This document shows positions 1-64,000 of a DNA stretch of 64,000 nt, in pieces. The position numbers and the translations under genes are program-made. How positions within the stretch are numbered: position 1 is the stretch's first letter; each line of letters begins with the position of its first letter. This DNA is from Alviniconcha marisindica (lineage: Eukaryota; Mollusca; Gastropoda; Provannidae): contig JABMCL010001460.1 of NCBI GenBank assembly GCA_018857735.1, forward strand, positions 471,001-535,000, written 5' to 3'. The notes below the pieces were generated by a model. That model was not told the DNA's origin and ran no database searches. It saw only the letters and a list, made by a program, of their open reading frames with translations.

Positions 1-532
1 CAGGTTCGTGCACGAGTGTGTCTGTGTGAAAAAGGGGGTACTTCTTTCCTTTCAGCTGTAAATTTTCTTGCAGACGGTGACTCAGAGAACTTGTAACTAA
101 CACCAGCAGGCCGTTAAAAAACGATAGGAAGGATAAGTACTCGGATCTAGGGGAATGATTTTTTGTTGTTGTTTGGGGGTTGGGTGGAATTGTTTCATGG
201 AGACTTAAGATAGTTTAAATCCATGCTCCCCTCCACCCCCCCCCCCCACCCCCACCCCCCCTTTCATGTTCTGAACTGCATTTTTTTCGCTCTTCTTCTG
301 TTCTTTAATGCGCTTGTTTTTGTTGTTTCTTCTGTCTGAGGTAATGGAAAACATTGTGCTGACCCCCACCCCTGCACACATACACACACGCAGGTATTAT
401 TATATACCTTCCGGAACAAAAGAACAGTACGCTTACTTCAAATACACACACACCAACAAAAAACACACCAAACAAACAAAAATAATGCCTGCAGATCAGT
501 CTCATCGTCCGACATGACGGTGTGTGTGTGGT

Positions 533-574
<42 letters not shown>

Positions 575-1096
575 CTACGTGTGGTTTTAGTTCAGCACGA
601 TTGCAAACGCAGTGTGTGTGACGGAGTAAATATGATCTGATAAACCGACCTGACCGTGTGCCCTCGGCGTTGATTTGTGAATTTGGATCCTTTCTGAGGC
701 TGTGTCGGTCCTGGCAGTACAGATTACAGCAGTACGAAGTTAGTGGCTTTGTTACACGTCAGTTTATGACGTGATGTGGTTTTTATACGTGGGTGAAAGT
801 GTGTGTGTTGGGGGGGGGGGGGGGGGGGGGGTACTTCTATACTTGTGTCTGTAATTCGGACAGCTGCTTAATTCTGAAACTCACCGTTTTAAGTTTTGTT
901 TGTAGAATCTACATAAAGACTCGGACCAAAAGTGGGAAGGACAATACTGTATAACTGTTGTGTGAACATAGTTACACTATTACCAACAACAACAACAACA
1001 AAAAATGAGACTGTTAAAATGTTTTGATGTACAATGCGCCCCCGCCCCCACCTTCCTCTTGGTCAGATAGAATACTTTCGTGTTTTTGTTCCGCTT
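1..1096. other. Unique sequence, no gene recognised
   Basis: No credible exon or RNA gene is visible. The stretch holds a C-rich patch (about 227-262) and two long G runs (533-574 and 810-831). Short open frames here do not continue and resemble no protein family I know. Confidence 0.6.
533..574. repeat. Poly(G) tract, 42 nt
   Basis: An uninterrupted run of G preceded by a short GT stretch. It is one of more than twenty G or C homopolymers of at least 15 nt in this window. The exact length should be treated as uncertain because such runs are error-prone in sequencing. Confidence 0.9.
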
Positions 1097-1243
1097 TTAG
1101 TAAATCAACACACAAGGGAGTTAATCAGCACTCAAACGACGTCACACAGACACAACAACAAAGACCCGAGTCGCCTGCGGTAACTCTCACCTGGCATGCG
1201 AGGTGTATAAATTCCACCAGAAGTGCATCATATTTTAGTAATT
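1097..1243 (-). mobile_element. Family F dispersed repeat, copy 1
   Basis: Reverse-strand copy of a repeat also present at 20954-21085 and 22715-22862. Shared blocks are ACACAAGGGAGTTAAT, CAACAACAAAGAC, GAGTCGCCT, CGGTAACTC and CACCTGGCATGCG, in the same order. No coding capacity or Pol III boxes are seen. The family could be a MITE or a fragment of a larger element; its ends are not defined. Confidence 0.7.
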
Positions 1244-1420
1244 AGTTTCAGTTTTGTCGCGGATGCCTTTTCCCTGATGCATGTGTTATACTGCCGGACC
1301 CTCGGGGATAGGTTACCACAAGCTGACTGTTTCAACATGTGGTAGGCAATAATAATTAAAGTATCTATAGCTGTAAAGCGCAAAATCTTGTCCGCAGATC
1401 AGAGACTATTCTAAGCGCAT

Positions 1421-1439
1421 ACACGTGCGCACGTACACA

Positions 1440-1533
<94 letters not shown>

Positions 1534-1545
1534 CCCGCACACACG
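1421..1545. repeat. (CA)n/(CGCA)n microsatellite
   Basis: A CA dinucleotide run passes into a long pure CGCA tetranucleotide run and back to CA. It is alternating purine-pyrimidine throughout, so it could adopt Z-DNA. Confidence 0.95.
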
Positions 1546-1887
1546 AGTATACTGACTATACAAACTTAATTTACGCAACTTAAAACGGCCCGTAAACAGA
1601 CACTTGAGACGGAAAAACATGGCAGGTCTGTAGTTTTGGGAACAGAACATGTCGCACATAACTAACAGATTCACTAAGCGTCTACGTTCAGCTCTCAGCT
1701 TGTGGGGTGGTGTGCTCGGTGTGGTCGTAAGCAGCAGGTTGCTATGTCGATGTCACGATGCGTGTAGTTCCTAATTGCTGTCGTCAGCGAGAGGGGGCTG
1801 TCCTGGCCCATCCTTCACAGGTCGTCGTCGTCTGTCGGTGATCGCCGGTACCGGCTTGGTTGCCCAGTTGTCAGTCGGAGCAGAAAC

Positions 1888-2034
1888 ACTACTGCTGTGC
1901 AGAGCTCAGGAGCTGTGTGAAAGTCGAGGTGGCCGTCGAGGTGGCCGTCGAGGTGGCCGTCCTGGGCTGCCGTCCTTAATAAGCCTACGGTTTCTGTGGA
2001 CGTAAAGCAACATTTCAACAGCAACTACTGCTGT
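1888..2034 (+). mobile_element. Family A SINE-like element with 11-bp TSD
   Basis: The direct repeat ACTACTGCTGT lies at 1888-1898 and 2024-2034. Between them is an A element running from GAGCTCAGGAGCTGTGTG to TGTGGACGTAAAGCAACA. It is unusual in carrying the 12-mer GTCGAGGTGGCC three times in tandem, where other copies have one. No Pol III A/B boxes or open frame are present. The TSD supports retroposition. The shared tail with B1 SINEs (for example 31394-31696) suggests a common LINE partner. Confidence 0.85.
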
Positions 2035-2261
2035 AGTATCTCTGGTCAGAGAGTTTCCAGATCTCAGGGCCGACGTTGTCGTCTCAGTCCAAATCCCGAG
2101 CATCGGTTTTTACGACATCTTCCTCGTTTGGAGGACGGGTGCGGGAAAACGAGTGTGGAATGAAACACATTTAATATTTTAAGTTAGCGTATATGTTTGG
2201 CTTGAGTTTTAAAGTTAGTCCAGGTGGTCTTTTGTCGCAGGTAGCCTGTTCAGCGAGATAC

Positions 2262-2263
<2 letters not shown>

Positions 2264-2339
<76 letters not shown>

Positions 2340-2415
2340 ATAATAATAATAATAATGTACATTTATCATGCGCTCATCTTCGCTCTGAGCGCTCACATCA
2401 TACATATTAACCTAA
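2264..2415. repeat. (GT)n + (TAA)n followed by family E tail
   Basis: GT repeats (2264-2336) are followed by TAA repeats and then a block starting ATGTACATTTATCATGCGCT with the palindrome GAGCGCTCAC. The same block occurs inverted at 16305-16382, so this is a dispersed repeat end (family E). A TAATAATAAT end next to an AGCGC motif is common among invertebrate SINE and LINE tails. Confidence 0.8.
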
Positions 2416-2797
2416 ATACAATATTCTATACACGTGTAGAGCACCTACCAAAACAATTTACATACGGTATTATATGGAAACACACACACACACACACTGA
2501 CTGTAGCAGAAACTGGGTATTGATATTAGTTGGGGTGGAAATACTGTGAGAAGAGGAAGGTTTTCAGTTTGGCTTTGAAAGATGACAGGGTTGAGCAGTG
2601 TCTAAGGTCTTATGGGAGTGAATTCAAATGTGGGGTCCAGAGCAAGAGAAAGCACGAAAGCCATGACTCTTGCGTTTGTATTGCTGGATTACAGCATGTG
2701 GGTGTCAGAATAAGAGCGTAGCGTACGAGACGGAGTGTAGACATGTAGCAGCTGAGAAAGGTAAGCAGGACCAAAACCATTCAAAGCATTGAAACAT

Positions 2798-2800
<3 letters not shown>

Positions 2801-2840
<40 letters not shown>

Positions 2841-2902
2841 GTGTGTGTGTGTGTGTGTGTATGTATGCGCGCGCGCGTGCGTGCGTGCGTGCGTGCGTGC
2901 AT
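2801..2902. repeat. (GT)n/(CG)n/(TGCG)n microsatellite
   Basis: Compound alternating purine-pyrimidine repeat with one TT interruption near 2839. Confidence 0.95.
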
Positions 2903-2924
2903 ATTTAAATCTGCCTAATCCAAT

Positions 2925-3178
2925 GTCGTGTGCTTGTCAGTGTGGTCTGAGAAAGTGTGATGCAAACGAAGAGACTACTTGTTTTGTCGCTATATATTTT
3001 CCTTTTTTACACTGTCGTGGTCTGAGGAAGCGTGATGCGGAACGAAAAGACTAGCATGTTTAAACGTTGTCTTCCCTTTTCCTTTTCCCTTTCGGATCGT
3101 GTGCTTGTCAGTATGGCATGAAGAAGAGTGATGCATAACGAAGAGCCTGGCTTGTTCAAGCGTTGTTTCTCGTTTCGC
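2925..3178 (+). repeat. Three-copy imperfect tandem of a CTGAGGAAG-type motif
   Basis: Three units of about 85-90 bp begin near 2925, 3010 and 3098. Each has GTGCTTGTCAG or similar, then CTGAGRAAG, a short GTGATGC hairpin-like core and AACGAARAG. The layout (CTGAGRA, hairpin, GAAA/CGAA) resembles the motif at 20324-20352. Function unknown. Confidence 0.6.
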
Positions 3179-3944
3179 AGTTTTACGTTTGGGTCAAAGC
3201 GGAATGGGTGGGGGGGTTGGGAGAAGAGAGTGAGAGAGAGAGAGAGAGAGTGTGTGACTGAGTGTGTGTGTTTGTGTGTGTGTGTGTAGTCGTTGGTTGC
3301 AGGTAGCTTTGTGTGAACGGTGTCCCAATCCTTCAGCAGACGTCGTCTATGCGGAGGCATTTCCGCGCAAACAGATCTCTTTTGTTGGCCGATGCCGCCT
3401 TGGGATGATTACCTTAGATCGCAGCCCCGGCTTTTCTGTGTGCTCAGTGAAGCGAGACCAGCGGGAGAAGACTTTTGTCACTCTTTCAGTCTTTGCCGTC
3501 TTCACCACTCGGCTCACAAGTGTTAACCTCCTCCCCCCACCCCCACCCCATCTACCTCTCCTTCCCTCGCCTCCGAGTGGGTCCCAAGTTTCGGGTGTGT
3601 TGGTTGGTTGTATGTACCTCGTGTTGAATCTGATTGAGACGATTTGCGAGGTTAGAGAGAACCAGGAGTGGAAGTGGGGTAAAGTGTGTTACTATCAGAG
3701 GCAACTTAGAACAGCGGATCGTCCTCCATTATTAATCCAATGACAACTAACCAACCCACCCGCCACCCGTTCGCCCCTGGTGGCTTTGTTTCGGCGGAAC
3801 AGATGTTTGTTACTCGAGACCTATCAAAGCCATACACGCCCAAAATGTTATATTTATTACATACAGCCACCACACCCACGCACACGAATCTTTTTAAGGA
3901 ACATGAAAGGCAAACGGGATGGAAGGGCTTGAAGGGACAGACAG
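3179..3944. other. Unique sequence with AG/GT repeat, no gene recognised
   Basis: Contains an AG/GT repeat at 3228-3288 and a pyrimidine-rich patch near 3530-3590. An open frame covers most of 3264-3743, but it starts inside the GT repeat and shows no recognisable domain. Confidence 0.5.
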
Positions 3945-4213
3945 AGAAAATTACCCTGTGGTGAGTTACCCGAAGGGAAAATTACCCTGTGGTGAAGAGA
4001 AAATTACCCGGTGGTGAGTTACCCGAAGAGAATTACCCTGACGTGAAGAGAAAATTACCCTGTGGTGAGTTACCTGAAGAGAAAATTACCATGTGGTGAG
4101 TTGCCAGAAAATTACCCTGTGGTGAGTTACCTGGAGAGAAAATGACCTTGTGGTGATGTACTTGAAGAAATTACCCCGTTGCGAATTACCTGAAGAGGAA
4201 ATTATGTGATGAG
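3945..4213. repeat. 32-bp minisatellite (GAAAATTACCCTGTGG type)
   Basis: About eight degenerate units containing GAAAATTACCCTGTGGTGAG followed by TTACCTGAAGA. Units vary by small indels, and divergence rises towards the right end. The right end supplies the target sequence for two family A insertions immediately downstream. Confidence 0.9.
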
Positions 4214-4344
4214 TTACTTGACCTTGACTGATTGAGTCAGTGTTGCTTTACGTCCACAGAAACCATGAGGCTTATTAGGGACGGCCACCTCGACTTTCAC
4301 ACAACTCCTGAGCTCCTGAGCTCTGCCACAGTACTTACTTGACC
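4214..4344 (-). mobile_element. Family A element, first of two serial insertions
   Basis: TTACTTGACC lies at 4214-4223 and again at 4335-4344. The A element between them is reversed, from GCTTTACGTCCACAGAAACC to CACAACTCCTGAGCTC, with a duplicated CCTGAGCT near its 5' end. Its 3' end carries TGACTGATTGAGTCA-type tail sequence before GTTGCTTTACG. No coding capacity. Confidence 0.85.
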
Positions 4345-4427
4345 ATTCTTTTTTCTTTTTCTTTTCTTTCATGGTGCTTTACGTCCACAGAAACCGTATG
4401 GCTTATTAGGGACGGGTTACTTGACCA
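4335..4427 (-). mobile_element. 5'-truncated family A tail, second serial insertion with 11-bp TSD
   Basis: TTACTTGACCA flanks the insert at 4335-4345 and 4417-4427. The insert (4346-4416) is only the last ~45 bp of A plus a pyrimidine run which, on the minus strand, reads as a GAAAGAAAAG-type tail after CACCATG. 5' truncation plus a purine-rich 3' tail plus a TSD is the signature of target-primed reverse transcription. Confidence 0.9.
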
Positions 4428-5180
4428 ACAGGACTCTTCCCTTTTGCACAGAGGAAAGCACACATGTTATTGTTGATCGTGGAGTGCATGGTTAAGTCCG
4501 GCCAATATTACGGAACATCAGAACTAATCATTCACCTCACCTTTCGGTTTCAGGTTCCTGCTGGTGTGGACTGATCTGGGGTTGTTGTATTTTGCGAGGG
4601 AGCCTTCTAATTTAGTGTGATACCGAACTGGACAACTGACACTCCGTTTGACGAGGGCGCCAAGTCTGGGTAAGTTGACAGCTGTACTGACTGATTTGTT
4701 TGTGTACATTTACATTCATGTCCAAACAGAAAACAGTGGGCTCAGGCCAGTGGGGAATGATATTTATAGACACACGCACACTTACACACATGCACGCACA
4801 GGCTATCATCATACCTCTTTGACTAAGCAGGGTGGTAGTGTTACAGTTGTGGCCGTTTTTTTCTGTGCAGACGTCAGTGAACGTATTCATAGAGGAGAAG
4901 AGATCGGAAATAAGTGTGTCGTCGTCTCAGCCTCAGGTGATCTCGATTTCCGGGCCAAATTACGGCTGGGGACAGTTAGGAGTTACTTGTTTTGGGGTAG
5001 CACAGTACGATTAGTAGTGCATTAGGTCAAACCTGCTCTGTCGGCTAAGCTAAAGTGGGGTCTGGCAAGCCTGTGAGTGTCCCAAGCGTTGCAAGTTACG
5101 GCTGAGGACAGTTTGCCCGTTGTGGGGCTGGGGCGGCACAGTAGGCTACAAATTGTGCTTTATGTCAGTCCTGCTCTCTA
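4428..5180. other. Unique sequence, no gene recognised
   Basis: No repeats of note except a short CA run near 4770-4800. The phrases GCACAGTA and CAAATTACGGCTG recur near 4970-5150, suggesting a faint local duplication. Nothing coding is recognised. Confidence 0.5.
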
Positions 5181-5184
5181 TTAC

Positions 5185-5409
5185 AGTTTGTTCCTAATAT
5201 GTCAACCCGACATCAGAGGACATGAAGCCCCACATCATCATCATCGTCCTGCTCTCATAGTTTAGGGGCTGTGTGAGAGTCGAGGCTGTCCGTCCTAACG
5301 TGCCTTATGGTTTCCGTGGACATAAAGCTATATTGAACCATACTCACGCAATGGTCTCAGCTTGTCCCTAATGTGACAACCGACATCCGAGGACATTAAG
5401 CAACACCTG
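5185..5409 (+). mobile_element. Family D compound element with an extra D tail upstream
   Basis: 5258-5409 is a D element: TTTAGGGGCTGTGTGAGAGT, then CCGTCCTAACGTGCCTTATG, a GGACATAAAGCTATATTGAA block, and the second tail module GCTTGTCCCTAATGTG...GAGGACATTAAGCAACA. A separate piece of the second tail is at 5185-5235. D looks like an A-type head joined to two related tail modules. Confidence 0.75.
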
Positions 5410-5437
5410 AAGGAAGTCCTGCTCAGTCGCTTGGAGA

Positions 5438-5642
5438 GAGCTCAGGAGCTGTGTGAAAGTCGAGGTGGTCGTCCTGGGCTCCCCCGTCCCTAATAATATG
5501 CCTTATAGTTCCTGTGGACGTAAAGCAGCATGAAAACGGAACATTGTCAGAGCTCGGGAGCTGTGTGAAGAAAGTCGATGGGGACGTCCTGGGCTCCCCC
5601 GTCCCTAATAAGCCGTATGGTTCCTGTGGACGTAAAGCAACA
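5438..5642 (+). mobile_element. Two family A elements in tandem
   Basis: Units begin with GAGCTCAGGAGCTG at 5438 and GAGCTCGGGAGCTG at 5550, and each ends in GTGGACGTAAAGCARCA. The second has a small insertion (GTGAAGAAAGTCG). Spacing of about 112 bp matches the longer arrays at 29957 and 58383. Confidence 0.85.
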
Positions 5643-6213
5643 GTGAAACGAAACACTTGAAGAAGGGATAGATCTGGCAAGTAGCCCCTGAGTGTTCCAC
5701 CAGTGTGCCACCTCAGTCAGTCAAGGTTGAGTGAGGTTTGAAGTTGCTTTCCGCTCCTTGTGTGTGTGTGTGTGTGTGAGTCGGACGGTCATGTCCAGTG
5801 TGTGTGGTGGACCTGAGCCCTCTCGCTCTCTGTCATCTCTGCACTGAGAATCTGAAGGCCACGACCTTGACTCTCCCCCCCCCCCCCCCCCCCCCCCTTC
5901 CCTTCTGACCCCTGCGCGGTGCTCCCAACTGCCGCTTTGATACCCCACAGCAGCACGGCAGCCCCGCTATAGTGCTGACCATCCCCGCCGTGATCCCAAC
6001 GCTCGCTTGTCGATTAGAAACTCTCGGACAGTAACGGTTTGCTCGCAACAGGATTGCCACTGTTTTGTTGAGGGACAGGGCAGCACCGTTATAACGCTGG
6101 TGTGCATTCCGAGGAGCATGGTGCTTTTGGTGGTGTTGATGTATGTAGGCGCAGCAGTTTGCCACCCGAAATGCTCTGCAGACTTTTTTAAAAAAAATCA
6201 AAAAAAAAATCGG
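5643..6213. other. Unique sequence with GT and poly(C), no gene recognised
   Basis: Holds a GT run (5758-5778) and a C run (5875-5897). The part from 5930 to 6180 is CpG-rich unique sequence that could contain a conserved non-coding element, but nothing specific is recognised. An A-rich patch (6187-6210) follows. Confidence 0.45.
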
Positions 6214-6333
6214 ATAAAGTTGGTTGGTTGAAGCGTTGCTTTACGTCTACTGAAACCGTAGGCTTATTAGGGACGGGAGCCCAGGACGGCCACCTCGACT
6301 TTCACACAGCTCCTGAGCTCTGAATTATAAAGT
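6214..6333 (-). mobile_element. Family A element with probable 7-bp TSD
   Basis: ATAAAGT occurs at 6214-6220 and 6327-6333. Between them is a near full-length reversed A element from TTGCTTTACGTCTACTGAAA to ACACAGCTCCTGAGCTC. The TSD is short, so it is weaker evidence than at 1888 or 4335. Confidence 0.8.
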
Positions 6334-7540
6334 AAGATTGTTGGTGATCTTGTACAAAGCTCTAAATAGGAATGCGCTCAGTCCCCTCCCCCCCTCCTCC
6401 CCCGACACACACACACACACCCCACCCCCGCCCCCGACACACACACACATGCGCGCACGCGCGCCTTTCCCCCACCCCTCTTCGTCAGGTCGTTTTGACG
6501 TCAGCCGCAAGTTTACGTTGTACGCGGCCACCTTTTGGCTTTTGTCTCCTCGTTTACGTCTCCGTTTCGCCTAGATTGCCTTTCGTGGTTAGTAGACTAT
6601 GGGGTTTCGGTTTTATTTCACTGTGCGGTGAATGGAAGCGACAGTGAAACCGAAATCCCCGGCTGGTGAGACGGGCTGGAGGGCTTAAATCTGTTCAGTT
6701 CAGTTCAGGTCGACCGTGTCATGCGTGTGTTACTGCCTGTTGTCACCTAATTGCACGGACAAACCCTGCAAGGGCAGGGCAGTTTGTGCTTGTCTTTAGC
6801 ACCTGCGGAAAAGGCAACGCTCAGTGGCTAACATGCCTCATAAATATCAGGGGGCGCGGGGGGAAGGGGGGGGGGGGGGGGGGGGGGGGGGGCAACACAC
6901 AAGCGGAGTGGGACGGCTATGCGCCACCCTTTAGTCATAACAAAGCGTGTACCTATCACAGTATCAGGTTCTAGGCGGCTTGACAGACTCGGCTTCCTAC
7001 CCTGCCTTGTGACGACTGCCGTTCTCCGTGGTACAAAGGAAAGACACGCTAAACCCGCCCGGCTTGAGCTTGGTTCAACAAAGGAATTTGAAGAAAGCTG
7101 CAAATGGTTGTGTCCGGCACTTGACCTGAAACTCATCGTGGCCTATTTCTGTGTACACAGTCCATTTTTACCGTCTTCAGTGTTTTGGTGAAGTAGGATA
7201 TAAAAGTACTTTAAACGAAGAATGAAATGGCTGACTGACAGGCGTGTAAGTTAATGACCCGTCACTTATTTACTCATAACAGCATAAGCAGTTGATGAAA
7301 AGACTGTTAGTGTTAGAAGAAGAAGAAAAGAAAAAAAGAGAGGAGTTTATGTACATGGAAAGGCTAACTAACACGCACATGTACAAGCGCTTGTACCTGT
7401 GTAAACATGTACATGCTGATGCATTCCCCCCCCCCCCCCCCCCCCACAAACCAAAAAACACAGCAACAACAAACAAAGCAAGCAAGCAGACAACAAACCA
7501 GCAGCAACAATAGAATTACAAATTAAGAATCCTTGATTCT
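6334..7540. other. Mixed unique sequence and homopolymers, no gene recognised
   Basis: Contains a C/CA-rich tract (6385-6465), poly(G) (6866-6892) and poly(C) (7426-7445). CpG-rich unique sequence lies at 6465-6840 and 6893-7190. Open frames such as 6919-7191 have no recognisable domain. Confidence 0.5.
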
Positions 7541-8017
7541 CCCAAGGACATTGGGGTTGGAAGTAATTTGTTTTTTTTAGGCCCAATCAACCAGGACATT
7601 TACATCAGGGCGACCACTGGGGCAAAATAAAATATAATCACATAACAGGTAAAAGTCTGGTCCATGGTGTTTGAAGAAGTTTTGAAAAAAGAAGAAAAAG
7701 AATTGAATGCCCAGAAAGGCATCAGTTAAATGACAGAATTGCTGGCAGTTCACGTAGAATGTAAAGCTATAGATGTTATGGCTTGCCCTATGACTTCAAA
7801 CCACATTTGTATTTTTGGGAGTAGGACAATAATTATACACCTCCAGGCAGTTTCACCATCTGACAGATGGAAACTGGCCCAGGCAATTCACCAAGGACGA
7901 GCAAGTATGTGTTGTGTGATATTCTTTGCAATGAATTGCGTGCACGCGCGCACACACATACAACACACACACACACATGCATGCATATACACACATGCAT
8001 GCATGCACACACACACA

Positions 8018-8048
<31 letters not shown>

Positions 8049-8480
8049 CACCCATGCACACACACATACACAGTGCGTACACATGCACGCACATACACAC
8101 ATATATGCACGTACACACACATGCATGCACATACACAAATGCACCCACACACACACACACACACTCACACACACACACACACACACACTCATACACACAC
8201 CTCATACACACACACACACATACACATAGGCTGCAGGGCCACTGGGTGAGGGCAGCTGGTGGTAACTTGCCCAAGTTTATTATTTTTTCAGCGGTGAATG
8301 TAAAGTTACAGATGTTATGGTCTGGTAGTGAAATGTCTGCGCTCCATATTTGTTGCACCCATGGGGCCTCACCGGAGGAATCACGGTCACATAGTTTTTA
8401 TCTCATTTGCCAGGAACTAGCAGTTATGCATTTTTTTATATTTTTAAAACTAAGGGCATCTTATATACTTTGAACAGCCA
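7541..8480. repeat. CA/CATG microsatellite with duplicated flanks
   Basis: A complex CA, CATG, CACG and TACA tract spans 7938-8228. The flanks share GAATGTAAAG followed by AGATGTTATGG at about 7756 and 8296, in direct orientation, suggesting an old duplication around the repeat. The 247-codon open frame across it is an artefact of the repeat. Confidence 0.7.
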
Positions 8481-8999
8481 ATTTGAATTACATAGCTTAT
8501 ATATTTTCACTGTTGCTTTTGTCTTCTTTAGACCCTCGCCATGATGTGGCCCACACAATTGGGTGTTAACTAAAAACCATCTACCTCCATATTCCCCCCC
8601 CCCCCCCCCACACACACACCATTGTTGACTCTTAATTGAAAAGTATAGCTTTTTCGTTTCTACTGCATCACTGTCAGCAGCAGTCCCCGCCTTGACAAGC
8701 GGAACTAGTGTTTGTTTCACAATTTGCACGGCTCATCACGCTGTAGAGGTGGCGCGGCACGTTCGTGTCGAAGGTCGTGAAGTTGGTTGTAGCAAGGTGC
8801 CTGCTTGTCAATATTGAGAGAGGGCCCAGAGTGGACCGAAACTGTGTGTGTCTCTCTCTGTGGCGCTTGCCTAAAGCCGAGCTTCACGCTTTGAGGAACA
8901 CCTACAAATACTCCTTTTCTGCCGGGAGAAGGGAAGAGGAGGGAGGGGAGAGAGGGAGTAGAGAGAGATTGAGAGGGGGGGCGGGGGGGGGAGTACCAA
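8481..8999. other. Unique sequence with poly(C)/CA, no gene recognised
   Basis: C/CA tract at 8594-8621. The remainder has no recognisable feature. The purine-rich patch 8926-8995 (GGGAGAG type) borders the next block. Confidence 0.5.
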
Positions 9000-10171
9000 G
9001 GGGAGTCCCGAGTTGTTTTTCATACACACCGTGAGCCCGATATGAACTGTTCCCCGCACTAAGGGAGTCATGTAGCGTGTTTGTCTTCCCTCGGCTTTTC
9101 ATAATGGGCTTGGGCCATTCACAGGGCGAGAAATCCGACAATACAACGGGGTGCCTATGAATAAAGCGCAGCCGTGGTTGAGAGTTTAGCGAGGGGCCAT
9201 GGCCGTGTAGTGTACAAACTACAAGGTGTAGTCAGTGTGAGCGAGGAAGTTGCGGAGTGCAGCCGAGGGTGTAAAGACGAGAGTGAGAGGGGGGGAATGA
9301 AGAAGAAGAGCCGAGCGCGGGGCCCCCGTATCGTTTCGTTGTGTGCGTCTGTGGCCCAACCCCGGGTTATTGCCTTGTCAGTGCTTCCCTCCTTTCCTCC
9401 CTCACTCCCCTTCTGTGTACAAGAATCGCGCTCCTTCTGGCCCGCGCCGCCATGTTGATTTTTGCATGCAATCATTCAAGACTAGGGGAAGGGGGGAGGA
9501 GAGCCCCCGGTTGAGGTGCACTGATACTGGAAATGGCAGCTTGGCTCTCGGCCGTGTGTAAACTGTGCTTTGGGGGAGCGAAACACACAAGCAATGAGTG
9601 CGATTTGTCTCCCTTGGACCGGATTACCTGCCCATCGCTGCCAGCACAGCTGAGCCTCGTGTGTTGTTACACGCCGTCGGTTCCAGACCCACCTTGTTGA
9701 TTCTTTTGAGCTGTCAGTTTACACCGTTTATCCAGAGGCTGGACAGCCTCAGCACCTCCCCAAAAGTGAAACTGTGGTGCCTTTGTGATAAGACGAGAAA
9801 CAGAAGTTGGAACGTGACATCCTTTAAAAAAATTTAATTTTAATTTAAAAAAAATAATTGTGGTGGGATTGTGTTAAAAAGTGTACATTGTATAGATGTG
9901 TAATTTCCACTGATTTTGTGGTGGTTGCGGTGGTGCTGGAATTGAGAGAGAGAGAGAGAGAGAGTACCCAGGCTTCGCACACGCTCTTACTACCACTGAC
10001 CGTGACCAGCAAAGGTGACTGTGGCGGATTAACGAGTGACTAACATCACGGGATTAACATTGCGGCCTGTGCCGCTGGATTTTTGCCGGGCCGGAGTCGG
10101 AGACGAGCACTTTTAGCGAGGGAGTGAAAGAGTAGGGGGTCGCGCGAGACTGAGGGAGAGAGAAAGAGAAG
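9000..10171 (+). promoter_or_regulatory. Candidate CpG-rich promoter / 5' non-coding exon
   Basis: This is CpG-rich, mostly non-repetitive DNA next to a CpG-poor block. It contains GCGCCGCCATGTTG (near 9446-9459), which matches the YY1-type CCGCCATNTT core, plus GAGCGCGGGGCCCC. It ends in a purine-rich stretch with AAG/GTGAGC, a good splice-donor match (intron would start at 10172). No TATA box or long open frame is visible. The call rests on composition and one donor-like site, so it is speculative. It could equally be ordinary intergenic DNA. Confidence 0.25.
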
Positions 10172-10939
10172 GTGAGCCAGTGTACGCCGACATGTGTCCT
10201 AGTTTTGTTAGGGTAGCTCAGTCCCGCTGCCAGTTAGCCTGTTATGATTCATTTGTATGGATTGGCGAAAACAGTGAATCAGCGGCGGCTCAGGGCATCA
10301 CGTAGCTAGCTAGCTCCTGCAGTTACAATGGGGAAGGCAGGTTTGGCAACAACAGCACAGCGCCTCTTGTCAACCAAATAGAATCAGAAGTCGGCTAAGC
10401 CAACTAACTAACCAACCACCTGGGTCGAACAGATCCAGCCATTTCAGGTTATTATTATTAGTCCATGTTCAGTATTAGCACTCCATGTTCAGTACTGTTA
10501 GGGTTATTATGCTATGTCCAGAGAGTTATTATGCCATGTCCAGTGGCTGCAACTGCAAAATATGATAATCATAGACATAGTTAAAAAAAAGTAAAGTTGG
10601 ATAATCGTAGTTAAAAATAACTTGTATTCTATTTCTATGTAAAGCGTACACTTTCAACACAGTTTACCAGTGCTTAATTATAAGTTGTGTACTGTATAAT
10701 TACTATAAAGCAGATACTTTCAACACAGATTGCCAGTGCTTAATTTATAAGTTATGTACTATATAAAGCAAATACTTTTCAACACATAGTTTACCACTAC
10801 CAGTGCTTAGTTAATAAGTTCTTTTGCTAAAGTTTGTTAGAAAGAGACCTGAGACACATGGGTCAAATTGAAAACTTTAAAACTAATCAGAGCAACATGC
10901 ATCAGCTGCATGGGATGATGAACAGGGTAATCTATAGAT

Positions 10940-11625
10940 GTGAGCAGGTTTGGCCTAGCAGTTAGGCATCAGGTTGGTAGGTGGACTGATGTGGGTTCAG
11001 TTCCCTGCTTTTGGCTGTCCTTTCTGTTCAAAAATTGTGGTTTATGGACACTGCCTTGTGACTGCCCTTCACAATATTTAATGAAACAAACCTTGAAATG
11101 GATGTCATTGTTGCCCTTTGCAATATTTAATGAAACAAACCTTGAAATGGGTCTCATTGTTACTGCAGGTGACTGCTCTTCGCATTATTTAATGAAACAA
11201 ACCTTAAAAGGGATCTCTTCATTGCCCATTTTAATGCAGGAATCATGCTGGTAGTGACAGTGTGGGTATAGTTAATGAAACAAACCTTGAAACGGCTCTC
11301 ATCAGTGCCCATCTTAATACAGGAATCATGCTGGTAGTGACAGTGTAGCACGGGGTATAGTTAATGAAACAAACCTTGAAACGGCTCTCATCAGTGCCCA
11401 TCTTAATACAGGAATCATGCTGGTAGTGACAGTGTAGCACGGGGTATAGTTAATGAAACAAACCTTGAAACGGCTCTCATCAGTGCCCATCTTAATGCAG
11501 GAATCATGCTGGTAGTGACAGTGTAGTGCAAGGTACAGTGTAGTGCAAGGTATAGTTCCCCTCTCCCCACCTCCTGGGATCTCGGTCCCTGCCACTACCT
11601 CTCTGGAGACAACTCTGTGTTAAAG
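10940..11625 (+). mobile_element. tRNA-derived SINE B2, internally expanded
   Basis: The head has A box TGGCCTAGCAG (10951-10961) and a degenerate B box GGTTCAGTTCC (10994-11004). The body follows with GTGGTTTATGGACACTG and TTAATGAAACAAACCTTGAA. The B2 tail (GATCTCGGTCCCTGCC to CTCTGTGTTAAAG) ends the copy. Other copies are ~310 bp; this one is ~685 bp because a body segment is repeated (see 11075-11530). Confidence 0.88.
11075..11530 (+). repeat. Minisatellite grown from the SINE body
   Basis: TTAATGAAACAAACCTTGAA recurs about six times. The first three units are short (about 50-85 bp). The last three are nearly identical ~84-86 bp units running through GGAATCATGCTGGTAGTGAC and TAGCACGGGGTATAG. 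The near identity of the last units suggests recent slippage or unequal exchange. Confidence 0.9.
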
Positions 11626-11773
11626 AAGTCTTCTTATAAAGAACAAGCAAGGCAGTCTATTTTATTCCACAGGCCCACATGAGAACCTTCATTAGCAAGA
11701 CTATAGTAGCCATGTCAGTTCTAATGCAAGGAAAAACTTGCCCAAAAATATGGACACATTATTGTTTGGGAAA

Positions 11774-11776
<3 letters not shown>

Positions 11777-11832
<56 letters not shown>
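11777..11832. repeat. (AT)n microsatellite
   Basis: Uninterrupted AT dinucleotide repeat of about 28 units. Confidence 0.95.
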
Positions 11833-11834
<2 letters not shown>

Positions 11835-12304
11835 TGAGAGGACCCTCTGAAAGAGCAAATAAATAAAATAAATAAAAAGGGGTGGGAATGATGGATTATG
11901 TATAATTAATATCTCATGGTTTTTGAAGTTGCACTATTTTGCCAGGTATGTTTATTATCAGTGAAAACATGTAGCATCACCATTGCAGTGTTCCTATTTT
12001 GCCAGTGGTGTTTTACTGTCGATACAGAAATTGCCAGTTCCCCTCTGCTGAGAACCCAGAACTGTGAAATATCCTGTCTTTTGGGTTTGACTTTTAGCTC
12101 AGAATAAAGCTTTGTGTGCTGTGGCTATTAGTAGTATTAGTAGGCTATTTCCTTTCTGCCTTCCTTATTCAGGGAGCTTAATTTTTCTGGCACTTGTTTG
12201 CTGTTGCCTGTGTTGTGTTCAGCGAAATAGAAGGAGAGAATTGATTTTCAGTGCCCAGTCAACCATGTCAGTTATATCTGGGCAAATTGTGTCCAGAACT
12301 GGGA

Positions 12305-12415
12305 GCCAGCTTATAGTGCTTGATTTGACTACATGTTTTGAACTGGTGTTGAAATTTTTTGAAATTTTGACCCTGGGCCAGGGATGTTAAATTCAGTTCC
12401 AGGAACTAACTAACC
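12305..12415 (+). mobile_element. Family J fragment
   Basis: Shares GACTACATGTTTTGAACTGG, GACCCTGG and a terminal GTTAAA...CCAGGAACTAACTAACC arrangement with copies at 14330-14465, 32525-32596 and 59495-59635. It looks like the 3' part of an old SINE or LINE. Strongly diverged. Confidence 0.5.
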
Positions 12416-12482
12416 CTCTCTCTGTATCTCTCTGTCTCACTCTGGCCGTCTGTCTCTGTCTCTGTCTCTGTCTCTCTCTCTC
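12416..12482. repeat. (TCTC/TCTG)n microsatellite
   Basis: Imperfect CT/CTGT repeat. Confidence 0.9.
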
Positions 12483-12712
12483 CTGCAAACATGGAGTCGG
12501 GAGTGATGTGAGCCATGAACTGTGAATCCAACTTTTAGGTGTGGTTTGATGAATTTTGTTATGCTCTGAATGATGGCCTTCAGGGTTGACTGGGCGACAG
12601 CAATAGGGAAATAAATGACAGATGCAGGGGCTAAGTGTTTTACTGGCAGAGTTGCAGTTGCACAAGTTGTATTTTTCTGTTGTTTTCAGCCTGTTATGTC
12701 CTCATGTGGTTT

Positions 12713-12884
12713 TGGACTACCTGTATCAGTATCACTGTCTAGATTCAAGAGGTTTATTTGTCAAAACTTGGACTACCTGTATTAGTTTCACTGTCTATAT
12801 ATATTCAAGAGGTTTATTTGTCCAAACTTGGACTACCTGTATCAGTATCACTGTCTATATTCAAGAGGTTTATTTGTCAAAACT
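12713..12884. repeat. 56-60 bp tandem repeat, three copies
   Basis: Units start at 12713, 12768 and 12828 with TGGACTACCTGTATYAG and end with GAGGTTTATTTGTCMAAACT. The middle unit has an extra ATAT. Confidence 0.9.
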
Positions 12885-13190
12885 TGTTGAGTGACAAAAG
12901 TATTGAAATATATACATTTATCATTATCGTAGTATATCTTAATTCACATCTGATGTAAATCTTTTTTTTCTTTTTTTTCCCCTTCTTTTTCTGATGTGAC
13001 TCTTACTCAGCATTATTTGGAAGTTATGTTGTGAGGACAAAATTGAAGAGTAAAGAGTTTATTTACCCTGTTTAGGTTCTTTGACTTTTGAGCTATGTTT
13101 CAGTTACAAACAATAGCATCAATACCGATAGTTTTAAACTTTTATACCATACTGACCATACAGTGCCTAACTCAGTAACTGCCTTACTAT

Positions 13191-13192
<2 letters not shown>

Positions 13193-13231
<39 letters not shown>

Positions 13232-13257
13232 TAATTTTTGTATACCTGCACATTATG

Positions 13258-13329
<72 letters not shown>

Positions 13330-13369
13330 AATTGTGTGTTTGTTGTGTGTGTGTGTGTGTGTGTGTGGG

Positions 13370-13415
<46 letters not shown>
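13193..13415. repeat. CA / AG / GT / AG microsatellite cluster
   Basis: CA (13193-13228), AG (13261-13328), GT (13334-13367) and AG (13374-13414) tracts lie in close succession. Long AG runs can form triplex DNA. Confidence 0.95.
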
Positions 13416-13419
<4 letters not shown>

Positions 13420-14329
13420 GAGGGGGTGGGGGTATCCATTTTTAATGCACAGACAGAGAAGAGAGGGCGAGTGTGTGTGTACGTGTCACAATGTGTGTTC
13501 GTGTGTGCATGTATATTGTGTGTAGGTGTGTGTTAACACCCACCATATTTATGTTGCACTGATGGTTCATGCTTAATACTCATAGTCATAATGTGAAGTT
13601 ACTAGTCCAAGGGACAAACAGCTGTAGCAGTAGCAGGAGAATTATTAGTGAGAACTGCTTGTGAAGTTGTGACTAGGAGTGTCTACAGTACAGACAATAA
13701 TCAATAGTAAACCAGGTCGACACACTCACACTGCATAGCTTATGGCCCTCCCTTCATGCGGTTTGCAGCCTTTTAATTAATTCATGCATTTCACTCTGCC
13801 ATGAGCAAATAAGCCCTTATCAATCGATTGTGAATCCTTAGAAACGGGAATGAGAGAGAAACGGGAATGAGAGAGAGAGAGAGAGTATTGATGTTAGTCA
13901 TAACTAGTTGCCCATTTGAAGATTTTGTGTTGATCTACTGCTTACATACATGTACATAAGCTTGCAAGAAAATATTTTACACAGTGTATATATTTAGGGC
14001 ATACAACTTTATTAATAGATGACTTTTGGGGGCTATATTTTGCATTTGTATCTTTTATTCTTACACAGATACCATGCTTTTAAAAAACAACAACAATTAA
14101 TTGGGCATGTTTGTGATTTGATCAGTTTTATATAAATTTTATACTCGATATATCTCCGGGAATCTGCCTAGAAGTGGAAGTAGTGTCTTTCCCAGTTGTA
14201 AAAAAGTAAGTGAAATGTAAATATTGGGATGTGACAATTATGGACAGGTTTGGTTTGGTTGTATTTGCTGTTGGTTGTGTTGTGAGTAGTCTTAACTGTG
14301 ACTGTGGGCTGGCTTTTTACACTTTTTTG

Positions 14330-14373
14330 GTGACCTGTGTTTTGACCTGGTATGGGGTAACTAATAATATATG

Positions 14374-14425
<52 letters not shown>

Positions 14426-14465
14426 TCCCAAGGTGACCCTTAGCGATTAATTGGAACTAAAAACT
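14330..14465 (+). mobile_element. Family J copy interrupted by (GT)n
   Basis: GGTGACCTGTGTTTTGACCT and, after a GT repeat (14373-14424), AAGGTGACCCTTAGCG...ACTAAAAACTAACTGG match the order in the 59495-59635 copy. The GT run sits where that copy has unique sequence. Confidence 0.55.
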
Positions 14466-14633
14466 AACTGGTAATGTGGTATATTATTAGACTGATTGAT
14501 CATATTACAGATATATATATATATAACTAGAGTGCTGTTCTTTGCTTCTGAGCAGACTAACTGTACTCAGGTAGCATGCAATGCTAAATGAGTGACTGTA
14601 CTTTACACAGCACAATTTGTGTGTGTGTGTGTG

Positions 14634-14905
14634 ATATGTCCACCAAAGTTGTGTAGAACAGTTCTGGTTGGTGCCAGGTGAAACTGATGTGATTTCCGTG
14701 CACGTTCTGTGTACACCATACAGCCATGCACCAGTTCACAGTTTTATTTGAAGCCACATACATGGGGTGCATGTGTGTTTTAGCTGTAACCTTCCCCTCG
14801 CACTTTTGGCAGAATAACTGGGATCATTTGCAAGCTGCCGCGGTAACATAGGGGTGGAACAGGTACTGAAATAAGACTCAGAGTCAGCACGAAAAGTTCA
14901 TTGAG
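14634..14905 (+). mobile_element. Family G repeat, uninterrupted copy
   Basis: Blocks TGGTGCCAGGTGAAACTG, GTTCTGTGTACACCATAC, CATGCACCAG, GAAGCCACATAC, GGGATCATTTGC and TAGGGGTGGAAC match in order to 55160-55515. This copy has a clean CCATGCACCAGTTCACAG where the other copy carries a family A insertion, so it serves as the empty site. No coding frame is evident. Confidence 0.8.
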
Positions 14906-15231
14906 GAGAAGAAATTCTCCCCCTGCTCCTGCCAGGGAATGACCTTGCGATCGCCAGTGGGGCGTTCTGTCATTGAGCTGTCCCTGCTGTTGACCTTTTA
15001 GACTTGATTGCAGCTGCTGTTGACTGTTGTACATACATGTACAGAACCGTGATGCAGCTTTTTACTTGTAAGTTAGTCAGTTAGCGTCTTGTCCTTTGAG
15101 CTGGTATAAAACTAAGAGTTTTGATGGTGTGATTCGTCCTGCGGTGGCCCGGTGCAGTAACTAGATCATTAGATGGGATGTTAAAATCCTGGAACAGAGT
15201 TGTTGTTTTTGTGTGTGTGGCTTTTGTTTAA

Positions 15232-15235
<4 letters not shown>

Positions 15236-15293
<58 letters not shown>
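15236..15293. repeat. (GT)n microsatellite
   Basis: Pure GT dinucleotide repeat. Confidence 0.97.
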
Positions 15294-15294
<1 letters not shown>

Positions 15295-15424
15295 CTGTAT
15301 ATAAATTACCATTTTAATGAGGAGACTGTTTTAGTATGCTATATGATTATTTTTTTTCTCTTCCCATGGATGTTTTGTTCACTCTGCAAATTGACATTCC
15401 TCCTCCTCCTTCAGTTAGTTCACA

Positions 15425-15670
15425 CTGATATAACAGTACTGGTTGACTGGGCATAAAACACCAAGTTACTTACTTCAATCGGGTTTAACCATTTTGTGAT
15501 TTTCTGTGGCGCCCTTTCCCTTCCAGATGCTTGTTTGTTAAGTTTACAAGTATGATATGTACCCATTTAATCATATATATATAATTTCATATTATAAAAA
15601 CTCTTTAGATGTGATTTGCCCTGATATAACTGTACTGGTTGACTGGGTGTAAGACACCAAGTTACTTACT
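15425..15670 (+). mobile_element. Two family K fragments
   Basis: CTGATATAACWGTACTGGTT, then GACTGGGYRTAARACACCAA, then GTTACTTACTT appears at 15425-15475 and 15620-15669. Reversed versions occur at 25516-25560 and 51615-51662. Probably a short retroelement tail; the ~195 bp spacing suggests a local duplication. Confidence 0.65.
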
Positions 15671-16304
15671 TTTGATGTGGTTTTTGCTTGTTAAGTATGG
15701 CACTGTATTGGTGTATGTAGCCAAGTCTGCATGCCCTCAGTATCCCCCCACCCCCTTTGAAAGTCAGTTTGTTGGGTGCATAGCAAATGGTTGATTTGGT
15801 ATTGACTGGAAATGGGCGGGCTTTGGTGACAACATGTTATTTGTAGACAATCATCATCGGTCTTTACTGTGTGTCACTGTTATGATCTAATCTAGTTGTA
15901 TTTATTGGTAATATATGTTTCTTCTTCAACACCACCTTTCTCTGTAAAGTGACCCCAGTTGATCAAGTTAATTATTTTGTTTAAAAAAAAAGAAGTTAAA
16001 AAGATATATGCTAATTTAATATCACAGTGCAAAACATATCATCATATGTGCAAATTTTCTGGGTAAGCCCCTTTTTCAAAACAATAGAACAATAGTTAGT
16101 AAATAAGAAATGTACTTGTCTGGTTGTGGTATGTTGAAGGCATTCATTTATCACGGTTTAACTGTTGTTTCGTCGTTTTGAAAAATGGAGCTTACACCAA
16201 AAAAGTGCACATATTTTGTATTGTCATGATGCATAGTAAATTAGTGTTTCCTTTAACTGTTTAATTGTTTTGGTAGGACTATGCTCTACATGTGTATAGA
16301 ATAT

Positions 16305-16382
16305 CATATTTAGGTTAATATGTATCATGTGAGCGCTCACAGCGTTGATGAGCGCATGATAAATGTACATTATTATTATTAA
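16305..16382. repeat. Family E tail, inverted relative to 2338-2415
   Basis: Contains GGTTAATATGTATCATGTGA, GAGCGCTCAC and GCATGATAAATGTACATT followed by (ATT)n. It is the reverse complement of the 2338-2415 block. Confidence 0.75.
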
Positions 16383-16902
16383 CATTACATGCTAGCATCT
16401 TATTAGAATGCTTGCAGTATAGCACTGGCAGTGGTCCTTGTTTCAATTTTTTTGATTATTTAGTTAGTCACCCCCTTCACCTTCTACACTTAACAGGTTT
16501 GTGGTTGCTTAGAAATCAGATATTAATGACAGAAATGTAGATTATCTGTCAGTCTGCATCACTGTGTGCTCTTACTTACTACTGTCGATGTGGTGCGGTT
16601 GACTTGCCGTTAAAAAGCAATTTCATGTGAGATCTTGCGAGAATGAGGATGCCATGCAATATGCATTACACCTTTGTTTAACACAGATGTGTGAGAACCA
16701 TTCCTTGTGGACTTTGTGACCCTTTCCCAAAGGGACTTTTACCTGATGCATTTCTCAGCAGGAGGTTTTAGCACTTGTTGTCTATTTGGCGGTTTTTGAT
16801 CTGTTGATTTATGTGTATTAAAACTTCTTTTGTTAGCACAAATATTTGTTCTTTATTATGCACAAGCTCGAAGCGATATACATGCATGTTACGCGGTCCG
16901 AA

Positions 16903-16966
16903 TGTTAAATCTCTCTGTCTAGTGTCTGTCTCTTCTCTCTCTCTTGCTCACTCTGTCTGTCTGTCT

Positions 16967-17044
<78 letters not shown>

Positions 17045-17153
17045 TCTCTGTTTCTTCTTCTTCTCTCTCTCTCTCTCTCTCGATCTCTCTGTTTCTTCTT
17101 CTTCTTCTTCTTCTCTCTCTCTCTCTCTCTCTGTTTCTTCTTTCTTCTTCTCT

Positions 17154-17202
<49 letters not shown>

Positions 17203-17212
17203 CTGTCTGTAG
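16903..17212. repeat. Long (CT)n/(TTC)n polypyrimidine tract
   Basis: About 300 bp of CT repeats interrupted by TTC and CTGT units, followed shortly by a G run (17340-17357). Open frames on both strands across it (133-135 codons of Leu/Ser or Arg/Glu) are artefacts. Confidence 0.97.
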
Positions 17213-17526
17213 GGATGGAGGTTACAAATGTTGTGTTTCCGCCCCACCCTGTCTGTTTAGCCAAGGTTGCAATGCACATCAGCCCCGATAAGAGGGCTAT
17301 GACTTTCCACACCTCGGGATGGGTGGGTGGTGGTCGTGATGGGGGGGGGGGGGGGGTAATACAACCTGCTGGATCTGAATCAGGTGAGTGAGAGAAACTT
17401 TCTCCGACACAGATCAGCTGCCGCAGGAATGAATGACACGGGACACGTTCGGCGTGTGTGTGTGTGTGAGAGAGAGAGATTTGGGGGTCCTGTCAGTGTC
17501 AACCGCGCAAGGTCACATCAGGACGG

Positions 17527-17529
<3 letters not shown>

Positions 17530-17586
<57 letters not shown>

Positions 17587-17640
17587 ACTGAACTTTAATA
17601 CTCAAGGATACAGATTTTAGGTCCTGTTAACCTTACTCTG

Positions 17641-17702
<62 letters not shown>

Positions 17703-17741
17703 TTTTTAGGTCATGTCACCCACACAGGGTCACTCTGGATG

Positions 17742-17806
<65 letters not shown>

Positions 17807-18186
17807 CGAATGGTTTATTGAAGTAGGCCATCTGCCCGTGTCAAATTGGGAGCAATCGGGGAAGTAATGCAGTACATGGATACACAAAATCAATATCTAT
17901 CCATATACATATTGACAATAACCAAGCACGCATGCACGCACGCACGCACGCACAATTTGGAAACACGCACGCGCACACAAAAACACAGACTTCATATGCA
18001 TAATCAAATATGAAACGTGCTTAAGGAGTGGCATCCAAGGTATTAAGTGATCAAGGGACCGCAGACGATATCAATTCGAATGCCTTAGAGATAAAGATAG
18101 CAAGTGGTAAGGTCTGCCTTGTATCTGCTAGTAAAATTGCCATTTTAAACGCAGATGGATGGAGATAGAACTTTTCAAGCAAGTAG

Positions 18187-18253
<67 letters not shown>

Positions 18254-18306
18254 TTTAATACTCAAGGATACAGATTTTAGGTCCTGTTAACCGTACAGGG
18301 TCACTG

Positions 18307-18378
<72 letters not shown>

Positions 18379-18436
18379 GGTCATGTTACCCACACAGGGT
18401 CACTCTGGGGGGAGGGAGAGAGAGAGAGAGAGAGAT
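17530..18436. repeat. Six (AG)n tracts in a duplicated framework
   Basis: AG tracts lie at about 17530-17582, 17645-17700, 17748-17801, 18189-18250, 18312-18374 and 18413-18436. The spacer ACTTTAATACTCAAGGATAC with GATTTTAGGTCCTGTTAACC occurs at 17590 and 18252. A second spacer with TTTAGGTCATGTYACCCAC occurs at about 17704 and 18375. The offset is ~670 bp, so the whole block was probably duplicated. Between them lie a piece with GGTTTATTGAAGTAGGCCA (17813 on) and a CACG run (17934-17953). Confidence 0.85.
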
Positions 18437-18944
18437 ATATCTTCGGGGACAAAACATCAGCACGACGCAAGTGTACTGTATGTCTCATTGATTCAGAACA
18501 GCCCATTGCTGAGGAAAGAGTAAGACGGTAACAGATTTTTAACGCACGAGGTCACGATCTTGTGGTACAGCTGCGCGAAGGAAGTTAATGATGTGTGCAC
18601 TGCGTAACTCGGATGACACGTTGCTAACAGTACTGCAGTCATATTGATTCTGGCACACACCATCAAGGCAGCACAGGCGAAGGTTCGGATATCTCTAACT
18701 CTTGTTCTTCCCCCCTTTTTTTAAATTAATTTATTTTATTTTATTGTGTTTGTGAACACTTAGGTTGTGTCATGTGCTGTTCTGTTGGTTTGATGCTTCA
18801 CAGGTGTCTGATGGATAGCGAGCGAAGCACCCTATGTAATGCGTGCATTATTGCAAAACGAAGTGGAAGTGTCTATAGCAGAAAACTTCTCTTTGTACTG
18901 TTGCTCTTTTATTGTCTGGTTCGAGGGTTGTTTGATCATCTTCT
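18437..18944. other. Unique sequence, no gene recognised
   Basis: CpG-containing unique DNA with a short AT-rich patch (18715-18745). The 61-codon frame at 18772-18957 has no known domain. Confidence 0.5.
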
Positions 18945-19006
18945 GACTTTCGTCTAGAGGCAGCCCGGTGGGCGGTTGACGGGATTTTAAAATCCAAGAA
19001 CTAACC
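18945..19006 (+). mobile_element. Family J tail
   Basis: GCCCGGTGGGCGGTTGACGG followed by ATTTTAAAATCCAAGAACTAACC. The TTTTAAAATCCAAGAACYAAC end is shared with 59612-59633. Confidence 0.6.
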
Positions 19007-19130
19007 GACTTTATAAAGTTTACTTTCTATTAGTTTATTGCTGTTATTGTTAGTAGTAGTAGCACCGCAAATTTTCAAAAGCCTTTCCCGTAAAATTTAT
19101 AATATCAACAGGTACGATTTTCTGGCAGGG

Positions 19131-19189
19131 AGTACCATTGTCATCTTATGTCATCAAGATTATGGAGCTACATAATCTGAGACGCACGT

Positions 19190-19268
<79 letters not shown>

Positions 19269-19361
19269 ACACACAGAGAGGGGTGGGGGGAGGGAGGGGG
19301 AGTGTGTTGTACCAACCATTGTCATTTTACGTCATCAAGATTATAGAGCTACATATATATC
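19131..19361. repeat. (CA)n with directly duplicated flanks
   Basis: ACCATTGTCATYTTAYGTCA with TCAAGATTATRGAGCTACAT occurs on both sides (19131-19172 and 19314-19356) of a ~70 bp CA run and a G-rich patch. The microsatellite lies inside a ~180 bp tandem duplication. Confidence 0.85.
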
Positions 19362-20323
19362 TGAGAGAGTCCCGCCCCCCTTTTCCCCTTTCTTCTTCTT
19401 CTTCTTTAACATATTCAGCAGCACTTACTGTGACGTGAAGCTAACGTAATCAGAGACGAGACATCCTCTTATTTTTTGGTGGTCTTGCACTTAATCAGTA
19501 TTTATCTGAGAACAGCAAAACGAACGCTTACCCCTGTGTTTGATTTGAAATGACCGAGTCTTCGCGGCAACAACTGTGGGACACTAAGTTGATTTTGTTG
19601 TTGTTGACTCTCTCTTTTTCTTTTCTTTTTCTGGCTTGACAGTAGAGCTTATGTTGGTGCGTTTCGGTTTATGATGGAAAGTGATGAGTCGCGGTCAGCT
19701 GAGACTGCCAGTGTAATTCTCTGTTACTTATTGATGAACTAAATAATGTGTCAAGTCGACTGGCGACGGGTTGAAATAAAGTGGTACGCCCCGTTATCTC
19801 TGTCAGTGTGTCACAACACGTCACTACTTCAGTGCCAATAAACTGTTGTGTACTTGCCACGTGCCTGTGCAGCAATTACCTTGTGCTGGGGTCACACTCA
19901 CGGCGGTGGGCGGCGAAACCATAGGAGATACGACAGCGTAGGTAATGTTGTTTAGTCTCTGATGACCAGACCTCTGCCCCGTTAAGTACTCCCAAAGCTC
20001 GCCATTGAGAAATAATCCAGTACCGCAGCAGTTACCGTAAGTCTGCAGCCGGTTCTTGGGGTAACCAGGGACCCAGTTCCAGCTCTTAGTGCGATAAAGT
20101 ATCAATCAACTCGCGGTGAGAATTAATTAATAGTTTGTTCGTTTTTTTGTTTTGTTTTGTTATGTCATCTTTCTTTCCTACCGTGATCAGGACAATATTT
20201 TGCTAGAATGCCAGAACAGAAATAACCTGAATTAAATAACAGTTAAAAATCGCATTGATTCATGCCACTTATTTAAAATTAAAATAAAAAATCCATTGTT
20301 CAGTCTCAGTTCACTGAGGAAGG
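19362..20323. other. Unique sequence, no gene recognised
   Basis: Mixed unique DNA. Frames on the minus strand (19669-19875 and 19824-20105) lack recognisable domains. An AT-rich patch lies at 20110-20310. Confidence 0.5.
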
Positions 20324-20352
20324 TTTCAAGAAAACCGAAACGTTTCAACAGA
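20324..20352 (+). other. CTGAGGA-hairpin-GAAACG motif
   Basis: CTGAGGA (20324-20330), one A, the hairpin GGTTT/AAACC with loop CAAGA (20332-20346), then GAAACG (20347-20352). The layout resembles a hammerhead ribozyme core (CUGANGA, stem II, GAAA), but the extra A before the stem departs from the canonical core and I cannot find a convincing stem III and cleavage site. Similar motifs occur near retroelements in many animals, by recollection. Confidence 0.4.
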
Positions 20353-20811
20353 GTGGGGTGTTACTGTTTTTCTTATTTTACTGTACACTTTTTTAGGTTT
20401 GAAAGGGATTTGGAGGAGGGCGTGGGGGATGAAGTTAAGTAAACCGGTTACGCAGAACAAATCGTTAAAGGAGAATGCTTGCATTCAGTAGACGAAGCAT
20501 GCAAGGCTATTCTAACTTAGCCAACCAATGGAGAGAGAGATGGGGGGGGGGGGGGGGGGTGAGTTTTGATAGCTCTGGGTTCTGCGTCCACGGTACATGA
20601 CCGTGGGTTTGCGATGAGAAGGCCCTCCATAGTTAGGGAGAAAGCAAGAAAACAAAACAGACAATACCACCAGAAACATCTTGCCCGTTTTTCTCTTTTT
20701 TTCTTTTGGTCAACCAGATGCCATTTTAATCGGTAATTTGAGAGCTGTTGAGAAGTGTCACCCGTGTATGGCTGGCTTCAAGAAAGATTCGGGCTAAACC
20801 TAACCACAGAG
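20353..20811. other. Unique sequence with poly(G)
   Basis: G run at 20541-20559. Nothing else recognised. Confidence 0.5.
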
Positions 20812-21085
20812 ATACGTAACACAAGCACAACAACAAAGACCTGAGTCGCCTACGGTAACTCTTACCTGGCATGCGTGTAAATACGAGGTACATGAACTCC
20901 ACCAGAGGAACAAGGATGTACATCTGGTGGCATTTATATACCTTGTATTTATACCTCTGATGGAGTTCATGTATCCTGTATTTACACATGCCAGGTGAAA
21001 GTTACCGTAGGCCACTCACGTCTTTGTTGTTGTACTTGTGTTACGTATTTCGAGCGCAAATTAACTCCCTTGTGTGTTGATTCTG
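20812..21085. mobile_element. Foldback (inverted duplicate) of family F
   Basis: The left arm (20812-20908) is the reverse complement of the right arm (20954-21048) at roughly 90% identity by eye, with a 45-bp spacer. Arms start ATACGTAACACAAG and end CTTGTGTTACGTAT. Only the right arm continues as an ordinary family F copy through CGAGCGCAAATTAACTCCCT (to ~21085), so the left arm is an inverted partial duplicate. Transcription would give a long hairpin RNA. Confidence 0.88.
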
Positions 21086-22714
21086 TACGAGCGCTCTGGG
21101 CCTCGTTCTGTTTCAGATTTCTAACCACAGAGAGTTAGAATTCATGTGGGTTGATAGCATTTTGAAAACAACAAAAAAGACGGGCACATTCCCGTTTTTT
21201 TTTTTTTTGGGGGGGGGGGGGGGGGGGTTGTTGGTTGTTGTGGTCTCCTCCTACTCCTGGTACAGAAACAGTCGTACGGGAGAAGAGGAGTGAAGTTATC
21301 GTGGGATGTGAAATTCAATACTGACTTCTCTGTCAGTCAACGAAAACGGGGGCAAAGCTAGGAAATCATACACATTGACAAGGGCTCCAAGACTAGTTGC
21401 TTGCAGCACAAATTTGACACCAGCCGTGTAGGCGGAGCTAGTGCTAGACTTGGGGGTGGAGTGGGGGGGGGGCGGGCGGTGTAGGGCGTTTGGGGGGGGG
21501 GGGAGAGAGAGGCATCAGAGGGAGAATTGATAGAGAAGGGGAAAAAAATGTAGGTCATACGACATTGCCTCATCCGCCTCTTCCTCCCCTTCAGCAGATT
21601 TGCAGTAATAAAAAAAAAAAGAGAGAAAAAAAGAAGAAGCTGAAAATAGCAGCAGTGAATATCGAACAGTGTGTAATTTTGCCAGCCCGGCCACTTAGAA
21701 CTCCGTCATTATCACGCAACTGCGCTGAACAAGACGTACTTTTGGAAGGAACATCTAGGCCACGTTGAGGTGGTGGAGAAGAAAACGCTCTCTTTCCTCT
21801 CTGCTCAGCCTGAGGCTGTTAGCTGTACGTATCTTCTTTTCGTCCGCTGCAATATTGGGTGATTATTGATTTGGACGACTGTGAGCAGACTTTTTTGGGT
21901 TGTTGTTCGCGGCTATTCAAGTAGGTGATGGTGTGTGTTTTCAGTTCAGTGGTGTGTGTGTGTGTGTGTGTATGTGTGTGTATGTGCTGGAAGTTTGTCA
22001 GTACTTTTTCTTCTTTTCAGTTTGAGAGCAGCCGTCGGAAAACTTAGTTAAAGGCATCGTTTGTGGCTGAAAGAAAGCAGCGGAACAGGAATAATAAGTT
22101 GAACGCTGAATGTTTTATTGATTAGGCCCATTTCAATGGAGGTTTGCACATGTCAGAATCTCCTAAGGTGAATTCTACTTATGTACATTGCATCCCGTCT
22201 GTGCGAAATACGCAAAAGTTAGAGAACAATACGTACCCAAGAAATATTTCATTAGCCCTTCAAGTTAGCACTCCTGCTTGCTGCAACAAGTACGGAATAA
22301 TAAGTATCTGTGTCAGACTGAAAATAATATCTGTTAAGGATGGTGGTGGTGGTGGAGGAGGGGGGGGGGGAGTGTGGACGTGAGTGAGTGTGTGTGTGTG
22401 TGTGCTCGCGTGCCTGCGCGTTTAATGATTTTGACTTGAGTGTGCCGTGATCAATATTCTTTTTGTCCGGCTTAAGCTGTTAGACAGCCCATAGGAAAAA
22501 AAATTGGACAGTGATCTTTCTTCTTCTTTCTTTTTCTCTCTCTCAGCAGTCGAAGAGTTATGTAAACCAGATTGTTTTTGCGCGGGACCCTGGTATGTAT
22601 TTAACGGTGATAACTGACACGTGTTGAGAGAGACTCAGCGAAATAGATTTTCTGTTTGTCCTTTTATGGAGACCACCGCATATCAGTGAGATTTTTCGCT
22701 TGTGCACAATTGCT
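21086..22714. other. Mostly unique sequence, no gene recognised
   Basis: Contains a T/G homopolymer pair (21197-21228), G-rich patches (21450-21505 and 22336-22372) and GT runs (21951-21985 and 22386-22402). The unique part 21640-22330 shows no recognisable exon. Confidence 0.5.
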
Positions 22715-22862
22715 TCCACTGCGGATACACCTGTGGTGGAGTTTATGTATCTTGTATTTACTCGCATGACAGATGAGTTACCGCGATAGGCGACTTGGGT
22801 CTGTTGTTGGGTTTGCACGACGTCTTTCGAGCGCTAATTAACTCCCTTGTTTGTGGATTGAG
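22715..22862 (+). mobile_element. Family F dispersed repeat, copy 3
   Basis: Runs CTGTGGTGGAGTTTATGTAT, CTTGTATTTACTCGCATG, GAGTTACCGCGATAGGCGAC, then TTTCGAGCGCTAATTAACTC. It matches the right arm of the 20.9-kb foldback with more divergence. A paired CTTGTTTGTGGATTGAG end is shared. Confidence 0.72.
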
Positions 22863-23584
22863 CTTTCACCGAGGTTCGCAGAGCACTTTTTGTACCAGTC
22901 TCCATTGACATTGTCCCTGATCAGACGTCAAGGTGGCAGCAGCGTCAGGAAGATTAGCCTGAAAGTTGTGGCTTTTGGAGAGGTTTCTATGAAGGCCAAA
23001 ACGTGCGTGGTGTTCGAAGAAGAAGAAGAGAAGACCTCACGGCTTCGTAGTAGCAATGGCCGTCGGTTATTGCCTGTGAAAAAAACACACCCAGCAACCC
23101 CGTCAGCAGTAATGAATAGTGGATAACAACAGCAAGGTTAACACTTAGGGCTGATATTCCCCCCCCCCACCCCCCCTCTCTCTCTCTCTCTCTCCCCGCC
23201 CCTCCTCCGATTGGCCTGAATCCAATTAAGGAATCTGGTTACCATGGTGGCTTCTCCCCCACAAACTGTCTACCCACTTGTCCACATTTACATCCCTAAC
23301 TTCTTCTCCAAGTGTTTGTGGGTGGACTGGAAGGGAAGGCAGAGAACGTATTTGTGTTGTTTCACAGGCGATTGGAGCCTAATCACACGGAAAGCTCACA
23401 CTTATTATCCCAGGCCACTGGTGAACCCAGAGGCTCGTGGAATGAACAGCCATCGTTTGTGAGCTAGTTAGCATTGCCATCGTTTAAAATTGCTGTCCGA
23501 ACCTCTCCAGCACAGCGGTCACTGACCACGTGGGTGAGCCGAGTTGCAGGATTTTTACAAGTACTGTTCAGATGGTGAAGTACG

Positions 23585-23637
<53 letters not shown>

Positions 23638-23884
23638 CGAATACGAGAGAGAGAGCTGCATTGATTATCCATCCGAGTGTCGCAAATGCAGCGAGTGTGT
23701 ATCACGAAACTTTAGACAACTGTCAAAATAGTATACCAGATACGTATGTAAACTGAAATGTGTGCGATACGACTTCTTTTTTTCTCTTATTCTTTTTCTC
23801 ACAAAGAACTGATCAGGTTATAAAGTGTTAAAAAAAGAAGGGTCTCCAGAATAATGAAAGATAACAAAAATCAAAAACTGACCC
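22863..23884. other. Unique sequence with CT and AG repeats
   Basis: C/CT tract at 23161-23206 and AG tract at 23588-23634 with a short continuation to 23656. No gene recognised. Confidence 0.5.
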
Positions 23885-24104
23885 CACAGAAACCGAAACC
23901 ATAAGGCTTATTAGGGATTCCTGCATTAAGATGGGCAGCGATGAGAGCCATTTTAATGTTTCAGTAGGAAGTGATGAACAAAGTCAAAAGACAGTGTCCA
24001 CAAACCACAACCTTTTTGAAGAGAACGGAGAGCCGAAGCGGTATCGAACCGAGGTCCTTCCGCTTACCAGCCTAACGCCTTACCGCTAGGCCAAACCGGC
24101 TCAC
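23885..24104 (-). mobile_element. SINE B1, reverse, with internal deletion
   Basis: Reversed B box GGTATCGAACC (24040-24050) and A box CCGCTAGGCCA (24083-24093). The B1/A tail (GAAACCATAAGGCTTATTAG) is joined directly to the body at TTCCTGCATTAAGATGGGCA, so the usual C-rich linker is missing. The intact boxes mean the head could still be bound by TFIIIC, though transcription is unproven. Confidence 0.88.
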
Positions 24105-24333
24105 AGGGGAAAAAGTTGAGAAAGAACGCCTTTTATAGTTTCAGTGGTATATGACTAGACACCGCCAACTTCCGGCAAGTATACCGTCTTCCAAGGTTCC
24201 AAGCATCGAACGAACAGTTAGGTCACTCCAGAGCAATGGAAAAATAGACGTAACAAGTATGGAAGGTGAATTTATGGGCGTTATAAAATAAACAGAAAAA
24301 AGGAAGAACAGGAATTGGGTTCACACATGTGTA

Positions 24334-24335
<2 letters not shown>

Positions 24336-24397
<62 letters not shown>
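24336..24397. repeat. (CA)n microsatellite
   Basis: Pure CA repeat followed by an A run. Confidence 0.96.
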
Positions 24398-24419
24398 CTT
24401 AAAAAAAAAAAAAAATCGG

Positions 24420-25125
24420 ACTAAAGAAATGGCTATTTCCAGTGGCTGTTGCAGAGAAGTCACGGTACACATACAAGTCAAACTGAAGCGACATGCTTTA
24501 AAAATATACAAAGATTTGCACTGAAGAAATTGCTATTTCCAGTTGCTGGTGCCGAGAATTCACGGTACACGTACAAGTCAGACTGAAGTGACATGTCCCA
24601 CACAAATTCTGACTGAAGAAATAGCTTTTTCCAGTGGCTGTTGCCGAGAAGTCACGGTACACGTACAAGTCGGACTGAAGTAACATGTCCAACAAAAATT
24701 CTGACTGAAGAAATTGCTATTTCCAGTGGGTGTTGCCGAGAAGTCACGGTACACGTACAAGTCAGACTGAAGTAACATGTCCAACAAATGTTCTGACTGA
24801 AGAAATTACTATTTCTAGTGGCTGTTGCCGAGAAGTCACGATACACGAACAAGTCAGACTGAAGTAACATGTCCAACAAATGTTTTGACTGAAGAAATAG
24901 CTTTTTTCCAGAGGCTGTTGCCGAGAAGTAACATGCTTAAAAAATATACAAAAATTTGCACTGAAGAAATACCTATTTCCAGTGGCTGTTGCCGAGAAGT
25001 CACGGTACACGTAGTTGTATGTAAGTCAGACTGAAGTAACCAACAAAAATTCCGACTGAAGAAATAGCTTTTTCCAGTGGCTGTTGCCGAGAAGTCACGG
25101 TACACGTACAAGTCAGACCGAAGTG
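24420..25125. repeat. 92-bp minisatellite, about 7.5 copies
   Basis: Units begin GACTGAAGAAAT and contain TTTCCAGTGGCTGTTGCCGA, GAAGTCACGGTACACGTACA and AGTCAGACTGAAGTAACATG. Starts at 24611, 24703, 24795 and 24887 are exactly 92 bp apart. One unit has lost ~20 bp, and two have an AAAAATATACAAARATTTGC variant end. 92 is not a multiple of three and every frame is interrupted, so coding is unlikely. Confidence 0.95.
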
Positions 25126-26077
25126 TTGATTCTCTGCCCAACTGCTCTGATCGGCCTGACCTCGAGCGGCGGGTGCGCATACCTCGCGGTTAGTGCGCCG
25201 TCATTCTCCCCACCCGTGCGCCAGAAGGATTCTGGTATTGATACATTGATCCCGGCCAGCGGTGCCCCTGTTTGCCCAGACTTATCATCTCAGCAGCAGG
25301 CGCACCTCTTTATAGCGCCAGCCTCTTCAGTTTATATGATATGTATTTTGTTGTGTTGCGAGCAGAGATCGCGGGGAAAGTGTGCACCATGTGAGGGAGG
25401 CACAGCCGCTTGCTGTCTTCATTCTGTAGTCAGCTGCTGCAGGCACATGACCGAGTGGTATGCCAGGTTTACTGCCCCTGCCCCCCCAACCTCCCCCTTC
25501 CCCCTCCCCGATCAGAGTAAGTAACTTGGTGTTTTACGCCCAGTCAGTCCGTATGAGACCTACACATACAGAAGGGTTAAAAAACAAACAACAACAAACC
25601 ACCACCACCACCACCAACAACAACACACGCACGCACGCACGCATACATGCATGCATTCATGCATGCACGCACACACGACTTGACTTTGTGTACCTTCAGT
25701 TTTTACACGCACCCACAAAAACCCACCACCACCAACAACAACAAAAAACACGCTGATTTTATTTACAGAAAACAAAAAGGCGCGCAAAAATTCTCGTGGA
25801 AAACACCTTTATTTTCAAGCAACAACAGGCGGGGGCAGATAATAATTATACCCCAACAAACGGTGGTAAATTTGGTGTCAGTTAGTGCTGGAGTTTTCAA
25901 ATGATGAATTGATTTGTGCCGAGTGTTCACGGGCTGGGGCGCTCTCGCTGACGCATGGGCCCAGCTGTTGTGTGAGTTAGCGCACTTGTGTGTGTGTGTG
26001 TACGCAAGTGCATAACACGGACACATTTGCACAGACACGCTGCGGCTAGGAGACATTTTGGGGGCGGGTAGGGGGGA
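25126..26077. other. Unique sequence with a family K fragment and short repeats
   Basis: A reversed family K piece (AACTTGGTGTTTTACGCCCA) lies at 25516-25560. CACG/CATG repeats lie at 25624-25676 and ACC/AAC repeats nearby. No gene recognised. Confidence 0.5.
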
Positions 26078-26136
26078 GAGAGAGAGGGGGGGGGGGGGGG
26101 TAGGCACGAATGCATGTCGGACAACCTAAACTTTAT

Positions 26137-26186
<50 letters not shown>

Positions 26187-26205
26187 CGAGAGAGAGAGAG
26201 AGAGG
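26071..26205. repeat. G-rich and (AG)n tracts
   Basis: G/AG tract at 26071-26101 and AG tract at 26137-26205. Confidence 0.93.
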
Positions 26206-26264
26206 CTTCTGCTTCCGAACAGACCCACTGTATTCTAGTCGTATGAGACTGTAAAGGAATGAAT

Positions 26265-26345
26265 CTAGCCTTTTGAAATACCCGCCGGTGGCTACAGCGC
26301 TGTTTAGTTACATGGCTGGTGCCGCGTGAAACTGTGGATGCACAT
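26265..26345 (+). mobile_element. Family G fragment
   Basis: GGTGGCTACAGCGCTGTTTA and GGCTGGTGCCGCGTGAAACT match 55187-55233. Only the left part of the family is present. Confidence 0.55.
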
Positions 26346-26911
26346 TTGTGTTACTGTTTCTGTTTGTGCCAGCTTTTACTTGCTTGATGCCTTGGTGATA
26401 GTCGCCAGCACATTCATGCACAACGAAAGTAAATTCCTGTACACGGGTTTTGGTTTTGTTTGTTTGTAGTGCCAGTGATCACCACTGATCGACAGTGATC
26501 ACCGGTGATTAGCCGTGAGCGCAACCGTGCACAAAAAGTACATTTCTGTTCGCCTCATTGTTGATCGTCAGTCACGGTGCTTACGTACCCAAAAGTCGAT
26601 TTTTCACAAGGCTAGTGTCGAAAAATAAGTACATTCCGTCAAGCCTTTTTGTTGGAGTGGTGGTAATGATTTGTGTTTTTTTATATTTTAAATTAGACTA
26701 AATTAGTGCTTTTTTTAATCGTGTCGTTTTGCGTCATCATCATTATCACATGGATCTCATTACTCGTGTGACTTGTTTCACCAGGTATCAGTCCTTGTCG
26801 TTTGCTTAAAAAATAAGAAAAAAGACTAGCTTACTATTATTGTATTAACAATAAGATGTGAATATCACACAAGCACGCACGCATAGTTATTTAACTAGTG
26901 GTGTGGGTTGT
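26346..26911. other. Unique sequence, no gene recognised
   Basis: A cluster of GTGATCACC-like palindromic words lies at 26475-26512. Otherwise unique and partly AT-rich. Confidence 0.5.
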
Positions 26912-26987
26912 GTGTTAATAACTAATTGAAATCAACCGCAAAGAGGTTGAAACCTGTTTGCGGTTGATTTTAGTTGGTTATTAACAC
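26912..26987 (+). ncRNA. 76-nt hairpin, paired throughout if transcribed from +
   Basis: Arms 26912-26942 and 26957-26987 (31 nt each) are complementary. The three positions that are not Watson-Crick are all G-U pairs when read as + strand RNA. The stem resumes inside as AGGU/ACCU after a G-G mismatch. A minus-strand transcript would have A-C mismatches at the same places. Size resembles a pre-miRNA, but the loop is very small, so a decayed foldback transposon is an equal alternative. Confidence 0.4.
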
Positions 26988-27017
26988 GCTCTTATTTTGT
27001 ACAGCATCTTATTTTGA

Positions 27018-27086
27018 CAGCGCAGCGAGTTTGTGTACACCAGAGAATAGCGCTATACAAAAGTTATCTATTATTATTATTGTACG
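27018..27086 (+). mobile_element. Family E-type retroelement tail
   Basis: AGAATAGCGCTATACAAAAG followed by TTATCTATTATTATTATTG. An AGCGCTATACAAA end with ATT repeats is a widespread invertebrate SINE/LINE 3' end. Confidence 0.55.
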
Positions 27087-27343
27087 ATGGGCTTCAGCGA
27101 TTTCATATTCTATGGTCAGTTGACTAACTTATTTGCATCTCAGAACCATCGATGAATGTGAAGACTGTTTTGTGGTCGCTTCGCGCCTGTCTGCCTGCAC
27201 ACGTGCCAGCTGTTGGCCACGTAACATCAGGAGGTTGTTATTTACACGCAGTAGGTTTGTTTGTTTTTTTCGCCGACGAGAGGCTTAGGCTAGGGGTAAT
27301 CGGAAATGCGAGCTGCATAAAAACTCTCTGTCTCTGGCAGACT

Positions 27344-27403
27344 CTTGTCTCTCTCTCCCCCCCCCCCCCCCCCTTTTGTGTGTGTGTGTGTGTGGTGTGT
27401 GTG

Positions 27404-27499
<96 letters not shown>

Positions 27500-27590
27500 G
27501 TTCTCTTTCTGTCTCTCTCTCCCCACCCCCCACCCCCCTCCCCCCTCTCTCTCCGCCCCGCCTCTACATCTGTCTGACTCTCTCTCGTTG
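27344..27590. repeat. C / GT / GCGT / GC / GT / CT compound microsatellite
   Basis: A C run (27356-27374) is followed by GT, GCGT, GC and GT repeats (27377-27500), then CT/C-rich sequence. The central part is a strong Z-DNA candidate. Confidence 0.96.
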
Positions 27591-27768
27591 TGTGTCATTA
27601 ACGCGTATTTATTTAACTGATATAGTTACGGTAACTGCATCATTTTTGTTGAGTGCTATATAATTATGTATGTATAATTCTGTTGCACTGTGGGCTTTCA
27701 TTGGCTTTAGATATTGCCGTGTGCCAGCGGTTTGAACACGCCTAAAAATAACGACACTGTGTAACACG

Positions 27769-28075
27769 GTGCTTTAACGTCCACAGACATGATAAGGCTT
27801 ATTAGGGGCGGTTGGTGGGGGGGGGGGGGGGGGGGGGGGGGAGGGGAGGTATATACCTATCGCTACACTGTCACCACCAGAATGACTTCTGTATTAAGGG
27901 TGGGCCGCTGGGCAGCGTTGAGAACCATTTTAATGTTTCCTTGTGAGGGACAAAGTCACAAGATAGTGTCCACAGACCGCAACTTTTGAAGAGGAAAGGA
28001 GAGCCGAAGCGGAATCGAGCCGAGGCCCTTCTGCTTACCAGCCTAACGCCTTACCTCTAGGCCAAACCGGCTCAC
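27769..28075 (-). mobile_element. SINE B1, reverse, near full length
   Basis: Order on the minus strand: head with A box (28054-28064) and B box (28011-28021), body with GGTTGCGGTCTGTGGACACT-like sequence, a linker expanded to a G run on + (27819-27841), and the B1/A tail ending TTAAAGCACCG. It shows that the C-rich SINE linker can seed a homopolymer. Confidence 0.92.
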
Positions 28076-28336
28076 GACTGCGTCTAAAGTGAACCTACGT
28101 ACACTGAAAGTTGAAACCCTGAAACCCCTGTCAGGGGTAGCAAAATCTAGAACGCATCGTCTGTATGGAGCGCTTGTGTAATGTACTCTATACACGTAAT
28201 AGTATGTAATAATTAAAATGTGTGTGTTCTAGACGGGGATGGGAAAAGGGTGGTTGCTAGTAGAGCTCTAGCAGTGGTGTTTGACCGGTTACGCTTACAG
28301 TAACAACTGACTGACTGGTTTCCGCGAACCACTTTT
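28076..28336. other. Unique CpG-rich sequence
   Basis: No recognisable feature. Confidence 0.5.
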
Positions 28337-28501
28337 GCCACCTTGTAGTTGACATCATTATTAGGGACAAGTTGTGACCAATGCCGAAGCACGGTTCAAT
28401 AATTTGTTACGTCCACGTTAACCAGAAGGCTCGTTAGGACGGACAGCTCAGGACGGCCACCTCGACTCTCACACAGCTCCTGAACTATGGCCACCTTGTA
28501 G
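28337..28501 (-). mobile_element. Family D element with perfect 12-bp TSD
   Basis: GCCACCTTGTAG occurs at 28337-28348 and 28490-28501. The reversed D element between them (28349-28489) has the second tail module, the CCGAAGCACGGTTCAATA block, the GTTACGTCCACG module and the A-like head ending CTCCTGAACTATG. This fixes the D 5' end at CATAGTTCAGGAGC (sense). Confidence 0.92.
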
Positions 28502-28757
28502 CGCCACACCGGTTTGAGAAAATGTCTAGCGCGATCACAGACTCCAAGCACTGGTTTATGACATCCTTCAACCACTGCCGTATTTAGTTATGCCATAGGG
28601 TCCAGAAAACTGTCCGCTAACGAGCAGTTTTTCGTTGGTGTTCAAACGGTAGTAAGTTTGTTACAAACAACTCAAATAAAACAAGGCGTGTCATTTATAG
28701 CCGCCAATAAAGTTTACACCAGCACAAATAAAACCTCAATCGTTTGAATCGAGAATT
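28502..28757. other. Unique sequence
   Basis: No recognisable feature. Confidence 0.5.
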
Positions 28758-29072
28758 GTGAGCCGGTTTGGCCTAGCGGTAAGGCGTTAGGTTGGTAAGC
28801 GGAAGGACCTCGGTTCGATACCGCTTCGGCTCTCCTTTCTCTTCAGAAAGGTTGTGGTTTGTGGACACTGTCTTGTGACTTTGTCCATCACTTCCTACTG
28901 AAACATTAAAATGGCTCTCATCGCTGCCCATCTTAATGCAGAAGTCATTCTGGTGGTGACAGTGTAGCGATAGGTATATAATCTCCCTGTCCCCCCAAAT
29001 CCATACCCCCCTTCCCCCCCTTCTCCCCGTCCCTAATAAGCCGTACGGTTTCTGTGGACGTTAAGCACCATG
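28758..29072 (+). mobile_element. SINE B1, best full-length copy
   Basis: tRNA-like head: GAGCCG pairs with CGGCTC as an acceptor stem; A box TGGCCTAGCGG (28769-28779); B box GGTTCGATACC (28812-28822, one mismatch to GGTTCGANTCC). The body has GTGGTTTGTGGACACTGTCT, CTGAAACATTAAAATGGCTC and ATTCTGGTGGTGACAGTGTA. A C-rich linker follows, then the tail GTCCCTAATAAGCCGTACGG...GGACGTTAAGCACCATG shared with family A. ATCGAGA near both ends is a possible short TSD. The parental tRNA is not assigned. Confidence 0.93.
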
Positions 29073-29184
29073 TTTACTATCGAGACCGACCTCTTTTTTC
29101 TTCTTTTTTCTTTTTAAATCCGGGGTGGATGCTTCTCTTGTTTACGTGCGTGCTTGGGCGCTAGGTTGCTTCTACAGTCTTATC

Positions 29185-29435
29185 AGTATCCGAACCTTTC
29201 GGAGGCCGCTGACCGCGTCGGTGGACAGCTCCGCGGAGATAAAGAGTGCCCCTTTAGTGGCATAACTAAATCTGGCAGAGTTTGGAGGAAGGTGCCGGAA
29301 AGCGGTGCTCGGAGTGTGATTAGTACCCGAACCTTCCGGAGGGTGCTGACCGCGTCGGTGGATGGCTGCGCGGAGATAAAGAGTGCCCCTTCTGGCAGAG
29401 TTTGGAGGAAGGTGCCGGAAAGCGATGCTCGCGAT
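29185..29435. repeat. ~137-bp tandem duplication
   Basis: GTAYCCGAACCTTYCGGAGG, GCTGACCGCGTCGGTGGA, GCGGAGATAAAGAGTGCCCC and GGCAGAGTTTGGAGGAAGGT occur in the same order in two adjacent copies (from ~29187 and ~29324). The second lacks ~18 bp (TTAGTGGCATAACTAAA). GC-rich. No family recognised. Confidence 0.9.
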
Positions 29436-29776
29436 CACTGCATGTGATAGTACGTAACATTGAATGGACAGTAGGCGGCCCGTGCGCCATCATCAGCACA
29501 GCCCTCGAAGCCCGTTCAGCCGGGCGCCACTTCTGACGAGGCCTAATTATGTGTGGGTTCATTGCTGCTGAAGCTGTTGATGCTGTGCACTTTTACTACA
29601 GTGGACTGTCGCATGGTGTTCATCGCGAGACACGGCGAGAGATAATTATCTTGTGTGGGGGGTAATTAAGGTTACTACTGTGCTATTGCCGTTTTGCTGG
29701 CTTTGTTCGTCGAGCACAGAGCTGTTGCTGTTTGAAAAAGGTTGCCCGGGACTGGTTCGGTTCCGTGCACACTTGC
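29436..29776. other. Unique sequence, possible conserved non-coding DNA
   Basis: Non-repetitive, with AT-rich words such as CTAATTATG and GATAATTATC among CpG-rich sequence. Nothing coding recognised. Confidence 0.4.
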
Positions 29777-29956
29777 GTGAGCCGATTTTGCCCAGAGGTA
29801 AGGTTAGTTAGGCTGGTAAGCGGACGGCGGCGGTTCGATCCCCTGCTTCGACTGTCCTTTCTCTTCAGAAATTTTGCATTGTGTCAGTTGTGGTTGCTGT
29901 CGTGTGACTTTGCCCCTTACAATTCTTAAGACATTAATAAGGCTGTCCTAGCTGCC
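29777..29956 (+). mobile_element. SINE B, 3'-truncated, fused to a family A array
   Basis: GTGAGCCG head, altered A box TTGCCCAGAGG, B box GGTTCGATCCC (29832-29842) and body to AAGGCTGTCCTAGCTGCC. The rest of the body and tail are replaced by the A array at 29957. Confidence 0.85.
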
Positions 29957-30734
29957 AGAGCTCAGGAGCTGTGTGAAAGTCGAGGTGGGCTCCCCGTTCC
30001 TGATAGTCCGTATGGTCTTTGTGGACGTAAAGCAACATTGAATTTGAACTTGTTGGCTTCAGAGCTCAGGAGCTGTGTGAAAGTAGATTGCCGTCCGGGC
30101 CCCCGTCCTAATTATAGAGTCTTAATGTGGTCTCTTGGAGTAAACACATGAATTTGAACTTGTTGGCTTCAGAGCTCAGGAGCTGTGTGAAAGTAGAGGT
30201 TGCCGTCCTGGGCTCCCCGTCCCTAATAGTCCTTATGGTCTCTATGGACGTAAAGCAACATTGAATTTGAACTTGTTGGCTTCAGAGCTCAGGAGCTGTG
30301 TGAAAGTAGAGGTTGCCGTCCTGGGCTCCCCGTCCCTAATTAGTAGCAGTCCTTAATGTGGTCTCTATGGACGTAAAGCAACATTGAATTTGAATTGTTG
30401 GCTTCAGAGCTCAGGAGCTGTGTGAAAGTAGAGGTTCCGTCCTGGGCTCCCCGTCCCTAATTAGTAGCAGTCCTTAATGTGGTCTCTATGGACGTAAAGC
30501 AACATTGAAGTTGAACTTGTCGGCTTCAGAGTTCAGGAGCTGCGTGAAAGTAGAGGTGGCCGTCTTCGGCTCCCCGTCCCTGTGTGGACGTAAATCAACG
30601 TTGAACTTGAACTGGTTCTATCAGAGCTTAGGAGCTGGGTGAAATTCGAGGTGGCCATCCCGGGCCACTAATAGTCCTTAAATAATTAGGGCCTCTGTGC
30701 TGACGTAAAGCAGCACTGAACTTGAACTCCTAGC
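29957..30734 (+). mobile_element. Family A tandem array, seven units
   Basis: Unit starts at 29958, 30062, 30173, 30285, 30405, 30529 and 30624. Each unit runs from GAGCTCAGGAGCTGTGTGAA to GGACGTAAAGCAACATTGAA plus a short TTGAACTTGTTGGCTTCA junction absent from isolated copies. Units share private variants (GTAGAGGTTGCC for GTCGAGGTGGCC; CTCTATGGACG), so they arose by local amplification rather than independent insertion. Confidence 0.93.
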
Positions 30735-31063
30735 TGCCCGTCTCAGTGCAGAATCATTCTTGTGGTGACAGTGTGGCGTAGTGAGGCATAGTCCGGAGAG
30801 GCACTGGCGGGGACCGCGGTCCCAGGAAGTTGGGCAGTGAGACCATACCTGACGCTACGCTGTCACCACCAGAATGATTTCTGCATTACGATGGGCAGCG
30901 ACGTGAGCCACTTCATTGTTTCGTTAAACGGCGAGGGGCAAAGTCACAAGACGGTGTCCACAAACCACCACTTTTGAAAAGAAAGAGCCGAAGCTTGGAA
31001 TCGAACCGACGTCGTCCGCTTACCGGCCTAACGCCTCCTTACCGCTTGGCCGAACCGGCTCAC
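30735..31063 (-). mobile_element. SINE B2 with an opposing body fragment
   Basis: A short forward piece of the B body (30735-30789) abuts a reversed near-complete B2 copy (about 30790-31063). The reversed copy has its tail at GAGAGGCACTGGCGGGGACC, B box at 30997-31007 and a mutated A box CCGCTTGGCCG at 31042-31052. The opposed body segments could form a hairpin. Confidence 0.85.
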
Positions 31064-31101
31064 ATGGCCCGTTTCTTGGTTGGTTCGATGGTTAGACTTA
31101 A

Positions 31102-31204
31102 TTGTTTAACGCCGAGTTGTCTCCCAAGAGGTACTTGCGCGGACCGAGGTCCCAGGAGGTGGCGGGCAGAAGGAGACTATACCTAACACGCTACACTGTC
31201 ACCA
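31102..31204 (-). mobile_element. SINE B2 tail fragment
   Basis: Reversed B2 tail and linker from TTTAACGCCGAGTTGTCTCC to CTACACTGTCACCA, where a D element interrupts. Confidence 0.8.
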
Positions 31205-31207
31205 TCA

Positions 31208-31376
31208 CATTGTTCAGGAGCTGTGTGAGAAGTCGAGGTGGCCGTCCTGGGCTGTCCGTCCTAACGAGCCTTCTGGTTTCCGTGGACGTAAAGCTATATT
31301 GAACCATGCTTCGGCATTGGTCACAGCTTGTCCCTAATATGTCAACTGACATCTGAGGACATTAAGCATCACTTCA
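31208..31376 (+). mobile_element. Family D element inside a B2 remnant
   Basis: From TTGTTCAGGAGCTGTGTGAG to GAGGACATTAAGCATCAC. SINE body words TGTCACCATCAC on the left and TCATCACCACCAGAATGA on the right suggest insertion in a reversed B copy; the TSD is imperfect. Confidence 0.85.
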
Positions 31377-31393
31377 TCATCACCACCAGAATG

Positions 31394-31696
31394 AGAGCCG
31401 GTTTGGCCTAGCGGTAAGGCGGTAGGCTGGTAAGTAGAAGTGCCTCAGCTCGATGCCGCTTCGGCTCTTCTTTCTCTTCAAAAAGGTTGTGTTTGTGGAT
31501 ACTGTCTCGTGACTTTGTCCCTCACAATTAATGAAACATTAAAATGGCTCTCATCGCTGCCGATCTTAATGCAGGAGTCATTCCGGTGGTGATAGTATAG
31601 CGATAGGTATGTAATCTCCCTCTTCCCCCATCTTCGCCCGTCCCTAATAAGCCTTACGGTTTATGTGGACGTAAATCACCATGAAAGAAGAGAAAG
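31394..31696 (+). mobile_element. SINE B1, full length
   Basis: A box TGGCCTAGCGG (31404-31414); the B box is damaged (AGCTCGATGCC, 31448-31458). Body, C-rich linker, then CGTCCCTAATAAGCCTTACG and GGACGTAAATCACCATGAAA with a purine tail GAAGAGAAAGG. The tail plus purine run matches the truncated A inserts at 4346-4416 and 55280-55344. Confidence 0.92.
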
Positions 31697-32429
<733 letters not shown>

Positions 32430-32450
32430 ATATATATATGATATATAGTT

Positions 32451-32496
<46 letters not shown>
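32430..32496. repeat. (AT)n microsatellite
   Basis: AT/TATA repeat with a short interruption near 32440-32452. Confidence 0.95.
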
Positions 32497-32500
<4 letters not shown>

Positions 32501-32524
32501 AGAGTTTTGAGATGTGCATTTGCT

Positions 32525-32596
32525 TATGACAGAGTTTGGTTGTCCTGAGCTGACCCTTTGCGATTGGCAGGACGTTAAAATCAACTAACTAACTAA
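32525..32596 (+). mobile_element. Family J tail
   Basis: GAGCTGACCCTTTGCGATTG, GGACGTTAAAATCAACTAAC and repeated TAAC end. Confidence 0.5.
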
Positions 32597-32691
32597 CCTT
32601 TCGCCCGGTGCTTTCTCCTCGGTGGTCAGTGTCTCGTTCCTTACACCCTGTCCCGTCTGCCTGGTCTTCCTCTGCTTCAAATGTTGTTTTA

Positions 32692-33272
32692 CAGCGCTCA
32701 GGAGCTGTGTAAAAGTCGAGGTGGCCGTCTTGGGCTCCCCGTCCATACTAGTCCTTATGGCCTCTGTGGACGTAAAGCAACATTAAAAAAAGATATTGCG
32801 AGAGCTCAGTAGCTGTGTGAAAATTGAGGTGCCCGTCCTGGGCTTCCCGTCGCTAACAGTCCGTACGGTCTCTGTGGACCTAAAGCAATATTAAAACTCG
32901 CTGTCTCAGAGCTCAGGAACTGTGTGAAAGTCTGGTAGTCTTTACGGTCTCTGTGGACGTACAGCAACATTTGAAGAGGAAGTACCACAGAGCTCAGGAG
33001 CTGTGTGAAAGTCGAGGTGGACGTCCTGGGCTCCCGTCCATAATAGTCCTTATGGTTTCTGTGGACCTAAAGCAAGGTAGGTAGTGTTGCTTAATGTCCT
33101 CAGATGTCAGTTGACATATTAGGGACAAGCTGAGACCAATGCCGAAGCATGGTTCAATATAGCTTTACGTCCACGGAAACCAGAAGGCTCGTTAGGACGG
33201 ACAGCCCAGGACGGCCACCTCGACTCTCACACAGCTCCTGAACTATGACCTAAAGCAACATTGAACTTGAAC
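32692..33272 (+). mobile_element. Family A array (four units), last unit split by a D element
   Basis: Unit starts near 32694, 32802, 32909 and 32990. One unit is internally deleted (from about 32922). The last unit is interrupted after GACCTAAAGCAA (33064-33075) by a D element and resumes with the same 12 bases at 33247. Confidence 0.9.
33064..33258 (-). mobile_element. Family D element nested in family A, perfect 12-bp TSD
   Basis: GACCTAAAGCAA at 33064-33075 and 33247-33258 flanks a reversed D element (33076-33246). It is full length: a short CTACC-type tail, GTTGCTTAATGTCC module, GGTTCAATATAGC block, TTACGTCCACGG module and head ending TCCTGAACTAT. D was therefore active after the A array formed. 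Confidence 0.93.
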
Positions 33273-33357
33273 ATTTAACGTCTACAAAGACCGTACAGAC
33301 TGTTAGGGACGCCCATGACGTCCACCTCGACTTTCACGCAGCTTTTCCTGAGCTCTC
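33271..33357 (-). mobile_element. Family A element, reverse, degenerate
   Basis: TTTAACGTCTACAAAGACCG to CACGCAGCTTTTCCTGAGCT with loss of the CCAGGACGG linker. Confidence 0.75.
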
Positions 33358-33603
33358 GCACGGTCTGTTCCCCGTTGGCTTCTTCATAGAAGTTTTAAAG
33401 GAATGAATGGGTAGTCCGTCTAGCGTGTTGGTCATTGCGACACATGGTGTAGGCTGTCGTGAAAACTGGTGTGAACGTAGACTTGGCTTTGTGTACCTTC
33501 AGTTTTACACACACGCACACACGCGCGCGCATGCACACACACACGCACGCACGCACGCACGCGCGCGCGCACGCATGCACAGACGCACGCATGCACATTT
33601 TAG

Positions 33604-33697
<94 letters not shown>

Positions 33698-34377
33698 GCA
33701 GACTGGAGGTAGGGATTCAGGGCAGTAGATAGTCTATTCTTACACCCTGTCGAGAAGGAGAGAGACACTGGTTTCTCCTTGCACTTTGTTTTTACGAACA
33801 CATGTATACATTATGTATTATATGTATATATCTTGTTTTGAGGAGTGGCTTATACGCTCACTGTCGATCAATTGCGCTGCACTCGGGCGCAGCTCAACTA
33901 TGCTTAGCAAGAGCCGAGACTGGTCGATGGTTTTTGTAGCCTGAGATGTCACGCGGTACCGAGAAACCTGACGGTGTCGTACTCAGAAGTCGAAAGTCTT
34001 TGATTCGCTGACGGCCTCGCAGTAATGGTTGTATTATTTATAGGTAGGACTGAATGCTATTTGTTTTCGAGCTGTGCTAGCCACGATTGGCATTTGGAGT
34101 TGTTTTGTGCTTGGGCGGTGTCCATAAAATATTTCACTTCTAAGAGAGAAAGAGTTGTATTTCGGTCGGAGTTGTAGGGTGATTGCAGTGGTGGAAGTCT
34201 GTTAGCTAACGTTTATTTTCGTTTATCCCAGTCGAAATGCTGGATGTATTAAATATGGAAATTCAGTATTTCCAGATTTCTGTCGATCAGAATGTCAGTG
34301 TGGTTTAATTAGAAAAGGGTGTTACTATTGTGGGAACAAATCATACTAGGAAAACAATTTCGACGTTTATAAAACGT
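33358..34377. other. CA/CG/GT/AG repeats then unique sequence
   Basis: Compound repeat at 33508-33695 (CA, CG-rich, then GT and AG). Sequence 33720-34377 is unique with no recognisable gene. Confidence 0.6.
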
Positions 34378-34536
34378 GCAGCGTTTGTTGCTTGGTCATC
34401 CAGAATGTCGTCACATGCAGCGTTTGTTCCTTGGCCATCGGCATCCTGAATGTCGTCACTTGCAGCGTTTGTGTCTTGGCCATTCTGAATGTCGTCATAT
34501 GCAGCGTTCGTTTCTTGGCCAACCTGAATGTCATCA
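34378..34536. repeat. 39/45-bp tandem repeat, four units
   Basis: Units at 34378, 34417, 34462 and 34501 begin GCAGCGTTYGT and contain CTTGGCCA and GAATGTCGTCA. Lengths 39, 45 and 39 are multiples of three, so a + frame stays open with a 13-residue repeat (QRLFLGHPECRHM-like). No upstream exon or domain supports coding. Confidence 0.9.
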
Positions 34537-35029
34537 AGACCTTGCTTGCTTACGCAAGTGCATGCAATCCTAGTCAGTTCTGAGAGTTAAAAGAAAGAAA
34601 GAAAGAAACAAAAAGAAGAAATCGAAACTGTCGCCGTATGTTCTCGACTCCAAGTGTTTTTTTTTGTTTTTTGTTTTGTTTTTATTGAACCAGGGGAATG
34701 AATTCAACCGCGGTGTGTTATCAGTGTGCACGTACTTATTATTCATTTGTGTTCTGGACGTATTGCGTCCGTTATCTGTCTCATTGTGACCCCATTTTTT
34801 CCCTTCTCTGTGTGTGCAGATGAGTGATGTTTTGACGGAGGGTGTGTGTGTGCTGCACGTGCCGCTTATGCCGGATTTGTACCGTTTGTGACATGGGGCC
34901 CTGTTGCCCGCCACTCAGCAGCTCCATCAATACTCGGTGAGTGAGACGGTGTACACCTGTGAACCTCCTGTGAATCCTTCCAGACGTGTCCTACATGGTT
35001 ATCCCCCCGCCCCCACCCCCCACCCCCAC
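34537..35029. other. Unique sequence, no gene recognised
   Basis: Short AAAG and T-rich patches at 34590-34690. The rest is unique. Confidence 0.5.
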
Positions 35030-35082
35030 CCACACACGCACGCAGTCACACATACGCACGGACGCGCGCGCGCGCGCACGCA

Positions 35083-35152
<70 letters not shown>

Positions 35153-35189
35153 AAAACATACCCCCCCCCCCACCCCACACACACACAAA

Positions 35190-35253
<64 letters not shown>

Positions 35254-35280
35254 AACAAACAAACAACACCCACCCACCCC
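35030..35280. repeat. CACG / AG / C / CA / CAAA microsatellite cluster
   Basis: CA/CG-rich (35030-35085), AG (35087-35151), C (35161-35171) and CA (35193-35248) tracts with a CAAA run. Confidence 0.96.
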
Positions 35281-35335
35281 AGCTAGCAATCACTAAAATG
35301 TTTCCATGAGCGCAAACCTGCGAGTATGTCTGTGA

Positions 35336-35735
35336 CCTGTGACTGTGTCTGTGAAGGCAAGCAAGTTCGAGCATTAGTCGATGTGTGTGTGTGGATCCAT
35401 TGATTGTGTCTGTGAAGGCAAGCAAGTTCGAGCATTCGTCGATGTGTGTGTGGATCCACTGACAGTGTCTGTGAAGGCAAGCAAGTTCGAGCATTCGTCG
35501 ATGTGTGTGTGGATCCATTGACTGTGTCTGTGAAGGCAAGCAAGTTCGAGCATTAGTCGATGTGTGTGTGGATCCATTGACTGTGTCTGTGAAGGCAAGC
35601 AAGTTCGAGCATTAGTCGATGTGTGTGTGGATCCACTGACTGTGTCTGTGAAGGCAAGCAAGTTCGAGCATTAGTCGATGTGTGTGTGGATCCACTGACT
35701 GTGTCTGTGAAGGCAAGCAAGTTCGTGTGTGGATC
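35336..35735. repeat. 59-bp minisatellite, about 6.5 copies
   Basis: Unit TGTGTCTGTGAAGGCAAGCA, AGTTCGAGCATTMGTCGATG, then TGTGTGTGGATCCAYTGAC. Spacing is 59-62 bp and copies are nearly identical, suggesting recent expansion. 59 is not a multiple of three. Confidence 0.96.
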
Positions 35736-36722
35736 CAATGTAGCATGCGTATTGAGCTTGAAAGTGGAAGCTGTTCAAAGCTCCTAGACAGTCAAGAGTT
35801 GAGTTTTTGTTACTGGCAATGAAGCGCTGCAGATCTGATTAGTCACTGTAATGGGCACGCAAGCACGTGTTTAATGAAATGAAAATGACGCTGGTCGGAG
35901 GGACGTGGCTTGTGCCGTTATTACGCTTATGCGCGTGCACAGTACGTCATGATCTGGGACAGGTGTTCGCCCGTGGACTTGGGGCCCACTTGGACCCACG
36001 TGCATTTTGATCTGGACACCGTCAGCTGTGGGTACAATGCGGAGAGGTCATTCCTAATAATTGTGTCAAGTGTTTTCTACCTATGAGTCTTCTGTGTGCG
36101 TGCGTGCGTGCGGGTGCGTGTGTGGGTGCGTGCGCGCGCGCCCCGGTGCGTGTGCGTGTATACGTGTGTGCGCGCGCGCGTGTCAATATGTGTGTCTGTG
36201 TGTCATTGGCCGCGCGCGCGTGTGTGAGCGAGCGCTACCGTTCTCTCACTGTGTGCGTACTTGCGCTGCGTGTGTTATGTACGGTATGACTGTGTGTGTA
36301 TTTCTGTAACTAAGTGTAAGGGACAAGCGGTTCCAGCGTGTCCCTGAAGTGCCCAGCTCAGCGGCTAGCTGCCCACACAACTTGCCCCTTGTATTGATCA
36401 CTTCACGCTGTCTCTTTTCCCCCCAGCCTAGCAGAAACACGGCATTGAAAGAAACGTGGGGGGTGACGTGTGTAAGGAAAATGGTGGGTGGGAGGCGGGA
36501 TAGGGGGTTGAAGTCTTGCATGCCCTCTCAGTGTTTTTTATTCGGAATGTGTTTGAGAGGAACCAATAAACTGACTTCCCCGTCGTGTTCACGGGTTTCA
36601 CCGATGTCAGTGAAACGAGAGAACCGACACTGTTCGGTAAAGTTGGAACAAGGTCAGTCGCCTCTACAGCTATCACAGTCAGCGAAAGTGTGAAAAACAA
36701 CATCACACACAGAACGCAGTAT
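35736..36722. other. Unique sequence with a (TGCG)-type tract
   Basis: TGCG/CG/GT-rich tract at 36096-36240. Remainder unique. A frame on the minus strand (36428-36748) shows no recognisable domain. Confidence 0.5.
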
Positions 36723-36994
<272 letters not shown>

Positions 36995-37500
36995 CAGCAC
37001 CACCGCATTGATTCGAAGACAAAAACAGCACATGTCCCGCTCAGTTACGTTGCCCCCACCCCAAAGCCCCTGAACACACACTTTCACTTGCACGAGAGAG
37101 GTTATTAAGACATTACACACCATCAAAATATTAGGATTTGTTGTGCTGCAATATACACTTATCTCTTGTGTAGCCCCCCACACACACATACACATACAGA
37201 GTAGGCTAATTGTGGATTGTCATTGTCGTGCTGTTGACGTTGCCATGACACTGACCACTCGAGTCTGCAGCCAGGAATGATTATCTTTCAGTGAATGAAA
37301 ACGCTTTTGCTTGTTTGATCTTTCGTCTGTAGTGTTTACCGGCGGGAGACGTATTATATATATATGTATGTGTGACACTTCAGTCCGGTGTATTTTTTTA
37401 AATTTTTGTGTGTGGAGCAAAATCTCTTATCTTTCGCTTTCTTGCTGAACTCGGTCTGATTCTGCTGGGCCACGCATGCTTGTGGGGTGTCTGTCCTGCC
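36995..37500. other. Unique sequence, no gene recognised
   Basis: Short CA and TATA patches only. Confidence 0.5.
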
Positions 37501-37699
37501 CTTGCTGATCGGTACACACACGCGCACAGACACAACCCCTCTTCCCCATCCCCCTACCCCCCCACCCCCCCACCCACACACACACACACCAGGAAAGCCC
37601 AGCCCTGTCTGTTCTGTTTCCCCCCTCTGTTTGCCCCCCACCCCTGTTTTTCCCCGCCGCTTCCCAAAGCCCCCTTCCCCCCCCCCTCCCCCCCCCCAC

Positions 37700-37736
<37 letters not shown>

Positions 37737-38234
37737 CCCCCTCCCCCCCTCCCCAGAGAGGGGGAGAGAGAAGAGGTGATTATCGATTAAAACAAATGTC
37801 AGGAATGTAATTTGGAGAATGAATGAAATGAAAAAGACCCTTTGAAAAGGGATTTACGTTTTGTTGGGTTGACGAAACCCACTCTCTTCTTTTTTCCCCC
37901 CCAAACCCCCCCCCTTTTTTTTTTCTTTCTTTCTTTTCTTTTCTTCTTCTTCTTTCTTCTTTCTTTTTACTTTCTGACACCCAAATCGAATAGGCCTATG
38001 TTTTGCAATACCGAGGCGGGTTTTATTTTTTCCTCCGCCTCTACAAATCGAATGTCAAATGCTTCAGTGTACTGTAGAAGGTAGGTAGGTAGTTAGCTGG
38101 TCAGGCCTGGGCTTGTTTTGGAATTAGTCCCGTAAAAAGTTTCTCTTCCATTTTTTTTTGGTTTTTTTTTTTTTTGCTTTTTTGGGTTTTTTTTTTTTTT
38201 TTCCCGGAAGGGGTTTCTTTTCCCTTGGGTTTGG

Positions 38235-38268
<34 letters not shown>

Positions 38269-38270
38269 TT
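37501..38270. repeat. C-rich, CA and T-rich low-complexity block
   Basis: C/CA-rich (37535-37755), T/C-rich (37890-37975) and long T runs (38150-38267). Unique sequence lies at 37790-37885 and 37976-38145. Confidence 0.9.
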
Positions 38271-38407
38271 TTTGTGTAGCTGTGTGCGTCGCTCGTGTTG
38301 GAAACCGCGCAGTGGTGTGTCTGACGTAACGCTGCGGAGGCGGGACTTAACCTTTGAGCCACACAGTCGGAACATGTTAAGGCCTGAGTGACACGGTTTG
38401 CCCAGAA

Positions 38408-38625
38408 AACACGCACGCACATACACACACGCACGCACGCTCACGCGCGCACACACACACGCGCGGGCGCGCGCATACACGCACACACACACACACACAA
38501 GTAAGCACACACGTGCGTGCGCGCACACACACACACACGCGCGCGCGCACGCATACACACACACACACACAAAATGCACGCGCGCGCGACACACACACAC
38601 ACACCGAACAATTAACAAAAAACAA
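38408..38625. repeat. CACG/CG/CA compound microsatellite
   Basis: Alternating purine-pyrimidine repeat of ~200 bp; candidate Z-DNA. Confidence 0.96.
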
Positions 38626-39560
38626 AAACAACAACAACAACAACCACGAAAGGGACGACGATGTTTGGTTGTGCCGTGTGTTTCGGTATTTCTGCAGCGT
38701 CGGCACGGCAGATCACAGCACGAAACAGCGGCGCAACATCTTGTGCACAACATTTTCTTCCGCCGTGTGGAACAAAACAAAAAGCATTCACGCCTCAACT
38801 TCAAGTCGTTTGTGTTGTCTCGTTCCGCCCCCCCCCCCCCTTTTCCCCCCGCCCCCGCCCCGCCCCCCCTTTTTTTTTTTGCTCCTTTTGGGGTGTTTTT
38901 GCTTCTTCTTCTTCTTCTTCTCCTTCTTCTTCTTCTTCTTTGTGTGTTTTTGTGTGTGTGTTTTTGTTTTGTTTGTTTTGTTTGTGTTTTTCTTTTGTTC
39001 TCCGGAACGGTGGAAGTCAGCCGTGTTCTCTTCGGATTGTCTGATCCCGTTTTGCATCAGCCTGAATGCGGAAACAGGTTTGAGTCGTTCGCCCTCGTCG
39101 GCATGGCCGAGCGGGATGAATCGTAAAACAGGCGTAGCCTGTCCCCTGGGGACGGCTGCTGTTCACACCGCGTTGTAGGCCGGCGTAATGAGGCGGGGTG
39201 TCTGCTAAAACAAAAACAACGTTGGGGGGGGGGGGGAGGGACTAGGAAGATTGTTACCCCCCCCCCTTCTCTCTCCCTCCCCCCCCCCCCTCCCTCCCTC
39301 TCACTCCTTTACTCTCTCTCTCCCCCCCCTCCTCCCCCCCGAAGCCCCCCCCCCCTCTCTTTGTAATTTTGTCAGACAAATTCACCAATAAAAAATGGGC
39401 TTCCCGATCTAAATATAACACCCCCAAAAGTTAATTACTTGCTTTTCTTCTTTTTTGTTTTTTGTGGTGTTCCCCCCCCCCCCCCACCCACACCCCCCCA
39501 CCCCCCTCCCCCTAAACTTCGACGGGAAAAAAAAAAAGAAAGAGAGAGAGAAAAAAGAAG
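38626..39560. other. Low-complexity C, TTC and T/GT tracts with short unique segments
   Basis: C/T tract (38828-38890), TTC repeat (38900-38940), GT/T (38941-38998), C-rich (39205-39356) and C/A-rich (39468-39560). Frames of 221-242 codons across 38398-39178 are products of the repeats. Confidence 0.7.
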
Positions 39561-40002
39561 AAGACATATTGCGTCTGCGTACTTTCTATACTTTGTACTT
39601 CTGCGATTTTGAGTCGTGAGATTGTGAGTGAACACATACCGGAATTAATGATACGAATTTCACCGGAGATGCTTTAATTGGTTGATCTCGGTATTTGATT
39701 GCGTTCATTTAGAGCTTGGTCGCTGTGGCTGTTTTTATTTAAAAATTATTTACGGGCAAATATGAAGGGGGGGGGGGGGGGGGGGGAGGGGGCGGGTCAT
39801 TTTTTCTTTCTTTTTTCTTGAAGTGTGTGTGTGTAGGGGCTATTATCAATTATGCAGTCATGTTGCGGGCCCGCGCCTGTCAAAACAAGAGAACGTCAAT
39901 ACACTTTGACGCGTGTGACATATCGTGGTTGTTCACTGCGGTGACGAAGGTACGAAGAGGCTGACAAGTGTCGCGGGTTGACGTGAACTGTTCCAGCAGC
40001 CG

Positions 40003-40004
<2 letters not shown>
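39561..40004. other. Unique sequence with poly(G)
   Basis: G tract at 39768-39786. Nothing else recognised. Confidence 0.5.
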
Positions 40005-40062
<58 letters not shown>

Positions 40063-40234
40063 CACGCGCGCGCGCGCGTGCACGCACGCGCACACGCACG
40101 CACGTGGTGAAGCAGGGCTTTTGCTTTCACCAGCTGGTCCAGTTTAAAACCGTCGTAGATGTCAGACGTAGTGGAATTTTCTTTTCTTCTTTTTTCTTCT
40201 TCTTGGGGGTGGGGTGGGGGAGGTGGCATTGTGC

Positions 40235-40279
<45 letters not shown>

Positions 40280-40331
40280 GTGTGTGTGTGTGTGTGTGTT
40301 GTGTGTGTGTGTGTGTGGGTGTGTGTGTGTG

Positions 40332-40376
<45 letters not shown>
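40005..40376. repeat. CA/CG and GT/AG microsatellites
   Basis: CA/CG tract (40005-40104) and GT plus AG tract (40236-40375) flank ~130 bp of unique sequence. Confidence 0.96.
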
Positions 40377-40379
<3 letters not shown>

Positions 40380-41149
40380 GCTAGTACGCAAGAAAGGTGA
40401 AGCGATATATCAAGAAGGCTGACTTCGTGGGTACCAAGTCAGTACCACGTCAGTGAAATCGATGTAACACCAGAAAAAGAAGAAGGGCTCGCATCGACTG
40501 TCTCCGTCTTCTTACACTGCTGCATGCGATGTCACAGCTCAAGTATTTTGCAGTGCGCATGGTTCACAGCCGAAGAGAGCGAAACATTAGGGCAGTGACA
40601 GAATGACAGTTGTTCGACACTGCAGAGCCGTACAACCAAACCAGTCAGAGCTAACAAGGCCGAGGGCATTTAATTATTAGCGGGTGTTGCAGCCTTGGGG
40701 CTAATCTAAGCGTTGAGACTTGGAGCCACCAATACGACAGTGGGTCCTCTGGAGGTGGCGATATTATATTACCGCCGGGCGAGTGGGCGTGGGCGTCTGG
40801 ACAGAGCGATTGCATGCCGTCGTGGCAGCGTGTAATCTGGCACAGTTGCAGAATCACATAGCAAGTAATAGACTGAGTAATAGACACACATACACACAAA
40901 AAAGCTGTTAGATGTCAGTGGATTGTACAGACGGTTGACTGCAGAGCCACCGAGGCAGGGTCTGTTGAATGAATGGAACGGTAAACACAGAAATGGCTGG
41001 TAGATGAAGAGAGCGTTGTGTTCTGCAGAACCAGCGGGGTGAGTGAATACCCACATAGTGTGTTACAGAATCACACTAGAAAACGACTGAACAATGAACG
41101 CAGAACATGGCTGTTGGATGTCGCGAACATCACACGCGGTCTGTCCATT
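40377..41149. other. Unique sequence with decayed minisatellite words
   Basis: Words such as CTGCAGARCC and TGRATG recur from about 40930, suggesting old, diverged forerunners of the array that follows. No gene recognised. Confidence 0.5.
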
Positions 41150-42275
41150 GTGAGAAAAGCCATTTAAAGCCACCTCGTTCTGCAGAATCACAGAACCCTT
41201 GAGTTGAGAGTGAGCAAGGCCATTGAATGTCATCTCATGCTGCAGAATCACAGAGCCTTTGAATGCCATCTCATGCTGCAGAACCACAGAGCCTTTGAAT
41301 GCCATCTCATGCTGCAGAATCACAGAACTATTGAATGCCATCGCGTGCTGCAGAATTACAGAACCCCTGAAAGTGAGCAGGGCCATTGAATGTCATCTCA
41401 TGGTGCGGAATCACAGAACCATTGAATGCCCTGCCATCTCTTGCCGCAGAGTCATAGAACCCTTGAGAGTGAGCAGGGCCATTGAATGTCATCTCATGCT
41501 GCAGAATCACAGAACCCCTTGAGTTGAGAGTGAGAAGGCCACTGATTGAATGCCGTCTCATGCTGCAGAATCACAGAACCCCTTGAGTTGAGAGTGAGAA
41601 GGGCCACTGATTGAATGTCATCTCATGCTGCAGAATCACAGAACCCCTTGAGTTGAGAGTGAGAAGGCCACTGATTGAATGCCGTCTCATGCTGCAGAAT
41701 CACAGAACCCCTTGAGTTGAGAGTGAGAAGGCCACTGATTGAATGCCGTCTCATGCTGCAGAATCACAGAACCCCTTGAGTTGAGAGTGAGAAGGCCACT
41801 GATTGAATGCCGTCTCATGCTGCAGAATCACAGAACCCCTTGAGTTGAGAGTGAGAAGGGCCACTGATTGAATGCTGTCTCATGCTGCAGAATCGCAGGG
41901 CCTTTGACCTGAGAGTGAGCGGGGGCCATTGATTGTCATCTGATGCTGCAGAATCACCGAACCATTGAATGCCATCTCATGCTGCAGAATCACCGAACCC
42001 CTTGAGCTGAGACTGAGCAGTGCCATTGAATACCATCTCATGCTGCAGAATCACCGAACCATTGAATGCCACCTCATGTTGCAGAATCACAGAGCCTTTG
42101 AGTTGAGAGTGAGCAGGGCCATTGAATGCCATCTCATGCTGCAGAATCACAGAGCCTTTGAGTTGAGAGTGAGCAGGGCCATTGAATGCCATCTCATGCT
42201 GCAGAATCACAGAGCCTTTGAGTTGAGAGTGAGCAGGGCCATTGAATGTCATGTCATCTCTTGTAGTAGAATCAC
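41150..42275. repeat. Composite 36/60-64 bp minisatellite
   Basis: The core 36-mer GAATGCCATCTCATGCTGCA + GAATCACAGARCCYTT occurs alone or with a 24-28 bp spacer (GAGTTGAGAGTGAGCAGGGC). Around 20 cores. Runs of the 60-bp form (42080-42245) and of the 64-bp form (41540-41870) are internally homogeneous. The 60-bp form keeps + frames open (~200 codons), which I regard as incidental. Confidence 0.96.
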
Positions 42276-42279
42276 GCAG

Positions 42280-42945
42280 CTCGCAAGAAAGTGTTGGTGT
42301 TGCCGAATCGTCAGAATTTGCAGGGTCGCAAAGAAAGAGAAAGTGAGGAACAATTGTTGGTGTTCCCGAATTGTCAGAATTTGCAGGGTCGCAAAGAAAG
42401 AGAAAGTGAGGAAACATTTTTGGTATTGCCGAATCGTCAGAATTTGCAGGGTCGCAAAGAAAGAGAAAGTGAGGAAACATTTTTGGTATTGCCGAATCGT
42501 CAGAAATTGCAGGGTCGCAAAGAAAGAGAAAGTGAGGAATTTTTTTGGTATTGCCGAATCGTCGGTGTAAAATAATGCGGGGTCGCAAAGAAAAAGTGAG
42601 GAAATTTGTTTGGTATTGCCGAATCGTCGGTGTAAAATAATGCGGGGTCGCAATGAAAGAGAAAGTGAGGATTTTTTTTTGGTATTGCCGAATCGTCGGT
42701 GTAAAATAATGCGGGGTCGCAAAGAAAGAGAAAGTGAGGAATCTTTTTTGGTATTGCCGAATTGTCGGTGTAAAATAATGCGGGGTCGCAAAGAAAGAGA
42801 AGGTGAGGATTTTTTTTTTTTTGGTATTGCCGAATCCTCGGTGTAAAATAATGCGGGGTCGCAAAGAAAGAGAAGTGTTGGTGTCGCCGAATCGTCAATG
42901 TAGGGTCGCAAAGAAAGTGTTGTTGCCGAATCGTCAGTGTTTACG
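42280..42945. repeat. ~62-64 bp minisatellite abutting the previous array
   Basis: About ten units of TTGCCGAATCGTCAGAATTT or its variant GTCGGTGTAAAATAATGCGG, then GGTCGCAAAGAAAGAGAAAG and TGAGGA plus a T run. Left and right halves use the two different variants, so two sub-families meet near 42565. Confidence 0.96.
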
Positions 42946-42975
42946 TCACGCCAGTACTAACCATAGGCGCTCCCG

Positions 42976-42979
<4 letters not shown>

Positions 42980-43011
<32 letters not shown>

Positions 43012-43035
43012 GTAATAGTAGTAGCAGCAGCTCTT
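42980..43035. repeat. (GTA/GTG)n trinucleotide repeat
   Basis: GTGGTGGTGGTAGTAGTAG-type repeat. Confidence 0.95.
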
Positions 43036-43388
43036 AACGGCTGTGCACAGCTGTCGCACTCGCCACCGCACCAGTCGGCCTGTGTGCTCTACTGACATCG
43101 ACCACGTCGTCACCGAACGCTGGCGGAGATATACCAAAGATAGCGATAGACACATCTACGTATCATACACGAACGCCGTAATCAGATTATCACACGCTGA
43201 CTGAGCAGCTGTGGATTCTGCCGCGAAACGGCTTAATGCTGACCAGCTGGAGGTAACCTGAGCCGACACTGGCAAAGACCGGGCAACGGGAGGGCGAGAT
43301 ATTCGCCCGGGGGTGCAAGCCATGCCGTCGTTGTGATGTTCTGCTCGTGAAAACTGTATACATTATCACGCTTAGGTGATGGTTAACG
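43036..43388. other. Unique sequence, no gene recognised
   Basis: CpG-rich, non-repetitive, with nothing specific seen. Confidence 0.45.
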
Positions 43389-43491
43389 CCCAGAGCTAAG
43401 CTGTGTGAAAGTCGAGGTGGACGTCTTGGGCTCCGCGTCCCTAGTAGTCCTATAATAATTTATGGTCTCTGTGGGACGTAGAGCAACATCA
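43389..43491 (+). mobile_element. Family A element
   Basis: GAGCTAAGCTGTGTGAAAGT to GGGACGTAGAGCAACA with a small TAATAATTT insertion before the GTCTCTGTGG block. Confidence 0.82.
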
Positions 43492-43544
43492 GAGGAAGAA
43501 GTGTTACCGCGGTGGCTTCGTTGTGTCCCGCAGGGGTGCGAAGT

Positions 43545-43745
43545 CTTTCGTTTCGCGAGGGTAAGCCAGCAGCCGCGAGAGCAGTGTCTCCTGACCTGTC
43601 ATGTACTGAGGTTTCGTTTCGCGAGGGTAAGCCAGCAGCCGCTGGAGCAGTGTCTCCTGACCTGTCGTGTACTGAGGCTTCGTTTCGCGAGGGTAAACCA
43701 GCAGCCGTGAGAGCAGTGTCTCCTGACCTGTCGTGTACTGAGGCA
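43545..43745. repeat. 66-bp tandem repeat, three copies
   Basis: Units of TTTCGCGAGGGTAARCCAGC, AGCCGYGAGAGCAGTGTCTC and CTGACCTGTCRTGTACTGAG. 66 is a multiple of three, so the + frame reads FREGKPAAARAVSPDLSCTE-like units in phase. The frame continues past the array to 44039. Confidence 0.93.
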
Positions 43746-44072
43746 TCCTTCGCGCACTGGAGGTGGTCGTCCGTTTTTTTTCTTGTGCCCCAATGCTTCA
43801 GTTCTTGGCGCGTGATCCTCTCATCCACTTTCGGCTTGACAGAAATCCCAGCGTGGAGGACCTCCTGGAGACCGACCACACTCGCAGCCTTCTTCCAAAC
43901 AAACCACCGGACTGACCACTGGAGGCAGAGCTATACGAATGCAGAAAGACGAACAAGGCAGAACTCCAGGGACCCTCCCTCCAACACTGCTTGCTGTTGC
44001 CTGAATTTCAACGACCGTGTCTGTCCACTGTGTGTGTAGTAACGTGACATATCTGGTCAGTGTAACCCGTCT
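43746..44072 (+). pseudogene. Possible remnant of a non-LTR retrotransposon C-terminus
   Basis: In a + frame that runs to 44039, residues like HRTDHWRQSY...AERRTRQNS, then CPLC followed (after a likely frameshift) by SNVTYLVSVTRLHKF, recall the C-terminal tail of some LINE reverse transcriptases: a basic ER/KR-R stretch, then a CxxC...H finger-like motif. The match is loose, made by eye and without catalytic motifs, and the sequence could be unrelated. A family A insertion follows immediately. Confidence 0.2.
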
Positions 44073-44191
44073 CCACAAGTTTTCTTTCAGAGCTCAGGGG
44101 CTGTGTGAAAGTCGAAGTGGCCGTCCTGGGCTCCCCGACCCTAATAAGCCTTACGGTTTCTGTGGACGTAAAACAACGCGAAGCCACAAGT
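44073..44191 (+). mobile_element. Family A element with 8-bp TSD
   Basis: CCACAAGT lies at 44073-44080 and 44184-44191. The insert runs TTTCTTTCAGAGCTCAGGGG to GGACGTAAAACAACGCGAAG. Confidence 0.82.
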
Positions 44192-44564
44192 CCCGGGAAA
44201 CGGATGAAATAAACCGCAATTTCTGAACATGTTCATCACTTGTGTTGATGCAGTGTGAAGACGTCTGTATGTCCGTTTGTCTATCTCTCTCTGTCCCCCC
44301 CCCTCTCTCTCTCTTTGTCTCTGTCTCTGTCTCTGTCTCTCCTTGTCTCTGTCTCTCTCCCTCCCCCCGGCGGTTCCTACTCTTTCAGCTTTTCCTGTCA
44401 TCATGGCTGGGAAGGGGGGGGGGGGGGGGGGGGGGGGGGGAGAGCGAGAGAGAAGGGTAGTTGGGGGGGGGGGGGTAATTGGTTCTTGGATTTTAACGTC
44501 GCGTCTGCCGCACAAAGAGGGGGGGTGGGAGTGGGGTGGGGGACAGATTTTGACGTCCCGTCAG

Positions 44565-44605
<41 letters not shown>

Positions 44606-44819
44606 GAAGAGAGAGAGAGAGAGAGAATTTTAACGCCCAGGAAGTCGTGAAGGTCACAGGGCGAAACGGAAGTCATCAAACCATATGTGAACGACCACTA
44701 TTTACTGCTTACGGCTCATGTCACGTATTGTTGGAAGAGAGTAAGGGAAAAAATGAAGTTGAATGAACCGGTAGAAAATAAGCTTAATTCCTTGCACTGA
44801 AACAGGGAATGTGGGGTGG
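44192..44819. repeat. CT, G and AG tracts with family J-like words
   Basis: CT tract (44283-44368), G tracts (44415-44440 and 44463-44476) and AG tract (44567-44624). TTGGTTCTTGGATTTTAACG at 44479 and ATTTTAACGCCCAGGAAGTC at 44626 are reversed family J tail words. Confidence 0.8.
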
Positions 44820-45812
<993 letters not shown>

Positions 45813-45924
45813 TAATGTTGCTGTACGTCCACAGAGACCAGATTAAGGACTATTAGGGACGGGGAGCCCAGGACGTCCACCTCGACTTTCGCACAGCTCC
45901 TGAGCTCTGAGAGAGAGAGAGAGA

Positions 45925-45975
<51 letters not shown>

Positions 45976-46168
45976 AGTGCTGCTTTACGTTCACAGAGAC
46001 CATATTATAAGGACTGTTAGGGACAGGGCGTCCACCTCGACTTTCACACAGCTCCTGAACTCTAAGCGGAGGGAGAGTTTCTGTGGTGCTTTACATTCAC
46101 AGAGACCATAAGGACTATTAAGGACGGGAAGCCCAGGACGGCCACTTCGACTTTCACATAGCTCCTGA
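45813..46168 (-). mobile_element. Three family A elements, reverse, around an (AG)n tract
   Basis: Copies at about 45815-45912, 45975-46066 and 46078-46168, each TGCTKTACRTYCACAGAGAC to CACAGCTCCTGARCTC. An AG tract lies at 45910-45971 between the first and second. The last abuts a GT repeat. Confidence 0.9.
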
Positions 46169-46169
46169 G

Positions 46170-46255
<86 letters not shown>
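46169..46255. repeat. (GT)n microsatellite
   Basis: Pure GT repeat of ~85 bp. Confidence 0.97.
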
Positions 46256-46645
46256 CATACCGGTTGAACTTGCCATGTTTTGTGATTACCAGGGCCCATT
46301 GTAAAAACACACACACAATCCCCCAAAAAAACAACAACAACAACAAACAAACAAACACCCAACTTCTCCAAGATCTGAAAGAAGATCAGCTAATAATTGC
46401 ATTTCAAATAAGAAGAAGGGGGTGGGGGTGGGGGGGGGGATAGTGTCAAGAGAAACCGACCACAATTTCATGAAAATAACGAAATGCTGCCATACACGGC
46501 GCGAACGAGAAAATTTTCGGGGGGCGGGGGGAAGCCGCCGACGAGAACGACACCCTTCCCACCGGTCCATCAGACGTAACGAAGGGGCGTGTAGGGGGGA
46601 GGGGGGGGGGAGAGAGGAGGACACGATGGCTGCAGGAGAGAGAGA

Positions 46646-46703
<58 letters not shown>

Positions 46704-47099
46704 TGGAAGGAGGACGACGACGACACGATGGCTGCAGGAATGGATCGTCGAGGCTGAGGCCGTTTCCTTTTTCCAGCGCTGAAAATACTGTATAGCTCCG
46801 GCGCCTGTCTCGTTTTCCGCCCACCACCGCTAGCGCTTGCTTCCCCTGGATCAAGGCGGGCAGGCAGGCATTGAATCAGCCATTGCAATGAAAAGGGTAG
46901 GGAGGAAGGACAGGGCAGGGCGCTGGTAAGCAGCAGGGCCAGGCCAGGGATGGTATGGTGGGGACGGCAGAAAACAGAGGTGGGGATGTGGGGGTGGGGG
47001 GTGGGGGGGGGGGTAGGAAGGGAGGGAGGGTTAGGGTAGAGGGGGTGGCAAGGGAAGTGGCCGGTGGCAAAGTGATCAACACAGGCAGAAAAGACAGTC
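46256..47099. other. Unique and G/AG-rich sequence, no gene recognised
   Basis: AG tract at 46636-46703. ACACGATGGCTGCAGGA occurs on both sides of it (near 46620 and 46725), so the tract sits in a ~105-bp duplication. G-rich tract 46980-47045. Confidence 0.55.
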
Positions 47100-47427
47100 G
47101 TGCTTTATTACAATATTGATCCGTCTATTAGAGCCTGTCAGCCCCTCGCCCAGCCCACCGCCTCTCGCCGCTAGTGCTGCAGGCGCGAAATAATACTATT
47201 TGCTCACAATCTTCCTCCCTGGCGTGTTTTCCATAAACAGCCAGCCAGCACGCTCTTTGTAACGAGATTGGGGCTCCTGCTTTTTTCTGGTCAAGCGTGG
47301 GCTCACCGCGGACTCGCTCGCCACCTCGCCGCGGAGGAAGAGTCGGACAAGGCCCGGAGGAGGAGTAGTACAGGAGGATCTAGGAGGAGGAGGAGGGGGA
47401 GGAGCTGGTCAACCAGTCAGCTATCAG
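47100..47427 (+). promoter_or_regulatory. Candidate conserved promoter / 5' non-coding exon
   Basis: Non-repetitive, CpG-rich sequence with TTACAATATTGATCCGTC and CGCGAAATAATACTATTTGC, passing to a purine-rich GGAGGAGGAG stretch. It ends TCAGCTATCAG/GTAAAG, a strong splice-donor match (intron would start at 47428). No ATG-led frame of note spans it. The call rests on the donor site and composition only. Confidence 0.25.
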
Positions 47428-47708
47428 GTAAAGGTGACGGCCGTTTCCGCGGACCTACCTCCTCGTGTGCGCGGTGACTGTGTGGTGACTAGTGATAATG
47501 TGTGACACTTAGGCGACGGTGGCTGGAAGGGTGGTGGTGGTGGGGATGGGGGGTGGGGGTAGTTGGGTTGGGGGGTGGGGGGGGGGGGGGAGCTTAGCTT
47601 AGCTTAGCTCCGCTCTGGGTGGTGTTCGACTCGGGGCGTTCTGTTGGAGAGCGGGGCGATGGAGACGATGTGTTTGACTTTGAGAGAAAAGAGCTGACTT
47701 TGAAGAGG
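47428..47708. other. G-rich tract and (AGCTT)n
   Basis: G/GGT-rich tract 47530-47590 followed by four AGCTT units (47591-47610). Otherwise unique. Confidence 0.7.
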
Positions 47709-48028
47709 AGGCGAGCGGGTCTGGCGTAGCGGTAAGGCGTTGTTCGGCTGGTAAGCAGAGGGACCTCGGTTCGATCCCGCTGCGGCTCTTCTTCCTCTCT
47801 CTTGAAAAGTTGTGGCCTGTGGACGCTGTCTTTGTGACTTTGCCCCTGACAGTTAATGAAACATTAGTGTGGCTCGCATCGTTGCCTGTCTTGACCTGAG
47901 GCAGAAATCACTCTGGTGGTTACAGTGCACGTTACGGTTTAGTCTCTCTCTTCCCCCACCTCCCCCCCCCCCTTCCCCACCAGTACCTCTTCGGAGGCAC
48001 CTTGGCGTTAAACTAGTTTAGCCAACCA
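47709..48028 (+). mobile_element. SINE B2, full length
   Basis: A box TGGCGTAGCGG (47722-47732), B box GGTTCGATCCC (47768-47778), body with GTGGCCTGTGGACGCTGTCT, C-rich linker, and B2 tail ACCTCTTCGGAGGCACCTTG plus GCGTTAAACTAGTTTAGCCA. Some body indels near 47890. Confidence 0.92.
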
Positions 48029-48149
48029 GAATTTAAAGATTAGGTTGTGGACAAGACGGGACAAGAGGGCGTGTTACATTCTGGCGGGTAGCGCTAGTGG
48101 CAGTGCCGTTGACGAGATGTATCTTGAGATCCCCCGCGAAGCGATCCTC

Positions 48150-48351
48150 GGAGCTCAGGAGCTGTGTGAAAGTCGAGGTGGCCGTCCTGGGCTCCCCGTC
48201 CCTAATAGTCCTTATGGTCTCTGTGGACGTAAAGCAACATCGAACTGTCAGGGGAGATCAGAGCTCAGGAGCTGTGTGAAAGACGAGGTGGCCGTCCTGG
48301 GCTCCCCGTCCCTAACAGTCCTGATGGTCTCTGTGGACGTAACGCAACATT
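48150..48351 (+). mobile_element. Two family A elements in tandem
   Basis: Starts at 48151 and 48261, ~110 bp apart, both complete to GGACGTAAMGCAACAT. Both are close to consensus. Confidence 0.9.
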
Positions 48352-48424
48352 AGAAGACGAAAATGATCATGCGAAGGGGTTATGCGGGGCTCATGATGGG
48401 GCAAAATACCGCTGTTTGAAGCTG

Positions 48425-48645
48425 TTTTATGGAGTTCGTTTGTGAACACACTTGCGCGTTTTCTACGTTTTCGGGCCAGTTGCACCTTCGCTTCGTTTCC
48501 CCTTTAAATTTAAAAATAATTGAGACACTCGCGAAAGCTGCTCTGTACGTGCCGGTGTATGTGGGTTTACATACTGTAGGTGTACATACTTGTAGCATGT
48601 CGGATGTATATGGGTCCCCCCCCCCCCCCCCCCCCCCGACCCCCC
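48425..48645 (+). mobile_element. Family H fragment plus poly(C)
   Basis: GCGTTTTCTACGTTTTCGGG, CTTCGCTTCGTTTCCCCTTT and GACACTCGCGAAAGCTG match 49217-49305. A C run (48617-48638) follows. Confidence 0.75.
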
Positions 48646-48859
48646 ACCCCATGTTTTTTTGTTTTTGTGCGTCGTCCTCCCGTCGTGTTGTTTAATAACA
48701 GCTATATGCCGCAACTACAGATGTTTTCACTCTGCTACAGTGCACGCTAGATTCTTCATGTTAGCAAACAGCTAGCTTAAAGGGGACCGAAGCGAGGAAA
48801 CACCACCAGGCCTGTCAACATGAAATGGAATAAAAATGGACACATGGCAGTTTTTCGTT
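48646..48859. other. Unique sequence
   Basis: Contains TTAAAGGGGACCGAAGCGAG, a word related to family H inverted. Otherwise unrecognised. Confidence 0.4.
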
Positions 48860-49330
48860 CGATTTCTTGTCCTGCTTGTTAAAAATCAACGGCTGAAAGT
48901 CGTGAAAACACGAGTGCTGCCATTTTGTGCCCATCAGTCTCCGTGACTGTCAGTGACGTCGTGAACAAGGCCGGAAAGTTTGGCAAAAGTATCAGACACG
49001 TCACGAGCCAACCTTTTTCTGCTCTTCCTGGGTGAAGACTGAACCAGCGTGGCTGTGCCTTGGGGAGCTCAAATTGGAAGCAGTAAAAGTACTTTTGTGT
49101 TAATAGTGATAGAGCCAGCCCCCCCCCCCCCCCCCCCCCCCCCACCTCCCCAGAAAAAAGAAGAAGAAAAAAAGAAAGAAAGAAAGAAAAAATAAGAAGC
49201 CTGCAGATGGAAATACTTGCACATTTTCTACGTTTTCGGGACAGCTTTCATCGTCGCTTCGTTTCCCCTTTGAACTGAACATGACTGTGACACTCGCGAA
49301 AGCTGTTCTGTACTAAAGTGTGTCGGCTTA
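48860..49330 (+). mobile_element. Family H repeat, longest copy
   Basis: Order: GTCAGTGACGTCGTGAACAA, GTCACGAGCCAACCTTTTTC, CTGCTCTTC, then (after a C run 49121-49143 and an A/G-rich patch) GCAGATGGAAATACTTGCAC, CTACGTTTTCGGGACAGC and ACACTCGCGAAAGCTG. A reversed copy with the same order is at 56095-56400. No coding frame or terminal repeat recognised; possibly a non-autonomous DNA transposon. Confidence 0.75.
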
Positions 49331-49826
49331 CGATGTACTGCTGTACTGCTGTAACATGTATGTCGGATGAGAAGTAAAGAGTGGACTCCTCGGAGTGAAC
49401 GTCTTCCGGTTCACAGGCTCAGGATTTTTTGTGTGTGTGTTACTGAACACTGTCCTTCTCAGTGAATTTATGAAGTTAGTTCTTGGATTTTAACGTCCCG
49501 TCAGTCACGTTGTCGCGTCAGGACGAGAATTTATGCAGATATGTAAACTTCACGCACGCACGCACGCACGCACACACACACATTCACACACTGATGGTCT
49601 GAGTGACATTTTTGGTTGTTATACTTTTTTTACTCCCCAAACTGTAAGCAGACGACTCGTAAAGAAGCATTCACCTAGATTTCACTGTGGTTCGACTAGG
49701 AACAGCTGTACACAGTTCCTGAAACATTTTGAGACTATCGAGATCACACATGGATTTAAAGTGCCAGTTTTATTTCGCCCGACCTCAGCACGAAGTCCAA
49801 TCGGAGATAATTACCCCCTACTATCC

Positions 49827-49870
<44 letters not shown>

Positions 49871-50127
49871 CTCCGGCAAATGGCCAAGATCCAGTTGGAA
49901 GTGAGCTTCGTTTTGTTCTTTCAGATGGGTCCTGTGGACGCATAAATTAAGGTCCCCTCGGCTGAGAACCCAGAGCTATCCAGGAATTTCTCTGAACGCC
50001 TGGAGTAGGTCAGAACATTCTGATTTCTGCCTTTCAAGTTCCTTCAACCTCATTTTGCCCCATATCCTCTCAACCTCAAGTGTTGTGTGCCATGAACCGA
50101 ACTGTGGATTGACTTGTTCTTCAGTGT
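49331..50127. other. Unique sequence with short repeats
   Basis: Family J tail word CTTGGATTTTAACGTCCCGT at about 49482, CACG repeat 49553-49585 and AG repeat 49829-49866. No gene recognised. Confidence 0.5.
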
Positions 50128-50217
50128 TGCTTTTCGTCCACAGAAACCATCAATCTTATTAAAGAAAGGGAGCCCAGGACGGCCACCTCGACTTTCACAC
50201 AGCTCCTGAGCTCTGAG
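50128..50217 (-). mobile_element. Family A element, reverse
   Basis: GTTGCTTTTCGTCCACAGAA to CACACAGCTCCTGAGCTCTG, with TTATTAAAGAAAGGG replacing TTATTAGGGACGGG. Confidence 0.88.
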
Positions 50218-50237
50218 GACAGACTTTATCCTTCTCT

Positions 50238-50428
50238 CATGGTGCTTAACGTCCACAGAAACCATACGGCTTATTAGGGACGGGCGAAGGTGGGGGAAGT
50301 GGGATATTATATACCTATCGCTACACTGTCGCCGCCAGAATGACTCCTGCATTAAGATGAGCAGCGACGAGAGCCATTTTAATGTTTCATTAATTGTGAG
50401 GGACAAAATCACAAGACGGTGTCCGCAA
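50238..50428 (-). mobile_element. SINE B1, reverse, 5'-truncated
   Basis: Tail (GGTGCTTAACGTCCACAGAA), linker and body (TCGCTACACTGTCGCCGCCA to GACGGTGTCCGCAAAGGAC) are present; the tRNA head is missing. 5' truncation fits incomplete reverse transcription. Confidence 0.9.
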
Positions 50429-50564
50429 AGGACAGACTTAAACATTGCGATGTTTTTTGTTTTTATTTCACCAGGTTTGACCTTCGCGGTTGTCTGCGCG
50501 TTAAATATCTTAAGCAAGCAAGCAAGCAACCAACCAATAATATACCAGCCGACAGCAGAGCTGA
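50429..50564. other. Unique sequence
   Basis: Short GCAA and CCAA repeats only. Confidence 0.5.
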
Positions 50565-50995
50565 CTGTGACATCACTGTCGAGTGTTGGTCACCTCGTCG
50601 TTGGCTGGTGGTGGTGGTGGTGGAGGTGGGGTGGGGTGGGGGGGGTGGGCACTCTGCGATGACTTCACTGTCGAGTGTTGGTCACCTCGTCGTTGGCTGG
50701 TGGTGGTGGTGGAGGTGGTGCGGGTAGGTGGGCACTCTGCGATGACTTCACTGTCGAGTGTTGGTCACCTCGTCGTTGGCTGCTGTTGCTGGTGGAGGTG
50801 GGGTGGGGTGGGTGGGCAATCTGCGATGACTTCACTGTCGAGTATTGGTCACCTCGTCGTTGGCTGCTGTGCTGGTGGAGGTGGGGTTGGGTGGGTGGGC
50901 AATCTGCGATGACCACTGTCGAGTGTTGGTCACCTCGTCGTTGGCTGCTGTTGCTGGTGGAGGTGGGGGGGGGGGTGGGCAATCTGCGATGACTT
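50565..50995. repeat. ~84-bp minisatellite, five copies
   Basis: Unit: CACTGTCGAGTGTTGGTCAC, CTCGTCGTTGGCTGSTG, a GGTGGAGGTGGGG patch of variable length, then GGGCAMTCTGCGATGACTT. The G-rich part accounts for most length variation. The last three units share GCTGCTGTTGCTGG. Confidence 0.95.
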
Positions 50996-51766
50996 CAGAC
51001 TAATCACCGCGTCAGGGTTTCACGCAGAAGCAAAAGGAGAGGAAAGAACCGAGCGAGCGCCGTGGCTTGAAGACACGCTGCTTTCGATTCTCAAGAGGCC
51101 CAAGTGACAAGGCCTCGACAGTAAAGAGGAGATGGAGGAGAACCACATCGGAGGAGAGCGGGAGTGAGGGGGGGAGGGGGGGGGGGGGGTTGGAGGAGGG
51201 GTTGGCGGTGAATACAGTGTGCAGAGCTTTGCTGTCGTTACAGGATGTGAGTAGATCTCCCCTTTCTTTCTCGTCTTTGGCGCGGCGTGAATACAATTAC
51301 AATATGCTTGCTGTGGTTTATAAGAGGTGGTAGGCCCTCCCCAACACCCCCCACCCCCACCCCACCCCCCATCCCCACCCCCAGCCCCCGTCCTTTGTTC
51401 TTATGCGTGGTGGCGGGTTTCAATCCCCAGAGCGACCCTGGCAGGCTTCAGGGAAAATTTGGGAGAAACGTCGGTGGAAGGTTTTGCATAAAGTGAAGAG
51501 ATGCTGTGGAAAAGTGGTGTGGTGTGGAACCACAGACATGGGATATTGTTCCACGTCTACAGACGTCTGTGTGTAGAACACGGAAGGACTTGGGGGTAGG
51601 GGGGTGGGGGTGGGTAACTAGTAGGTAGCTTGGTGTTTTACGCTCAGTCAACCAGTACGGTGGTAGGGGTGGGGGTGGGGGATGTTAATATGCACGTTTT
51701 CAGATTTGTAAACCTTGCATGACCGTTCACCGTTGGTAACTGGAGTATAATGGATTCAGGAAAGGA
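50996..51766. other. Unique sequence with G/C-rich patches and a family K fragment
   Basis: G-rich (51168-51195), C/CA-rich (51337-51390) and G-rich (51590-51620) patches. A reversed K piece GCTTGGTGTTTTACGCTCAG at 51628 on. No gene recognised. Confidence 0.5.

Positions 51767-51835
<69 letters not shown>
51767..51835. repeat. (GT)n microsatellite
   Basis: Pure GT repeat of ~67 bp. Confidence 0.97.
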
Positions 51836-52051
51836 CGGAGTCTAAACAAATTGTTGAATGTCGTCAGCAATCACAAAGAACTGTGATTAGTAACAAGATC
51901 GGCGTGCGTGGACATTTCGGATCTCATCACTATCATCTCCAGACGGTTGAACTCCATGGGATCAGCAGTAATCAATGTGACACGTTCGGCCGGTGACAGT
52001 GGGTGGCGCAAGGCGGTGTGGTGTGGTGTGTGTGTGTGTGTGGCGCATAGG

Positions 52052-52090
<39 letters not shown>

Positions 52091-52124
52091 GTGTGTGTGT
52101 GTGTGAGAGGAGAGAGGAGAGAGA

Positions 52125-52156
<32 letters not shown>

Positions 52157-52770
52157 GGAGGGAATGGGGGGGGGGGGGGGGGCTGTATCACTGTATGGTG
52201 GAGGCGAAGGCAGAAGTAGGGCACCAGTAGGACGCTCTGGCGACAGCTAGTGCGGTGTGTGTGTGTGTGAGAGAGAGAGAGGGAATGGTGGGGTGGTGGT
52301 GGCGGCAGGGGGGGGGGGGGGGGGAGGATGCTGTAGCACTGTGTGGTGTGGGAGGAGGCGAAAGCAGAAGTGGGGCACCAGTAGGACTCTCTGGCGCTCT
52401 GGCGACGGCTACTGCAGCCGTAAATGTCTGAGATTATTGACATCACATCTCCCTCTCTGTAGGCCCCCCCCCCCCCCACCTCTCATTCACTCCCCCCCTC
52501 CCCTCCCCTCCCGCTGTCTTCTGTCAGTGGTCTTGCACCAAGGCTGTTGCAGAGGTGGGGTTTAATCATCTGGTGTCTGCTATTTTGTGGTGTGGTTCTC
52601 TAGAGTCTGACGGTGACAGGAAGGGATTGGCTTGCTCTGCGCAGAACGCCCATGCAGGAGAGAACATTATGATTATTATTGGAAGATTAGTCAGATAGTG
52701 ACTGCCCTGCGGGGAAAGTTTCCTTCTGTTGTTTCACCGCTGTTCAAATGTCTCCTCCTCTGATCTGGAC
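51836..52770. other. Unique sequence and a duplicated GT/AG/G block
   Basis: A GT-AG-G series (52018-52181) followed by TGGAGGCGAARGCAGAAGTR and GGGCACCAGTAGGACKCTCT is repeated at 52252-52400, giving a ~165-180 bp tandem duplication. C-rich patch 52462-52520. No gene recognised. Confidence 0.65.
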
Positions 52771-52797
52771 CCCCCCCCCCCCCCCCCCCCCCCCCCA
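52771..52797. repeat. Poly(C) tract
   Basis: About 27 C in a row. Confidence 0.93.
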
Positions 52798-52909
52798 GCT
52801 CACACCCACACCCACACACGTTTTGAGTTTTGAGGCAGAGACGAGATGGGGAATGAATCAGCATCACTGGCTTATAAATGAACATGAAAGACAGGAAAGT
52901 GGCTCAGAG

Positions 52910-52912
<3 letters not shown>

Positions 52913-52966
<54 letters not shown>
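52913..52966. repeat. (GT)n microsatellite
   Basis: Pure GT repeat. Confidence 0.97.
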
Positions 52967-52967
<1 letters not shown>

Positions 52968-53119
52968 CTCGTACCGTTAATGTGCGCATAAAATATTAAA
53001 AAGCGCGGATGCCCGTTCCGGCTGAGCCGATGGTGCGCCAGCTGCAACGTTGACGGCTTTCGTGGGGTCTTGTGTTCTTCCATGACGGAGAGAAGCATCA
53101 GCGACTCTCTTTTAAGTAA
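52967..53119. other. Unique sequence
   Basis: Nothing recognised. Confidence 0.5.
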
Positions 53120-53235
53120 ACGTGGTGCTTAACGTCCACAGAAATCATAAGGCGTATTAGGGACGGGACCCCCCACCGAAACCATAAGGCTTATTAGACG
53201 CCCCCCCCCCCCCCCGCCCCCCCCACCTCCCACCC
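53120..53235 (-). mobile_element. Family A tail fragments and C-rich linker
   Basis: GGTGCTTAACGTCCACAGAA to TATTAGGGACGGG, then a second partial copy (CCGAAACCATAAGGCTTATT) and a C run. Possibly a 5'-truncated B1 SINE ending in its linker. Confidence 0.7.
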
Positions 53236-53373
53236 CTTAAAAAAATGTTTTTTAATTTTATTCAGGCGTTACACAAAACTGAACATGACATGCACAAAGC
53301 AGGGCGGACGATAACTCGACGACCCTTCCGTCTCATCTCGACTCGCCTCATCTCACCGCGCAGAGCTGAAGTT

Positions 53374-53375
53374 TG

Positions 53376-53422
<47 letters not shown>

Positions 53423-53438
53423 GGGGGGGGGGGGGGGA
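53374..53438. repeat. (GT)n(G)n tract
   Basis: GT repeat followed by a G run. Confidence 0.95.
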
Positions 53439-53484
53439 GAGGAAGAAGCGTGCACAGAGATTAACGACAGATTAGAATGATGGT

Positions 53485-54301
53485 GTGGATAGCTGAGTGT
53501 CGGGAGGCTGCCACGGAGGAGGGGCAGAGATCCCCGCGTGTTGGGGGAAGAGAGGTACTGGTATTCCGGGTGGTAGCAGAATCAGGGACAGTAGGTGCTG
53601 TCTCTGGTACGGAAGTCGGTCCAAGCTGCGACTTTATTGACTGCGATCGGAATCTGGTAGTTTGTGCCCCTTTCGTCTTTGATTAAAAATGTTTTTCTCG
53701 AATTTCACAGTAGGAGCAGATGCCAGCGAGAGAGAAACTGGTCTTCCGGGTGGTAGAATCAGGGACAGTAGATACTGTCTCTGCTACGGAAGTGGGTCCA
53801 AGCTACGACTTTATTGACTGCGATCGAAGTCTGGTAGTTGTGCCTCTTTCGTCTTTGATTAAAAAAGAAAAAAGAAAAAGAAAAAAAAGTTTTTAAATCG
53901 AATTTCACAGTAGGAACAGATACCAGCGAAAGAGGTACTGGTCTTCCGGGTGGTAGAATCAGGAACAGTAGATACTGTCTCTGCTACGGAAGTCGGTCCA
54001 AGCTACGACTTTATTCACTGCGATCAGAGTCTGGTAGTTTGTGCCCCTTTCGTCTTTGAAAAACAAACAATAACACAAACCGAATTATGCAGTAGGAACA
54101 GATACCAACGAGAGAGGTACTGGTCTTCCGAGAGGTAGAATCAGGGACAGTAGATACTGTCTCTGCTACGGAAGTCGGTCCAAGCTACGACTTTATTGAC
54201 TGCGGTCGAAGTCTGGTAGTTTGTGCCTCTTTCGTCTGATGAAAAAACAACAACAACAACCAATAACAAGTTGAACAACCGAATTTCACAGTAGGCGCAG
54301 A
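53485..54301. repeat. ~180-200 bp tandem repeat, four units
   Basis: Key words AGGGACAGTAGRTRCTGTCT, ACGGAAGTCGGTCCAAGCTR, GACTTTATTGACTGCGATCG, GTCTGGTAGTTTGTGCC and ATTTCACAGTAGGARCAGAT recur at intervals of 178, 200 and 181 bp. Variable A-rich stretches separate units. A fifth partial unit resumes at 54806 after the nested 62-bp array. Confidence 0.95.
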
Positions 54302-54805
54302 TACTGGTAGCTTGTTGAGGGAGAGTTTCTGGTCTTCCTGGTGATAGATAGAACCAGGGACAGCAGATACTGGTAGCTTGTTGAGGGAGAGTTTCTGGTC
54401 TTCCTGGTGATAGAACCAAGGACAGCAGATACTGGTAGGTTGTTGAGGGAGAGTTTCTGGTCTTCCTGGTGATAGATAGAACCAGGGACAGCAGATACTG
54501 GTAGGTTGTTGAGGGAGAGTTTCTGGTCTTCCTGGTGATAGAACCAAGGACAGCAGATACTGGTAGGTTGTTGAGGGAGAGTTTCTGGTCTTCTTGGTGA
54601 TAGAACCAAGGACAGCAGATACTGGTAGGTTGTTGAGGGAGAGTTTCTGGTCTTCCTGGTGATAGAACCAAGGACAGCAGATACTGGTAGCTTGTTGAGG
54701 GAGAGTTTCTGGTCTTCCTGGTGATAGAACCAAGGACAGCAGATACTGGTAGCTTGTTGAGGGAGAGTTTCTGGTCTTCCTGTTGATAGAACCAAGGACA
54801 GCAGA
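54302..54805. repeat. 62/66-bp minisatellite nested in the ~180-bp array, eight copies
   Basis: Units start TACTGGTAG at 54302, 54368, 54430, 54496, 54558, 54620, 54682 and 54744. The 66-bp units carry an extra GATA. Core words are TTGTTGAGGGAGAGTTTCTG, GTCTTCCTGGTGATAGAACC and AAGGACAGCAGA. It arose from the CTGGTCTTCC...GGACAGNAGATACTG part of the larger unit. Confidence 0.96.
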
Positions 54806-54903
54806 TACTGTCTCCGGTACAGAAGTCGGCCCAAGCTGTGACTCTATTGACTGCGATTAAAGTCTGGTCGTTTGTGCTTCTTTCGTCTTTGATTTGAATT
54901 ATT
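54806..54903. repeat. Final partial unit of the ~180-bp array
   Basis: TACTGTCTCCGGTACAGAAG to CTTTCGTCTTTGATTTG matches the right half of the large unit. Confidence 0.88.
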
Positions 54904-55159
54904 ATTATCGCCCTGATATAACCGTCATGGTTGACCTGGCGTTAAACGAATTTCCTTCCTACTATTATTGTTTTGTGTACATTTAAAAAAATTAATCAAT
55001 CTAAAAACAAATAAAACAAAATATTCGAGTTTCACAATTTTGCATGGGTATTTATTTCTATGAACACCTGTTGAGCTCCTCATCACATGAGCAGTAAGCG
55101 CTTCACAATGGCAACTGTAGCTCAATTCTGTGTGTCTGCGCCCGAGTCGTATGCGACTG
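54904..55159. other. Family K-like fragment and unique sequence
   Basis: CCCTGATATAACCGTCATGG...GGCGTTAAACGAATTTCC (54909-54955) is a diverged family K/J tail. The rest is unique. Confidence 0.5.
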
Positions 55160-55515
55160 AACGAGTTTTGAATATCCACCAAAGCGGTTACAGCGCTGTT
55201 TGGTTGTTACGTGGCTGGTGCTACGTGAAACTGCTGCCGTCTCGGCGCAAGTTCTGTGTACACCATACGACCATGCACCTTCTTTCTTTTCTTTCATGGT
55301 GCTTTACATCCACAGAAACCATAAGGCTTATTAGGGACGGGCCCTGCACCAGTTTACAGTGTCACTTTATTCGAAGCCACATACGTAGGATGCAAGTGTA
55401 GTTTAACTGTAACCCGCCACCTGCACTTACGGCAGAATTACCGGGATCATTTACGTGCTACTGCGGTATCCTAGGGGTGGAACGCATACCGAAATAAGAG
55501 TCAGCACAATACTGC
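55160..55515 (+). mobile_element. Family G repeat carrying a family A insertion
   Basis: Matches 14634-14905 on both sides of the insertion: CACCAAAGCGGTTACAGCGC, GTTCTGTGTACACCATACGA on the left; GAAGCCACATACGTAGGATG, GGGATCATTTACGTGCTACT and TAGGGGTGGAACGCATACCG on the right. Confidence 0.85.
55274..55350 (-). mobile_element. 5'-truncated family A tail with TSD TGCACC
   Basis: TGCACC at 55274-55279 and 55345-55350 flanks a 65-bp insert. On the minus strand it reads as the last part of the A/B1 tail, CACCATG, then GAAAGAAAAGAAAGAA. The paralogue near 14720 has one TGCACC and no insert. Confidence 0.9.
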
Positions 55516-56094
55516 GGAAAAGTATCTTCTTCTTTCTTCTTCTTCTCTGTGCCCGCCTGTCGGTCTGTCTCCCCAAACACAAAGTTACTTACTTCCTGCC
55601 TCCCTCCCCCCTCCACAATTTCTCTCCCTCTTCTCTCTGTCTCCCTCTCTTTGTAAAGTAAACGTCTCCTTGTAAAGTAAACGTCTCCTCTTTTCCCCCT
55701 CTCTCTCCCTCTAGCTCTCTCCCCCTCTCTCTGTGTGAGCACGCCTTGTTTTGTGTGGAAATTCTCATGTATAACGTTTCATTCACTCATTGATGCCTAT
55801 ATGTATATAAATAATGCCTGTAATTTGATATATATTGATCAGTAGCTTAGCAAGGACTAGTTGCTAGACAGGTTTTTGACTGAACCTAAACTACAATCCT
55901 TGTAAAATAAAGTTTTTGGAGTTCGAGTTCTCTCTCTCTCTCACCCCCTCCCTCCTTCCCCCCTCTTTCTCTGTCTCCCTCTGTCTCTCTCCCTTTGTGC
56001 AAAGTAAACGTCTCTTCTTCTCTCTCTCTCTCTCCCCCCCCCCCCCCCCCCCCCCCCCCCAACACCCCCACCCACGTGTATGAGCGAGCACACA
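55516..56094. other. CT-rich patches and unique sequence
   Basis: CT/C-rich at 55527-55550, 55600-55740 and 55930-56060. GTAAACGTCTCCT and CTTGTAAARTAAA words recur. AT-rich unique sequence at 55760-55900. No gene recognised. Confidence 0.5.
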
Positions 56095-56400
56095 ACGACG
56101 GGCTTCTCATATTGTTAATCTTGTCGTAAGAGAGCTGTCCAAAGTGAACCCCAAGCGAAGATGCAAGCTGGCGCGAAAGTGTGGAGAATATGCACAAATT
56201 TCCATTTGCAGGCCCCGTATAGATCTAGTTGTTCTGTCAATATTGGAGTTCCTCGGAGCACGTATTACTAATGAAGAGCAGAAAAAGGGTTGGCTCGTGA
56301 CGTAATAGACGCGTGCCACACACATGTGGCCTGGGCCTTGTTAATGACGTCACTGACACGCACTGCTGGACACGAAACGGCAGCGTTCACGGTAATGTAT
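56095..56400 (-). mobile_element. Family H repeat, reverse copy
   Basis: On the minus strand the order AGTGACGTCATTAACAAGGC, ACGTCACGAGCCAACCCTTT, TTCTGCTCTTC, CTGCAAATGGAAATTTGTGC and TTCGCGCCAGCTTGCATCTT matches 48860-49330. Spacer lengths differ. Confidence 0.75.
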
Positions 56401-57179
56401 TTGCGGCTTTTAGACGTCTATTTCATTTAAAAACTCGGGGGGGGGGGGGGGGGGCAACTAGACATAAATCGATTGGAAAAAAGAAAGAAAAAAGGTCTGA
56501 TGTTTTACATTTATTTGATAAATTCCATTCCTATCAGTGTTTCTTCGCTCGGGCCCATTATGATCATTAAGCAAAGCAACCCCCCTTGCGTTGAAGAAGA
56601 AGGCATCTCTCTCCTCCCCCCCCCCCCCCCCCCCCCCCCCATCTTTTTCCGCTGACCCACATTATCCATAGTCAAGTAGAGATTTAGATGAATGGGGGAA
56701 AAAAAGCTTTTGCACTCTGTTTGTCCGTGCACAGCGGTATGGAGACATGTTATGCGCTAGCCATCTGTTTAGAGCTGCTGTGCCAACAACAGTTCGGGTC
56801 GGGGGAGACTTCAGAGGAAGTGGGGGGGGGGGGGGGGGGGGGTGATTTAGAGGGCGACAGGTCCAGTGTAGATTTAGGCGTAAACAGCGCGCTTATCGAC
56901 CTTCCGTCTCTCCACGCCGCGATGATTTACAGGGTGAAGACGCAAACTGCGGCGGCCGGGCCAGTTGACAGCGTTTCACCTTATTTTATGCTGTTAAACT
57001 TTCGTCACATAATTGATTCGGGGGTGTTGAGGGAGCAGAGAGGGATGAGGGTATCGATAGCCCGCCTTGAGTCACCTTACAGCCGTGATGAGAAAGAGAG
57101 AGAGGGGCGAGCAATAACATCGTGTGGCGCGGCGGATGGGGGGCGGCCGCTGACACAGGCGTCGGACTTTCAGAGTTTG
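56401..57179. other. Unique sequence with G and C runs, possible conserved non-coding DNA
   Basis: G run 56438-56453, C run 56617-56640 and G run 56821-56842. CpG-rich unique DNA at 56880-57170 contains TCGTCACATAATTGATTCGG with homeodomain-like words. A 170-codon frame (56688-57200) has no recognisable domain. Confidence 0.45.
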
Positions 57180-58120
57180 GAGAGATGGTCCTTCTGTTGA
57201 GATTTATTGGTCTTTCGGTTTCGATTTTGGAAGGGTGACCTGTCTAGATTCTGGAGGGGTGGTCCTTTTGTTGAGATTTATTGGTCTTTCGGTTTAGATT
57301 TTGGAAGGGTGACCTGTCTGTTTAGATTCTGGAGGTATGGTCCTTCTGTTGAGATTTATTGGTCTTTCGGTTTAGATTTTGGAAGGGTGACCTGTCTGTT
57401 TAGATTCTGGAGGTATGGTCCTTCTGTTGAGATTTATTGGTCTTTCGGTTTAGATTTTGGAAGGGTGACCTGTCTGTTTAGATTCTGGAGGTATGGTCCT
57501 TCTGTTGAGATTTAGGGGTCTTTCTGTTTAGATTTTGGAAGGGTGACCCATCTGTTTAGATTCTGGAGGGATGGTCCTTCTGTTTAGATTTTGGAAGGGT
57601 GACCTGTCTGTTTAGATTCTGGTGAGATGGTCCTTCTGGGGATGGCGGGGCGGCTTTCTGTTTAGAGTTTGAAAGGGTGACCTGTCTGTTTAGATTCTGG
57701 AGGGATGGTCCTTCTGTTTAGGGCGGTTGGGGTGGCCGCTGACGTAGCGTTTGACTTGACGTTAGATTTTGGAGATATGATTCTTCAGTTTAGATTTGGG
57801 GAAGGGGGTGGGGCGTCTGTCTATTTAGATTTTGGAGGGTGGCCTGTCTGTTCAGATTTGGAGGGAATCATCCCGTTTAAATTGGGATGGGGTGGCAGTG
57901 GTGGTGCGGGTCTTTCTAGTTATATATTTCGAGGGGTGATCAGTCTGTTCAGACTGTGGAGAGATGATCCATATAATCATTTAAATTTTGGAGGTGTGAG
58001 CTTTCTGTCTAGATTTTGGAGGGGCGATAGACTCTGTTTAGATTTTGAGGAGTTACCTCTCTGTTTAGATTTCCGCGGGGTGATAGACTTTCTGTTTAGG
58101 TTTTGGAGAAGAGACCTTTC
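57180..58120. repeat. 78-bp minisatellite grading into degenerate copies
   Basis: Unit: TTGAGATTTATTGGTCTTTC, GGTTTAGATTTTGGAAGGGT, GACCTGTCTGTTTAGATTCT, GGAGGTATGGTCCTTCTG. Four near-identical units lie at 57180-57515, then shorter and diverged copies of GTTTAGATTYTGGA to about 58110. 78 is a multiple of three, so a + frame stays open through the homogeneous part; no function inferred. Confidence 0.93.
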
Positions 58121-58382
58121 TCCTTAGTCACAGGTGGTTTCTCTTGATGCTGATTCTGACTGTTGTAACTTGTGTCATCAGGACCAGTCGGGTTTCGGTT
58201 AGTACCGTGGACACAAACTTAACCCCGACCCGTCTGTAGACGATGATGTCGACTGTGAAACGATTAGATACTATACGTTTTGAGCGCCTTGTCCTTTACC
58301 TTGTTTCTTTTCCGTCTGCACCGTCGAGCAGGAAGCTTGTGCAGCCTTCTTGAAGGTCCAGCTGTCCCAGTTAACTGTGCCA
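58121..58382. other. Unique sequence
   Basis: Nothing recognised. Confidence 0.5.
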
Positions 58383-58765
58383 GAGCTTAGGGGCTGTGTG
58401 AATGAGTGGAGGTGGCCGTCCTGAACACTGAACTTGAAAACTGACAGAGCTGCCGAGCTGTGTGAAAGTCAAGTGGCCGTCCTGGGCTCCCCCCGTCCCT
58501 AGTAGTCCGTATGGTCTCTGTGGACGTAAAGCAACACTGAGCTTGAAAACTGACAGAGCTGCCGAGCTGTGTGAAAGACGAGGTGGCCGTCCTGGGCTCC
58601 CCGTCCCAAATAGTCCTTATGGTCTCTGCGGACGTAAAGCAGCACTGAGCTTGAACACTTGACAGTCAGAGCTCAGGAGCTGTGTGGAAGTCGAGGTGGC
58701 CGTCCTGGGCCCCCCGTCCCTAATAGTCCCTGTGGTGCCTGTGGACGGGAAAGCAGCATTGAACT
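58383..58765 (+). mobile_element. Family A tandem array, four units
   Basis: Starts near 58383, 58447, 58556 and 58668. The first is internally deleted. Units 2 and 3 share the private head GAGCTGCCGAGCTGTGTGAA and junction TTGAAAACTGACA, showing local duplication. Confidence 0.9.
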
Positions 58766-58795
58766 TAAACGGCTAGAACGAAGCGGAACCAGTGT

Positions 58796-59106
58796 TGAGC
58801 CGGTTTGGCCTAGCGGTAACTGTAAGGCCACGTCGGTTCGATACCCTGCTTCGGCTCTCCCGTCTCTTCAAAAGTTGTCGTTTATGGACACCGTCTTGTG
58901 ACTTTGCTCCTTACAATTAACGAAGCATTGAAATGGCTCACGTCGCTACCCATCGTAATGCAGAAATCGTCCAGGTGCTGACAGCGTAGCGTTAGGTATA
59001 GTCTCTCCACCCCTCACCCTCCACCCCTCCCACCGCCCCCACCTCCCATGGATCTCGGTCCCCGCCAGCACCTCTTCGGAGACGACTCGGTGTTAACTAA
59101 GTGTAA
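58796..59106 (+). mobile_element. SINE B2, full length
   Basis: A box TGGCCTAGCGG (58805-58815), B box GGTTCGATACC (58835-58845) with a shortened spacer, body with GTTTATGGACACCGTCTTGT, C-rich linker, and B2 tail ATCTCGGTCCCCGCCAGCAC plus CTTCGGAGACGACTCGGTGT. Confidence 0.92.
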
Positions 59107-59162
59107 CGAACGTAAAGCAGCTTGCATAGCTTGTTGAGCTCAGACTTTGGAACGGTAAGCTT

Positions 59163-59277
59163 CACAGAGTGGAGAGCTTTGCCAAACAAGGGACGCAGAG
59201 TGCTTGAAGCTTGGCACAGAGTGGAGAGCTTTGCCAAACAAGGGACGCAGAGTGCTTGAAGCTTGGCACAGAGTGAC
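59163..59277. repeat. 52-bp tandem repeat, 2.2 copies
   Basis: CACAGAGTGGAGAGCTTTGC with CAAACAAGGGACGCAGAGTG and CTTGAAGCTTGG repeats exactly at 59163 and 59215. Confidence 0.95.
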
Positions 59278-59361
59278 TCGGTGAGATTTCGCTGCTAGCC
59301 TTTCTTTTAACCATAACACTTTTTCGTCCAGGAAAAAAATGCATTTTTGTGATCGTTTGTT

Positions 59362-59363
59362 CA

Positions 59364-59398
<35 letters not shown>

Positions 59399-59407
59399 CC
59401 ACGCACG

Positions 59408-59455
<48 letters not shown>

Positions 59456-59456
59456 G
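59362..59456. repeat. (CGCA)n(CA)n microsatellite
   Basis: CGCA tetramer repeat followed by a CA repeat. Confidence 0.97.
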
Positions 59457-59494
59457 GCTTACTCGTTTCGCAAGACTGTTATTCGCTTTCTTTT

Positions 59495-59635
59495 TGCGGG
59501 TGATTTTGGTGACTTGTGTTTTGGACTGGTGTTGAAGGATTTTTTTTGAATGTGTCATATGCCCTCAGGTGACCCTGGTCGCGTGACCTCAAGGGGTGGG
59601 GGGTGGGGCTTTTAAAATCCAAGAACCAACATACC
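59495..59635 (+). mobile_element. Family J, best copy
   Basis: GGTGACTTGTGTTTTGGACT, GGTGTTGAAGGATTTTTTTT, CTCAGGTGACCCTGGTCGCG, GGCTTTTAAAATCCAAGAAC and CAACATACC. Diverged relatives at 12305, 14330, 18945 and 32525. Confidence 0.65.
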
Positions 59636-59912
59636 TCCGGCGCCTGTCGTTGGTCGGCTATGGTGTGTGTGTGTGTGTGTGTGTGTGCCCCAGCTTCTGG
59701 CCAGTGACGACATCTGGCGCGGTGGCAACAAACCAAGTTGCAGAAGACTTTTCAAGTAGATTAATATTTAAGGCGGCGCTTTATTGTGTCAGCTGTCGGG
59801 GCGGCATTGTGCAAGCGTATGAAGTGTATTATCAAGGGCGATGTTTCGCTTCGCTCCGGAGCACGCGCGTTTTGTGTTATTCACTCCGCACCACCAGCAA
59901 CTCAGATTAGCT

Positions 59913-59945
<33 letters not shown>

Positions 59946-60093
59946 CACGCGTCATAGTGTAATATCGAACTGGTGATATTTTGGCTCCTGGTAAAACAAG
60001 GACTGTTGCCAGATAAAGAAAATGCAGTCGTTTGTCTTATTGTGTAAATTTTAAAAAGTTAAATGATAGTCAGACTTTAGTGTGTGTGTGTGT

Positions 60094-60143
<50 letters not shown>

Positions 60144-60171
60144 GATGTGTGTGTGTGTGTGCGAGAGAGAA
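59636..60171. other. Unique sequence with CT and GT repeats
   Basis: GT tract 59662-59686, CT tract 59911-59939 and GT tract 60080-60162. No gene recognised. Confidence 0.6.
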
Positions 60172-60645
60172 GAGGGAAGGAATTGGGGGGGGGGAAGAAA
60201 GGGGGGCCCAACCCCCAAGAGGCGGGATCCAGGAGGTTGGTGTTCATAGCAGGCACTGCTGCTAGTTGGTCAGCCACCAAGAAAGTACCTCCCTTAACTG
60301 CTGAAGTTAACTAGCTGGATCGTTTTGTCTGAAGCAGTTAGAGTGATTGTGTTTATTTTTTGGGCGGGTACAAATTTGTTATAAAAACGGGTCAAAACTG
60401 TTGCCCATAGTCGCTAACTTTCCCCCCAGGTGATACGAGTTAATTAGTGGCAGCAGCAGAGTCATATTGCCCATCGTACATGGAACAAATGAGGTATGGG
60501 GGGAGATGGTGGTGGTGGGGGGGGGGGGCTTGAAGAAAACGACAGCTGTACTCGTAGTCTAGGCTGTAATCTCTGCATTGTTTGAGGCAACTTCTCATAC
60601 TTCTGGTGTACACCGCAATGTGGCCGACACGGAAGAGATAAGGGC

Positions 60646-60649
<4 letters not shown>
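60172..60649. other. Unique sequence with G-rich patches
   Basis: G-rich patches 60185-60207 and 60500-60528. Nothing coding recognised. Confidence 0.5.

Positions 60650-60692
<43 letters not shown>
60650..60692. repeat. (AT)n microsatellite
   Basis: TA repeat of about 20 units. Confidence 0.95.
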
Positions 60693-60694
<2 letters not shown>

Positions 60695-60814
60695 CCTGGT
60701 GTGTGTGGCTGCTCTTCAACCCGGGCACGTCAAAATCAATAACTTACTTACTTACCGCCGTATGCCATATCACAATAGAAAGCTCCTGTGTGTCGGATCT
60801 CCACCAGCGCGTAA

Positions 60815-60876
<62 letters not shown>

Positions 60877-60947
60877 GTGTGTGCGCGCGCGTGCGTGCGT
60901 GCGTGCGTGGTGCGTGTGTGTTGTGTGTGTGTGTGTGTGTTGTGTGT

Positions 60948-60986
<39 letters not shown>

Positions 60987-61120
60987 TGTGTGTTGTGTGT
61001 GTGAGTGTGCTGGTGCCGTGCGTGTAGTGAGTGGTGTGTGTGTGTGTGTGTGTGTGTTGTGTGGTGGTGTTGTTGTGTGTGTGCCGTGTGTGGCGTGTTG
61101 TGAGTGAGTGAGTGAGTGAG

Positions 61121-61164
<44 letters not shown>

Positions 61165-61260
61165 TGTGAGTGAGTGCGTGCGTGGGTGTTCGTGCGTGTA
61201 GGGCCGTGCCCCCACCTCCCCCCCCCCCCACCCCCCCCACCCCCACCCCCACCCCGCCTG
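60815..61260. repeat. ~440-bp GT/CG/GTGAG/GTGCG compound tract with C-rich end
   Basis: GT runs with GG and TT slips (60817-61100), GAGT and GTGC tetramers (61102-61190), then a C-rich tract (61206-61258). It supports frames of 130-170 codons on both strands, which are artefacts. Confidence 0.96.
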
Positions 61261-62020
61261 TTCAAAACAGAACAGGGATTAAACCGGCTGATTTCTGTCG
61301 TCAGTGTGACCGCCGCTGTCGGAGGCGTTTTGTTCGACGGCCGCTTTTGATAGACCCTGGGCGGCGGGCGAGTATTGTCATGCTGATGATGCCGCCCTGC
61401 GTGCTATTGTGCGCTGCCGGCTGGCAGGCGTTGGCCATACCCAGGCCCGGGAAATGCGACCAGGGAATCCGCTTGTCGTCGTTTTGTGTGTGTGTGTGTG
61501 TGTGTGGCAGTGGTAGTGCTTGTGGCAGTCGCAGTCGCTCACAGTCACAGGTGCGATGTCGTCAGTTTGACACTCGCCAGGACAGTGACCTGTGCAATTG
61601 AATTGATAGGTGTGTCGCCCTCCCCACCCCCACCCTCTGTTTCCCTCCCTTCCCCCCCCCCCTTCTTTTTTCTTCCCGTCCTTATTCTTCGCGGGGTGGG
61701 GGGGGGGGGAGGTGGGAGGGGGGGGGGGGTTGAGGTGGAATGAGTGAGGAGGTGGTGGGTGACTCTGTAGGATTGTGTTAACAAGTCCCCATGAACAGGC
61801 CGTGGGGTTTGTTTTGAGGCGGAGTGGAGTGCATATGTATGGGCTTTTCCGAGTGCATAAATACCATCTTGTTGAACTGAACTGAACTGTTCCAGGAAGG
61901 AAAGGAAACAAATCAGCAGGGGCAGAAAGATGCTTGATATTTAACACCTGATTAACCAACCGTAAAATAGCATCTCGACACCCCCCTCCCCATGCCATTC
62001 TAAAAGAGGGAGGGGGGGAG
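61261..62020. other. Unique sequence with C- and G-rich patches
   Basis: Unique at 61261-61480. In one + frame 61379-61396 reads HADDAA, which is not enough to call a reverse transcriptase. C-rich 61618-61672 and G-rich 61695-61732 patches follow. Confidence 0.5.
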
Positions 62021-62029
62021 AGAGGGGGT

Positions 62030-62096
<67 letters not shown>

Positions 62097-62139
62097 TACT
62101 ATTACGTAGAGGGAGAGAGGGAGAGTACCTAGCACTGTG

Positions 62140-62190
<51 letters not shown>
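62021..62190. repeat. Two (AG)n tracts
   Basis: AG runs at 62033-62094 and 62145-62188, separated by ~50 bp of unique sequence. Confidence 0.96.
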
Positions 62191-62936
62191 TTGGATAATT
62201 CTTGGATGCGTGATACTCGGCAAGATCACTGGCATCATTTGCTTACTTGCTCTCAGTTTTGGAAATGGGTCAATGTCTGAACAAATCGATTTTTGATTTA
62301 AAGACAGAATTGGGAAAGGTAAGTTGTAAGGGTTTATAGTCGTAGCCTTGTGAGGGTTTATGATGATGTAATCTCGGTATCTGAGAAATTGCTTTGCCAA
62401 CCCCGCCCCTCCCCTTCCCCTCCTCCCCGTTTGATGAAGGACTGCCAGGCTGCACCCATTTTTTGCACCCAGCCTTCCCACCTGGGGGGTTTCAAATGTG
62501 TACTCCACTCTAAACCTTGTCTCTCTTCCATCCCTCCTCCCTCCCCCCGTAGTTCCCCCCTCCTCTGTATCTCTGTACGCACTTACTAGTTTGATGGGCC
62601 AGTTTTGTGTTTTTTGCTTGTTTTTTGCGATGCCGGTGTGGACTACATGTAGGTGATGTGCACATAACCGTTTCACGCTTTGCTTCGCTTCACTGCCTCA
62701 AAGACTCTTCTGTCAGTGTCAGTTTTGCAACGCATTGTCTGGAAAATAGCACAGGAACTCCCGCTAGATTTCTCTCCACCACCACGCTTTTTTCTTCTTC
62801 TTGTTTTTTTAAACCCACACGTGGAGAAGAGTCTTTGCCCGCACCCACTACGGGGTCCTCGCTTGTCTGAGGTTTTATTCCCCGAGTAATTCAAACATTT
62901 ACCGCTCCCTCTGTGTGCTTATTGTCTGTCTGTGTC

Positions 62937-62937
<1 letters not shown>
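62191..62937. other. Unique sequence, no gene recognised
   Basis: C/T-rich patch 62398-62430. Frames on both strands have no recognisable domain. Confidence 0.5.
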
Positions 62938-62990
<53 letters not shown>

Positions 62991-63069
62991 CGCGCTTGTG
63001 TGTGATGGTGTGTGTGTGTGGGGTGTGTGTGTGTGTGGTGTGTGTGTGTTGTGGTGTTCTGTTTTGCAC

Positions 63070-63134
<65 letters not shown>
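62938..63134. repeat. (GT)n and (CA)n in opposite phase
   Basis: GT repeats (62939-62988 and 62999-63050) followed after ~25 bp by a CA repeat (63075-63134). The two are complementary, so the single strand can fold into a long hairpin. Confidence 0.96.
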
Positions 63135-63136
<2 letters not shown>

Positions 63137-63489
63137 CCGCTTCTTCTTACAGTAATACTACAATAACACAGACTGACAGCCCCAGATACCGAGAGGCATG
63201 GACTTTCTCAACCGGCTCCTGTAGTCTACTCTTAGACTACTAGACTTCGCGAGTTCGTCACCAAACACCCGTGACCCTCTTGACTCGGCCAACCGATCCG
63301 GATCGCGTCCTTGCTGACCTCCTCTCGCGCTCCCGTTGGTTTAGGTCAAAGACTAGTCCCCCCCCCCCCCCCCCAATCCCACCCCCACCCAAACAGACTC
63401 CCACCCTACCCCACGAGGAGTCGTTATCCAAACTTTGGTCCGGTTTTTTTCTCTCGCGTCAGTCCGTGCGAACAAAGCGCGAATCCGTG
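63135..63489. other. Unique sequence with a poly(C) run
   Basis: C run 63358-63374. Nothing else recognised. Confidence 0.5.
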
Positions 63490-63689
63490 ACCGTTAAGTC
63501 TGATCATCACAGTTCAGGAGCTGTGTGAGAGTCGAGGTGGCCGGCCTGGGCTGTCCGTCCTAACGAGCCTTCTGGTTTCCGTGGACGTAAAGCTATATTG
63601 AACCATGCTTCGGCATTGGTCTCAGCTTGTCCCTAATAATATGTCAACCGACATCCGAGGACGTTAAGCAACACAACCGAACCGTTAAG
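63490..63689 (+). mobile_element. Family D element, full length, probable 9-bp TSD
   Basis: ACCGTTAAG occurs at 63490-63498 and 63681-63689. Between them CAGTTCAGGAGCTGTGTGAG to GAGGACGTTAAGCAACAC includes both tail modules and the GAACCATGCTTCGGCATTGG block. Confidence 0.88.
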
Positions 63690-63842
63690 CCTCACTTAGT
63701 CACTGGCCGGTGTCTCACGCAGTCAGGGGAACGTTGCGTCAGGTGTCGTCGTGTTACTGTTATGTGTAGACGTTGCTGAAAGGCAAAGGGACTGACGGCA
63801 CGCTAATAGAACGTAATGGAAGTTTTTGTAGCTCTTTGGCAA
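63690..63842. other. Unique sequence
   Basis: Nothing recognised. Confidence 0.5.
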
Positions 63843-64000
63843 CAGAGCTCAGGAGCTGTGTGTGAAAATGAAAGTCGAGGTGGCCGTCCTGGGTCCCTAA
63901 TAATCCTTCATATGGTCCCTTTGGCCGTAATGCTAATAATAATAAATGCATTTCTAATGCGCCCAATCCCTCTATGATTAGACGTGTGTGAGGCTCAAAG
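63843..64000 (+). mobile_element. Family A element joined to a (TAA)n family E-type tail, cut by window end
   Basis: GAGCTCAGGAGCTGTGTG with an inserted TGAAAATGAAAG, then GGCCGTCCTGGGTCCCTAAT and CCCTTTGGCCGTAATGC, passing straight into TAATAATAATAAATGCATTT and CTAATGCGCCCAATCC. The junction may be a chimera or an insertion into an older element. The right part continues beyond the window. Confidence 0.7.

Follow-up and report, generated by a model that had tools for sequence, protein, structure and literature searches.

In this genome a tRNA-derived SINE ends in one of two 3' tails, T1 or T2. The explanation that we favour, and consider probable, is that one SINE lineage exchanged T2 for T1, a tail of the class that also ends RNase H-bearing LINEs, and that two hairpin elements, families A and B, make use of tails of this class. 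The evidence comes from a 64-kb window, the whole stretch of DNA analysed, and from searches of the 818-Mb genome.

The SINE and its two tails

Head and body of the SINE were found in the window at 28758, 31394, 27761-28075(-), 10940, 47713, 58796 and 30825-31063(-). The A and B boxes of the head showed a single mismatch, equalled by none of 500 shuffles. By its head and Pol III boxes, with both a target site duplication (TSD) and a terminal simple repeat present, the element is a tRNA-derived SINE. The tRNA model RF00005 spanned two of the heads over its full length (1-71/71) at 24.3 and 23.2 bits, both below the gathering value of 29. At gathering score Rfam gave no match in the window, ARAGORN reported no tRNA there, and inspection of open frames of at least 110 codons in the window revealed no evident LINE.

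Tail T1 reads GTCCCTAATAAGCC...GTTAAGCACCATG, followed by (TTAC)n. It closes complete SINE copies at 28758..29073 (+), with a tRNA-like head at 28762-28831 and 40 scored genome matches, itself included, of 96-100% identity; at 31394..31683 (+), where an A/G-rich repeat follows the tail; and at 27761..28075 (-), with a tRNA model match at 28002-28071(-). The preliminary description had listed these three with a fourth at 50238..50439 (-), and all four do end in T1, but the fourth is headless, being 5'-truncated at about model position 91. Its list was also incomplete, missing a T1 copy at 23892..24104 (-) with an internal deletion between body and tail, and an old copy with its 5' part at 29777..29956 (+) and its remainder from about 30739-30789, split by an array of family A. 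In the window, 36 sites matched the 14-mer GTCCCTAATAAGCC with at most three mismatches, where 3.25 would be expected, and a 21-base piece of the T1 end had 12,763 exact occurrences in the genome; the T1 subfamily is young and abundant. Exact TSDs of at least 8 bases, lying behind CACCATG(TTAC)n, were present in 25 of 29 T1 SINE copies, against 0.3% with exchanged flanks. T1 has an outer stem of 4 bp and an inner one of 5 bp (AAGCC/GGTTT), then a short A-rich end and the simple repeat. The predicted fold is near-identical in T1, the family B tail and the LINE-d-type tail; on their own, the T1 and T2 folds scored no better than shuffles (z of -0.89 and -0.24).

Tail T2, ending in ...CGGCGTTAAAC, is old. 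Its exact 31-mer occurs 151 times in the genome, and among eight of these sites inspected, six had the SINE body, one was by eye a 5'-truncated T2 copy and one was neither. The copies at 58796..59096 (+), with GATCTCGGTCCCCGCC...GGTGTTAA, and at 10940..11623 (+), its body enlarged by an 89-bp tandem repeat at 11189-11526, carry T2 as first reported; the genome query made from the former stopped 11 bases before the 3' end of that copy. Two others reported with them differ in their ends: the copy at 47709..48013 (+) has the T2 stem-loop and a GGCGTTAAAC end without ATCTCGGTCCC, while in that at 30790..31063 (-) the tail is interrupted within the stem-loop and the terminal GTTAA is absent. The ending GTGTTAA, given originally for this subfamily, looks like a decayed CGGCGTTAAAC.

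Families A and B and tail-only insertions

A T1-like tail, about 79-95% identical, closes many copies of family A, an element that had been described as having the first SINE tail and no Pol III boxes. The second point held, the best A and B pair having five mismatches, matched by 264 of 500 shuffles. The first held as a likeness of the 3' ends and not as identity: family A ends in GTAAAGCAACA where T1 has GTTAAGCACCATG, many copies have AGTCC in place of AAGCC, and some apparent family A copies are a second element, family B, with a different tail. In the window, family A forms a tandem array at 29957..30727 (+) inside the 29777 SINE, between 11-bp target duplications TCCTAGCTGCC (29946-29956 and 30728-30738), as well as two units at 48151..48350 (+) and one complete copy at 44088..44177 (+).

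Family B consists of a family A-like hairpin, a degenerate first tail, a linker and a LINE-type tail, and is a younger derivative, with the LINE-type tail behind the old one. Complete copies lie at 33085..33246 (-), with TSD TTGCTTTAGGTC, at 31209..31371 (+) and at 63511..63673 (+). A TSD was found in 12 of 17 complete copies, against 0.9%. Family B has no B box, though an A-box-like stretch has 0 mismatches, and its best A and B pair has four (124 of 500 shuffles were as good). Counts for both families, the tail-only TSD test and the truncation counts leave aside L001 and L031, which lie within the window.

The SINE could have obtained T1 from family A, itself another parasite, by template switching in the C-rich tract, and not directly from a LINE. 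We regard this as possible but not the likelier course. The SINE and family A both often have CTCCCC directly before GTCCCTAATAAGCC, beyond the stem itself; family A in the window has both the AGTCC and the AAGCC forms, and the SINE copies have AAGCC; and salmon SINEs have been proposed to capture tails from other SINEs (Matveev 2007, as cited in PMC3272025). Against this stand the different endings of the two elements, the (TTAC)n that closes the SINE being the terminal repeat of LINE-d, and the fact that a common LINE source would account for both tails alike.

Bare tails of about 45 nt were also inserted with target duplications of their own. A T1 tail at 4370..4416 (-) has the TSD TGGTCAAGTAA; another at 55295..55341 (-) has by eye a short GGTGCA repeat on both sides, below the TSD cut-off; and a LINE-d tail (T3) at 15618..15671 (+) has by eye an imperfect 10-bp flanking repeat, negative in the exact test. 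With flanks that contained N or were too short dropped, 11 tail-only rows had a duplication, two of them (L028) being units of a tandem array. In the truncation set, two of 11 tail-only rows (L059:1423 and L028:2959) resemble family A remnants, and seven of 14 body-truncated rows begin at 237-238, the majority of them array units from L028 and L042; some truncations are cuts by the end of the locus. It is conceivable, if unlikely, that the two-stem tail is itself the mobile unit, such that RNAs of about 45 nt, mostly tail and of T1, LINE-a/c and LINE-d types, were inserted repeatedly, even twice at a single site; the SINE, families A and B and the LINEs would then be different cargoes on one minimal retroposon. 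A strong reverse-transcription stop just behind the stem would be a plainer reading of the tail-only copies.

LINEs ending in the two-stem tail class

The T1 class of tail forms the 3' end of five RNase H-bearing LINE families (a-e) in the genome, its stems kept by compensatory changes. LINE-a on C1533 has RVT_1 at 5516-6295(-) and RNase H at 4493-4882(-) within one open frame of 1260 codons. PF00075 (RNase H) scored 63, 62.6 and 62.8 bits in LINE-a, LINE-b and LINE-c, one copy of each; matches to RNase H led to LINEs d and e, and the reverse transcriptase was examined on LINE-a. RNase H LINEs belong to the I superfamily, and by this domain LINEs a-e may be labelled I-superfamily-like. A protein search for the name of their clade returned 105 matches, mostly unnamed, with predicted mantis shrimp and kissing bug proteins among the named ones.

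All nine pairs of the tail were present in 25 of 67 LINE stretches (26 in the scan, one being a family B copy) and in 2 of 1340 shuffles, an excess that arises partly by construction because the required letters come from the tails themselves. The count for LINE tails was 17/20, with L083, which has a family B-like tail only, uncounted. Over 38-43 positions, identity between T1 and the LINE tails is about 67-74%; T1 shares the bulge CTAAT, TTAAG and the GTCC/GGAC outer stem with LINEs a and b, and has CACCA plus the TTAC repeat in common with LINE-d. Given that the exact T1 inner stem and T2 were on no LINE among the 67 stretches, the partner is identified by class, and the original proposal of a LINE as tail source stands at that level for T1, not for the exact T1 or T2 sequence. 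T1's own LINE would presumably belong to this class. The exact T1 with TTG, the prefix preceding the tails of LINEs a, b and c, occurred at 16 sites genome-wide with no LINE recognised among them (8 SINE, 3 family A, 4 neither and 1 array).

Could T1 instead ride on a LINE of another kind, without RNase H, the shared architecture being convergence on a common binding mode? We consider this improbable. Exact T1 was the own end of none of the LINEs inspected, and the sample of LINEs without demonstrated RNase H comprised just nine stretches, two of them largely or wholly N, which leaves such a reading some room; in L061-L064, L068, L070 and L072 there was no notable match to T1 or T2. The motifs in common with LINEs a and b and with LINE-d tell against it.

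Nor does family A appear to be a mere 5'-truncated LINE 3' end, a very unlikely reading in our judgement. Its lack of a promoter box pair, its LINE-class tail and the detection of a target duplication in just 9 of 42 complete copies, five of the nine being tandem-array units, would suit such an origin. However, 5' ends pile up: among the 146 matches to family A, 39 begin at position 1 and 72 at position 44 (tail alone, as in the SINE), and 19 of 24 family B 5' ends fall within positions 1-8. Moreover, the hairpin occurred in LINE orientation in four of the 67 stretches, where it always belonged to a family B copy lying behind the tail of the LINE itself, never upstream of that tail.

Probable replacement of the tail on one SINE lineage

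The two tails had been assigned to one SINE lineage, and the wider sample supports this: T2 sits on the bodies that have diverged most, and in no case among 95 body matches do both T1 and T2 follow. These are matches, sometimes several per copy (the copy at 10940 gives five); six have no tail, three of these from copy 10940, and the label of 29777 here and in the tree is that of the inserted family A and not its own tail. Proportions are biased because SINE copies were picked by similarity to two queries. In the unrooted tree, the seven T2 bodies (that of 10940 hand-labelled) cluster on long branches beside the most diverged T1 bodies, with support of 0.70 (0.32-0.87 within the T2 group). Since T2 bodies cluster and no match has both tails, one replacement at the C-rich tract fits better than alternative deletions. 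That a single ancestral SINE contained both T1 and T2, one or the other later deleted, which the preliminary description had named as the reading to refute its own, would agree with the presence of the C-rich tract up to CCCCCACCTCC in both subfamilies, but is highly improbable given these results and the fact that T1 and T2 both stand at the one terminal position, each followed by a simple repeat of its own.

Under the replacement of T2 by T1, the tRNA-derived SINE would originally have been T2-tailed and copied by LINE machinery that has since aged or disappeared. One lineage would later have exchanged all sequence 3' of the C-rich tract for T1, probably by template switching within the tract; we infer the direction from divergence, the tree being unrooted. 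Because T1 is of the two-stem class that ends several RNase H LINE families, the exchange may have brought the SINE under living LINE machinery, followed by its expansion. Recognition of the two-stem tail probably falls to the LINE reverse transcriptase, which would prime on the simple repeat behind it at a nicked target and copy 5'-ward, generating target duplications some 8-16 bases long. The hairpin element family A, which lacks a Pol III box pair, would exploit its T1-like tail, and family B would be the younger form that gained a LINE-type tail.

Comparison with known systems

The protein of stringent-type LINEs is described as recognising a stem-loop near the 3' end, in a tail common to LINE and SINE (PMC4176376; PMC3747384). 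The present SINE resembles UnaSINE/UnaL2, zebrafish L2 LINEs and Bov-tA/BovB, as described, in its TSDs, its terminal simple repeat and a 3' tail of a class that also ends LINEs, and differs from them in that its LINEs carry RNase H, the tail has two stems and the partner is identified by class. The Gecko SINE of Aedes aegypti, with a tRNA head and a tail from I-clade LINEs, is similar by description and is listed with neither a tail switch nor a box-less companion (PMC3747384). Nve-Nin-DC-SINE-1, -2 and -3, subfamilies of a single SINE listed with different LINE tails (L2-22, CR1-5 and CR1-15; PMC3747384), would be a precedent for tail exchange; their tails are from L2 and CR1 LINEs, unlike the new tail here, which is of an RNase H LINE class. 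Given that CR1 and RTE LINEs prevail among the SINE/LINE pairs listed in PMC3747384, the present case adds a less-studied partner.

Tail sharing and switching are known kinds of event, and the unusual features are the tail-only copies and the tail-behind-tail element. One RNA structure, also kept by five LINE families, is found on a SINE, on a hairpin element lacking the boxes, on a derivative with two tails and as bare tails, so that a single genome allows one to ask how little RNA suffices for a stringent LINE enzyme, and how parasites change hosts once their LINE dies. Bov-A2, MAR4, RTESINE1 and Entamoeba SINE-like elements are likewise short and LINE-tailed, with no tRNA promoter listed and a 5' part listed as LINE 5' end or unknown (PMC3747384). 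In contrast to these elements as listed, families A and B begin with a hairpin, and family B carries two tails in series.

One SINE with two alternative tails

The window (bases 471001-535000 of contig 1631, in an assembly of 817.6 Mb and 2806 contigs), across which simple and tandem repeats are abundant, contains a tRNA-headed SINE whose copies, named here by start coordinate, end in one of two tails, T1 or T2. The preliminary description had assigned four copies to each. T1 indeed forms the 3' end of 28758, 31394, 27769(-) and 50238(-), although 50238(-) lacks the head, and T2 ends 10940 and 58796 as written, but 47709 has a shortened and 30790(-) a broken version of it; two further window copies had been overlooked. 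T2 is best written GATCTCGGTCCCCGCCAGTACCTCTTCGGAGACAACTCGGCGTTAAAC, often with TTTAACCAACC-like repeats after it.

The tRNA model aligned full-length to 28762-28831 of SINE 28758 (23.2 bits) and to 27769(-) (24.3 bits), scores that do not reach the gathering threshold of 29, and the A and B boxes hold one mismatch in total, equalled by none of 500 shuffles. A genome search with copy 28758-29073 gave 2439 candidates, and the 40 scored matches, self included, were 96-100% identical over nearly all 316 bases. Of 30 genome copies read, most terminate in CACCATG and then a variable number of TTAC repeats. Exact target duplications of at least 8 bases were found in 25 of 29 copies, the window's own excluded (0.3% with flanks exchanged between copies), and are the mark of target-primed reverse transcription. 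The T1 copies 31394, 50238(-), 4370(-) and 55295(-) end in an A/G-rich repeat in place of (TTAC)n, which could point to another source or driver. In one old T2 copy, tandem repetition of an 89-bp unit (11189-11526) has expanded the SINE body.

When T2 copy 58796 was used as query (last 11 bases omitted), matches other than self were 71-83% identical, and 26 of the 30 loci cut from this search had T1 and 4, self included, had T2. A 21-base piece of the T1 end occurs exactly 12,763 times in the genome and a 31-mer of T2 151 times (control 0 for each), a ratio to be taken as indicative given that the patterns are unequal in length.

That the tails represent alternative deletions from one ancestral SINE is not borne out, as none of 95 body matches from the window and loci had both tails within the following 260 bases: 79 had T1 only, 10 T2 only and 6 neither, with several rows from some copies. 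In an unrooted tree of 82 SINE bodies, a sample picked by similarity, 7 T2 copies cluster on long branches (support 0.70) and adjoin the most diverged T1 copies; SINE 29777 joins them, its T1 label being due to an inserted family A, a hairpin element with a T1-like tail. Identity to the own consensus is 69-92% for T2 copies and 71-99.6% (mean 94%) for T1 copies. Judged by this divergence, a single replacement of T2 by T1 inside the C-rich tract would be the simplest reading.

The tail class on LINEs with RNase H

The tail class of T1 belongs to LINEs with RNase H. In a genome search with RVT_1 (150 scored of 6112 candidates), 3 of the 12 LINE 3' regions first read (L065, L069, L071) code for RNase H, and their 3' ends read GTCC(C/T)TAATATG...GGACAT(T/G)AA. 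The 420-aa end of L071 as query gave 110 matches (1230 candidates, 100 scored); 17 of 20 further LINE 3' ends from this search bear their own class tail, whole or degraded, while it is absent from L088 and L089, and L083 has solely a tail like that of family B, a related element with two tails in series. An RNase H search (150 scored of 338 candidates) then added 35 stretches, 6 of them loci re-read.

Five families were told apart by tail, with inner stems ATGTC-ATCT-GACAT (LINE-a), ATGCT-TTT-AGCAT (LINE-b), ATGTC-AACCC-GACAT (LINE-c) and TAACC-CTTTGT-GGTTG (LINE-e), and the LINE-d tail GCCC TGATA TAACC-GCACC-GGTTG ACT GGGC GTAAAACACCA(ACTT)n. T1 is built on this plan (GTCC CTAAT AAGCC-GTAC-GGTTT CTGT GGAC GTTAAGCACCATG), and its terminal repeat is that of LINE-d. 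By eye, 5 of 9 pairs show double-sided change with pairing kept across tail types (6 of 9 counting G-U). A strict scan found all 9 pairs in 26 of 67 LINE stretches, thus in 25 LINE ends because one positive (L084) is a family B copy, and in 2 of 1340 mononucleotide shuffles, an excess that is partly by construction since the scan requires letters drawn from the tails themselves. The predicted folds of T1, the family B tail and the LINE-d-type tail (window sequences) are near-identical; against shuffles, z was -0.89 for T1, which alone folds no better than its shuffles, -0.24 for T2, -3.40 for the family B-type and -1.91 for the LINE-d-type tail.

By raw count, 6 of the 17 LINE 3' ends with a tail of their own are followed, within a few hundred bases of that tail, by family B (L074, L079, L084, L090) or a T1 SINE (L078, L085); possibly, these elements prefer LINE ends for insertion. 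Judged by match positions, RNase H-coding fragments spaced by ~2,210 bases on two contigs (C86:1902-8864 and C1119:12751-24139) resemble a satellite derived from a LINE piece.

The proposal that the SINE tails are shared with LINE partners therefore holds for the tail class and not for an exact pair, given that no LINE with exact T1 or T2 was found. Among the LINE stretches read, none had T2, and none (67 in the strict scan) had the exact T1 inner stem; T1 matches there were SINE copies behind the LINE (L078, L085, L151) or lay on the opposite strand (L080, L123, L124). Exact T1 preceded by TTG, as in the LINE-a to LINE-c tails, occurs at 16 genome places: 8 are SINEs, 3 family A, 1 a tandem array, and the other 4, two of which show a target duplication by eye, lack both SINE and family A upstream. 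Eight of the 151 exact T2 places were examined; 6 carry the SINE body and none a clear LINE. The T1 partner may be a low-copy LINE outside the stretches read, or T1 may have been obtained via family A.

Families A and B

Family A (~90 bases) consists of a hairpin, GAGCTCAGGA...TCCTGGGCTC, and a tail. It had been described as a box-less element sharing T1; 264 of 500 shuffles equal its best A and B box pair, and the tail is T1-like, ending GTAAAGCAACA. A 35-mer of its head has 1,904 exact genome occurrences (control 0). Mean identity of 42 complete copies is 87.3%, and 9 have a duplication of at least 8 bases (3.3% with exchanged flanks), weak evidence for single copies because 5 of the 9 are tandem-array units in the window. 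An array of about seven units inside the old SINE 29777 is flanked by an 11-bp duplication, TCCTAGCTGCC. Short arrays occur at 5437-5655, 29986-30581, 32696-32896, 48151-48350 and 58445-58758, with linkers similar inside one array and different among arrays.

Family B (~162 bases) comprises a variant of the family A hairpin, a first tail that has degenerated, ~35 bases of linker and a second, LINE-a/LINE-c-type tail. It is less diverged than family A (mean identity 93.7%, to one reference string), with target duplications in 12 of 17 complete copies (0.9% expected from exchanged flanks). Given that a LINE-type tail stands behind an older tail, we read family B as a second, independent tail gain.

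Tail-only copies and known systems

Tails without SINE, family A or family B upstream had a duplication of at least 8 bases at the stem base in 11 of 36 rows, 2 of the 11 being array units (2% with exchanged flanks). At tails internal to other elements, where no duplication is expected, one was present in 0 of 16 family B, 2 of 76 SINE and 4 of 48 family A cases, and in 1 of 3 cases with both SINE and family A upstream. Tail-only copies include L059 (duplication AATAGTGATCC), L014 (TCTGTCTTTTCC) and window 4370(-) (TGGTCAAGTAA); L056 has two LINE-d-type tails at the same site, and L104 and L102 were recognised by eye. Among 123 T1 matches reaching the tail end, 69 were complete, 27 family A, 14 cut in the body and 1 in the C tract, 11 began at the stem base, inside a span of 13 bases (2 resembling family A remnants), and 1 inside the tail. 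Tail-only copies are most simply explained by a strong enzyme stop just behind the stem; free tail RNAs as their source would be a bolder reading.

According to earlier work, stringent LINEs recognise a 3' stem-loop and move SINEs sharing it (PMC4176376), and a survey of 58 LINE-tailed SINEs lists CR1 and RTE as predominant partners, with one SINE each for the I clade (Gecko of mosquito) and for Vingi, a relative of Ingi, and with a sea-anemone SINE whose three subfamilies bear tails of different LINEs (PMC3747384); shared and chimeric tails are reported from a moth (PMC3272025). By these precedents, the tail sharing and tail switching seen here are of kinds already known (PMC4176376; PMC3747384; PMC3272025). 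The variants here are an RNase H LINE class with a two-stem tail, an element with tail behind tail, and tail-only copies. Our literature search, with subscription papers mostly outside its reach, found no description of tail-only copies or RNase H LINE partners. Matetovici and colleagues have reportedly worked on mollusc SINEs.

At L059:1784-1898 and L056:1881-1985, two tail-only insertions follow one another at a single target, with duplications before, between and after the tails. T1 tails also form tandem arrays with a period of ~80 bases at L028:2259-2564 and on contig C11 (702560-703564), the latter, judged by match positions, with 11 exact T1 21-mers in ~1 kb.
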